This document shows positions 1 to 40,128 of a DNA stretch of 40,128 nucleotides, in pieces. The translations under genes and the position numbers were made by a program. Position 1 is the stretch's first letter. Every line of letters begins with the position of its first letter. The stretch comes from Cryomorphaceae bacterium (GTDB lineage: Bacteria > Bacteroidota > Bacteroidia > Flavobacteriales_D > SKUL01): contig REDV01000043.1 of the NCBI GenBank assembly GCA_007695365.1, positions 1 to 40,128 on the forward strand, given 5' to 3'. A model generated the notes under the pieces. That model saw nothing but the letters and a program-made list of their open reading frames with translations, was not told where the DNA came from and ran no database searches.

Positions 1-403
1 CGAGTGTGACTACACCATTACGCGCATCTGGACTGCTACCGATGATTGTGGAAACACCGCTACCACCATGCAGGTAATTACTGTACAGCCGGGTGAGGAG
101 AGCGATGCAGCACCGTTTGATGCTGTTGACGTAACCAACGGCGACATTCTGCTCACAGCATTCCCCAATCCTATGGTAAGTGAAGCCAACGTTCGATTTG
201 CCATTCCTTACGAGAGCCGCGTGCGCATCGAGATCTACAACCTCGAAGGCAAAATGATGGAAGGTCTCTTTGAAGGACGTGTTCCTGCTGAGCAGGAGTA
301 CCTGCTACCTCTGAACGTATCCAGCTTTAACCAGGGTATGTACCTCTGCAAACTGGTAACCGAACGCGAAACAAAAGTTGAAAAACTGATCATCGTTCGA
401 TAG
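1..403 (+). CDS. T9SS-sorted surface protein, 3' end only
   Basis: The reading frame is open from base 2, so the gene starts upstream of the window and only about 133 C-terminal residues are visible. The first residues (ECDYTITRIWTATDDCGNT) resemble the Cys-containing HYR-like repeats common in large Bacteroidota surface proteins. After a short linker the last 80 or so residues form a type A T9SS sorting domain: a 'FPNPMVSEANVRF' start, 'IEIYNLEGK' in the middle, and a 'GMYLCKLV' then 'KLIIVR' end. Known for the family: such proteins cross the outer membrane by T9SS and are anchored or released after removal of this domain. What the N-terminal part does cannot be judged. A strong terminator follows. 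Confidence 0.85.
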   Translation, partial: ECDYTITRIWTATDDCGNTATTMQVITVQPGEESDAAPFDAVDVTNGDILLTAFPNPMVSEANVRFAIPYESRVRIEIYNLEGKMMEGLFEGRVPAEQEYLLPLNVSSFNQGMYLCKLVTERETKVEKLIIVR

Positions 404-424
404 TTGGTTTTTGATTGAAAAAAG

Positions 425-454
425 AAAAGGGCTGCCCTCGGGTGGCCCTTTTTT
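425..454 (+). terminator. Rho-independent terminator
   Basis: A GC-rich hairpin (AAAAGGGC ... GCCCTTTT, with inner TGCCC/GGGTG pairing) is followed by a run of T. It starts about 20 bases after the stop codon of the T9SS protein gene and separates it from the acyltransferase gene. Confidence 0.85.
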
Positions 455-508
455 TATGCGTGACTGCAGATTCACGATTACGAGCAGACAGTATCACACA
501 CATAGGGT

Positions 509-516
509 TAATTTTG
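509..516 (+). promoter_or_regulatory. TAnnTTTG promoter box for the acyltransferase gene
   Basis: TAATTTTG matches the Bacteroidota -7 element exactly and ends 9 bases before the ATG at 526. It supports 526, not the upstream in-frame ATG at 415, as the true start, because 415 would lie upstream of both this promoter and the terminator. I see no clear -33 TTG. Confidence 0.6.
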
Positions 517-525
517 CATCAGCCC

Positions 526-1398
526 ATGAACAGGATTCTTTATTATCTCGTACTTCTGCCCGTTTCCAAACTTCCCTTTGGGGTACTGTACGGGGTTTCG
601 AACGTGATTGGGTTCCTGCTTTACCATGTGATCCGCTACCGCAGAAATGTGGTCCGAAACAATCTGGTGAACGCATTTCCCGATAAGCCGTTGAGTGAAA
701 TCATCGCCATCGAGAAGAAATTCTACCTGCACTTGTCAGATTTGCTGGTTGAAGCCATCAAAATGTTTTCCATCACCGAGGCCGAAATCTCCAAACGTTT
801 TGTAGGCCGGAATATGGAAGAACTCGACCGGCTTTTGAGCCTCAACAAAGATGTAATACTCACCGGCGGTCATCTCAATAGTTGGGAGTACCTTGCTCTT
901 TACGGAAATGCTTTGACGAAATTCAGAATGGGTGGTGTGTACAAATCGCTTTCCAACCCGTTTTTCGAAAAAAAGATGCGAGAGGCACGCGAGAAATTTG
1001 GTGTTCTGCTTATTCCAACCGAACAGGCTTTTCATTTCTTTGAGCAGCCGCGCGACGAGCGGGTGGTGATGATTTTTGCCACGGATCAGTCGCCACGAAA
1101 ACCTGAAAAGGCCTATTGGACCACTTTCCTCAACCAGGAAACAGGCGTACAGCCGGGTGCAGAAATTTTTGCCCGGAAATACAAATTGCCCGTGGTTTAC
1201 GGCGCGCTCTACAAAGACCGCCGTGGATATTACTCTATTGGCATAGAACATATCTGCGATCACCCGGACGAGCTTCCCGAGCGAAACGCCATCATGGAGA
1301 AAGCCACCCGATTACTCGAAGCCCGTATTCTGGAAAACCCGGAGTACTGGCTTTGGTCGCACAAGCGCTGGAAACACAAAAAACCCGAAAATGTCTGA
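526..1398 (+). CDS. Lysophospholipid/lipid A acyltransferase (LpxL/HtrB family)
   Basis: The 290-residue protein belongs to the LpxL/HtrB acyltransferase family, which adds secondary acyl chains to lipid A (or acylates an ornithine/amino lipid) at the inner membrane. A hydrophobic N-terminal anchor (about residues 5-30, 'LYYLVLLPVSKLPFGVLYG') is followed by 'VVRNNLVNAFPDK', typical of the family, and by the catalytic H-x4-E motif in 'GGHLNSWEY' near residue 115. The C-terminal 'NPEYWLWSHKRWKHK' is the usual family ending. The frame is open back to 415, but the promoter and terminator placement favour 526. The end overlaps the rarA start by 8 bases, suggesting co-transcription. The exact acyl acceptor cannot be told from sequence. 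Confidence 0.9.
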   Translation: MNRILYYLVLLPVSKLPFGVLYGVSNVIGFLLYHVIRYRRNVVRNNLVNAFPDKPLSEIIAIEKKFYLHLSDLLVEAIKMFSITEAEISKRFVGRNMEELDRLLSLNKDVILTGGHLNSWEYLALYGNALTKFRMGGVYKSLSNPFFEKKMREAREKFGVLLIPTEQAFHFFEQPRDERVVMIFATDQSPRKPEKAYWTTFLNQETGVQPGAEIFARKYKLPVVYGALYKDRRGYYSIGIEHICDHPDELPERNAIMEKATRLLEARILENPEYWLWSHKRWKHKKPENV

Positions 1399-2671
1399 TC
1401 GCTATATCCCTCTAGCGGAGCGAATCCGGCCCAAAAACCTCGATGAGTACATCGGGCAGCAGCACCTTGTGGGCAAAAACGGCCCCATACGCCAGATGAT
1501 AGATAGCGGAGCCATACCCTCGCTCATTCTCTGGGGTCCACCCGGCACCGGAAAAACAACACTTGCCGAAATCATTGCACAAAACACGGGTCGCAGGTTT
1601 TTTAAGCTCAGTGCTGTGAGTTCCGGAGTGAAGGATGTACGCGATGTAATAGATCAGGCTCAAAGGCAAGACCTTTTTGCGGGCAAAGCTCCCATCCTGT
1701 TTATTGACGAAATTCATCGCTTCAGCAAATCACAACAAGACTCACTGCTGCATGCTGTTGAGCGCGGAACCATTACACTTATCGGGGCTACCACCGAGAA
1801 TCCTTCATTTGAAGTGATTTCCGCGCTGCTGTCCCGCTGTCAGGTTTATGTGCTAAAAGCATTTGAGGCCGCATGGCTGGAAGAGTTGCTGAAACGCGCC
1901 CTCACCAAAGACGAAATTTTGAGCAAGCGGCAGATAGAGGTGAAAGACGACAAAGCACTGATGCGCTTCGCCGGAGGCGATGCCCGAAAAATGCTCAACT
2001 TGCTGGAGATAATTTGCAATCAGCAGCAAGGCAAGGTGAGGATTGACGCCAAGACCCTGGAAGAGCTTGCCCGCAACAATCCCACGCTGTATGACAAGGA
2101 CGGCGAGCAGCATTACGACATTATTTCGGCATTCATAAAGTCCATCCGCGGCAGCGACCCGAACGCGGCAGTGTATTGGCTGGCCAGAATGATTGAAGGA
2201 GGAGAGGACCCGAAGTTCATCGCACGCCGACTGATTATCCTCGCCTCTGAGGACATCGGAAATGCCAATCCAACCGCGTTGGTTATTGCCAACAATACCT
2301 TTCAGGCGGTGCAGGTAATTGGTATGCCAGAATCCAGGATTATTCTCTCGCAGTGTGCCACCTACCTAGCCTGTTCCGCCAAAAGCAATGCCGCATACCT
2401 TGCCATCGGAAAGGCACAGGAGCTGGTGCGCGAAACCGGCAACCTGCCCGTTCCCATGGCGCTCAGGAATGCACCAACCCAATTGATGAAAGAACTCGGG
2501 TATGGAAAATCCTACCTCTACCCGCACGATCACCCCGGCAACTTCGCGAGAGCTCAGTATCTCCCTGAGGAAATCAAAGGGACGATTCTATATCAACCCG
2601 GCGAAAACGCCCGCGAACGAGAGTTTCTGCAAAAACTTCATGCATGGTGGGATGGCACGTATGGCTATTAA
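1391..2671 (+). CDS. rarA: Replication-associated recombination protein A (AAA+ ATPase)
   Basis: The 426-residue AAA+ ATPase of the RarA/MgsA/WRNIP1 family acts at stalled replication forks and in recombination. The N-terminus 'PLAERIRPKNLDEYIGQQHL' is diagnostic. Walker A is GPPGTGKT (residues 49-56), Walker B is 'ILFIDEIHRF', and 'GATTENPSFEV' carries sensor 1 with the RarA-specific TTENPSF signature. The C-terminal half contains the tetramerisation region ('YDIISAFIKSIRGSDPNAAVYWLA', 'EDIGNANP'). The length is normal for the family. It starts inside the end of the acyltransferase gene with an 8-base overlap, so it probably depends on that gene's promoter. Confidence 0.97.
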   Translation: MSDRYIPLAERIRPKNLDEYIGQQHLVGKNGPIRQMIDSGAIPSLILWGPPGTGKTTLAEIIAQNTGRRFFKLSAVSSGVKDVRDVIDQAQRQDLFAGKAPILFIDEIHRFSKSQQDSLLHAVERGTITLIGATTENPSFEVISALLSRCQVYVLKAFEAAWLEELLKRALTKDEILSKRQIEVKDDKALMRFAGGDARKMLNLLEIICNQQQGKVRIDAKTLEELARNNPTLYDKDGEQHYDIISAFIKSIRGSDPNAAVYWLARMIEGGEDPKFIARRLIILASEDIGNANPTALVIANNTFQAVQVIGMPESRIILSQCATYLACSAKSNAAYLAIGKAQELVRETGNLPVPMALRNAPTQLMKELGYGKSYLYPHDHPGNFARAQYLPEEIKGTILYQPGENAREREFLQKLHAWWDGTYGY

Positions 2672-2739
2672 TTGCACCCTGAAACGCGTCCAACTATTCA
2701 AGTTGTTTTTCGTAACATTACCAGCTCATGCAAAAATCT

Positions 2740-4308
2740 ATGAACCGGTTTATTGGCGTTCTGGCACCGCTTCTTCTTGCCGTGCTTATGATGGCCAGTT
2801 GTAAAAAAGAGAATGACCGCACCAACTGGAATGTGGACGTGCTTGCCCCCCTTCTGTACACATCGCTAACGCTGGAAAACATTATTCCTGATTCGCTTCT
2901 GAGCTACGACGAAAATGAGTTGGTATACCTGAGCTACAGCGATACCATTCTCCGATTCAATCTGGATACGCTGATTCAGATTCCCGATACCGCCATTGTG
3001 GAGTCATTCTCCATGCCCATTGGTTTGCCAAATGCGCCTCCCGGGGCACAGATCACTAATATTCAGGATGAGATCATGCTCAATGCCAATAATGTAGAGC
3101 TTAGAAAGGCTGTGATTCGGGAAGGAATTATTCAGGTGAAGGTTACCAGCACCTTCGAAGCGCCCATATTGTGCACGTATTCAATCCCGTCAGCAAAACT
3201 CAACGGTACACCGCTCGAAATTGAGGTGGTGATTCCGGGTTCAAGTGAGTTCTTGTTGCCCGTAGATGTTAGCAATTATGAAATAGACCTCACTACAGGC
3301 AGCCAGCCCTTTAACCGCATTCCCACCGTGCTCACGGTGCGCACCGACCCGAATGGGGGTAATGTGGCTCTGAGTATAGGGCAGGGTTTTGAGCTTGAAA
3401 CATCTTTTATCGGTGTGATTCCGCGATTTGCCGAAGGTTATTTCGGTCAGCAAACATCCAGTAGCGGGCCTGAGGTGGAGCAGTTTAACGCCTTCAATAT
3501 CATTGAGAGCGGAAGTATTGACCTGGAGCAGGTGTACGTAAACCTTGAAATTAGAAACGGAGTAGGAGTGGATATTCGTGCAAACATCCATGAATTCAAC
3601 GCGATAAATAGCCAGACGGGAGCCAATATCGGTTTGAATCACTCCATCTTGCAAACTCCGGTGAACCTGAATCGCGCTACCTATTCGGGCAGCCAAATAA
3701 ACTACAGTTCCTATACAGTGGAACTGGATCACACCAATTCCGACATTAAGCAAATGCTCGAAAGCTTTCCGAATGCCATTTCTGTAGCTGCTGATCTTGA
3801 GCTTAATCCACTGGGGAATGTGTCGAACCACCACGACTTTGCTTTTGACAACAGTACCATTGAAGGGCTCATTGACGTGAATATTCCGCTTTGTTTGATT
3901 GCCGAGGAGCTTCAGCTTGCCGACACTTCTGACTTTTCTGTGGGCGAAGACGATGCCCTGCAGAACGTAAATTCAGGCAAACTTACCCTTCAACTTACCA
4001 ATGGGTTCCCGCTTGAGGGATGGTTGGGTCTCATTGCCATCAACGGCGATGAAGGCACGGTGTTGCTGAACGACGGACACTTTCCCGCGGCCATCACCAA
4101 TGCTGAAAATGTAGTGATTGCGCCGGTTTCGCAGCAAATCAATATCACCCTGGATGCGGGCCAGATGGAAAAACTCCGAAATGCCACACAGCTCAGCATT
4201 CGCGCGCGGTTCTCAACCACGGGTCTTACCCAACACGTAAAACTCTACCGTCACTACAAACTGGACGCAAAACTTATCGCTGACTTTAATTACCATGTTA
4301 ACAATTAG
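2740..4308 (+). CDS. Lipoprotein of unknown function
   Basis: This is a predicted lipoprotein of 522 residues. The N-terminus 'MNRFIGVLAPLLLAVLMMASCKKE' is a lipoprotein signal peptide with the lipobox Cys at about residue 21. An in-frame ATG at 2728 would add four residues; 2740 gives the more usual signal peptide. The rest is rich in beta-strand-like, polar and hydrophobic alternation with no motif I recognise. It overlaps the next gene, an outer-membrane-type protein, by 14 bases, so the two are translated together and may act together in the outer membrane. Function unknown. Confidence 0.8.
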   Translation: MNRFIGVLAPLLLAVLMMASCKKENDRTNWNVDVLAPLLYTSLTLENIIPDSLLSYDENELVYLSYSDTILRFNLDTLIQIPDTAIVESFSMPIGLPNAPPGAQITNIQDEIMLNANNVELRKAVIREGIIQVKVTSTFEAPILCTYSIPSAKLNGTPLEIEVVIPGSSEFLLPVDVSNYEIDLTTGSQPFNRIPTVLTVRTDPNGGNVALSIGQGFELETSFIGVIPRFAEGYFGQQTSSSGPEVEQFNAFNIIESGSIDLEQVYVNLEIRNGVGVDIRANIHEFNAINSQTGANIGLNHSILQTPVNLNRATYSGSQINYSSYTVELDHTNSDIKQMLESFPNAISVAADLELNPLGNVSNHHDFAFDNSTIEGLIDVNIPLCLIAEELQLADTSDFSVGEDDALQNVNSGKLTLQLTNGFPLEGWLGLIAINGDEGTVLLNDGHFPAAITNAENVVIAPVSQQINITLDAGQMEKLRNATQLSIRARFSTTGLTQHVKLYRHYKLDAKLIADFNYHVNN

Positions 4309-5572
4309 AGCCTTATTCATATTGCTGGCGGTGGTATGCGGACTCAACACGGCATGGGGTCAGCAGTTGCTGCTTACTAACCCGGATTCGTTGGAGCGAA
4401 TGTTTGAGAAGTATCGCTTTATCACCATTTTGGATGGGGCGGGGCATCAGCAGAGCAACAGTATCAATAACCGCATGGTCAATGCCTTCTTGCGAAACAG
4501 TTTTATTGATGATGACCTGAAAAACGAGCAAAACCTTCAGGATGAAAACAACCTTATGGGCGCAGGATACCATGTGGGCATTATGCAGTTTGTATCGATG
4601 AAAAAACTGTTGGGTAGCACCCGCTACGGACTTGTTTTGTCGGCATCGTTTCATCAGGATTTGAGTGTAAGATTTAACCGCGACCTGTTCAACCTCACTT
4701 TTTATGGCAACAGCAATTATGCCGGGCAGTTCGCCGATGTGTCGAATACAGGTTTTCGGTTTGTAAGTACTGCACAAGCTTCCATGGGTTTCTATGAAAA
4801 GAGAACCATGAGCTATGTGACGGTTGGAGTCATTGGTGGCAACCAGTTTATTGACCTTGAAACGGCTCAAAGCGGAATCTATACCGCTGAAGATGGTTCA
4901 TACATTGGTGCCAACCTGGATGGACGTTTGATTGTGTCAGACACTTCCGGGGCCGCTAACCTGAAGGGGGTAGGGGGGGTTATTAATTTTGAGGTAAACA
5001 TGCCCATCAGGTTCGCAAGCAGGCCTGATAAACCTTCCTGGCTTCGTGTAGGAGGGCGCAACGTGGGGTTGATGAACTGGAATGAACAAACGCTGCATTA
5101 CCGCGCTGACAGCTCCTACCAATATGAAGGGTTTTTGATAGACGACCTTGCGGGCTTCAATAACATTGAAGACCAGCTCGATAACGTAGTTGATTCACTG
5201 CTTCCGGGCGCCGAGCGCAGAAATTTTCTCCTTACCACACCGGGTTGGTTGTATGTGAGTTGGTTTTCGCCTTTGGGTGAGAAGCTTTATTATGACGTAA
5301 CACTGCGCAGCCGCATCAACGCTTTTCACCTGCCCGAAGCCACAGTGGGACTTACCTATAAATCGGGTGCTAAGTGGATGGCAGGAGCCAATCTCACTTA
5401 TGGTGGTTATGGAAGTCTGAACGGTATGGACGGACTTCGCGCAGGCATTACCGGAAGCACCATGGTGGGCGAGCATTTTATGGTGCAGCTAGAATCCACA
5501 CATGTTTCAGGTTGGTTCAATGGCCAGGCCCGCGGAAGGAATCTTTGGCTGCGGTTGATGATGTTTTTCTGA
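4295..5572 (+). CDS. Probable outer-membrane beta-barrel protein (DUF5723-like)
   Basis: The protein has 425 residues with a signal peptide ('LFILLAVVCGLNTAWGQQ', cleavage near residue 22). The body shows alternating beta-strand patterns ('YGLVLSASFHQDLSVRFNRDLFNLTFYG', read in pieces) and ends in aromatic 'LRLMMFF', as outer-membrane barrels do. The arrangement, beginning with a short N-terminal domain and many G-Y/F strands, recalls the DUF5723 family of Bacteroidota; that link is by resemblance only. It overlaps the lipoprotein gene upstream by 14 bases. Its 3' end also overlaps the convergent gene on the other strand by 56 bases (5517-5572). Confidence 0.75.
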   Translation: MLTIRALFILLAVVCGLNTAWGQQLLLTNPDSLERMFEKYRFITILDGAGHQQSNSINNRMVNAFLRNSFIDDDLKNEQNLQDENNLMGAGYHVGIMQFVSMKKLLGSTRYGLVLSASFHQDLSVRFNRDLFNLTFYGNSNYAGQFADVSNTGFRFVSTAQASMGFYEKRTMSYVTVGVIGGNQFIDLETAQSGIYTAEDGSYIGANLDGRLIVSDTSGAANLKGVGGVINFEVNMPIRFASRPDKPSWLRVGGRNVGLMNWNEQTLHYRADSSYQYEGFLIDDLAGFNNIEDQLDNVVDSLLPGAERRNFLLTTPGWLYVSWFSPLGEKLYYDVTLRSRINAFHLPEATVGLTYKSGAKWMAGANLTYGGYGSLNGMDGLRAGITGSTMVGEHFMVQLESTHVSGWFNGQARGRNLWLRLMMFF

Positions 5573-6995
5573 GCACCGGTTTCTTGCTTTGAGGCCGTCC
5601 GATTTCGAGCAAATAATACGGCCCGTCGGGCAAATGAAAATATGGCCCGTTGAAATCGTTAACCGACATGGCGCCTTGCCATGGCATGAGGAATACCCCG
5701 TCCTCGGTAAATTGTTCATCAAGGTCGTCAGTGGTGACCAATGTGGCCGGCTCTAAATGTGGGTGAAGCGATGAGATCATCAAAGACTCAAAAGGCAATG
5801 CCCAGACTACTTTTAGGTTGCGGTTCATCAACTCACCGCGGTCGTAAACGGCTTTTCGCGCTGATTGAGACTTGGCGTCCACCAATAAGGCCTCGATAGT
5901 GGCATAGCGCTTCTCGTAGATTTTTGAGGCGAAAGAAATCGCTCTGAACTGAATGAACAAAACAAGGATGAAAGGAATAGCAAGTAACCTTACCCACGAA
6001 GCAGGTAATCGCTTGAGCTCAAAAAAGAAGGCAAATGAAATTACCGTTGCCAGCGGAAGAAAATTCTTTTCCATCATGACAGCAACATCACCTTTGTACC
6101 AGGTAAAGCCTGTGAGAAGAACAAAACCAATCACCCATCCCAAGGTCAGGAAAAACAACCATAAAGCATTTCGTTTTGCTTGCCAATAAAGGGTTAGGGT
6201 AAGAATAATCCATGCAGGAATGTACAAAGTAGTATCGCGAATGGTGTGCCCCCATAAGAAGTCCAATGAAGGCAATTCTTCTCCGCGGAGTCCGATGGAC
6301 ATACCTTCAAGAATTGAACTGTAAAGCTCACTTTCATAGCCCGTAGGTGGCATAATCCATTTACCGGCAATCGCCCAGCCTATGGTTACCACAGCCCAAC
6401 CCATCACCGCCTTTTTAGGATATCCATTATCCAGATACATCACACCAAGTAGAAAGAGTATTACCAGCACTCCAACCGGGTGCGCGAGCATAGCGGTGAT
6501 GATTAGGGTAGCACCAACGAGAAAACGCGTGGGGTCAATAATGCGGGGTGGGTCCGTGAGTGCTACGAACAAAAATGGATAGATGAGCAAATAATGCAAC
6601 TCCAGCACCATACCGTAAAAGGTGTAGCGGGTGCAAAGCACCACAGCCAGTACACACGCAGCGGCAACCCAGGGTTTCCGGAAAACATGTGCACAAAGTG
6701 CAAATACAGCCCAGGGCACCAGCACATGAGCCACACTTGCTACCAGTAAAAGTGTTTTCAGGTCGTAGCCGAACACCCTAAACAGCTTTACGAGCGCCTG
6801 TGGAATGATGGCAGAATAGCGATTGGCCTCGATGTTCCACTCAGAAACCTGAATCCACTTAAATACCTGAAAGGCAGAATCTACATAGCCCACACGCAAA
6901 GGCATGTGGACAATGGATAGCACGAGCAATGCAGCAAACAACAGGTGCCCGAAAATGATGTAGAGCAACCAACCTTGGGATGTGCTTTGCTTCAT
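5517..6995 (-). CDS. Multipass membrane protein, possibly GT-C type glycosyltransferase
   Basis: The 492-residue protein has roughly ten to eleven hydrophobic segments between residues 10 and 370, followed by a soluble C-terminal part of about 120 residues. The topology (membrane helices first, soluble tail last, an acidic 'VGYVDSAFQVFKW' loop after the first helix) fits polytopic sugar or lipid-linked transferases of the GT-C type. No diagnostic motif is clear, so this is only a suggestion. The ATG lies 3 bases after the stop of the upstream T9SS gene (6999-8507), so the two form an operon. The last 56 bases overlap the end of the convergent gene at 4295-5572. Confidence 0.75.
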   Translation of the reverse strand: MKQSTSQGWLLYIIFGHLLFAALLVLSIVHMPLRVGYVDSAFQVFKWIQVSEWNIEANRYSAIIPQALVKLFRVFGYDLKTLLLVASVAHVLVPWAVFALCAHVFRKPWVAAACVLAVVLCTRYTFYGMVLELHYLLIYPFLFVALTDPPRIIDPTRFLVGATLIITAMLAHPVGVLVILFLLGVMYLDNGYPKKAVMGWAVVTIGWAIAGKWIMPPTGYESELYSSILEGMSIGLRGEELPSLDFLWGHTIRDTTLYIPAWIILTLTLYWQAKRNALWLFFLTLGWVIGFVLLTGFTWYKGDVAVMMEKNFLPLATVISFAFFFELKRLPASWVRLLAIPFILVLFIQFRAISFASKIYEKRYATIEALLVDAKSQSARKAVYDRGELMNRNLKVVWALPFESLMISSLHPHLEPATLVTTDDLDEQFTEDGVFLMPWQGAMSVNDFNGPYFHLPDGPYYLLEIGRPQSKKPVLRKTSSTAAKDSFRGPGH

Positions 6996-6998
6996 GGT

Positions 6999-8507
6999 TT
7001 ATCGACCAATGATAATGCGGGTTTTGTAATGAATTCCGCCCAAACTCCTCAGCTCGAGCATATACATTCCGGCCGGGACATCAAAGTGCAACGCAGTCAA
7101 TCCACTTTCGTCTCTTACCGCTTTTCCTGGTCTGCCAGTAATATCCCAGAGTACAGCTTCTATAAGGAGTTCATCTGAATCAACGAAAAACAGTCCTGTG
7201 GAGGGATTGGGATACACAGTTACTTTTGCCGAAGCCAGCTCTGGTGTGGAAACAGGGTCAAAATCTTCAATAACAGTCTCATCCTCCGTCTCACCCTCAA
7301 GATTGGTGCGCACAAGAAAAACATCCCGACTTCCCTGACCAAAGGAGAGAGTATATCCTACCAGAATAAAACCATCATCAAGCAAACCAAGACTGTATCC
7401 TTCATCATCCTCAATACCACCGAAAGTTTTTCCGAAGTCAAAGTCACCACTGGGCAAACTGCGCAGGAGAAACAAGTCTTTTCCTCCAGCACCCGAAGTT
7501 TCTGCGTAACCCACGGTGATGTACCTTCCGTCTGCAAGTTGTATATGCCGATAGCTTTCCTGGTTGTCAATTTGGCCCCAATTTCTGTACCACTCCTCTC
7601 CCCCCGAGTCATCCACTTTCAAATGCCATGCTTCAAAGAAATCCTCAAAACTCCGCGTCATCCCCACCATCGAAAAGCCACCATCATTGGTAACAATCAC
7701 GTCGCGAAGTTCATCAGAGCCCTCACCGCCGTATGTTTGCAGCCACAGCAGGTTGCCGCTCTCGTCGTAGCGCGCCAAAAACCCATCGGTTTCTCCATTT
7801 TCGGCCAATAGCGAACCAGTCATGGCAAAACCGCCATCCGGAACCGGAGTTGAAGCCCATCCGTCGTGCAGGCCTGAACCTCCCAGGGTACGCTCCCAAA
7901 TAATCTCTCCATCCGAGTCGCACAAAATAAGCCAGGCATTTCCGCCGGGTTCTTCAACGCTGAAGGTCTGACCTGTGATCAGCATGTTGCCGTTTTCGAG
8001 CAATTTGATATCACTGAAAAAATCCCAGTCCGTACCTCCATAGGTTTTGCGCCATAACTCGGTTCCTTGTTGGTCAGCGCGAACCAGCAACGCGTCGTAG
8101 CCTCCTACGGCATCAACATTGGTGAATCCTACAATCAGCAAATCGCCGTCTTCATCCACCTGCATATCAAGCGCTCTGAAAATTCCGCCATCACCAATCA
8201 GGGCAGACCACGTTCGGTTTCCCAATCCATCGGTTTCAAAGAGGTAAATACTGGAGGCATCTACACCGAAACTACCGGTTGATGCCGCTACCACAAATCT
8301 GTTTTGATCTAACACCCGAACAGTTACGCCGGTGTCGTCTAACTCACCACCATACGTTCTGCGCCAGGTGATTTGAGCTTCGGTAATGGTGCTTTGCAAA
8401 AAGAAGATCAGCACCCACAAAAGAGTTATCTCGGCTCGTCGATGACCCTTGTAAACAAGGTTGTGTAACCTACGCCGTGAAGTAAGCACTATGTTTAATG
8501 TTGTCAT
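6999..8507 (-). CDS. T9SS-sorted beta-propeller-like protein
   Basis: The protein has 502 residues. An N-terminal hydrophobic segment (about residues 30-44, 'LLWVLIFFLQSTITEAQ') acts as signal peptide after an unusually long, Arg-rich n-region. The body carries about seven repeats of the form 'W-x-TYGG-x-x-D ... GGF-x-x-x-G-x-T ... D-x-x-L-x-R-x-D-x-x-G-x-x-x-W', a propeller-type repeat found in Bacteroidota delta-60/SBBP-like proteins. The last 80 residues are a T9SS type A sorting domain ('VYPNPSTGLFFVDS', 'AVLWDITGR', 'GMYMLELRS', 'KTRIIIGR'). A TTG at 8510 directly precedes the ATG; I chose ATG. It is followed after 3 bases by the membrane-protein gene. Confidence 0.88.
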   Translation of the reverse strand: MTTLNIVLTSRRRLHNLVYKGHRRAEITLLWVLIFFLQSTITEAQITWRRTYGGELDDTGVTVRVLDQNRFVVAASTGSFGVDASSIYLFETDGLGNRTWSALIGDGGIFRALDMQVDEDGDLLIVGFTNVDAVGGYDALLVRADQQGTELWRKTYGGTDWDFFSDIKLLENGNMLITGQTFSVEEPGGNAWLILCDSDGEIIWERTLGGSGLHDGWASTPVPDGGFAMTGSLLAENGETDGFLARYDESGNLLWLQTYGGEGSDELRDVIVTNDGGFSMVGMTRSFEDFFEAWHLKVDDSGGEEWYRNWGQIDNQESYRHIQLADGRYITVGYAETSGAGGKDLFLLRSLPSGDFDFGKTFGGIEDDEGYSLGLLDDGFILVGYTLSFGQGSRDVFLVRTNLEGETEDETVIEDFDPVSTPELASAKVTVYPNPSTGLFFVDSDELLIEAVLWDITGRPGKAVRDESGLTALHFDVPAGMYMLELRSLGGIHYKTRIIIGR

Positions 8508-8517
8508 CAAAAGGCTT

Positions 8518-8525
8518 CAAATATA
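8518..8525 (-). promoter_or_regulatory. TAnnTTTG promoter box
   Basis: TATATTTG on the minus strand ends 10 bases before the ATG of the propeller-like T9SS gene. A TTG triplet lies 16 bases upstream of the box, slightly short of the usual -33/-7 spacing. Confidence 0.6.
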
Positions 8526-8574
8526 ACCTTTCAGCCAACGCCAAAAAACCCACGCCTCACAATGACCCAAATTG

Positions 8575-9324
8575 TCACCACCGCTGCCGTCTTCGTCCAA
8601 CCTGCTCGTTAAAGTAGTAGCGCAAATCGAGGGTAAGGTAAGTGCCGTCCAACGGGGTTTGTACACTTGCATCCTGAAAAGACCCGCGAAAGTAATTGAT
8701 CTTGGTATCGGCAATGGGCCAGGCCGATTGGTGATAGGTAAGCCCAATGTAAAAGGTGCCACTGTTTAAAGACCTGTATTCTACGCCTACGTTGGCAAGG
8801 GCGGCTCCGCTTACTTTGCGGATGGCAGTGAAATTATCAAAATAGCGGGTGCCATTGGCTATGGATCGCGCCATAAAATCTAGCGACACACCCAGAGAGG
8901 TGTTCATGTAAAAATCCTCGCCCAGCCGAATATACACCAACGCAACCAGTGGTATTTCATAGCCTGTAAGTCCAAAATCAACCGACGAGGTTACCGCCGA
9001 ATCAACGTCGGTAACATCTACCTGGTAGAAGCGACGAACGTAGTTGATACCCGTTTCAATGGCAAAGCGCTGGGTGAAATTCTTACGCACAACCATCCCA
9101 AACGAATACCCGAATTTGGGATTGATAGCCACGCGCATAAACTCGTTGTCCTCTCCCGGTGTTCCGCTCACTTCAATGGTTGTGCGCTGCGGAACGTTGG
9201 TTGGTATCAAGGGACGAAAATGAAGCCCTGCCATCCAAAAGTTGTAGTCATCCGCCTGCGCTTGCAGATTCCCGACCATTGAACAGGCCATGGCCACTAA
9301 CAAAAACCATTTCCGCTTAGCCAC
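8575..9324 (-). CDS. Outer-membrane beta-barrel protein (PorT-like size)
   Basis: The protein has 249 residues with a signal peptide ('WFLLVAMACSMVGNLQAQA', cleavage near residue 23). The rest resembles an eight-stranded outer-membrane barrel: 'FGYSFGMVVRKNFTQRFAIETGINYVRRFY', in alternating pattern, then 'GVSLDFMARS' and a terminal 'YLTLDLRYYF' strand. The best start is GTG at 9324, which overlaps the end of the M23 peptidase gene by 8 bases; the first ATG (9291) would cut off the front of the signal peptide. The overlap implies translational coupling with the cell-wall hydrolase. Its specific role is not recognisable. Confidence 0.8.
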   Translation of the reverse strand: MAKRKWFLLVAMACSMVGNLQAQADDYNFWMAGLHFRPLIPTNVPQRTTIEVSGTPGEDNEFMRVAINPKFGYSFGMVVRKNFTQRFAIETGINYVRRFYQVDVTDVDSAVTSSVDFGLTGYEIPLVALVYIRLGEDFYMNTSLGVSLDFMARSIANGTRYFDNFTAIRKVSGAALANVGVEYRSLNSGTFYIGLTYHQSAWPIADTKINYFRGSFQDASVQTPLDGTYLTLDLRYYFNEQVGRRRQRW

Positions 9325-10444
9325 TGATTCTTAACCGTTGTCCAACCCGCAAGGTACTGTTTCTGCGGATTGCGTTCAATTCACAAATTTCCTGAATGCT
9401 AACGCCGTATTGCTGGGCTATCTTGTGCAAATAATCACCTTTCTCCACGCGGTGAATGGTAACGTTGGTGGTGCGCCCTACATACCAATGCGGCGTTTTG
9501 TGCAACACGAGGGTATCTCCAACAAGCGATTGGGTGCGGAAGTCAATAAGATTCTCGGGATTGACAGGCTCTCCGCGAAACCGCACTTCAAAGTGGAGAT
9601 GACTTCCGGTTGAGCGCCCTGAGCTTCCTCCCAAACCGATCACATCGCCGGCCTCCACAAAGTCACCGGCTTTCACTTTGAAACGGTGCAGGTGAGCGTA
9701 CAGTGTTTCCAAACCATTGTAATGGCGGATGACTACTACACGACCGTATCCGCCATAGAACCGGGCCACCCGCACCTGACCGGCAAAAGCAGCGTGCACA
9801 GGATCCCACACTTCCAAGTCCACGTCAATGCCCGAATGTCGCCTGCCATAGCGCCAGCCAAAGCGCGAAGTAACCGGCCCGCTGTGGGGGTGGTAGTAAT
9901 CGCACGACCACAAGGTGTCACGCAGTTTGAGGTAAAAACCCGTGTCGGGGTTGGTGTGGTTGAGCTTGTAGGGATGGGGGATTTCCTCATTCCACTCTCC
10001 GTAAAGCGAATGAGCAGGATGGGGTGAATCATGCGGAACTTCGGCAGCAAAAATAGAATGCCGTGCCCGCTGGTTCTCCAACATGGTGATGTAGAGATTG
10101 ATTTCATTGATCAAAGGGTAGGGAACTTCACTCAGGGTGAAGAGTGAATCTATGAGTGAGGCTACCTGAGCACGGGAAAGGTCACCCACCGATTGAATCA
10201 ATTTTAGCTGGGCAACCCGTTCGGGATCAAAATCATCGGTTAGCAGCAGCGAATCGAGTTGGGCGTTGTAACCGCGGTCAGGAAAAAAAGAGGGGCGCTC
10301 AATCAGCAGACTGTCTCCGTACATCACCACCGCCGAGGCCGTGTCCTTGCGCGTTTCGTGCCCGCCTGCCATCGGGTTGGTGCCGGCAAACAACCAGCCT
10401 GCCCACAAACTGAGTATGAGAATCAGCGCTTTTTTCAACCTCAT
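9317..10444 (-). CDS. M23-family peptidoglycan endopeptidase with C-terminal LysM
   Basis: The 375-residue secreted protein has a signal peptide ('MRLKKALILILSLWAGWLFAG'), an M23 (lysostaphin-type) domain at about residues 185-295, and a LysM domain at the C-terminus ('VEKGDYLHKIAQQYGVSIQEI', to the end). The M23 zinc ligands are visible: H and D in 'RHSGIDVD', and HxH in 'GSHLHFEVR'. This argues for an active enzyme and not a degenerate NlpD/EnvC-type activator. The frame is open to an ATG at 10507, but the ATG at 10444 starts a clean signal peptide. LysM would bind peptidoglycan in the periplasm. The outer-membrane protein gene follows with an 8-base overlap. Confidence 0.92.
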   Translation of the reverse strand: MRLKKALILILSLWAGWLFAGTNPMAGGHETRKDTASAVVMYGDSLLIERPSFFPDRGYNAQLDSLLLTDDFDPERVAQLKLIQSVGDLSRAQVASLIDSLFTLSEVPYPLINEINLYITMLENQRARHSIFAAEVPHDSPHPAHSLYGEWNEEIPHPYKLNHTNPDTGFYLKLRDTLWSCDYYHPHSGPVTSRFGWRYGRRHSGIDVDLEVWDPVHAAFAGQVRVARFYGGYGRVVVIRHYNGLETLYAHLHRFKVKAGDFVEAGDVIGLGGSSGRSTGSHLHFEVRFRGEPVNPENLIDFRTQSLVGDTLVLHKTPHWYVGRTTNVTIHRVEKGDYLHKIAQQYGVSIQEICELNAIRRNSTLRVGQRLRISG

Positions 10445-10459
10445 TCCTGATAAGATGCA

Positions 10460-10467
10460 CGAAAGTA
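10460..10467 (-). promoter_or_regulatory. Near-consensus promoter box (TAnnTTCG) for the M23 gene
   Basis: TACTTTCG on the minus strand differs from TAnnTTTG in one base and ends 15 bases before the ATG at 10444. It supports 10444 as the start. Confidence 0.4.
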
Positions 10468-10528
10468 AACAACAGGAACGGTTTTCAGTAAGTATGCTTG
10501 TGGCCATTATTCAAAGCCCATTGTGAAA

Positions 10529-10864
10529 TTACCCCGCTTTGATGGCCCCAATAATGGCCAGAACGATTGCCAAAAGTGTGAATATCAGCACAAAATTCCG
10601 GAAGTATGTGTTGGGGATAAATCTGCTGCGGTGTTTTCCAATGGCCTGGTAGTTGAGGGAATCTGCCGCTTTAAAATCCACTTTTCTCACTCCAAAAAGG
10701 TGGCGTTGCTGCCCCTCGTCTTCCTGGTCGCGCTCGTAGTGTATGCCATTGGCAGCAAGCAAAATTTCAAAATCATCGGCCACGTCTTTATTGCCGTAAA
10801 AGAACACCACGTAAGCCGGGTTGGTAGGGTGGTCGCGGTGATTGGTAAGATTCAGCAGTGCCAT
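10529..10864 (-). CDS. Small membrane protein with N-terminal DUF2007-like part
   Basis: The protein has 111 residues. A soluble N-terminal part ('AYVVFFYGNKDVADDFEILL', 'ANGIHYERD') has the beta-alpha-beta feel of DUF2007 'signal-transducing' domains, with a single transmembrane helix at the end ('FVLIFTLLAIVLAIIGAI', about residues 90-108). The family link is tentative. The ATG lies 6 bases after the nitroreductase stop codon, so it is the third gene of an operon with the thioredoxin-like protein and nitroreductase. Confidence 0.7.
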   Translation of the reverse strand: MALLNLTNHRDHPTNPAYVVFFYGNKDVADDFEILLAANGIHYERDQEDEGQQRHLFGVRKVDFKAADSLNYQAIGKHRSRFIPNTYFRNFVLIFTLLAIVLAIIGAIKAG

Positions 10865-10870
10865 TTCACG

Positions 10871-11461
10871 TCAGGATTCTATCCAGTTGGTCACATACTC
10901 GAGCGGTTTGCGGTGGCTTTTAGGCCAATCTGAAGCGGGATAGCCGAGGTAGATATACCCCAAAGCCTGATCGTCGGGAGCATCCAGTCCGAGTAGTTTC
11001 TTTGATGCATCGCTAAAAGCAAAACCTCCGGAACTCCAATAACTCCCCACGCCATACGCCGCAGCGTGCAACATCATGTTTTGCACCCCGCAGGCCACGG
11101 CCATTATCTCTTCAATTTCCGGGATTTTACCTGATTCCTGCCTTTTCATGCCCACGCCTACAATCACCGAAGTAGCCTCTGCGCGCGTTGCATAGCGGTT
11201 TACCTTGTGCTCAGAGAAACGATCTTCGGGCGTGTTTGCGCGATAATAGGCCTGCTGGGCCTCGGCCACGCGCATGGTTTCGTTGCCCATAAAAACGGTA
11301 AAGCGCCAGGGCTCTGTTTTGCCGTGTGTGGGGGCCCAAGTAGCCGAACGCAGAATGTTCTCTACAATTTCGCGGGCTACCTTGCGGGATGAGTATTGTT
11401 CGGGGTATATGGTGCGACGGTCTTTAATCAGATCGGCAATTTCACTCAGGTTGTACCTCAT
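10871..11461 (-). CDS. Nitroreductase family protein
   Basis: The protein has 196 residues. The start 'MRYNLSEIADLIKDRRTIYP' with the Arg-rich FMN-phosphate contact ('KDRRTIYPEQYSSRKV') and 'ILRSATWAPTHGKTEPWRF' are typical of FMN-dependent nitroreductases; 'GVGSYWSSGG' and 'ALGYIYLGYP' near the C-terminus complete the pattern. Such enzymes reduce nitro-aromatics, quinones or enones with NAD(P)H in the cytoplasm. The frame is open for 76 more codons upstream, but that stretch overlaps the thioredoxin-like gene and has no family character. The chosen ATG lies 1 base after that gene's stop, which suggests translational coupling. Confidence 0.92.
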   Translation of the reverse strand: MRYNLSEIADLIKDRRTIYPEQYSSRKVAREIVENILRSATWAPTHGKTEPWRFTVFMGNETMRVAEAQQAYYRANTPEDRFSEHKVNRYATRAEATSVIVGVGMKRQESGKIPEIEEIMAVACGVQNMMLHAAAYGVGSYWSSGGFAFSDASKKLLGLDAPDDQALGYIYLGYPASDWPKSHRKPLEYVTNWIES

Positions 11462-11462
11462 G

Positions 11463-12023
11463 CTAGTCTTTTTTCCATTTGATACTACAACCCATACTGG
11501 GCTCTTGTTGCCAGTCGATGATTTCTCCGCGAAGCACAGCATCCAGAGCCCGCCGCATGTCTGCACCACTGAGCGGAATATCGTTGCCAGGTGTGGAGCC
11601 ATCCAGCCTGCCGCGGTACACGCACCGACCAGCGGAGTCGAAGAGATTAAAATCGGGTGTACAGGCAGCTTCGTAGGCTCTCGCCACATCCTGCGATTCG
11701 TCGAAGAGATAGGCGAAAGGAAAATCTTCCTGTTCGGCCAGCTCTTTCATTTTCTCCGGAGAATCGGCCGGATAGCTTTCTGCATCGTTGGCGCTGATCG
11801 CCACAAATCCAATTCCTTTTGGCATGTATTCCCGGGCCAGTCTGATCAACTCTTCGCGCACATGAATCACATACGGACAATGGTTGCAGATAAACATCAC
11901 AAGGGTGCCTTTTTCTCCTCGAATGTCGGCAAAGGTTTTTTGCTCCCCTGAAACTACATCGGGAAGCCAGAAGTCAGGGGCTTCGAAACCAAGCTCTAAA
12001 GGGGTTGTTTGCGTAAGTGCCAT
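11463..12023 (-). CDS. Thioredoxin-like AhpC/TSA family protein
   Basis: The 186-residue cytoplasmic protein has a thioredoxin fold of the AhpC/TSA/redoxin type. Visible features are 'GFEAPDFWLPDV' at the N-terminus, the redox motif 'FICNHCPYV' (CxxC at about residues 50-53), the cis-Pro region ('ACTPDFNLFD'), and 'YRGRLDGSTP'. This is the family annotated as thioredoxin family protein with a CNHCPY signature, presumed to reduce disulfides or peroxides. It heads an operon with a nitroreductase and a small membrane protein, so a redox-stress role is plausible. It is divergent from the M28 peptidase gene; only 47 bases separate the two starts. Confidence 0.9.
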   Translation of the reverse strand: MALTQTTPLELGFEAPDFWLPDVVSGEQKTFADIRGEKGTLVMFICNHCPYVIHVREELIRLAREYMPKGIGFVAISANDAESYPADSPEKMKELAEQEDFPFAYLFDESQDVARAYEAACTPDFNLFDSAGRCVYRGRLDGSTPGNDIPLSGADMRRALDAVLRGEIIDWQQEPSMGCSIKWKKD

Positions 12024-12042
12024 AGCAAGGGTTTTAGACTGG

Positions 12043-12050
12043 CGAAGTTA
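12043..12050 (-). promoter_or_regulatory. Near-consensus promoter box (TAnnTTCG) for the thioredoxin-like operon
   Basis: TAACTTCG on the minus strand ends 19 bases before the ATG at 12023. It differs from TAnnTTTG by one base. It lies close to the divergent plus-strand box, so the two promoters must compete for the same 47-base gap. Confidence 0.4.
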
Positions 12051-12057
12051 TTAATTC

Positions 12058-12065
12058 TATCTTTG
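12058..12065 (+). promoter_or_regulatory. TAnnTTTG promoter box for the M28 peptidase gene
   Basis: TATCTTTG matches the consensus exactly and ends only 5 bases before the ATG at 12071, so the transcript would start at or next to the start codon. Confidence 0.6.
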
Positions 12066-12070
12066 TACTT

Positions 12071-13447
12071 ATGCCTGCACGCCTGTTATTACTCGTCTTT
12101 ACGGTTCTTATCGGTACGGACATCTGCGCCCAAAAACTCGATTCGCTGATGATTCGGCGCATCTTTGACGAAGCACTTACCCGCGGTCACAGTTACGACA
12201 ACCTGCGCGAATTGTGCAAAGACGTAGGGCATCGTCTTACCGGCTCGGAGGGCGCCAAAAAAGCCGAGCAGTGGGGCGCCAACAAGATGCGTTCTTACGG
12301 TTTCAAAAACGTGGAGCTTCAGCCCTTTGAAGCACCTTATTGGGTGCGTGGCGATGTGGAGCGAGGTCATTTAAACAATCCTCACCGCGTGCTGAATATT
12401 TCTGCGCTTGGTGGGTCTGTGGGTACCAATGGCCCGCTTACGGCAGAGGTGATTGAGGTGTCTGGAACGGCTCAACTCGAAAAGATGAACCCTGCAGACA
12501 TTGAGGGGAAATGGGTTTTTATTAACGCTCCGATGAATCCAAAGTTGATCGACACTTTTCATGCCTACGGACCTTGCTCTCGGGAGCGCTGGGTGGGTGC
12601 TGCGGAATCGGCCCGCTTTGGAGCCGCCGGGGTGCTGTTGCGCTCAGTTACCTTGCGCGCTGACGATTTTCCGCATACGGGTGTGATGGGATACAACGAC
12701 ACCATTCCCAAAATTCCTGCCGTGGCCATCAGTACCAACGACGCCCATCACCTGAGTAATTTGCTTCGAAAACAAAAAGTTACCGCCACTGTTGAACTGA
12801 ATTGCGAAGACCGCGGAACCACCACGGCCCACAACGTAATCGGCGAAATTAAAGGCAGGGAGCACCCCGAAAAAATCATTGTGGTGGGGGCGCACCTTGA
12901 TTCCTGGGATATTGGCGAAGGGGCCCACGACGACGGCGCAGGAGTGGTGCAGGCATTGGAAGTATTGCGTCTCTTCAAGGCCATGGAGTACGGCCCGAGG
13001 CACACCATTCGCTGCGTGTTGTACATGAACGAGGAGAACGGTGCGGAAGGCGCCAAAGCCTATGCCGATAGGGTGAAATCCAAAGGCGAAGTGCATTTGG
13101 CGGCACTTGAAAGCGACCGGGGAGGATTTACTCCACGTGGGTTTTCGGTGGATGCCCGCGACGACCAACGCGAATATTTGCAGCAGTTTAAAAAATTGCT
13201 TGAGCCGTATTTTCTTCATCTGATGGAGCCGGGCTACTCGGGTGTGGATGTGGGTTTTTTGCGCAACGGCGAAACCACGCTCATTGGTTTTGTGCCCGAC
13301 AGTCAACGGTATTTCGACGTGCACCACAGTGCCAACGACGTGTTTGAGCAGGTAAACAAACGAGAATTGGAGTTGGGAAGCGCGTCTATCGCGGCGCTCA
13401 TTTACCTCATTGATCAATACGGACTGCCCCAAAAAGTGGCACCCTAA
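12071..13447 (+). CDS. M28-family metallopeptidase with inserted PA domain
   Basis: The protein has 458 residues and a signal peptide ('LLLLVFTVLIGTDICAQ', cleavage near residue 20), so it is exported. 'YDNLRELCKDVGHRLTGSEG' is the typical M28 front part. A PA-like segment follows (about 130-250), then the catalytic part: H and D in 'VGAHLDSWD' (near residue 275), D in 'GAHDDGAG', the Glu pair in 'MNEENGAEG', an acidic residue in 'LESDRGG', and the last His in 'DVHHSANDVFE'. All five expected zinc ligands appear to be present, so it should be an active aminopeptidase or carboxypeptidase, related to plasma glutamate carboxypeptidase. There is no T9SS domain, so it is probably periplasmic. Confidence 0.93.
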   Translation: MPARLLLLVFTVLIGTDICAQKLDSLMIRRIFDEALTRGHSYDNLRELCKDVGHRLTGSEGAKKAEQWGANKMRSYGFKNVELQPFEAPYWVRGDVERGHLNNPHRVLNISALGGSVGTNGPLTAEVIEVSGTAQLEKMNPADIEGKWVFINAPMNPKLIDTFHAYGPCSRERWVGAAESARFGAAGVLLRSVTLRADDFPHTGVMGYNDTIPKIPAVAISTNDAHHLSNLLRKQKVTATVELNCEDRGTTTAHNVIGEIKGREHPEKIIVVGAHLDSWDIGEGAHDDGAGVVQALEVLRLFKAMEYGPRHTIRCVLYMNEENGAEGAKAYADRVKSKGEVHLAALESDRGGFTPRGFSVDARDDQREYLQQFKKLLEPYFLHLMEPGYSGVDVGFLRNGETTLIGFVPDSQRYFDVHHSANDVFEQVNKRELELGSASIAALIYLIDQYGLPQKVAP

Positions 13448-13490
13448 TCCCAAAAAATCTTATTGATTATCGCCGTTATGGTGTTTTGCG

Positions 13491-13498
13491 TACCTTCG
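13491..13498 (+). promoter_or_regulatory. Near-consensus promoter box (TAnnTTCG)
   Basis: TACCTTCG ends 4 bases before the ATG at 13503. It has one mismatch to TAnnTTTG, and its placement matches the leaderless-type spacing seen at 12071 and 32613. Confidence 0.4.
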
Positions 13499-13502
13499 GT
13501 GT

Positions 13503-14009
13503 ATGCGATTTTTCTCCAATCCGTACAAAGGTCCTTCGGGTGCGGGCGATGAGCCGCCCATTAAGCTTTCGCAGCGCACGCGTTGGCTGGTATTGATTTC
13601 GTTTTTGGCGGGTGCCTTGCTGTTGGTAGATCAGCAGTTAGAGACCGAGTTTGTAGCTGCCCCTATTGAAGATATTGACCTTTCATCCCGGAGGGTGAGC
13701 ACGGCCAAGGGAGGTTTTTTGGCGGAATTTGAACACTTGGGTGGGCCCAAACTTGAGACCGGTGAGTTGGTGGTGATGGAGAGAAGCCGGATTACCAAAA
13801 CCGTGGTGGCTTACCGGAGCTACGAGGCCGTCCTGGTAGATACGCCCCGCGAAAACATCTTTACCTACTGGCCACTTACGTTGGCTCTTGTAATCACTTC
13901 GTTGGTCTTGGTGGCAGGTTGGAACCGCATCGGTATCCGTATTGAACTGCTGGCTATTAACTTGATTCTACTGATAGTGGTGTCGGTTTTCTACTTTATT
14001 TCGAGATGA
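13503..14009 (+). CDS. Membrane protein of unknown function, three helices
   Basis: The 168-residue protein has one hydrophobic segment at about residues 28-44 and two at about 120-140 and 145-165, separated by a soluble domain of some 75 residues rich in charged strands. The family is not recognised. The last 88 bases of the gene, including the stop codon, recur at 15505-15592 as a separate fragment on the other side of the first DUF4143 ATPase gene. The original gene appears intact: it has a promoter-like box and a continuous frame. Confidence 0.8.
   Translation: MRFFSNPYKGPSGAGDEPPIKLSQRTRWLVLISFLAGALLLVDQQLETEFVAAPIEDIDLSSRRVSTAKGGFLAEFEHLGGPKLETGELVVMERSRITKTVVAYRSYEAVLVDTPRENIFTYWPLTLALVITSLVLVAGWNRIGIRIELLAINLILLIVVSVFYFISR
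13922..14009 (+). repeat. Direct repeat copy 1 (gene 3' end)
   Basis: These 88 bases form the 3' end of the three-helix protein gene and are repeated in the same orientation at 15505-15592. By hand count 78 of 88 bases match without gaps. Both copies end exactly at the TGA stop codon. Confidence 0.9.
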
Positions 14010-14125
14010 AGTGCTGCGCGCTTTTTTTTTTGAATCAGGAATTACTCCTGGCCGGGTTTTGTGGTAAGTGTAGTCACAGAGCTACCAGCGAAGGCGATTC
14101 GGTGTGCTAAAGTCAAACCTATTAG

Positions 14126-15334
14126 TCAGTACAAAAAACCGAAGAGCCAGAGCGGGATTTTGTTTTTGAATCCGTACTCGATATTGTCGGCCGCAATATA
14201 GGCCTCCTGAATTCCCTCAAGTTGCATGAAATCCTTGCCTTTACCACCGATTTCAAAGGTGTAGCGTTCGTCAACCAAAAAATCGCCTTTACCGGGGTAT
14301 TGTAAACGATGGCTGTATGAAAGCTGATTGGCGAAGAAAGTTTCGCGCAAGCTACCGGTGTTTATGCCTTCGCCCGAGAGGGCGTACATCAGGTTGGTGT
14401 TATCAGGATAAATCTTGAGGGGCTTTTGAAGCTTGCTGATTCCCTTCGTCTCTTTGAACAGGTTTCGGGTAAGTTTTACTTCGTCCAGGTAATGTAGGTA
14501 AGACAGCAGCGTAATGCGTTGCATACCCATTTTTGCGCTCAACCCGGAAACGTTTGGTACAAATGGAACGGATTGCGACAGGATGTACAACAATTGTTTT
14601 ATTCGGTGTACGTAGCTGATATCCACCCCGCGCAACAGCGGCAGCTCTATCTCAAGAATCATATTGACCACTTCGCGCAGTTTCATGTAATAGAGGTCGG
14701 GCTGCTCGTAGTAGAAGGGAAAGTAACCATGTGCGAGATAATTCCCGAAATGGGCAAGAGGCTTTATGCTCTGGATGATTTCGGGCACAACCTCATGGTG
14801 GTGGTTCAGCGCATCCGTTAGGGATATCCGGACAGGTTCTTCTCCTGTTTGTAATGCCAGGTATTCTCTGAAAGATAAACCTTGAAGCTCATATACCACG
14901 GCCCGGCGGCTAAGATCGGCACGGGCATTCAAAATATCGAGCAGGGAAGAGCCTGTGAAAACAATTTTTAAGTCAGGATAAGCATCGTAAATGTTCTTCA
15001 GTTCCTCCGACCAATTCGGGTAGCGGTGTACCTCATCCACAAAAAGGATTTTGCCACCGTACTTTTCAAAGGAATCAACAAGATCCATAAGTGTGCAATT
15101 GGCGAGCAAAATGGAATCCATTGATACGTACAATAACGCATGAGCCTGCTTGCCTGATTTGAGTTTGATGTATTGCAGCAACAAGGTGGTTTTACCAACT
15201 CCGCGAGGTCCTTTGATTCCGATAAGGCGGGCATTCCAGTTTATTTCGCCCATGAGGCTGCGAACAAATTTGACAGAAGTACTTTTGACTAGCTTATTGT
15301 GCTGAGCGTAGAGCTGTTCGAGTACGGTTTGCAT
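14126..15334 (-). CDS. AAA+ ATPase with DUF4143 C-terminal domain (ATPase 1)
   Basis: The 402-residue protein belongs to the AAA_14/DUF4143 family of P-loop ATPases. Walker A is GPRGVGKTT (residues 42-50), Walker B is 'ILFVDEVHRYPNW', and sensor-like 'IVFTGSSLLDI' follows. The C-terminal region has a restriction-endonuclease-like pattern, 'GDFLVDERYTFEIGGKGKDF', which reads as the D...E-I-GG-K core of a PD-(D/E)xK-type fold. Known for the family: common, often multi-copy and patchily distributed in Bacteroidota, with no firm function. The gene lies between two direct copies of the neighbouring gene's 3' end, and nested inverted repeats sit just upstream of its start. There is no partner gene next to it. 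Confidence 0.93.
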   Translation of the reverse strand: MQTVLEQLYAQHNKLVKSTSVKFVRSLMGEINWNARLIGIKGPRGVGKTTLLLQYIKLKSGKQAHALLYVSMDSILLANCTLMDLVDSFEKYGGKILFVDEVHRYPNWSEELKNIYDAYPDLKIVFTGSSLLDILNARADLSRRAVVYELQGLSFREYLALQTGEEPVRISLTDALNHHHEVVPEIIQSIKPLAHFGNYLAHGYFPFYYEQPDLYYMKLREVVNMILEIELPLLRGVDISYVHRIKQLLYILSQSVPFVPNVSGLSAKMGMQRITLLSYLHYLDEVKLTRNLFKETKGISKLQKPLKIYPDNTNLMYALSGEGINTGSLRETFFANQLSYSHRLQYPGKGDFLVDERYTFEIGGKGKDFMQLEGIQEAYIAADNIEYGFKNKIPLWLFGFLY

Positions 15335-15351
15335 CCTGCGAAGTTAGATTA

Positions 15352-15397
15352 TTTGTTTGTTGTATCAAACAAAAGGTGAAATAAATGTTTGATGCAA
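15352..15397. repeat. Nested inverted repeats upstream of ATPase 1
   Basis: Two overlapping dyads lie 18-63 bases upstream of the ATPase 1 start. One is TTTGTTTG (15352-15359) with CAAACAAA (15366-15373), a perfect 8-bp repeat with a 6-base spacer. The other is TTGTATCAAACA (15360-15371) with TGTTTGATGCAA (15386-15397), matching in 11 of 12 positions with a 14-base spacer. The position suggests an operator, but a hairpin in the transcript leader is also possible. Confidence 0.7.
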
Positions 15398-15502
15398 TAT
15401 ACAAAACATTGCTAAAATGCTTCGTTGCGAAAACAAATTGCAGTTCCTCGTACTCAGTTTTATCCCGGAAGAGTCAGTGAATATGAAGGTGTCAGGGTAA
15501 GC

Positions 15503-15592
15503 ATGAACCGCATCGGTATCCGCATTGAACTTCTGGCTGTTGACCTGATTCTACTGATAGCGGTATCGGTGTTTTACTTTATTTCGAGGTGA
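15503..15592 (+). pseudogene. Duplicated 3' fragment of the three-helix protein gene (direct repeat copy 2)
   Basis: An ATG at 15503 opens a 29-codon frame whose translation from the second codon matches the last 28 residues of the protein encoded at 13503-14009, with three conservative changes (I to V, N to D, V to A). Of the 10 base differences to copy 1, seven are synonymous. No homologous upstream part is evident, so this is a remnant or a transplanted gene end and not a full gene. Confidence 0.85.
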
Positions 15593-15622
15593 GTTATGCC
15601 ATAAAGTTACAGCAAGAGTTTC

Positions 15623-15985
15623 TCACGCCAACACCCACAAAACGATGGCTACCAACGCCGGAATGGCCTGAAACACAAAAATCTTTTTGCTTGCGCTGAA
15701 GCCGCCGTAAATACCGGCAACAGCTACACACCCCAAAAAGAAAAGCGCAATGTTTTTTGACCACACGCTATCGGTCACAAGAAGAGACCAGATAAGTCCG
15801 GCGGAAAGAAAGCCGTTGTAAAGACCCTGATTGGCCGCCAGCACTTTCGTGGGTTCAAACAAATGAGCAGGAAGCGATCTGAAGGTGTGTTTGCCAATGG
15901 TTTCCCAGGCAAACATTTCGAAATACATGAAGTACAGGTGCTCTATAGCTACAAGGGCGGTTATAATTTTTGCAGCAGTTACCAT
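15623..15985 (-). CDS. DUF1304 family membrane protein (intact copy)
   Basis: The 120-residue protein has four predicted helices, the usual size and layout of DUF1304 proteins: 'KIITALVAIEHLYFMYFEMF' (helix 1), the conserved 'LAANQGLYNGFLSAGL' (helix 2), 'IALFFLGCVAVAGIYGGFSA' (helix 3) and a C-terminal helix. The frame opens at 16006, but the ATG at 15985 fits the family start. The function of DUF1304 is unknown. A second copy, broken after 'GLYNG', lies at 17736-17907, and the sequences upstream of both starts are also alike ('CGTAAATATGGGG' on the plus strand in both), so a segment including the promoter region was duplicated. Confidence 0.88.
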   Translation of the reverse strand: MVTAAKIITALVAIEHLYFMYFEMFAWETIGKHTFRSLPAHLFEPTKVLAANQGLYNGFLSAGLIWSLLVTDSVWSKNIALFFLGCVAVAGIYGGFSASKKIFVFQAIPALVAIVLWVLA

Positions 15986-16076
15986 GTGGTTGGTTGTTGG
16001 TAGCAATGATTTTAACTCCTCGTAAATATGGGGAATTAATTAGTGAGCGGGTTGATAGTTTAGATTCGGCCACTCC

Positions 16077-16196
16077 TTACACACTTTTCAGCGAACGAAA
16101 CTTACTCGTAGTGCGCAAATCACTGTAGCGCGGGTCGGTGAGGAGGGCGGCCTTTTGCATGAGGGTGATATTGGCAATTAGATCGTCTAAGTGCAT
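16077..16196 (-). pseudogene. Fragment T, copy A (C-terminal gene remnant)
   Basis: This 39-codon frame translates to a peptide containing 'MQKAALL' and 'SDLRTTSKFRSLKS', followed by a stop. A closely similar segment ('MQKAAII', 'SDLRTTSKFRSLKS') is fused to the truncated DUF1304 copy at 17395-17907. About 68 of 80 bases match between 16081-16160 and 17576-17655. It has the look of the C-terminal tail of a longer protein whose front part is lost; the parent family is not recognised. Confidence 0.7.
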
Positions 16197-16227
16197 TGAT
16201 GAATAGCACTTATGCTTTTTTTATTTA

Positions 16228-17355
16228 CTATTCAATTTTATTGCCCTTCACAAAGTCCCTGAAATTTTTTCGGTTAATGACTGCTGTCTTTGCATTATAA
16301 GTGAGGACAAAACGACGAGGAATTTTTGCTTTGTTCTTTTCCCATTTAAATTCAAAACCAAATATTTGGCCGTCTTTGTCTTCTATCAAATCAATTTCTT
16401 GGTGATCCCGTGTTCTCCAAAAGTACATTTTAGCGAATGTTTCCTTGTAGGCGTGTTGCTTGAGCCGTTCCGCGACAAGGAAATTTTCCCATAAAGCTCC
16501 TTTATCGACCCTAAGGTTAAGCGGACTGAAGTTTCCGATTATCATATTTCGGATGCCGTTGTCATAGAAGTAGATTTTTCGGTTTTGTTTGATTTCGTTG
16601 CGCAAATTTCTGCTGAAACTGTTCAACCTGAAAACGATATATCCCTTTTCGAGGATGCTGATGTAGTTCTGTACGGTAACTTTGTTGATTCCAACTATTT
16701 GTGCAAGTTCATTGTAGTTCACCTCACTTCCTAATTGCAATGCCAGGGCTTGTATGAGTTTTTCTAACACTTCTGGTTTCCTGATTTCTGCAAACGCCAA
16801 TAAGTCCCTGTAGAGATAGCTGTTTACAAGATTTTTAAGGATGTTTTTCTCTTGTCCGGGGTTGTTGATTACATCCGGGTAGAAGCCATATAATAACCTG
16901 TTGTCCAGTTGTTGTTCCGACTTTAAAAATCCTATACTTTGTTCGTACTCTTCCCAACTAATTGGAAACATCTCAAACTCCCACTTTCTGCCTGTAAGGG
17001 GTTCATTGATTTGATTTCCCAAATCAAATGATGATGAGCCGCTTACCAGGAGTTGAACGTGTTTAAACTGGTCTGTAATGATTTTAAGAGTGAGCCCAAT
17101 ATTGGGAATTCGCTGTGCTTCGTCCAGAAAGACCAGATCATGTTCGGCTATGATGGTTTTGATTTCTTCCGTGTTGGGATTTGTCAGCAATGTACGGATG
17201 GTCGGATCATCGGCATCTAGAAACAAGTACTCCGTTTGTTCAAGGATTTTTTTAAGTAAGGTGGTTTTACCTACTTGCCGTGCCCCGAACAGTAAGATCG
17301 CCTTACCACTTTTTAGTTTTCTCTTAATGGCCGTTTCGAGGGTACGCTGGATCAT
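16228..17355 (-). CDS. AAA+ ATPase with DUF4143 C-terminal domain (ATPase 2)
   Basis: The 375-residue protein (379 if the ATG at 17367 is used) has Walker A in 'FGARQVGKTTL' near residue 25 and Walker B in 'LVFLDEAQRIPN', typical of AAA_14. A winged-helix-like linker is seen in 'YNELAQIVGINKVTVQNYI'. The DUF4143 domain ends with a clear PD-(D/E)xK pattern: 'HQEIDLIEDKDGQIFGFEFKW' gives D...E-x-K, and 'ENFLVAERLKQ' supplies an upstream Glu. Codon use is visibly more AT-rich than in neighbouring genes, which suggests recent acquisition. The gene lies between two copies of fragment T, and a perfect 17-bp palindrome sits about 30 bases upstream of its start. Confidence 0.93.
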   Translation of the reverse strand: MIQRTLETAIKRKLKSGKAILLFGARQVGKTTLLKKILEQTEYLFLDADDPTIRTLLTNPNTEEIKTIIAEHDLVFLDEAQRIPNIGLTLKIITDQFKHVQLLVSGSSSFDLGNQINEPLTGRKWEFEMFPISWEEYEQSIGFLKSEQQLDNRLLYGFYPDVINNPGQEKNILKNLVNSYLYRDLLAFAEIRKPEVLEKLIQALALQLGSEVNYNELAQIVGINKVTVQNYISILEKGYIVFRLNSFSRNLRNEIKQNRKIYFYDNGIRNMIIGNFSPLNLRVDKGALWENFLVAERLKQHAYKETFAKMYFWRTRDHQEIDLIEDKDGQIFGFEFKWEKNKAKIPRRFVLTYNAKTAVINRKNFRDFVKGNKIE

Positions 17356-17383
17356 TTTTTCTTTCAAATATACGGCAATTGGC

Positions 17384-17425
17384 TATCGTAATGACTAATT
17401 GTTGCTATAATTAGTCATTACGATA
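17384..17425. repeat. Perfect 17-bp inverted repeat with 8-base loop
   Basis: TATCGTAATGACTAATT (17384-17400) is followed by gttgctat and then by its exact reverse complement (17409-17425). It lies 28 bases upstream of the first, and 17 bases upstream of the alternative, ATPase 2 start codon, and the stop codon of the chimeric DUF1304 frame falls inside it. No T-run follows, so it is not a normal terminator. It could be an operator, an element end, or a strand-transfer site. Confidence 0.9.
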
Positions 17426-17907
17426 TCGTGCTGTCGAAAAAAATGGTTTTGTTTTCGTTGTGCTTCGTGGGTGTAAAATACAGAAAAACAATCTTGTGGT
17501 GGGGTTGTTTTTCCAACGCCTCCCATCACCACCTCCTTCTTCTTTTCCTCGCTCCGTTTCGATACACCTTCCTCAACACTTTTCAACGAACGGAATTTAC
17601 TGGTGGTCCGCAAATCACTGAAGCGCGTGTCGGGGATAATGGCGGCCTTTTGCATACTGGTGACTTCGATGCTGTAGTAGCCGAATTCCTCGCTCACTTT
17701 TCCGGTGACGATTTGCACTTCGAATGCATGTGAGCCGTTGTAAAGACCCTGATTGGCCGCCAGCACTTTCGTGGGTTGAAACAAATGAGCAGGAAGCAAT
17801 CTGAAGGTGCGTTTGCCAATGGTTTCCCAGGCAAACATTTCGAAATACATGAAGTACAGGTGCTCTATCGCTACTATGGTGGTTAAAATTTTGGCGGCAG
17901 TTTCCAT
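17395..17907 (-). pseudogene. Truncated DUF1304 copy fused to fragment T (copy B)
   Basis: Residues 1-57 match the intact DUF1304 protein closely (same 'VAIEHLYFMYFEMFAWETIGK' and 'VLAANQGLYNG' blocks) and then stop abruptly. The frame continues into unrelated, charged sequence: 'FEVQIVTGKVSEEFGYYSIE', the fragment T core 'SDLRTTSKFRSLKS', a Lys/Glu-rich stretch, and a tail ending inside the palindrome. Three of the four DUF1304 helices are missing, so the fusion is unlikely to work as a DUF1304 protein. I call it a chimeric pseudogene, although the open frame of 170 codons means expression is possible. Confidence 0.75.
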
Positions 17908-17928
17908 GGGCTTGGTTGTTGCAATCAA

Positions 17929-18119
17929 TGATTTTAATTTCTCGTAAATATGGGGTATTTATCATAGAGCAGCCTCATAGAGTAGATTCGACCGCCCTTT
18001 ACAAACTTTTTGGGCACCGATGTTTACCTTCTTGAATTTCTGCCCCGAATAGTCGATTTCTCATTTTCGCACCAAAACTTCGCCAAATACTTACTTCGTC
18101 CTCCACACCGAAATTCCCT
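17929..18119. other. Intergenic tail of the duplicated region
   Basis: From 17929 to about 18010 the sequence resembles the DNA upstream of the intact DUF1304 gene (16000-16075). Beyond that, up to the pyrR promoter box at 18120, I see no frame, repeat or hairpin of note. No obvious pyrimidine attenuator precedes pyrR. Confidence 0.6.
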
Positions 18120-18127
18120 TATATTTG
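18120..18127 (+). promoter_or_regulatory. TAnnTTTG promoter box for pyrRB
   Basis: TATATTTG is an exact match and ends 15 bases before the pyrR ATG. The short leader leaves no room for a long attenuator between promoter and pyrR. Confidence 0.65.
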
Positions 18128-18142
18128 CCCAACCCTAGTTGA

Positions 18143-18691
18143 ATGAAGCCCATCACCATCCTAAACAGCGAGCAGTTTGCGCTAACCATCAAGAGGCTTT
18201 GCTTTCAACTTATTGAAAATCACGAAAATTTTGAAGAGTCTGTTATCGTAGGTTTGCAGCCTCGCGGGGTTTTGCTTGCCGACAGACTGGCGCAATCACT
18301 GCGGGAAATTCTGCAAACACCGCAAATTTCCTGTGGTCATCTCGACATAACTTTTTACCGTGACGACTTTCGCCGAAAGGAAAAGCCGCTCGCCGCAAGT
18401 CCAACCACCATGGATTTTACGGTGGAAGACAAACGAGTAATCCTTGTTGATGACGTGCTTTTTACAGGGCGCACCATTCGCTCCGGTCTGGAAGCACTTG
18501 TGGATTACGGAAGACCGCGCTCCGTGGAACTGCTCGTGCTGATTGACCGGCGATTTAAAAGGCAAATTCCCGTTCAGGCCGATTACGTAGGGCGCTGGGT
18601 AGATAGCATTGCCGCGCAGAGAGTGGGCGTAGAGTGGGCCGAAAGCGAAGGCAAAGACAGGGTAATCATGCATACAACAGATGAACAATGA
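18143..18691 (+). CDS. pyrR: PyrR: pyrimidine operon regulator / uracil phosphoribosyltransferase
   Basis: The protein has 182 residues, the normal PyrR length. The PRPP-binding loop 'VILVDDVLFTGRT' lies near residue 100, with 'VGLQPRGVLLADRL' (about 37-50) and the PyrR-type 'DITFYRDDFRRKE' in between; 'VDYGRPRSVELLVLIDR' follows the PRPP loop. PyrR proteins make UMP from uracil and PRPP and, in many bacteria, bind pyr mRNA to control attenuation. Here the leader before pyrR is too short for a classical attenuator, so a regulatory role is unproven. The stop overlaps the pyrB start in an ATGA. Confidence 0.95.
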   Translation: MKPITILNSEQFALTIKRLCFQLIENHENFEESVIVGLQPRGVLLADRLAQSLREILQTPQISCGHLDITFYRDDFRRKEKPLAASPTTMDFTVEDKRVILVDDVLFTGRTIRSGLEALVDYGRPRSVELLVLIDRRFKRQIPVQADYVGRWVDSIAAQRVGVEWAESEGKDRVIMHTTDEQ

Positions 18692-19626
18692 AAACGTTGC
18701 GTGTAAATCACCTGCTCGGAATCAAAGATCTTCAGCCGGAGGAAATTCAACTTATTTTCGAAACCGCCGACCATTTTAAGGAGGTCATCAACCGTCCCAT
18801 TAAAAAGGTTCCTTCGCTGCGCGATATCACCATTGCCAACCTGTTTTTTGAAAACTCCACGCGAACCAAGCTCAGTTTTGAGCTGGCAGAAAAGCGCTTG
18901 TCGGCGGATGTGGTGAATTTCTCCTCGTCCAGTTCCTCTGTGAACAAAGGCGAAACACTGATTGATACCGTGAATAACATCCTCGCCATGAAAATTGACA
19001 TGGTGGTGATGCGGCATCCCAATCCCGGTGCGGCTCATTTTCTATCTACAAGGGTAAACTCGCGCATTGTAAACGCAGGCGACGGCACGCACGAACACCC
19101 CACACAGGCCCTGTTGGATGCTTTTAGTATCCGTGAAAAAACCGGAGATGTGGCGGGTAAGAAGGTGTTGATTGTGGGCGACATCCTGCACTCGCGTGTA
19201 GCCTTGTCTAATATCTATTGTTTACAAAAGCTGGGTGCTGAGGTAAAAGTTTGTGGTCCGTCTACGCTGATTCCTAAATACATCAAATCACTGAATGTTG
19301 ATGTAGAGCCCGATTTGGAAAAAGGATTGAACTGGTGCGATGTGGCCAATATGTTGCGCATTCAGTTAGAACGTCAGGGTGGGGGACATGCCTATTTTCC
19401 TTCGCTGCGCGAATACACCATGATGTACGGCCTGAATAAGGAGCGCCTCGACAGGCTGAACAAGGAAATCACCATCATGCACCCCGGGCCTATCAACCGC
19501 GGAGTGGAAATTACCAGTGATGTGGCAGACTCTGACCATTCCATTATCCTGAATCAGGTAGAGAACGGAGTGGCCATACGAATGGCAGTGCTTTACCTGC
19601 TGGCTTCAAAAATTGAGCGCTCGTAG
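18688..19626 (+). CDS. pyrB: Aspartate carbamoyltransferase catalytic subunit
   Basis: The 312-residue protein catalyses the first committed step of pyrimidine synthesis: carbamoyl phosphate plus aspartate to carbamoyl aspartate. The carbamoyl-phosphate loop 'FFENSTRTKLSFE' has STRT at residues 57-60. 'SSSSSVNKGETLIDT' is the mobile 80s loop with Ser and Lys. 'HPTQALLD' and 'HPGPINRGVEI' are the HPTQ and aspartate-binding motifs. No pyrI is present nearby, so the enzyme probably works as an unregulated trimer, as in Bacillus. It starts inside the stop of pyrR (ATGA overlap), meaning translation is coupled. Confidence 0.98.
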   Translation: MKTLRVNHLLGIKDLQPEEIQLIFETADHFKEVINRPIKKVPSLRDITIANLFFENSTRTKLSFELAEKRLSADVVNFSSSSSSVNKGETLIDTVNNILAMKIDMVVMRHPNPGAAHFLSTRVNSRIVNAGDGTHEHPTQALLDAFSIREKTGDVAGKKVLIVGDILHSRVALSNIYCLQKLGAEVKVCGPSTLIPKYIKSLNVDVEPDLEKGLNWCDVANMLRIQLERQGGGHAYFPSLREYTMMYGLNKERLDRLNKEITIMHPGPINRGVEITSDVADSDHSIILNQVENGVAIRMAVLYLLASKIERS

Positions 19627-19645
19627 CGCGGTGTTGAAAATTATC

Positions 19646-19653
19646 TATCTTTG
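19646..19653 (+). promoter_or_regulatory. TAnnTTTG promoter box for the STAS gene
   Basis: TATCTTTG, an exact match, lies in the 47-base gap after pyrB and ends 20 bases before the ATG at 19674. Confidence 0.55.
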
Positions 19654-19673
19654 GGGAGACTAAACCTGTTAAA

Positions 19674-20045
19674 ATGAACTTTGAGGTCAAGAATGAAGAA
19701 AAGCACGCAATGGTGCAATCTCATGTAGAGAAACTCGACTCAATGAACGCCCCCGATCTCAAGTCGGAGTTGGTGATGCTCAACAAAAACGGTGTGCGAA
19801 ACATCGTTCTCAACCTGGAAAAAACACGCTACTGCGATTCCAGTGGTTTGAGCGCCATTTTGGTGGGTAACCGCCTTTGCAAAAACGCCAACGGTACATT
19901 TGTGGTAACCGGATTACAATCAACGGTGCAAAAAATGATCACCATTTCTCAACTTGACAGTGTACTCAATATTACCCCTACCCAAAGCGAAGCCGTTGAC
20001 CTCATCATGATGGAAGAGGTGGAGCGCGAATTGGGGGATGACTAA
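19674..20045 (+). CDS. STAS-domain protein (anti-sigma factor antagonist-like)
   Basis: The 123-residue single-domain STAS protein has the central motif 'YCDSSGLSAILVGNRLC' with DSSG at residues 55-58, which includes the serine normally phosphorylated in SpoIIAA/RsbV proteins. The surrounding strands ('GVRNIVLNLEKT', 'GTFVVTGLQSTVQKMI') fit the fold. Such proteins release a sigma factor or effector from a kinase-type partner when unphosphorylated. No partner kinase or sigma factor is encoded here. RNase Z lies two genes downstream; I recall STAS and rnz being neighbours in other Bacteroidota, but cannot check that here. Confidence 0.9.
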   Translation: MNFEVKNEEKHAMVQSHVEKLDSMNAPDLKSELVMLNKNGVRNIVLNLEKTRYCDSSGLSAILVGNRLCKNANGTFVVTGLQSTVQKMITISQLDSVLNITPTQSEAVDLIMMEEVERELGDD

Positions 20046-20086
20046 TGAATTCGTTGAAACCAAATAACCTGTAATACCTGAATCAC

Positions 20087-20848
20087 ATGAAAAAAACACT
20101 ACTTTCTCTTTTGATGCTTTGCACTGCCGGCGCATTGTCGGCGCAAATTTGCGTGCCCAACCCGGCTTACGCAGATGAACCTTTCGGAATCTGGCCCGAT
20201 GTGGAAGAAGGGTTTGCCGATGGTGAAGTTGGCGTAGTTTACGGTCAAGTTATTGACTTCAAGGTGCCAAGCGATCTAAGTGATATCCCCGATAGTCCCC
20301 TTTCCGGACAAGTCGATTCGATTATTGTTGTGGGCATACAAGGTTTGCCTCCCGGATTGTCTTTTGCTTGCGAATCGCACACTCCGAGTAATTGTACCTT
20401 CCTTCCGGAAGTTCCGGGTTGTGCAGTGATTTCAGGAGTTCCTACCCAGGGAGGTGTTTATCCGTTGCAAATTCAAACGGTTATTCACCTCGTAGCATTT
20501 GGCCTGGCAACCTCCGTTCCTTTTAATTATGATGACTACACCATCGAAATTGATGGCCCCTCTTCTGTTACTGAAATGGCGGCTTACGGCTTGGCGCTCA
20601 ATCAAAACATGCCGAACCCGTTTCACGATGAAACCGTGATTGAATATTCGTTGAACCAGCCTGTAATGGTAGAGTTCAACATCTTTAATCTACTTGGAAG
20701 AAACATTCACTCTCGTCAGCTCAACGGTACCTACGGTATGAACCGCATTGAGTTGAGCGCTTCTTCGCTCAACATGACCCCCGGTATTTACCTGTACAGC
20801 CTCACCATTGGTGGCCAGTCGGTTACCCGTAAAATGGTTGTGCGATAA
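20087..20848 (+). CDS. Small T9SS-sorted secreted protein
   Basis: The 253-residue protein has a signal peptide ('LLSLLMLCTAGALSAQ', cleavage near residue 20). The middle part has several Cys ('ICVPNPAYA', 'FACESHTPSNCTFLPEVPGC') and a 'GLPPGLSF' plus 'ISGVPTQGGVYPLQI' pattern that is characteristic of putative-Ig/cadherin-like 'GLP..L....G.ISG.P...G.Y' modules. The C-terminus is a T9SS type A sorting domain ('NQNMPNPFHDETVIEYSL', 'FNIFNLLGR', 'GIYLYSLT', 'TRKMVVR'). It is probably a surface or secreted adhesin-like protein. The gap to the STAS gene is 41 bases with no clear promoter; a strong terminator follows. Confidence 0.88.
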   Translation: MKKTLLSLLMLCTAGALSAQICVPNPAYADEPFGIWPDVEEGFADGEVGVVYGQVIDFKVPSDLSDIPDSPLSGQVDSIIVVGIQGLPPGLSFACESHTPSNCTFLPEVPGCAVISGVPTQGGVYPLQIQTVIHLVAFGLATSVPFNYDDYTIEIDGPSSVTEMAAYGLALNQNMPNPFHDETVIEYSLNQPVMVEFNIFNLLGRNIHSRQLNGTYGMNRIELSASSLNMTPGIYLYSLTIGGQSVTRKMVVR

Positions 20849-20873
20849 GGAGTTGATGCCAACCAAAAACACG

Positions 20874-20907
20874 AAAAAAGCCGCTTCGGATCCCGGAGCG
20901 GCTTTTT
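20874..20907 (+). terminator. Rho-independent terminator
   Basis: The hairpin AAAAAGCCGCT ... AGCGGCTTTTT, with a CGGA/TCCCG inner part, has a T-run directly after it. It is also nearly symmetrical on the other strand. It ends 11 bases before the RNase Z start. Confidence 0.9.
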
Positions 20908-20918
20908 GCTGAAACAAA

Positions 20919-21830
20919 GTGCGATTTGAGATACATATACTCGGCTGCGGATCGGCGGTTCCCTCTCTGCAACGCAATGCAAGCGCGCAGTACCTCAACG
21001 TGCACGAGCGGCATTTGCTGATAGATTGCGCCGAAGGAACGCAACTGGCACTTCGAAAAGCCCACGCTCCGCTGCAACGCCTCAATGCAGTATTTATCAG
21101 CCACCTTCACGGAGATCACTACCTGGGCCTGATGGGTTTGCTCTCTACCATGCACCTACTGGGAAGGCAGAAACCTTTGCTGCTTTATGGTCCTCCGGAG
21201 TTGATAGACGTGCTCAAACTACAATGGCACGTGGGCCGCACCACACTGCGTTTCGACTTGCAGTTCACGCCGCTCAAGGAAGGCGAGGTGCAAGAACTGT
21301 ACGAAGACGAACAGATTCGCGTAAAGTCCTTTCCGTTGCGGCATCGCATTCCGTGCTGGGGATTCAGGGTGGATGAGAAACCCCGAAGACGCAAAATCAG
21401 AAAAGAAGAATTGGCCCGGTACCGCATTCCGCTGGCGTGGATCAAGCGTATTATTGACGGCGAAGATTACCCAAGCCCCGACGGACGGATTATCCCCAAC
21501 GAGGTAATTACCCAACCACCACTTCCTCCGCGCTCCTACGCATATTGTTCAGATACGGCCTACGATGAGCGAATTGTACCGAACATTTCAGGAGTGCATG
21601 CGTTGTACCACGAGGCTACGTTTACCGAAGCACACCGAGCCAGAGCCAAAGAAACCTATCACTCAACATCCGCACAAGCCGCCATGATAGCCAAATTAGC
21701 CAGCGTAAAGCATCTCTATATCGGCCATTACTCTGCGAGGTACCGCGATACAGAACCCCTGGTGACCGAGGCGCGCGATGTTTTTGAGGCCACCACAGCG
21801 GCTGAAGATGGGGATGTCATCCGTTTGTAA
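20919..21830 (+). CDS. rnz: Ribonuclease Z
   Basis: The 303-residue tRNA 3'-processing endonuclease belongs to the metallo-beta-lactamase fold. The N-terminus 'FEIHILGCGSAVPS' and the zinc motif HLHGDH at residues 62-67 are diagnostic, with 'FPLRHRIPCWGFRV' (His ligand and exosite region), 'YCSDTAY' and a C-terminal 'LYIGHYSARY' histidine. The start is GTG at 20919; no ATG lies in frame before the conserved N-terminus. The start codon is only 11 bases after a terminator hairpin, so either its promoter overlaps the terminator or transcription reads through. Confidence 0.96.
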   Translation: MRFEIHILGCGSAVPSLQRNASAQYLNVHERHLLIDCAEGTQLALRKAHAPLQRLNAVFISHLHGDHYLGLMGLLSTMHLLGRQKPLLLYGPPELIDVLKLQWHVGRTTLRFDLQFTPLKEGEVQELYEDEQIRVKSFPLRHRIPCWGFRVDEKPRRRKIRKEELARYRIPLAWIKRIIDGEDYPSPDGRIIPNEVITQPPLPPRSYAYCSDTAYDERIVPNISGVHALYHEATFTEAHRARAKETYHSTSAQAAMIAKLASVKHLYIGHYSARYRDTEPLVTEARDVFEATTAAEDGDVIRL

Positions 21831-21846
21831 AAACAATAAAGTTGGC

Positions 21847-21877
21847 TTGGTGCTTTCGGGTGCATGGCCTACATTTG
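21847..21877 (+). promoter_or_regulatory. Promoter for the response regulator gene (TTG-N20-TAnnTTTG)
   Basis: TTG at 21847-21849 is followed after 20 bases by TACATTTG at 21870-21877. This matches the Bacteroidota -33/-7 pattern well. The gene start (TTG, 21909) lies 31 bases downstream of the box. Confidence 0.65.
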
Positions 21878-21908
21878 CTATTTGGAATGAGTCTAAATAA
21901 ATACAAGA

Positions 21909-22595
21909 TTGAGCAAGCGAATCCGGTTGGTAGTTGCTGATAGCAATGAGTTGATAAAGATAGGGTTGAGGACCATCTTTCAGGAGCATACCGACATTCA
22001 CCTGGTTGAAAGTGCTGGTTGCACCACCGATTTGATGCGCAAAATAGCAAAGGAACCTGCAGATGTTGTTCTGATGGACTTTACTTCTCCGGGCTTCGAT
22101 ATCAACACCATTCCTGAGTTGCTTTTTCGTTACAAAAACCTGCGCGTAGTGGCAATCACCCCGAGTCAAAACGGGCATACCATTGCTGCGGCTTTGAGGG
22201 CGGGCGTTTCGGGCTACGTGAAGAAAGACTGCAGTGTGGCAGAGATTCTGGATGCAGTTCGGACAACGGCTTCAGGCAGCAGGTTTTTTTGCGGGCAAGT
22301 GCTGGATGCCGTTCGGCATGAATCTATTGACCCCGAGTCGATCACAGCCGATAGTATTAGTTGTGAGCCGATTTTACTTTCGGATCGCGAGCAGGAAATC
22401 ATCACCCTGATTGCCGAGGGCTACACCAACACCAAGATTGCCGAAAAACTCTTTCTCAGCCCGCACACGGTCAACACCCATCGCAAGAACATCATGCAAA
22501 AACTGGGTGTGAACAACACCGCCGCCATTGTGATGTTTGCCGTGAAAAATGAGTTGGTGAGTACCAATAAGTTTTTGTTTTCATCACAGGCCTAA
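21909..22595 (+). CDS. NarL/FixJ-type response regulator (REC + LuxR HTH)
   Basis: The protein has 228 residues. The receiver domain (about 4-120) carries the phospho-acceptor Asp57 in 'VVLMDFTSPG', Thr84 in 'VVAITPSQ' and Lys106 in 'GYVKKD'. The LuxR-type HTH occupies about 160-220 ('LSDREQEIITLIAEGYTNTK', then 'LFLSPHTVNTHRKNIMQKLG'). The usual acidic pair after strand 1 (A-D-D-H) reads A-D-S-N, so one Mg-binding acid is missing; phosphorylation may be weak or altered. The start must be TTG at 21909, because an in-frame stop lies 15 bases upstream and no ATG precedes the receiver core. No sensor kinase is adjacent. Confidence 0.93.
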   Translation: MSKRIRLVVADSNELIKIGLRTIFQEHTDIHLVESAGCTTDLMRKIAKEPADVVLMDFTSPGFDINTIPELLFRYKNLRVVAITPSQNGHTIAAALRAGVSGYVKKDCSVAEILDAVRTTASGSRFFCGQVLDAVRHESIDPESITADSISCEPILLSDREQEIITLIAEGYTNTKIAEKLFLSPHTVNTHRKNIMQKLGVNNTAAIVMFAVKNELVSTNKFLFSSQA

Positions 22596-22604
22596 ATGCC
22601 ATAT

Positions 22605-23267
22605 TCAACGTAGTAAAGAGTAGATGTTCTCGGCTTTCAGCTCTGTAAGTGATGTAAGTACACAGTCGGCTGCCTGAAAACGCGGTTGGTTGACTTCCTC
22701 CGCATCCGGAACAGCAATTACTTTCATTTTGGCGGCCTTGCCTGCAATTACTCCGTGAAAAGCATCCTCCAGCACTATACATTGGTCAGGACGAACCTGT
22801 AATGCAGTTGCAGCGCTGAGATAGACCTGCGGGTGGGGCTTTCCGTAGGCTTCATACTCGGCCGAGAAAACACCGTGAAATGAGCTTTGCAAATCGAGGG
22901 TTTCCAACACGGCCTGAATCAGCCGCTGGGGAGATGAGGAAACCACCGCCAGTTTAAACCCCATTTCGCCAAAAAGCTGAACGGCTTGAGCAACACCCGG
23001 CAACATTCTTCCCTGCAACCGCACTTCCTGCACCATGCGGTCAATAATCAATTCGTTGAGGGCCCCTTTCGACATGGACTCCCAGGGGTGCCGGTTGTAC
23101 CAGTAATCAATCACCTCGTCGAGCCGAAAGCCCATGGTTTGCCGGCAGTCGTCTTCGGCCAATTCTAAACCAACTTGTGCGAAACAAGCTATTTCAGCGG
23201 CTCGCCAAAGAGGCTCCGAGTCTATAATGAGCCCGTCCATGTCAAAAAGTGCGGCGCGTGCTGTCAT
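22605..23267 (-). CDS. hxpB: HAD-family sugar phosphatase (HxpB/YniC-like)
   Basis: The 220-residue HAD subfamily IA phosphatase has motif I 'FDMDGLIIDSEPLW' (nucleophile DxD near residues 8-10), a cap domain ('EVIDYWYNRHPW', which closely resembles E. coli HxpB 'VVDLWYARQPW' as I recall it), motif II 'VVSSSP', the Lys of motif III in 'YGKPHPQVYL', and motif IV 'LEDAFHGVIAGKAA'. HxpB-type enzymes remove phosphate from hexitol and 2-deoxyglucose phosphates. The frame is open 29 codons further, but the ATG at 23267 fits the family and overlaps the trkH stop as ATGA. It is therefore translated with the K+ uptake genes, an unexpected partnership. Confidence 0.9.
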   Translation of the reverse strand: MTARAALFDMDGLIIDSEPLWRAAEIACFAQVGLELAEDDCRQTMGFRLDEVIDYWYNRHPWESMSKGALNELIIDRMVQEVRLQGRMLPGVAQAVQLFGEMGFKLAVVSSSPQRLIQAVLETLDLQSSFHGVFSAEYEAYGKPHPQVYLSAATALQVRPDQCIVLEDAFHGVIAGKAAKMKVIAVPDAEEVNQPRFQAADCVLTSLTELKAENIYSLLR

Positions 23268-24721
23268 TCCCTTCTCCAGAAATATCCGGTGAATAATATG
23301 AGTACGGTAAAGAGCTCCAGCCGGCCCGTCATCATCAGAAAAGACAAAAGCCACTTTCCCGCACCCGGAAAGTGCGCGTAATTATCTGCAGGCCCGGCGT
23401 TTCCAAATGCTGGTCCTACGTTTCCGATGGCCGATGCCACCGAACCTATGGCTGTTGTAACATCCAAACCGAGCAATGTCATGGTAAAACTACCTGCGCC
23501 AAAAATGGTAACGTAAATGATTACAAAGGCCATGATATTGTGTGTGATGTTGCTGCTCACAGGCCGGGTGTTGAAGCGCACCGGAATGATGGCTGAGGGA
23601 TGAATGAGTCGTTTGAGTTCGAGTATACAGTTTTTGGCAATGATGATGTGCCGCACGAGTTTTACACCTCCCGAGGTAGATCCCGCCATGGCTCCGGTAA
23701 ACATCAGCAGGAAGAAAGTCCACTCCACAATGGGACCCCACGCTGTGTAGTCGAGTACTGTGTAACCGGTGGTAGTGATAATAGCCACAACCTGAAAGAT
23801 GCTTTGCCGGATTGCATCTGCCGTAGGATGACCTGATTGCACCACAAGGAGGGTGGTGACCAGCACCGAAACCAATACCGCGAGCAGAAAGTAGTACTTG
23901 AATTCCTCGTTGCGCATGATTTCCTGCACACGTCCGCGTAAAAGAATGTAAATGAGCAGGAAATTGGTTCCCCCCAGAAACATGAAAACGGTGATGATGT
24001 ACTCAACATATGGATTGTTAAAGTATGCAATACTTGCATTTTTGGTTGAAAAACCGCCGGTTGCAAGCGTTGTCAACGCGTGATTAATTCCGTCGAACCA
24101 ACCCATTCCAGACATGGCCAAAAGCACGCAAACCAACGCAGTGAGACCGGTGTAGATGACCCACAACCTTTTGGCTGTTTCGCGGATGCGAGGCTGCAGT
24201 TTGTCATAAGAAACACCCGGCATCTCAGCAATAAAAAGCTGCATGCCGCCCACTCCGAGAATGGGCAGAATGGCCACGGCAAGCACAATCATCCCCATTC
24301 CGCCAATCCACTGTGTACAACTGCGCCAAAAAAGCAGACTGGGAGGCATGGCCTCAATATCCCGCAATATAGTGGCGCCGGTTGTGGTAAAGCCCGACAT
24401 GGTTTCAAAAAAAGCGTCGGTATAGTTCGGAATGGCTCCGCTCAGAAAGTAGGGTAAACTACCGAACAGCGAGAGTACCACCCAGCCTGTAGCCACAATG
24501 AGATATCCCTCGCGCTTGCGCACTTCCTGTTTTCCCCGCAAAGTGGTGCCAAAAGCAAGTCCACCTGCCAAAACACTCACCAACAAAGCAATAGAAAAGG
24601 CGGAAAGTGCGTCATCGCTGAAGTACCAGGATACCCCGGTGCTGAGAAGCAGAAAAGCAGAATTCAGCAGGATAAGAACCCCAAGAATGTGTAAAACTGA
24701 CTTCCAGCGAAAACGTGTCAT
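23264..24721 (-). CDS. trkH: TrkH-type potassium uptake channel subunit
   Basis: The 485-residue integral membrane protein has the four M-P-M repeats of the SKT family. Filter-like segments are seen as 'FFETMSGFTTTGATI' (first pore), 'ALTTLATGGFSTKNASI' (second), 'IITTTGYTV' (third) and 'AIGNVGPAFGN' (fourth), each with the conserved filter Gly. It carries K+ across the inner membrane under TrkA control. The frame is open to an ATG at 24757, but the ATG at 24721 overlaps the trkA stop as ATGA and is the better start. The stop in turn overlaps hxpB. Confidence 0.96.
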   Translation of the reverse strand: MTRFRWKSVLHILGVLILLNSAFLLLSTGVSWYFSDDALSAFSIALLVSVLAGGLAFGTTLRGKQEVRKREGYLIVATGWVVLSLFGSLPYFLSGAIPNYTDAFFETMSGFTTTGATILRDIEAMPPSLLFWRSCTQWIGGMGMIVLAVAILPILGVGGMQLFIAEMPGVSYDKLQPRIRETAKRLWVIYTGLTALVCVLLAMSGMGWFDGINHALTTLATGGFSTKNASIAYFNNPYVEYIITVFMFLGGTNFLLIYILLRGRVQEIMRNEEFKYYFLLAVLVSVLVTTLLVVQSGHPTADAIRQSIFQVVAIITTTGYTVLDYTAWGPIVEWTFFLLMFTGAMAGSTSGGVKLVRHIIIAKNCILELKRLIHPSAIIPVRFNTRPVSSNITHNIMAFVIIYVTIFGAGSFTMTLLGLDVTTAIGSVASAIGNVGPAFGNAGPADNYAHFPGAGKWLLSFLMMTGRLELFTVLILFTGYFWRRE

Positions 24722-26064
24722 TTTTCTTTGAAAAGGGCTTCCACTTTGCCAATGCACTGTGGTTTACTCAACACTACCACGTGGTCGAGGTCCTCAAAAA
24801 CAAAATCTCCTGTTACGATAACTCCCGTGCCTCTTCGGATGACTCCTCCAACAATCGAAGCTTTTGGAAAACCACAGTTCTTGAGGGCTTTACCACATAC
24901 CGAGGAGTTGTGGTGCACCTCGAACTCAAGCACTTCTACATCCGCACCGTGAATACTGGCCAGCGAGAGTACATCGCCTTTTCTGAGCAACTTGAAAATA
25001 GAATTAGCCGCGATGAGCTTTTTGTTGATCAAAGTATCTACCCCAATGTTTTGCGAAAGGTGGATGTAGTCTATGTTCTCGACGAGGGCAATGGATTTTT
25101 TTACGCTGTTGTTTTTGGCTACAAGGCTCGAAATGATGTTGGTCTCAGAATTGCGGGTTACCGCGATAAAGGCGTCCATTTCGCCCAGATTTTCGTCTTC
25201 GAGCACTTCCAGGTCGCGGCCATCAGCGTTGATAATGAGCGTGTCGGGAAGAGTTTCGGTGAGTTGGATGCAGCGTTCGCGGTCGGTTTCAAACAGTTTT
25301 ACCCTGTATTTTCTGCTGAGTAGGCGCGCTGCGTGAAAGCCCACCGGGGTGCCGCCAAAAATCATCACATTGCGAATGTCCACCCGCTTTTTGTTGGCCA
25401 CCTCAAGCACCTCGTCAATGCCCTTGCTTTGCGCAATAAAATAGGCGTGATCGTGCACCCTGAAATAGGTATCGCTGCGCGGAATAATGGTGTTGTTGTT
25501 GCGCAGCATCGCTACCGGTATGAACGAAAAGTTGGGGTTGAGATAGGCCGTTTCCTGCACGGTTTTGTTCACCAACGGACTGCTCGAGTTGATTTTCACA
25601 CCTACCAATGAAAGTTTTCCTTTGTCGAACTCGTGGTAATCGGTAAACGCCGATTCCTTGAGCAGGCGCTTGATTTCAGCCGCGGCTAGTAGCTCAGGTG
25701 AGATTAGCTCGTCAATGCCTAGCTCTGCAAGTTGAAGTTCTTCCTGCTGAAGCAAGTACTCTGAGTTGCTCACACGGGCCACTGTTTTGGCGGCTCCGAG
25801 TTTTTTACCTAATATGCAGGTAGTGAGGTTGGTTTCTTCGGATGAGGTGACCGAAATAAGAAGATCGGCCTTGCTTACCCGCGCCTTGTTCAATACCGAG
25901 TAGGAGGTAGAGTTGCCCTGCAGTGTTTGCACATCAAGGTGGTTGCTCGCATAGCGAAGCTTGTCGCTATCCTTGTCAATCACGGTAATGCCGTACCCTT
26001 CGTAAGAAAGCAGTTTAGCAAGGTGAAACCCCACATCTCCGGCGCCTGCTATGATAATTCTCAT
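24718..26064 (-). CDS. trkA: TrkA potassium transporter peripheral subunit
   Basis: The 448-residue cytoplasmic regulatory subunit has two RCK units. The first NAD-binding Rossmann site is 'IIIAGAGDVGFHLAKLL' with the acidic end in 'ITVIDKD'; RCK_C follows at about 140-220. The second Rossmann unit is at about 230-350 ('VMIFGGTPVGFHAARLL', 'FETDRERC'), with RCK_C again to the end. This is the two-unit TrkA form. It binds NAD(H)/ATP and gates TrkH. It is the first gene of trkA-trkH-hxpB. Confidence 0.96.
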   Translation of the reverse strand: MRIIIAGAGDVGFHLAKLLSYEGYGITVIDKDSDKLRYASNHLDVQTLQGNSTSYSVLNKARVSKADLLISVTSSEETNLTTCILGKKLGAAKTVARVSNSEYLLQQEELQLAELGIDELISPELLAAAEIKRLLKESAFTDYHEFDKGKLSLVGVKINSSSPLVNKTVQETAYLNPNFSFIPVAMLRNNNTIIPRSDTYFRVHDHAYFIAQSKGIDEVLEVANKKRVDIRNVMIFGGTPVGFHAARLLSRKYRVKLFETDRERCIQLTETLPDTLIINADGRDLEVLEDENLGEMDAFIAVTRNSETNIISSLVAKNNSVKKSIALVENIDYIHLSQNIGVDTLINKKLIAANSIFKLLRKGDVLSLASIHGADVEVLEFEVHHNSSVCGKALKNCGFPKASIVGGVIRRGTGVIVTGDFVFEDLDHVVVLSKPQCIGKVEALFKEK

Positions 26065-26087
26065 GTGTTATGCTCTTGCTGGCGGGT

Positions 26088-26095
26088 CAAATATA
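26088..26095 (-). promoter_or_regulatory. TAnnTTTG promoter box for trkA-trkH-hxpB
   Basis: TATATTTG on the minus strand is an exact match and ends 23 bases before the trkA ATG. Confidence 0.6.
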
Positions 26096-26150
26096 AGGTG
26101 CGATGCTTCAATGCGTCGGGGAAAAGCCAAATTTAACAGACCGGGTATTT

Positions 26151-27401
26151 CTATTTCTGAAGCTCTCCCTGCACCCAAACCTTGTCCACATGCTCCGAAC
26201 CAAAGGCGTAGGGTATATACGCCAGTGATGAAATGGGGTGTGTCATGATTAGATTGGCTTTTTTGCCTTCTGTAATGGTTCCCAGCTCGTTTTGCAGATC
26301 CATGGCGTAGGCTCCGTTGATGGTGGCCGCGTGAATGGCTTCTTCGGGGGTTATTTTCATCTTGATGCAGGCCAATGAAAGCACAAAAGGAATGTTTCCC
26401 GACGGGGTAGAGCCCGGATTGTAATCGGTGGCCAGCGCCAGGGGTAACCCCCTGTCAATGATGGTTCGGGCAGGGGTATAGGGTATTCCGAGAAAGAAAG
26501 AGCAGGAGGGAAGGGCCGTTGCGATGGTGTTGCTTCCTTCCAGGGCTTTGAGGTCACCTTCCTCCAGGTATTCCAAGTGATCCACAGAGCGCGCTCCGAG
26601 TTGCACTGCAGTCTCCACGCCGCCCAATACGGTAAACTGGTTCACGTGGATTTTCGGTACCATGCCGTATTTGGCAGCAGCTTCCAGAATACGGTGGGTA
26701 TCGCTCACACTGAAGTAGTTGGTCTCGCAAAAAACATCAATGTACTCTGCGAGATTTTCGGCTGCCACCGCCGGAATGATTTCACGAATAACCAGGTCCA
26801 CATACCCGTCCTTGTTGTTTTTAAATGCAGCCGGAACAGCGTGGGCTGCGAGCAGGGTGCTTTTGATGGGTATGATGGTATGTTCCCGAAGCCGCGCAAT
26901 GACCCGCAGCATTTTGAGCTCTGCTTCCAGGCTCAGTCCGTAACCACTCTTGATTTCGATGGCTCCTGTTCCTGTGCGTACCACTTCGCGCAGGCGGTGT
27001 AAAGCCCCCTCTAAGAGTTCTTCTTCCGAAGTGTCGGCCAGGCGCGCTGCTGAGTTGAGGATGCCTCCACCCCGGGCGGCAATTTCTTCGTAACTCATAC
27101 CGCGAATGCGGTCTGTAAATTCCTGCTCGCGGTTGCCCGCGTACACAATGTGTGTGTGCGAATCGCACCAGGCGGGTAGTACGTAGCGCCCTTCGGCGTC
27201 TATTATTTCCAGGTTGTTCCAGTCTGTAATACCGCTCCATTCGCTCATGGGGCCGTATCCCGCAATGTGTTCGCCTTCAATGGCCAGAAAAGCATTTTCA
27301 ATCAAAGGGAGGCGGTTCATATCGGCGCCGGCCACCCATTTTGGCGACTCGTTGTACACACCTGCCAGTCCTTTGATGTTTTTGATGAGAATACGTTTCA
27401 T
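26151..27401 (-). CDS. hutI: Imidazolonepropionase
   Basis: The 416-residue amidohydrolase hydrolyses imidazolone-propionate to formimino-glutamate in histidine breakdown. Metal-binding and substrate features are visible: 'AWCDSHTHIVYAGNREQEF' (HxH), 'SGYGLSLEAELKMLRVI', 'KIHVNQFTVLGG' (His), 'VDHLEYLEEGD' and 'ALATDYNPGSTPSGN' (Asp). The length is normal. The frame is open 19 codons further upstream, but the ATG at 27401 fits the family. No hutH, hutU or hutG lies in the window, so the pathway genes are split. A box with one mismatch to TAnnTTTG (CACCTTTG, minus strand, 27425-27432) may be its promoter. Confidence 0.96.
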   Translation of the reverse strand: MKRILIKNIKGLAGVYNESPKWVAGADMNRLPLIENAFLAIEGEHIAGYGPMSEWSGITDWNNLEIIDAEGRYVLPAWCDSHTHIVYAGNREQEFTDRIRGMSYEEIAARGGGILNSAARLADTSEEELLEGALHRLREVVRTGTGAIEIKSGYGLSLEAELKMLRVIARLREHTIIPIKSTLLAAHAVPAAFKNNKDGYVDLVIREIIPAVAAENLAEYIDVFCETNYFSVSDTHRILEAAAKYGMVPKIHVNQFTVLGGVETAVQLGARSVDHLEYLEEGDLKALEGSNTIATALPSCSFFLGIPYTPARTIIDRGLPLALATDYNPGSTPSGNIPFVLSLACIKMKITPEEAIHAATINGAYAMDLQNELGTITEGKKANLIMTHPISSLAYIPYAFGSEHVDKVWVQGELQK

Positions 27402-27528
27402 AATGTGCGGGCCTTTGGTTTGGGCAAAGGTGCGAAAAATCGCATAGTACCGCTTCAAATAGCTTCCCCGGCCGTTGCCGGCTCAGCCATATTGGCTAAC
27501 TTGCACCACAACCAATCCAACCAACAAC

Positions 27529-29076
27529 ATGCGTTTTTTGATTTTCTGTTTCCTGCTCGCTCCGTGGAATACTGTGCTTTTCTCGCAAACAACGTGGTCT
27601 GAGCACATTGCTCCTATTATGTATCAGCACTGTACCTCTTGTCACCGCGATGGAGGTATTGCTCCTTTTTCATTGATGACCTACCCCGAGGCCTCCGTTG
27701 CGGCTTTTGCCGTGGCGGATGCCGTAACCGATGGTGTGATGCCGCCCTGGCCGCCTGATACCACCTACCGCAGGTTTTCGCACGAGCGGGTGTTGAATGC
27801 CGACGAAATTGACCTGATTGTTGCGTGGCTGGCCGAATCAACTCCTGAGGGAGATCCTGCACTGGCTCCGCCACCACCGGTTTACAGCGATGATGGCTTT
27901 ATCTCTCTGCCTCCCGACCTGGAAATCGTGATGCCCGTTCATACCAGTCAGGCTACCATGATGTCCGACGATTACAGCTGCTTTGCCATTCCTTCCGGAC
28001 TTTTGCAGGATAAAAAAATCCGGGCTTTTGAGTTGGTGCCGGGCAATCCGGCCATTGTGCACCACGCACTGGTTTTTATTGATTCTGATGCTTCCTATCC
28101 TACCAACACAAGTGGCAACTGCATGGGGCCTCAAGACGGACTCATAGGTGGATATACTCCCGGGGCTGTACCCACCGTGTTTCCCTCGGATGGAGAGGAT
28201 TTTAACCTCGGGGTGAACCTTCCGTCGGGCTCCAATGTGGTATTGGCTATGCACTACCCGCACGGCAGCCAGGGGCAAACCGATCAAAGCAAACTGCGCC
28301 TGTGGTTTTACCCGGATGAGTTGCCGATACGTGAAGTTACAACCACCGCCGTTTTGCAGAACTGGAGTTTTACCCTTCCGCCGGATCAGATGACAACAGT
28401 TACCGCTCAGTTCAGCACCATTCCATTTGATATTTCGTTGCTGAGCGTTTTTCCCCACATGCACATGTTGGGCAAAAGTATTGAGAGTTATGCCACAACT
28501 CCCACCAATTTAACTATTCCGCTGATTCGCATCAATCACTGGGATTTTCACTGGCAGCAGTTCTACGCTTTTGAGCAACTGGTGCGCATCCCGGCATGGT
28601 CAACCCTATACGGAGAAGGGATGTATGACAATACGGTAAACAATCCGCACAACCCCAACAACCCGCCCATTACGGTGGGTCCCGGTTTGAACACTTCCGA
28701 TGAAATGTTTTTGATATACTTTCAGTTTCTGCCCTATCAGCAAGGCGATGAGTTGATAGACCTGGAACCCCTAACGCAAATGCCAGTGGTTACTTCTGTG
28801 CCCGATATTGCTGCGGATACGCCCTTGCGTCTTTTTCCCAATCCATCCCTCAATTTTGTGAATCTGGAGTTCGATGTTCAAAAATCTGAAATGGTGAGTG
28901 TGTACCTCTACGACATCCAGGGGAGGCTCATAGACAGGGTGCTTGAACGGCAAATACTCCCGGAAGGTGTACATCAGATTACCTACAGTATTGGATCTGA
29001 GATTACTCCGGGTATGTACGTATTCTCGGTGAACTGCGGTGGTGTAATGAGCTCAGCAAGGTTGGTGGTGCAGTAG
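27529..29076 (+). CDS. Secreted copper monooxygenase-like protein with haem motif and T9SS domain
   Basis: The protein has 515 residues. The order is signal peptide (residues 1-20, 'FLIFCFLLAPWNTVLFSQ'), a cytochrome c-like part with CTSCH at about 37-41 and 'VMPPWPPDTTYRRF', then a peptidylglycine-hydroxylase-like fold: 'NPAIVHHALVF' (His pair near 178), 'AMHYPHGSQG' (near 240) and 'VFPHMHMLGKS' (HxH near 310), matching the CuH and CuM ligands of ascorbate-dependent type II copper monooxygenases. A T9SS type A sorting domain closes it ('LFPNPSLNFVNLEF', 'GMYVFSVN'). It should be a surface or secreted redox enzyme. The substrate is unknown. An in-frame ATG exists at 27475; 27529 begins the signal peptide. 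Confidence 0.88.
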   Translation: MRFLIFCFLLAPWNTVLFSQTTWSEHIAPIMYQHCTSCHRDGGIAPFSLMTYPEASVAAFAVADAVTDGVMPPWPPDTTYRRFSHERVLNADEIDLIVAWLAESTPEGDPALAPPPPVYSDDGFISLPPDLEIVMPVHTSQATMMSDDYSCFAIPSGLLQDKKIRAFELVPGNPAIVHHALVFIDSDASYPTNTSGNCMGPQDGLIGGYTPGAVPTVFPSDGEDFNLGVNLPSGSNVVLAMHYPHGSQGQTDQSKLRLWFYPDELPIREVTTTAVLQNWSFTLPPDQMTTVTAQFSTIPFDISLLSVFPHMHMLGKSIESYATTPTNLTIPLIRINHWDFHWQQFYAFEQLVRIPAWSTLYGEGMYDNTVNNPHNPNNPPITVGPGLNTSDEMFLIYFQFLPYQQGDELIDLEPLTQMPVVTSVPDIAADTPLRLFPNPSLNFVNLEFDVQKSEMVSVYLYDIQGRLIDRVLERQILPEGVHQITYSIGSEITPGMYVFSVNCGGVMSSARLVVQ

Positions 29077-29122
29077 GGGGGAGTACCTCACCTTTCAGGC
29101 CTCGATTTCTCCTGCAAAACTT

Positions 29123-29151
29123 TTGTTTTCAATGTTAAAACACTACCTTTG
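29123..29151 (+). promoter_or_regulatory. rpsA promoter (TTG-N18-TAnnTTTG)
   Basis: TTG at 29123-29125, then 18 bases, then TACCTTTG at 29144-29151: the best full -33/-7 match in the window. It leaves a leader of about 95 bases before rpsA. Confidence 0.75.
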
Positions 29152-29251
29152 CGCTCCTTTTCCGAAAGGGGTTGCATCCGGTAGTGCAGCCATCTCATTT
29201 TTAACCCCTCCCGGGGTGCCGGAGCCGGGATACAAGTAACAAGGCAATATC
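29152..29251 (+). promoter_or_regulatory. Possible structured leader of rpsA
   Basis: The 100 bases between promoter box and ATG hold G/C-rich segments able to pair (for example CCCCTCCCGGGG, and CCGGAGCCGG close by) and no clear Shine-Dalgarno sequence. S1 controls its own translation through its leader in Escherichia coli; a similar role here is an inference. Confidence 0.35.
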
Positions 29252-31291
29252 ATGGCCGAAGAAAACAAAAACACCGAAGAAGAGGTAAAAACCTCCGAAG
29301 CGGAAATCCAGGAGCAGCAGGAAGAAACACCTGAAACTCCTCAATCAGAAACTGCAGAAGAACCGACAGCAGAGGCTGTTTCAGAAGCGCCCAAAGCAGA
29401 GGCGGCTGCAGAAGAAGTAACCAGCAAAGCTGAAGAGCAAAGCAAGGAGGAAGCTCCTAAAAAAGCCCGCGCTAAAAAGGCCCAGCCCGAATTGGTGCCA
29501 ACCACTGCCGAGCCTGAGGCAGATTTTAACTGGGATGAGTTTGAACACGGAATTGAGTCTTACAAGGCCGATGACGTGAAGAAAATGGATGCCCTCTACG
29601 AAGAAACCCTCACCTCTATCGACGAAGGGCAGGTTATTCACGGAACGGTTGTTTCAGTGAACAAAAAGGAAGTCGTGATCAACATCGGGTACAAATCCGA
29701 AGGTATTGTTGCAGCTTCTGAGTTTCGCTACAACCCCGACCTGAAGCCTGGCGACAAAGTAGAAGTGTTTGTTGAAAGTCAGGAAGACAAAAACGGACAG
29801 CTTATCATCTCGCACAAAACCGCCCGTATCCACAATGCGTGGGATCGTGTGAACAATGCACTGGCCACCGATGAAATCATCAATGGTTACGTGAAGTGTC
29901 GCACCAAAGGTGGTTTGATTGTGGACGTATTCGGATTGGAGGCCTTCCTCCCAGGTTCGCAAATTGATGTAAAACCCATCCGTGATTACGATATGTATGT
30001 GGGCAAAACCATGGAATTCAAGGTTGTGAAAATCAACCAGGAATTCAAAAACGTGGTAGTGTCGCACAAAGCGCTCATCGAGGCCGAACTCGAAGAGCAG
30101 AAGAAAGAGATTATCTCCAAGCTTGAAAAGGGACAGGTGCTGGAAGGTACCGTGAAGAACATTACCTCCTACGGCGTGTTCATCGACCTTGGTGGTGTGG
30201 ACGGATTGATCCACATTACCGACCTGAGCTGGGGGCGTATCAACCACCCAGAAGAAGTGGTTACTCTCGACGAGAAAATTAACGTGGTTATTCTCGACTT
30301 TGACGACGACAAGAAGCGTATCGCTCTCGGTCTTAAGCAGCTCAGCGAGCACCCATGGGATTCTATCCAGGAAGACCTCGAAGTGGGCAAAACCGTAAAA
30401 GGTAAGGTTGTGGTGATGGCCGACTACGGCGCATTTGTAGAAATTGCCCCCGGTGTTGAAGGATTGATCCACGTATCGGAAATGAGCTGGTCTCAGCACC
30501 TTCGCAGTGCGCAGGACTTCCTGAATGTAGGCGATGAAGTGGAGGCACAGGTTCTGACCCTCGATAAGGAAGAGCGCAAAATGTCGCTCGGTATGAAGCA
30601 ACTTACCCCCGATCCATGGGAAGGTATTGATGCCAAATACCCCACTCAATCGCGTCACAAGGCAACAGTGCGCAACTTCACCAACTTTGGTGTTTTTGTA
30701 GAGCTTGAAGAAGGTGTTGACGGATTGATTCACATCAGCGACCTTTCATGGTCTAAAAAGGTGAAGCACCCGTCAGAATTCTGCAACGTGGGCGAGGAGA
30801 TTGAGGTGGTTGTTCTTGAAGTAGATCAGGAAAACCGTCGTTTGAGCCTCGGCCACAAGCAACTCGAAGAAAACCCGTGGGAAGTGTTTGAAACCGTGTT
30901 TGGCGAAGGCTCTGTGCACAAAGGCACCGTTACCGCGCTCGAAGGAAATCAAGCAGTTGTGAACCTGCCTTACGGTGTGGAAGGTATTTGCACCAAGAAA
31001 AACCTCCGCAAAGAGGATGGTTCGAACGCCAAGGTGGATGAGGCATTGGATTTTGTGGTACTCAACTTTAACAAAGGAGCCCGTAAAATCACCATTTCTC
31101 ACACCCACACCTTTGAGGAAGGCGCTGAAGTTCCTGAAAAAACCGAACGCAAAGGCGGAAAGTCATCGTCTAAAATGGTTGAAGACCTGAACAAGAATCA
31201 GGAGAAAACAACCCTGGGCGATCTCGGTGTTCTCGAGAACCTCAAAGCCGATATGGAAAAAGAAGAATCGAAGGACGAGAAGAAGAAATAA
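29252..31291 (+). CDS. rpsA: 30S ribosomal protein S1
   Basis: The protein has 679 residues, longer than the Escherichia coli form (557). An acidic, Glu/Ala/Lys-rich N-terminal extension of about 90 residues precedes six S1 domains beginning near 'EGQVIHGTVVSVNKKEVVI', 'DEIINGYVKCRTKGGLI', 'KGQVLEGTVKNITSYGVFI', 'VGKTVKGKVVVMADYGAFV', 'RHKATVRNFTNFGVFV' and 'GSVHKGTVTALEGNQAVV'. Domains 3 to 5 keep the 'GLIH(I/V)S/T-x-(L/M)SW' signature; the sixth is more divergent. The C-terminus is Lys/Glu rich. It brings mRNA to the 30S subunit. The extension is common in Bacteroidota, as I recall. A good promoter and a terminator frame the gene. Confidence 0.97.
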   Translation: MAEENKNTEEEVKTSEAEIQEQQEETPETPQSETAEEPTAEAVSEAPKAEAAAEEVTSKAEEQSKEEAPKKARAKKAQPELVPTTAEPEADFNWDEFEHGIESYKADDVKKMDALYEETLTSIDEGQVIHGTVVSVNKKEVVINIGYKSEGIVAASEFRYNPDLKPGDKVEVFVESQEDKNGQLIISHKTARIHNAWDRVNNALATDEIINGYVKCRTKGGLIVDVFGLEAFLPGSQIDVKPIRDYDMYVGKTMEFKVVKINQEFKNVVVSHKALIEAELEEQKKEIISKLEKGQVLEGTVKNITSYGVFIDLGGVDGLIHITDLSWGRINHPEEVVTLDEKINVVILDFDDDKKRIALGLKQLSEHPWDSIQEDLEVGKTVKGKVVVMADYGAFVEIAPGVEGLIHVSEMSWSQHLRSAQDFLNVGDEVEAQVLTLDKEERKMSLGMKQLTPDPWEGIDAKYPTQSRHKATVRNFTNFGVFVELEEGVDGLIHISDLSWSKKVKHPSEFCNVGEEIEVVVLEVDQENRRLSLGHKQLEENPWEVFETVFGEGSVHKGTVTALEGNQAVVNLPYGVEGICTKKNLRKEDGSNAKVDEALDFVVLNFNKGARKITISHTHTFEEGAEVPEKTERKGGKSSSKMVEDLNKNQEKTTLGDLGVLENLKADMEKEESKDEKKK

Positions 31292-31317
31292 TCCGTAACT
31301 TCGTTCAGACGAATCAT

Positions 31318-31348
31318 AAGAGCTCCTCTCACGAGGGGCTCTTTTTTT
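31318..31348 (+). terminator. Rho-independent terminator after rpsA
   Basis: AGAGCTCCTC ... GAGGGGCTCT pairs (one mismatch) and is followed by seven T. It starts 27 bases after the rpsA stop. Confidence 0.9.
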
Positions 31349-31364
31349 GCCAAGAAAACAGCAC

Positions 31365-32603
31365 ATGGCCAAGATCATCCCTTTTCGCGCCATTCGGCCG
31401 GTAGCCGATAAAGTTCATCTGGTAGCAACACGGTCGTACGTGTCGTACTCGCGTCCTAACCTGTACCGAAAACTGCATGAAAACCCCTACACCTTCATTC
31501 ATGTAATCAACCCGGAGTTCAGCATGGGGCTGAAAGCCAAACGAGGAGCTGCCCGGTTTAAACTGGTGCGAAATAAGTTTCGGGATTTTTGTGAACGCGG
31601 AATACTCAGGCACGACGAAACACCCTCATTCTACATCTACCGGCAAATTCAACCCAAAGACTCCTTTACCGGATTGATTTGCGGCATCTCCGTTGACGAT
31701 TACCTGAACGGAACCATCAAGGTTCACGAGCAAACCCTCACACGTAGAGAAAAGCTGTTTCAGAAATACCTGGATGTGTGCAACTTCAATGCGGAACCTG
31801 TGTTGCTCACCTACCCGGACGACAGCGGTGTGAATGAAGCCATTGAGCTCTCCCTGCAACAAAGACCGCTGTATGATTTCAGCACCACCGATCACCTCCG
31901 ACATCAACTTTGGGCAGTGGATGACCCCAAAGTAATTGATTATATCACCAGTCAGTTTACCCACCACGAAAGCATCTATATTGCAGATGGCCACCACCGC
32001 TCAGCCTCTTCGGCATTATTGGGTAAGGTACGCCGCAAACTCAATCCCGGATATTCCGGGCAGGAGATGTTCAATTACATCATGGCCTGCCTAATTCCTG
32101 AAAGCCAGCTAAGTATATATGACTTTAACCGCGTGGTGAAAGACCTGAACGGACTCACCCCCGAAGCATTTATTGAAAGACTGAAGGCAGATTTTGAAGT
32201 AATTCGGCAAAAAGAAATGTATCAGCCCGAAAGGCTGCACGAAATGTCAATGTACCTCAAGGGGAAGTGGTATGCTCTGCGCTTGCGCGAGACTCCTGAC
32301 GCCAACTCGGTTACCGCCTCGCTGGATTCGCAGATCCTATCCGAAAAAGTATTGCGGCCACTTCTCGGTATTGAAGACCTTAAAACCGATGCGCGAATAG
32401 AGTTTGTGAGCGGAAAGGTAGGAATGGATGGCCTGGCTATTTTCGCCGATAAAAAGAAGATGGAAGTGGCATTTGGTTTGTTCCCCGTAACCACTCAACA
32501 ACTCAAAGCGGTGTCGGATGCCGGCGAAATCATGCCCCCAAAAACCACCTGGATTGAACCTAAATTGCGCAGCGGCCTTACCATTATGTCGCTCGATGAT
32601 TAA
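31365..32603 (+). CDS. DUF1015 family protein
   Basis: The protein has 412 residues. The N-terminus 'AKIIPFRAIRPVADKVHLVA' and the central 'YIADGHHRSASSALLGKV' (DGHHR near residue 207) identify DUF1015, with 'NYIMACLIPESQLSIYDFNR' and 'GLFPVTTQQLKAVSDAGEIMPPKTTW' (in pieces) towards the C-terminus. The DGHHR block resembles the motif of free-serine kinases of the ParB/sulfiredoxin superfamily, so a kinase-like role in serine metabolism is possible but unproven. In other Bacteroidota I recall DUF1015 beside serC-serA; here those genes are absent. The ATG at 31365 is chosen over a TTG six codons earlier. The gene ends 9 bases before the hydrolase gene. Confidence 0.9.
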   Translation: MAKIIPFRAIRPVADKVHLVATRSYVSYSRPNLYRKLHENPYTFIHVINPEFSMGLKAKRGAARFKLVRNKFRDFCERGILRHDETPSFYIYRQIQPKDSFTGLICGISVDDYLNGTIKVHEQTLTRREKLFQKYLDVCNFNAEPVLLTYPDDSGVNEAIELSLQQRPLYDFSTTDHLRHQLWAVDDPKVIDYITSQFTHHESIYIADGHHRSASSALLGKVRRKLNPGYSGQEMFNYIMACLIPESQLSIYDFNRVVKDLNGLTPEAFIERLKADFEVIRQKEMYQPERLHEMSMYLKGKWYALRLRETPDANSVTASLDSQILSEKVLRPLLGIEDLKTDARIEFVSGKVGMDGLAIFADKKKMEVAFGLFPVTTQQLKAVSDAGEIMPPKTTWIEPKLRSGLTIMSLDD

Positions 32604-32608
32604 TTTTG
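32601..32608 (+). promoter_or_regulatory. TAnnTTTG box overlapping the DUF1015 stop codon
   Basis: TAATTTTG is an exact match. Its first three bases are the DUF1015 stop codon TAA, and it ends 4 bases before the next ATG at 32613. A promoter here would give a leaderless message for the hydrolase gene. Confidence 0.5.
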
Positions 32609-32612
32609 GAAG

Positions 32613-33599
32613 ATGCTTCGAAAGCTGATTTTAATAGGATTCGTGTTGTTTCTCCCGTTTACGGGTAACTCCGGCATGGAAGATTGGGGCTTTTACGCCC
32701 ACCGCCGAATCAATCACTTTGCCGTGTTCACACTGCCACCTGAGCTTTTTGGTTTCTACAAGGAACACATTGAATACATCACCGAGGCGGCTGTAAACCC
32801 CGATAAGAGGCGTTATGCGGTAAAAGGCGAGGCCCAGCGCCATTATATTGACATTGACCACTACGCCGTGAATGGCGGCAATCCCTTTGAAGTGGTGCCA
32901 CGAAAATGGGAAGCAGCTGTGGCAAAATTCTCAGAAGACACCCTGCAGGCCTACGGAATCATTCCCTGGCACATTGAAGTAATGATGAAACGCCTTACGC
33001 GTGCCTTTCAGGAAAAGGATAAGGACAGAATCCTCCGCCTCTCAGCCGACCTCGGTCACTACATTGGCGATGCCCATGTTCCTTTGCACACTACCAAAAA
33101 CTACAACGGCCAATACACCGACCAGTACGGTATTCACGCATTCTGGGAGTCGCGATTACCGGAGTTGTTTGATCATACCTATAATTATCTTGTGGGCAAT
33201 GCTACCTACGTAGATGATGTGCTGGCCTTTGCCTGGGACATTGTTGAGGAAAGCCACAACGCCGTTGATTCTGTACTCAGCTTCGAAAAAGAACTGAGCA
33301 AGCGTTTTCCTGCTGATAAGCGCTACGGATTTGAAGAACGCGGCCGAACCCTCGCAAGGGTGTTTTCACAGGAATACTCCAAAGCCTATCACGACATGCT
33401 CGGGGGCATGGTGGAGCGCCGTATGCAACAAACCATGAGGGCAGTGGGAAGCCTTTGGTTTACAGCCTGGGTCAATGCAGGGCAGCCCAATATGGGCAAG
33501 GTTGAATACCAGCACGATGAAGACTATGAGGAAGAATGGCGAAAGATTGAGAAGAAGTTTCAAAGTGCGGAAGAAGCCATAGGCCGGGACTGTAATTAA
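32613..33599 (+). CDS. S1/P1 nuclease or zinc-dependent phospholipase C-like hydrolase
   Basis: The 328-residue protein has a signal peptide ('LILIGFVLFLPFTGNSG'). It carries the trinuclear zinc pattern of the phospholipase C/P1 nuclease fold: N-terminal 'WGFYAHRRINHFA' (Trp and His ligands), 'HYIDIDHY', 'LGHYIGDAHVPLHTT' (HxxxD...H) and 'GIHAFWESRLPEL' (HxxxE), the last two matching S1/P1-type enzymes. It could cleave nucleic acid or phospholipids outside the inner membrane. No T9SS domain is present. The gene starts 9 bases after the DUF1015 stop and may also have its own promoter in the stop codon. Confidence 0.85.
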   Translation: MLRKLILIGFVLFLPFTGNSGMEDWGFYAHRRINHFAVFTLPPELFGFYKEHIEYITEAAVNPDKRRYAVKGEAQRHYIDIDHYAVNGGNPFEVVPRKWEAAVAKFSEDTLQAYGIIPWHIEVMMKRLTRAFQEKDKDRILRLSADLGHYIGDAHVPLHTTKNYNGQYTDQYGIHAFWESRLPELFDHTYNYLVGNATYVDDVLAFAWDIVEESHNAVDSVLSFEKELSKRFPADKRYGFEERGRTLARVFSQEYSKAYHDMLGGMVERRMQQTMRAVGSLWFTAWVNAGQPNMGKVEYQHDEDYEEEWRKIEKKFQSAEEAIGRDCN

Positions 33600-33709
33600 A
33601 ACCTTCTTCGCAAGCTGGCAACTAATCTTTGAAGCACACGTTTAACCTTGCGAGAGAAAGCTGCAAGACTTTCTGAAAACCAACTGATTTTTTACGATTT
33701 GCTCAACGA
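33600..33709. other. Intergenic gap before the FG-GAP protein gene
   Basis: The 110 bases hold two weak promoter-like words: AATCTTTG at about 33624, and TTACGATTTG close to the start of the next gene, which has one extra base compared with TAnnTTTG. No terminator hairpin is evident. Confidence 0.3.
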
Positions 33710-36334
33710 ATGGGGATGAGGGCAAGGAAACATTCCACGTATATTTTGGGTGTGCTCACGTTGTTGTTTTGGAACAACGCATCGGCGCAGTTTACGGATA
33801 TATCATCTGTGCTGGGTGGGCCCCATCAGTTTTTCAATTCGCCCCATGGTGAAGGCCTGAGCTTTTACGATTTCAACAAAGATGGCTGGGACGACCTTAC
33901 AATCAGTCTGGCCGATGGCGACCCCTTGTTTCTGGTAAACAACCAGGGTGTTTTTGAGCCCGCGCCTTTCAGTATTCCCAATCCGCACTCCTCCTCCATC
34001 AGTATGATGCTCTGGTGCGACTACGACAACGACGGTGACGCCGACCTACTCATTACCAAGTTTGGCGGGCCGGTGGAGCTTTGGAACAATGACGGTGATT
34101 TCAACTTTACCAATGTGGCTATGTCTGCCGGGTTGACTGCCGGTAACTTTTTTCACGTAGGAGCGGCCTTTTGCGATTACGACCACGACGGTTGCCCTGA
34201 TTTGTACATTTCCAAATTTTACCACCCATCCTTTTGGCAGGGAGATCATTATGCCGGCGCACTCTACCGCAATAACTGCGATGGTACCTTTACAGATGTG
34301 ACCCATGAAAGCGGTGTTTTTATTCCTCCCAGACCCTCATTTCAGCCGGTTTTTCTCGATTACAATAACGATGGTTGGGAAGACCTTTTTCTCGTGATTG
34401 ACCGCGTGTTCTGGCCCAATGAGCTGTTTGAAAACAATGGCGATGGCACCTTTACAAGGGTCACGATTGAGTCGGGTTTTGACTTTAACATCTGCGCCAT
34501 GACTGGTACAGTGGATGATTTTGACAACGACGGAGACCTCGATATCTACATCACCAACAATCCCGGCGTGGGCACCAAACTGATGCAAAACAACGGGGAT
34601 GGCACATTTGAAGACATCGCACAGGAAATGGGCGTTCACTTGAATGAAGTATCCTGGGGCTCACTCTGGCTCGACTACGACAACGATTCCTGGCAGGATC
34701 TCTTTGTAGGAGTTACTTCACCGGTACAAGCCCCTATTGGAAACCAGTTTTTTGTGAGCCAGCAAGGTGCGGTGTTTACCCAGGAAAATGCCCTGCTGGG
34801 CATCGATAATGACCCATCGGAAACCTACGTTTGTGCCCGAGGAGACCTTAACAACGACGGTTACTTTGATTTTATCATCAGCAACCGCTGGCCGCATCAT
34901 GTTAGACTTTACGAGAACAACGGCGGAACCAACAACTACCTCTCGGTTTCGGTAGAGGGAACGCTCAGCAACAAAGACGGCATAGGAACCTGGATTCACT
35001 GTTACGCAGATGGAAACCACTACGTGCGGTTCACCATGTGCGGAGAGAACCTCATCAGTCAGAATTCAGGAAAGGAAATATTCGGGTTGGGAGCCATTCA
35101 AAATGTAGATTCACTAGTGATTACCTGGAACCGTGGAACCACTCACACCTTTTACAATCTGAACGTTAATCAGCACCTGCATTTTATTGAGGGTGAAACC
35201 TACGATACACCTTTCGCCATTCACAACCAGGATACGGTGTACCTCTGTCCGGGGGATACACTCCTTCTGGATGCAGGAGAACACCAATATTTTGTTTGGA
35301 GTACCGGACAGGACAGCGCAATGATTGAGGTAACAGAGCCAGGAACGTATTTCCTCCAAAGCCTGAATGAATACGGTGTTTGGGTGTCTTCTTTTCCCGT
35401 TGAGGTATTGTACACACCCGAGCCCGAAATTAATTTTAACCCCAACCACATTCATTGTTTTGGAGGCTCCAACGGCTCTATTTACCTGGAAGTTTCTACA
35501 GCACCCCTGAGCGAAATTGTGTGGAATTCCGGACACAATTCAGCGTTTCTCGACAACCTCCATTCAGGTTCTTACGCCTTTAATGCCACGGATAGCTATG
35601 GTTGTGAGGTAGCCGACAGTATTTACCTCTCACAGCCCGACTCTCTGTGGGTGCTGCCAATGGTTACAGATGTGTCCTGTTACGGTGCGTCTGATGGTTG
35701 GGTGATGCTGAACTTTTTTGGCGGAACTCCTCCGTATTTATCGCAATGGGGAGGATTTAACCCACTGGCCCTGTCTGCCGGCAGTTACGAAGTGGGGGTT
35801 TTGGACTGGTTGGGTTGTGAGGCCATGGTGTCATTTTGGGTTGAGGAGCCTGATTCGTTGTATGTTGAATATACGCACACTGCCTCGGTTTCAGATGGTG
35901 AAACAGGAACTGTAGAGGTGTCAGCATTCGGAGGAACTCCGCCCTATGCCAACAACTGGAGCAATGGCTGGAGCAACGTGTGGTACGGTGATGAAGTACC
36001 CCCGGGTTCTTATGAGGTTGAGGTGCTGGATGATCAGGGTTGCGCTGTGTGGATTTCTTTTGTGATTGAATCCACGGCGGGTGTGGCGCAGTACCATGAA
36101 TCACAATGGCAATTGTTTCCCAATCCGGCCGGTCAGTATGTGTATTTGCGCAATCCGGATTGTGCTGGTTCAGTTTCTGTTCGGATATTGAACCACCTCG
36201 GGCAGGAGGTAGCCATGCGTGATTTGCACAGTTGTCAAGAGGCGATGGACGTATCGTCGCTCGCTTCGGGGGCCTACTTTGTGGTGATAGGGGAGCGCAC
36301 ACAAAGCGTGCTTCGCTTTGTAAAACTGCCCTAA
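33710..36334 (+). CDS. Large FG-GAP/UnbV/SprB-repeat T9SS protein
   Basis: The protein has 874 residues. Order: signal peptide to about residue 26; seven or so FG-GAP/VCBS repeats with Ca-binding-like loops ('DYDNDGDADLLI', 'DYDHDGCPDLYI', 'DYNNDGWEDLFL', 'DFDNDGDLDIYI', 'DYDNDSWQDLFV', 'DLNNDGYFDFII'), which build a propeller; an ASPIC/UnbV-like module ('LSVSVEGTLSNKDGIGTWI', 'SGKEIFGLG', 'SLVITWNRG'); SprB-type repeats ('CFGGSNGSIYLEVS', 'CYGASDGWVMLNFFGGTPPY', 'TGTVEVSAFGGTPPYANNW'); and a T9SS sorting domain ('LFPNPAGQYVYLRN', 'ILNHLGQEV', 'GAYFVVIG'). It is probably an adhesin or gliding-related surface protein. An ATG two codons downstream is an alternative start. It ends 2 bases from the convergent gene. 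Confidence 0.9.
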   Translation: MGMRARKHSTYILGVLTLLFWNNASAQFTDISSVLGGPHQFFNSPHGEGLSFYDFNKDGWDDLTISLADGDPLFLVNNQGVFEPAPFSIPNPHSSSISMMLWCDYDNDGDADLLITKFGGPVELWNNDGDFNFTNVAMSAGLTAGNFFHVGAAFCDYDHDGCPDLYISKFYHPSFWQGDHYAGALYRNNCDGTFTDVTHESGVFIPPRPSFQPVFLDYNNDGWEDLFLVIDRVFWPNELFENNGDGTFTRVTIESGFDFNICAMTGTVDDFDNDGDLDIYITNNPGVGTKLMQNNGDGTFEDIAQEMGVHLNEVSWGSLWLDYDNDSWQDLFVGVTSPVQAPIGNQFFVSQQGAVFTQENALLGIDNDPSETYVCARGDLNNDGYFDFIISNRWPHHVRLYENNGGTNNYLSVSVEGTLSNKDGIGTWIHCYADGNHYVRFTMCGENLISQNSGKEIFGLGAIQNVDSLVITWNRGTTHTFYNLNVNQHLHFIEGETYDTPFAIHNQDTVYLCPGDTLLLDAGEHQYFVWSTGQDSAMIEVTEPGTYFLQSLNEYGVWVSSFPVEVLYTPEPEINFNPNHIHCFGGSNGSIYLEVSTAPLSEIVWNSGHNSAFLDNLHSGSYAFNATDSYGCEVADSIYLSQPDSLWVLPMVTDVSCYGASDGWVMLNFFGGTPPYLSQWGGFNPLALSAGSYEVGVLDWLGCEAMVSFWVEEPDSLYVEYTHTASVSDGETGTVEVSAFGGTPPYANNWSNGWSNVWYGDEVPPGSYEVEVLDDQGCAVWISFVIESTAGVAQYHESQWQLFPNPAGQYVYLRNPDCAGSVSVRILNHLGQEVAMRDLHSCQEAMDVSSLASGAYFVVIGERTQSVLRFVKLP

Positions 36335-36336
36335 AA

Positions 36337-36786
36337 CTAGTTCGGCTTGTTCTTTCCTTCCACCTCGTGGCGGTACAGTACGCGGTAGGCTTTGCTCTCT
36401 TCAATCATCGCCTTGTAACGAATGGGGTAACGCCGCGCAGCGTTGATCAGCGCATCCCCCCCCAATCCGTAAAATTCCGGATACCGCTCTCCAATAACGC
36501 GGGCGCTCTCTTTACCCGAGCCGGCATTCACCAGAAAATCAGGAAAATCGTAGTCGTCCGGAATGGGTTCATCCATCACTTCGCGCATGAATCGCAGAAC
36601 CTTGTCACGGTCGGCGCGCTGAAGTTGCTTCACCAACTCATCGGGGTCGGAGCTGAATTCTTTTTCCACCGCTTCTACGGTAGCTTTTTCGGCAGAACTG
36701 CTGCGTTGGCTGAGTGTGTAACCCAACATGCCGAGGGTAATTACAGCAAGTACAATCAGGATGATATCAGATGCTTTCAGTTTCAT
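36337..36786 (-). CDS. Small membrane-anchored protein, paralogue 1
   Basis: The protein has 149 residues. An N-terminal transmembrane segment ('IILIVLAVITLGMLGYTL', about 8-25) is followed by an acidic helix-rich domain. The family is not recognised. From about residue 55 it aligns with the neighbouring protein at 36884-37294 through a shared pattern: 'Q-x-A ... V-x-x-(F/Y)M ... (D/N)Y-x-x-P-x-(F/Y)', then 'RY-x-x-F', then 'P-I-x-Y(K/R)' and a terminal Ala/Tyr helix. A near-consensus promoter box lies 27 bases upstream of the start, so it may be transcribed on its own. It is convergent with the FG-GAP protein gene, with 2 bases between stops. Confidence 0.75.
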   Translation of the reverse strand: MKLKASDIILIVLAVITLGMLGYTLSQRSSSAEKATVEAVEKEFSSDPDELVKQLQRADRDKVLRFMREVMDEPIPDDYDFPDFLVNAGSGKESARVIGERYPEFYGLGGDALINAARRYPIRYKAMIEESKAYRVLYRHEVEGKNKPN

Positions 36787-36813
36787 GGTTACAATTTTGG
36801 ATGTTGGCTGGCG

Positions 36814-36821
36814 CGAAGGTA
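36814..36821 (-). promoter_or_regulatory. Near-consensus promoter box (TAnnTTCG)
   Basis: TACCTTCG on the minus strand, one mismatch from TAnnTTTG, ends 27 bases before the ATG at 36786. The same TTCG variant occurs upstream of three other genes in the window. Confidence 0.4.
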
Positions 36822-36883
36822 GTTAAATTCAGTTTCGCAGCATACGGGTTTTCTGCGTCTGCAGCCTGTCATCTCAAACTTCA

Positions 36884-37294
36884 CTATTCAGATTCTTTCA
36901 TGCTGTCGAGGTAGATGAAGTATTTCTCCATAGCCTTGTGTGCTTGAATATATGAGCGATAACCGATAGGGTCTTCGCGCACGGCTTGCAGGTGTTCACT
37001 GCCCTTTACCCTGCTGAAACGCGCATAGCGATCATTCACATTGTTGACGGCCGCTGTGAGATTGGGCGAGCCCGAAATATATGCCGGAAGCACGTAATTG
37101 GAAGGTAAATCGGCTGCTGCAACCTGATCCATGTATGCTTGCACCTCTGCGTCAGAAGCGTTTTTCAGACGAAGGGCAATGGCATTGTCAGTGAATTCAA
37201 GATAATACACCTCTTCGGGTTGCGGGGGCATGATCAGCCAAAGTGCCAACAACCCCAAAACCACTCCTCCGGCAAACGAAATCCACTTGTTCAT
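36884..37294 (-). CDS. Small membrane-anchored protein, paralogue 2
   Basis: The 136-residue protein has an N-terminal transmembrane segment ('WISFAGGVVLGLLALWLIM', about 4-22) and a soluble domain. It resembles the downstream neighbour at 36337-36786 in size, layout and spaced residues ('ASDAEVQAYM', 'SNYVLPAYISG', 'VNDRYARF', 'EDPIGYRSYIQAHKAMEKYF'). The two are probably old tandem duplicates of a family I do not recognise. The domain would face the periplasm. Confidence 0.75.
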   Translation of the reverse strand: MNKWISFAGGVVLGLLALWLIMPPQPEEVYYLEFTDNAIALRLKNASDAEVQAYMDQVAAADLPSNYVLPAYISGSPNLTAAVNNVNDRYARFSRVKGSEHLQAVREDPIGYRSYIQAHKAMEKYFIYLDSMKESE

Positions 37295-37427
37295 ACCGCG
37301 TAATATCTGCTTCTTAACCTTTTTTGGGATGGCCGCAAGTTACATAAAATGAACCTATTTTTTAAACGGTTTTCGGTCGCTAAACCTTGTGACGGTGTGC
37401 CTTGTTAGGGTAATGGATTGGTTTAAT

Positions 37428-37435
37428 TATCTTTG
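37428..37435 (+). promoter_or_regulatory. TAnnTTTG promoter box
   Basis: TATCTTTG, an exact match, ends 17 bases before the ATG at 37453. It overlaps the GTG at 37435 that opens the longer reading frame, so 37453 is the real start. Confidence 0.65.
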
Positions 37436-37452
37436 TGCAAAACCCAATAAGA

Positions 37453-38427
37453 ATGAAACACTGGCTACCCTTCCTTCTGATTTTCTTCATTTACCCTTCA
37501 TTGCTTATTGCGCAGGTTGACGACGATTGGGATGACCGCACTGAGGAAGAAATTGCGGCCGATAAAGCGGCTGCTGCCTTTTGGGACGATGTATATGAAG
37601 ATGAGCGCAAAGGATTGTACGTGGGTCTATATGTAGGCGCACTGCGTTCGGGTAATGCCACAGCGCGTATGTACGATGGGCATGGCTTTGATCTGGATGG
37701 GACGAGACACAATTTTCAGAACTCCTGGCTTAATACTTATCTGAACTCGATTCTGAGTAGCCCGGCCATTGGAGGTGACCAGGTGGCTCAGGCCCTTGGT
37801 GTTGACCCCGGTCAGTGGACCTTCGGACCGGAGGATATGCCGGGCCAGATGGTGTACAACATAGCCTTTTCATTTGGGCTGCAGGCGCGCTACAATTTTG
37901 ATGCGAAGAATGCTTTGTTGTTTAATATCAACTTAATGCGACTTACAACCAACGGCTTGTTTACCGTTGAGTCAACGGCCACACAGCCTCAAAATCCTGC
38001 CAACCCGGGAGCCATCAATTTTGTGCGGCCTATCGCAGAGTTTGGTATTCGCGGCATGGAGCAGCGCATGGGTTTTCAGGTGGGATACCAACGCATTCTT
38101 GGAGACCATGAATTTTTTAACTGGATTGTGGAAGGAGGAGTGGACCTTACCATTGTGCGCTTCGACGGAAATGAAATAGAGCTGGGCGGACAAATTATTG
38201 ATATCACCCAGGTGTTAAATACATTCGGGCAGCCGCTGATGGGCGCAAGAAACCTCACCGGAGCAGGTGTGGGGGTTTTTGGTGGTTTTGGAGGTCAGAT
38301 TGAGGCCGGTGGAGCCTGGACCATTCAACTGCTGTACAACCCCATTTTTCAGAATATTGCACTTGGCTCGGTGGCCAGCTATGGTTTACACCACATGCTT
38401 GGGCTTCGAATGATTTACAACTTGTAG
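37453..38427 (+). CDS. Outer-membrane beta-barrel protein
   Basis: The 324-residue protein has a signal peptide ('LPFLLIFFIYPSLLIAQ', cleavage near residue 20). A short acidic region follows ('DDDWDDRTEEEIAADKAA'), then a barrel-like run of alternating strands ('GLYVGLYVGALRSG', 'YNIAFSFGLQARYNFD', 'GFQVGYQRILG', 'IVEGGVDLTIVRFDG') ending in 'HHMLGLRMIYNL', the aromatic-final strand seen in outer-membrane proteins. The family is not recognised beyond that. It has its own promoter and a terminator behind it, so it is a single-gene unit. Confidence 0.8.
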   Translation: MKHWLPFLLIFFIYPSLLIAQVDDDWDDRTEEEIAADKAAAAFWDDVYEDERKGLYVGLYVGALRSGNATARMYDGHGFDLDGTRHNFQNSWLNTYLNSILSSPAIGGDQVAQALGVDPGQWTFGPEDMPGQMVYNIAFSFGLQARYNFDAKNALLFNINLMRLTTNGLFTVESTATQPQNPANPGAINFVRPIAEFGIRGMEQRMGFQVGYQRILGDHEFFNWIVEGGVDLTIVRFDGNEIELGGQIIDITQVLNTFGQPLMGARNLTGAGVGVFGGFGGQIEAGGAWTIQLLYNPIFQNIALGSVASYGLHHMLGLRMIYNL

Positions 38428-38458
38428 CATTTCCGGAATTTGTCAGGAATTGAATAAA

Positions 38459-38491
38459 AAAAACCCCGCAACGTCAGGTGCGGGGTTTTTT
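38459..38491. terminator. Bidirectional Rho-independent terminator
   Basis: AAAAACCCCGCA ... TGCGGGGTTTTTT forms a strong hairpin with A- and T-runs on both sides, placed between two convergent genes. It can serve both. Confidence 0.9.
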
Positions 38492-38533
38492 AGTGAAAGA
38501 TATTTCAAAACGGTTTTCGCTTCCGGAATGGGT

Positions 38534-40128
38534 TTAGTGAACTACTAGTTTTTCCGTCACAAAGCGCTCGCCGTCCACCACTACGTGAACCATGTACATG
38601 CCTTTGCTGAGTGATTGATTGAATCGAATCAATCTACTCACCACACTTCCGGTATGACCGAAACCGTCGTTGAGCAACAGCTTGCCGTGTACATCATACA
38701 CATGTATCGCTACATGGTGATTTCCTTCATCCAACCCGCTCAATTCCAGTCGCACCTCATTACCGGAACTAGGGTTAGGGTAGATCACGGTGTTTTCCTG
38801 AATGGCAGACTTAAGGGATGCTACGTCAGGCACAGGCATTCCGGGGCCTTCTATGGCAATGTTGCAAACCGGACCAAAATCGCCCAGTACACCTTCCTGT
38901 TGCACACGTACCCGGATTTCAATTTCACCCGGCTCCAGAGGCGGGCTTATGCCGTTCCAGTTCAGTGAAATGCCTGTATTTGGCCGCTGTGCAGTGCTCG
39001 TTATTCCGGTAGTGGTATTTACGAACTCCCATTCGTAGTAATCTGCTGAACACACGCTTTGAGCAATGAGCAGTCCGCTCACTGAGGCGAATGTAACACC
39101 ACAGAAATTCGGCCGAACAGCCGTAATGGCCGGTGAACCCAACGAAATGCTATGCACAGCGCCAAAGCCTGCCCAAACATCTCCTACTGCGGCTTCAACG
39201 GCAACATGGTATTGCTGCCCGGGTTGTAAACCTCCAATCCAGGACAAACGCGCACCTGGATTGCTGGAACCACGAACGTAGTAGATTTCATTGCCATTGT
39301 TCGGGTCGTTGTCAGGGTCAATGCGCCAACGGTAATTGGTGGCGCCACTCACGCTGTATGCAATCATGATATCACAAAGGGCATAGGGTTCGCCCCCTCC
39401 ATTGCTGCCGTGGTACTCAGGCCGAAGTTCTGTGAGAGGTATAGTATTGGAGGTGCTGATGGTGCAAATATTTCCATACTCTCCCCAAACGCCGTTAACC
39501 AACACCTTTACCCGTACCTGATAGGTTTGAGCCAACGCAACGCCATCTATCCATGCTATGCGAATCCACGGATTATTCGTGCTACGCGTGTATTCAGGCA
39601 AAGGCGCGCCTCCAACCGGTGTGAATTCCCAGCGGTATGCCTGTGCCGAAGGAATACTGGTGGCAGAGATAAAATCGCCAAGCTCATAGCCACCGGTGTT
39701 GCAGAAATTAGGATGTACCTGTGTGGTGGGTACGTTGTCAGCAAACGGAACATCAACGGAGAACGCTTCCTCGCATCCAGCAGCATCCTGCACTACACAC
39801 ATGTATGTTCCGGCAAAGACGCCGAGTAGCTCGGGTTCTGTTTGCATGAATGCATCATTCCACTGATAGCTGTAGGGTTCTTGTCCGCCGGTGACCATTA
39901 TTGTGGCCGCGCCATTGGCAAAACCGAGCGTTGCGGGTACTGTTGTGTAGCTGTACGATAGCTCACAATCCGTTTGTGGATCGCATGGCTCGTTTCCAGT
40001 ATTTCCTCCCACACAGTTGTCGCAGTTGTCAATAAATGCCGTGCCGCCAAAGTCGCCGTTACAGTCTGCTGTGCAGGCCTCCTCGCCGGTGGTTCCGCCC
40101 ACGCACTCGCCACAGTTGTCAATAAACG
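38534..40128 (-). CDS. Cys-rich-repeat T9SS surface protein, 5' end missing
   Basis: The frame is open to the window edge, so the start lies outside; about 531 C-terminal residues are visible. The first part has 30-residue Cys-rich repeats of the form 'FIDNC-x-x-C-VGG-x-TG-x-x-x-C-x-x-DCNG-x-x-GGTA' (one complete, one partial; 90-base period). A SprB-like unit follows ('GGQEPYSYQWND'), then three related modules of roughly 95 residues, each starting near 'VHPNFC', 'LRPEYH' or 'VRPNFC' and ending near 'WGEYGNICTI', 'WAGFGAVHSI' or 'LGDFGPVCNI'. A T9SS sorting domain closes the protein ('IYPNPSSGNEVRLEL', 'IHVYDVHGK', 'GMYMVHVV', 'TEKLVVH'). It is probably a large adhesin. Confidence 0.9.
   Translation of the reverse strand, partial: FIDNCGECVGGTTGEEACTADCNGDFGGTAFIDNCDNCVGGNTGNEPCDPQTDCELSYSYTTVPATLGFANGAATIMVTGGQEPYSYQWNDAFMQTEPELLGVFAGTYMCVVQDAAGCEEAFSVDVPFADNVPTTQVHPNFCNTGGYELGDFISATSIPSAQAYRWEFTPVGGAPLPEYTRSTNNPWIRIAWIDGVALAQTYQVRVKVLVNGVWGEYGNICTISTSNTIPLTELRPEYHGSNGGGEPYALCDIMIAYSVSGATNYRWRIDPDNDPNNGNEIYYVRGSSNPGARLSWIGGLQPGQQYHVAVEAAVGDVWAGFGAVHSISLGSPAITAVRPNFCGVTFASVSGLLIAQSVCSADYYEWEFVNTTTGITSTAQRPNTGISLNWNGISPPLEPGEIEIRVRVQQEGVLGDFGPVCNIAIEGPGMPVPDVASLKSAIQENTVIYPNPSSGNEVRLELSGLDEGNHHVAIHVYDVHGKLLLNDGFGHTGSVVSRLIRFNQSLSKGMYMVHVVVDGERFVTEKLVVH

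Follow-up and report, generated by a model that had tools for sequence, protein, structure and literature searches.

The window (the whole stretch of 40,128 nucleotides analysed here) contains a gene whose 3' end occurs a second time, in direct orientation, on the far side of a neighbouring ATPase gene. The two copies of this end flank the ATPase gene, ATPase 1, which according to open reading frames and Pfam matches is the sole gene in a 1.5-kb insert. The features of this part of the window are the following; G001 denotes the only other genome of the genus that was compared.

13503 to 14009, plus strand: gene A ('three-helix protein'), 168 aa, without a Pfam match; intact, and the interrupted target
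13922 to 14009, plus strand: copy 1, the final 88 nt of gene A, in the gene's frame
14010 to 15504, strand not applicable: insert bounded by the two copies, with a repeat-to-repeat unit of 1583 nt; absent from G001
14126 to 15334, minus strand: ATPase 1, 402 aa, an AAA_14 ATPase
15505 to 15592, plus strand: copy 2, the former 3' end of gene A in its displaced position, adjoining the native downstream sequence
15623 to 16006, minus strand: DUF1304 gene (B), full copy, the native downstream neighbour of gene A

Copy 1 (13922-14009) and copy 2 (15505-15592) align without gaps over 88 nt with 10 differences (88.6% identity), and both end in TGA. The initial annotation, made from the letters alone, had described such a repeat ending at the same stop codon beyond ATPase 1, with seven of the ten differences synonymous; both statements hold, as a recount gives 7 synonymous differences and 3 that are not. 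The BLAST E-value of the pair is ~6e-28 within 4.8 kb, and the gene A end sequence is found at just two places in the organism's own 3.5-Mb genome; together these rule out a chance origin of the repeat, while the second also rules out that the gene A end belongs to a dispersed repeat family. Of 60 relatives, G001 was the only one with an orthologue of gene A, and none was found beyond the genus. Neither an integrase nor a transposase was found among the main ORFs of the window, in agreement with the earlier remark that no integrase is present.

The G001 genome, which is 81% complete, provides an empty site: the 3' end of gene A directly adjoins DUF1304, with no ATPase 1 and with a single gene end. 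The joined window flanks align gap-free to G001 across the end of gene A, the intergenic DNA and DUF1304 (reverse complement of G001, 1-529, against window 13887-14009 and 15505-15998). A caveat on the empty site, besides the incompleteness of the genome, is that the G001 contig breaks off within gene A, 123 nt upstream of its stop codon; the match extends 35 nt upstream of the repeat boundary, and the G001 sequence is therefore most likely gene A itself rather than a displaced copy. The empty site has the same junction with DUF1304 as copy 2; this junction is therefore ancestral, and copy 2 is the former end of gene A, displaced by the insert. This reverses the initial view that copy 2 was the part placed here later, while the single gene end in G001 upholds the view that the duplication accompanies the insertion.

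We used G001 as an outgroup, or third sequence, for polarising the differences between the two copies. Any two of copy 1, copy 2 and G001 differ at 10 positions, so that the three are equidistant, and in the three-way comparison each of them has five private changes (synonymous/nonsynonymous: 4/1 in copy 1, 3/2 in copy 2 and 5/0 in G001). The synonymous excess comes from the living copy 1 no less than from copy 2; it is therefore no proof that copy 2 evolved in another strain, as had been proposed at first. The comparison shows that neither copy is a recent identical duplicate of the other, but it neither shows nor excludes that one of the gene ends came from another strain. The 10 differences of the window pair are evenly spread (p 0.78), and polarisation yields no foreign half.

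ATPase 1 and a second ATPase further along the window, ATPase 2, match AAA_14 with 105.6 and 105.2 bits, respectively (Pfam cut-off 27). DUF4143, which had been ascribed to ATPase 1, belongs to ATPase 2 (150 bits), and ATPase 1 has no Pfam match to it. The nearest relatives of ATPase 1, at 67% and 62% identity, are from other families and have other gene neighbours. Its predicted structure has a mean pLDDT of 83, and the model matches 2fna_A (Z 16.2, 256 residues, 3.9 A) and 2qen (Z 15.4, 257 residues, 4.1 A), both over model residues 14-321 only; the AAA+ domain and the helical domains that follow it are common to ATPase 1 and the archaeal Walker ATPases of the Sso1545 / PABY2304 type. The C-terminal 80 residues of the ATPase 1 family contain invariant E331, D351, E361, G363, G364 and K367, which are reminiscent of a PD-(D/E)XK core; among the structure matches listed for the whole model there was none to the C-terminus, which does not imply that none exists. 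A long inverted repeat (arm score of at least 14) was seen upstream of 26 of 175 AAA_14 genes, compared with 5 of 491 controls, and some of these repeats overlap a TAnnTTTG-like promoter element, an overlap that suggests that the ATPase genes may be autoregulated.

Flanking repeats were assessed as non-palindromic direct repeats of at least 40 nt, with an E-value of at most 1e-8, between the 1-kb flanks of a gene. The first set covered loci of the own genome, of G001 and of further genomes in the order, and genes of comparable length at those loci served as its controls; the repeats were found around 14 of 98 AAA_14 ATPases vs 4 of 329 controls (Fisher 7e-7), and when the own genus was removed around 9 of 88 vs 4 of 268 (p=7e-4). 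A second set of 80 named records, retrieved with the ATPase 1 family, gave 20 of 77 ATPase genes vs 6 of 162 controls (p=9e-7). The check suggested at the outset, a search for other such ATPases with duplicated flanks, thus gave a positive result in both sets. Four of the six strong AAA_14 family members in the own genome have flanking direct repeats; own-genome ATPases at L026:12575-14070 and L028:1784-3460 have repeats of 87 and 99 nt. Across the order, 34 of 80 genomes have a strong AAA_14/DUF4143 match.

Most of the non-palindromic repeats in the first set are the 3' end of an intact neighbouring gene, to or near its stop codon, as at the independent loci L090, L111, L112, L125, L136, L153 and L157. 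Some repeats of the second set correspond to the 5' ends of genes, and many are dispersed intergenic repeats rather than gene ends; gene ends may predominate simply since a duplicated end keeps the gene alive. The repeats at L091, L095, L146 and L148 are of the hairpin/terminator kind, and were dropped by the palindrome filter or the length limit.

The scar is not specific to the ATPase. By the same criteria, YhcG nuclease genes have flanking direct repeats at 7 of 29 testable loci of the order, and the ATPase is therefore probably cargo. Genome G043 has a HemN-type gene end duplicated around one ATPase; after this duplication, and beyond an intact HTH gene, an array is found at L194:12514-18905, in the order YhcG-type nuclease gene, AAA_14 ATPase, AbiEi/AbiEii pair and AAA_14 ATPase. 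Copies of the HTH gene 3' end, 63 nt or longer, separate these single-gene cassettes, and the YhcG-type nuclease gene is interrupted by a stop. No integrase was found among the array ORFs tested. As to integron gene cassettes, which would bring attC sites with conserved boxes and IntI, no IntI was found among the tested ORFs of the window and the array, and the repeats of the different loci are coding gene ends with no shared motif on inspection.

A reciprocal hybrid of gene ends is found at one locus only, L090 of genome G079, where the filled site is common to G079 and G130. The relatives G126 and G129 are empty at L090, with no ATPase and with single ends. The displaced copy at L090 has the native tail (GALALED before the stop, as in G126; GELALED in G129) followed by native downstream DNA, while the intact gene is native up to the repeat and then continues with a tail that ends in GIGLKI in G079 and GIGLEI in G130. 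This gene tail is similar to those that orthologues have in other species (GIGLLQLL and GNELKI, also before the stop). The two copies have an identical core of 65 nt and differ at one edge only. An exchange of ends of this kind would be expected from a single crossover with a diverged homologous end on incoming DNA, and the reciprocal hybrid therefore points to a homologous crossover within the conserved gene end; a crossover is favoured at L090 because simple target duplication supplies no homologous foreign tail. The resemblance first noted to elements that insert at gene 3' ends and bring a replacement end is thus supported by L090 as far as the replacement end is concerned, whereas the 5' ends in the second set show that 3' ends are not the only targets.

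Differences located at the edges of the repeats are seen at L090, L153 and L157 (p 0.002-0.024) and marginally at L112 and L136 (p 0.05); this clustering could partly be an artefact of local alignment. At L153 and L111 the copies share the position of the stop and differ in the stop codon. The relatives of L136 within its genus are too divergent for an empty-site comparison, and the orthologous tails at L157 were compared without separating the native from the other copy.

ATPase 2 is located within the duplicated DUF1304 gene, between two 3' ends from a distant dnaE-like (DNA polymerase III alpha-like) gene. The initial annotation overlooked the direct repeats around it, which are nested as follows.

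15811 to 16088, minus strand: outer repeat, the DUF1304 5' part and its upstream flank
16080 to 16168, minus strand: inner repeat C, 89 nt, the 3' end of the DNA polymerase III alpha-like gene
16228 to 17367, minus strand: ATPase 2, 379 aa, AAA_14 and DUF4143
17384 to 17425, strand not applicable: inverted repeat, 17-nt perfect, upstream of ATPase 2
17513 to 17718, minus strand: inner repeat C', 206 nt, from the 3' end of the polymerase gene, like C
17733 to 18010, minus strand: outer repeat B', a second, truncated copy of the DUF1304 5' part and upstream flank

The outer pair is thus 15811-16088 / 17733-18010, and the inner pair, 16081-16168 / 17576-17663, is the 88 nt common to C and C'. The intact dnaE-like source gene is on contig C38, with no adjoining ATPase; C traces to this one gene, which rules out that it is a dispersed repeat family. 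G001 has an ATPase 2 at the same site (84% protein identity); on its upstream side come the polymerase gene end, then 24 nt from the gene A end and a DUF1304 3' piece. Duplicated pieces form a mosaic around ATPase 2, and their erosion has taken a different course in each of the two species. The simplest reading is that ATPase 2 would have arrived with the ends of its former address still attached, and then duplicated its new address. The inverted repeat at 17384-17425 is a probable operator. An ORF at 17395-17928 that fuses the truncated DUF1304 N-terminal part to the dnaE-like C-terminal end is probably a relic, and beyond ATPase 2 in G001 (L024, reverse complement 2764-2817) there is a stretch of 54 nt, 78% like the ATPase 1 upstream region, that is perhaps the remnant of another ATPase.

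In our judgement, an insertion of ATPase 1 that duplicated the target end is well supported, with a probability of roughly 0.85. The repeat itself, the empty site in G001, the enrichment in the AAA_14 family and, at L090, the native/foreign reciprocal hybrid are observed directly. ATPase 1 would be an accessory unit ~1.6 kb long, consisting of one gene, which came to lie between gene A and DUF1304 through a process that duplicates its target and needs no integrase, known as 'insertion with long target duplication'; the direct repeat that characterises this process is present around ATPase 1 (88 nt, 88.6%). On DNA coming in from another strain, the ATPase would have adjoined a variant of the gene A end; recombination within this end would leave a working end on gene A (copy 1) and push the former end behind the ATPase (copy 2). 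We infer that the window insertion took the same route as that at L090 and that a circular or fragment intermediate was involved: the donor may have been a small circle, or a fragment already bearing the duplicated end, and since a donor fragment with both repeats yields the same product, a circle is not required; neither a circle nor another intermediate was seen. The direct repeats could then permit clean loss, re-excision and the stacking of more units. Homologous crossover, for which the evidence comes mainly from one other locus, L090, is the likeliest mechanism of insertion; it is somewhat less secure than the insertion itself, and we regard it as reasonably probable.

A true target-site duplication, where a staggered cut duplicates 45-230 nt of target on insertion and the copies then drift, strikes us as unlikely. 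The cut would be made perhaps by the nuclease-like C-terminal domain of the ATPase, whose family keeps E/D/E-x-x-K-like invariants there, or by a host enzyme; the repeats are of differing length and sequence, with gene 5' ends and intergenic DNA among them, which is compatible with this, and the equal divergence of the window pair fits an old event. However, the gene tail at L090 is a homologous foreign tail and not random element sequence, the stops at L153 and L111 differ in codon while keeping their place, young repeats have identical cores and diverged edges, and cargo free of any ATPase (YhcG, AbiE) behaves alike. We consider it improbable that the AAA_14 ATPases, with their nuclease-like C-terminal domain, mobilise themselves by breaking a gene end and integrating next to it by templated repair; such a homing-like process would need no integrase or transposase.

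It is likewise improbable that a recombinase supplied in trans (e.g. a tyrosine recombinase encoded elsewhere) carries out site-specific integration at the gene ends: hybrid ends and arrays do look like attL/attR products, but no integrase is among the main window ORFs or the array ORFs tested, and the repeats of the different loci vary widely in length and have no common core on inspection. Least probable of all is that a tandem duplication of the gene end or region preceded the ATPase, whose later arrival between the copies was fortuitous, or that old duplicated genes are eroding, a view for which the mosaic around ATPase 2 might speak, but which is at odds with the association in 14/98 and 20/77 ATPase genes vs 1-4% of controls and with the single ends at the empty sites of G001, G126 and G129.

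Integrase-dependent genomic islands at gene 3' ends restore or replace the gene end on insertion. The crossover reading would give the ATPase 1 insert this same property, restoring or replacing the end of gene A; unlike such islands, it has no integrase gene, is a one-gene unit, and belongs with repeats that are long and variable.

PMC1643837 and PMC3031569, citing Nobusato et al. 2000, describe insertion with long and variable target duplication as a suggested mechanism of gene mobility, reported for restriction-modification genes of Helicobacter pylori. The likeness to those cases lies in an accessory gene that is present or absent between relatives, in long direct repeats of the target, and in a process that needs no transposase. 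In the Bacteroidota studied here, by contrast, AAA_14 ATPases, and also YhcG or AbiE genes, are the cargo, and the repeats are often precise gene ends, with a foreign replacement tail at one locus and a stacked array at another. As ATPase 1 is an AAA_14 protein and not a restriction-modification enzyme, the cargo differs from that in the first reports, and we therefore file the window insertion as a variant that works like this class, not as an original case.

In Arabidopsis, according to the relevant part of PMC2869330, repeats of >30 bp flank 36% vs 2% among genes with a known parental site, and circle formation with homologous recombination was proposed for repeat-flanked moved genes. The enrichment of flanking repeats around moved genes is similar here; that case concerns plant chromosomes, and that part of the paper does not describe a gene-end pattern. 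An integrase-less genomic island of E. coli excises via short direct repeats (PMC5426353), and is like the present units in being mobile, flanked by direct repeats and without a recombinase of its own; unlike here, its excision was laboratory-tested and ascribed to RecA-independent recombination (PMC5426353). As far as the parts of the literature cited here show, it is the cargo families, the gene-end character, the reciprocal hybrid and the stacked array that are new with respect to the known class.

The AAA_14/DUF4143 ATPases are numerous and patchily distributed, and DUF4143 is named in only one paper of the open literature searched; the gene-end scars are a direct and searchable record of their movement, and former addresses can be read from older scars, the dnaE-like ends flanking ATPase 2 being an example. 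Our findings suggest a general route, independent of integrases, for the spread and stacking of single defence-like genes (ATPases, YhcG nucleases and AbiE pairs) in Bacteroidota.
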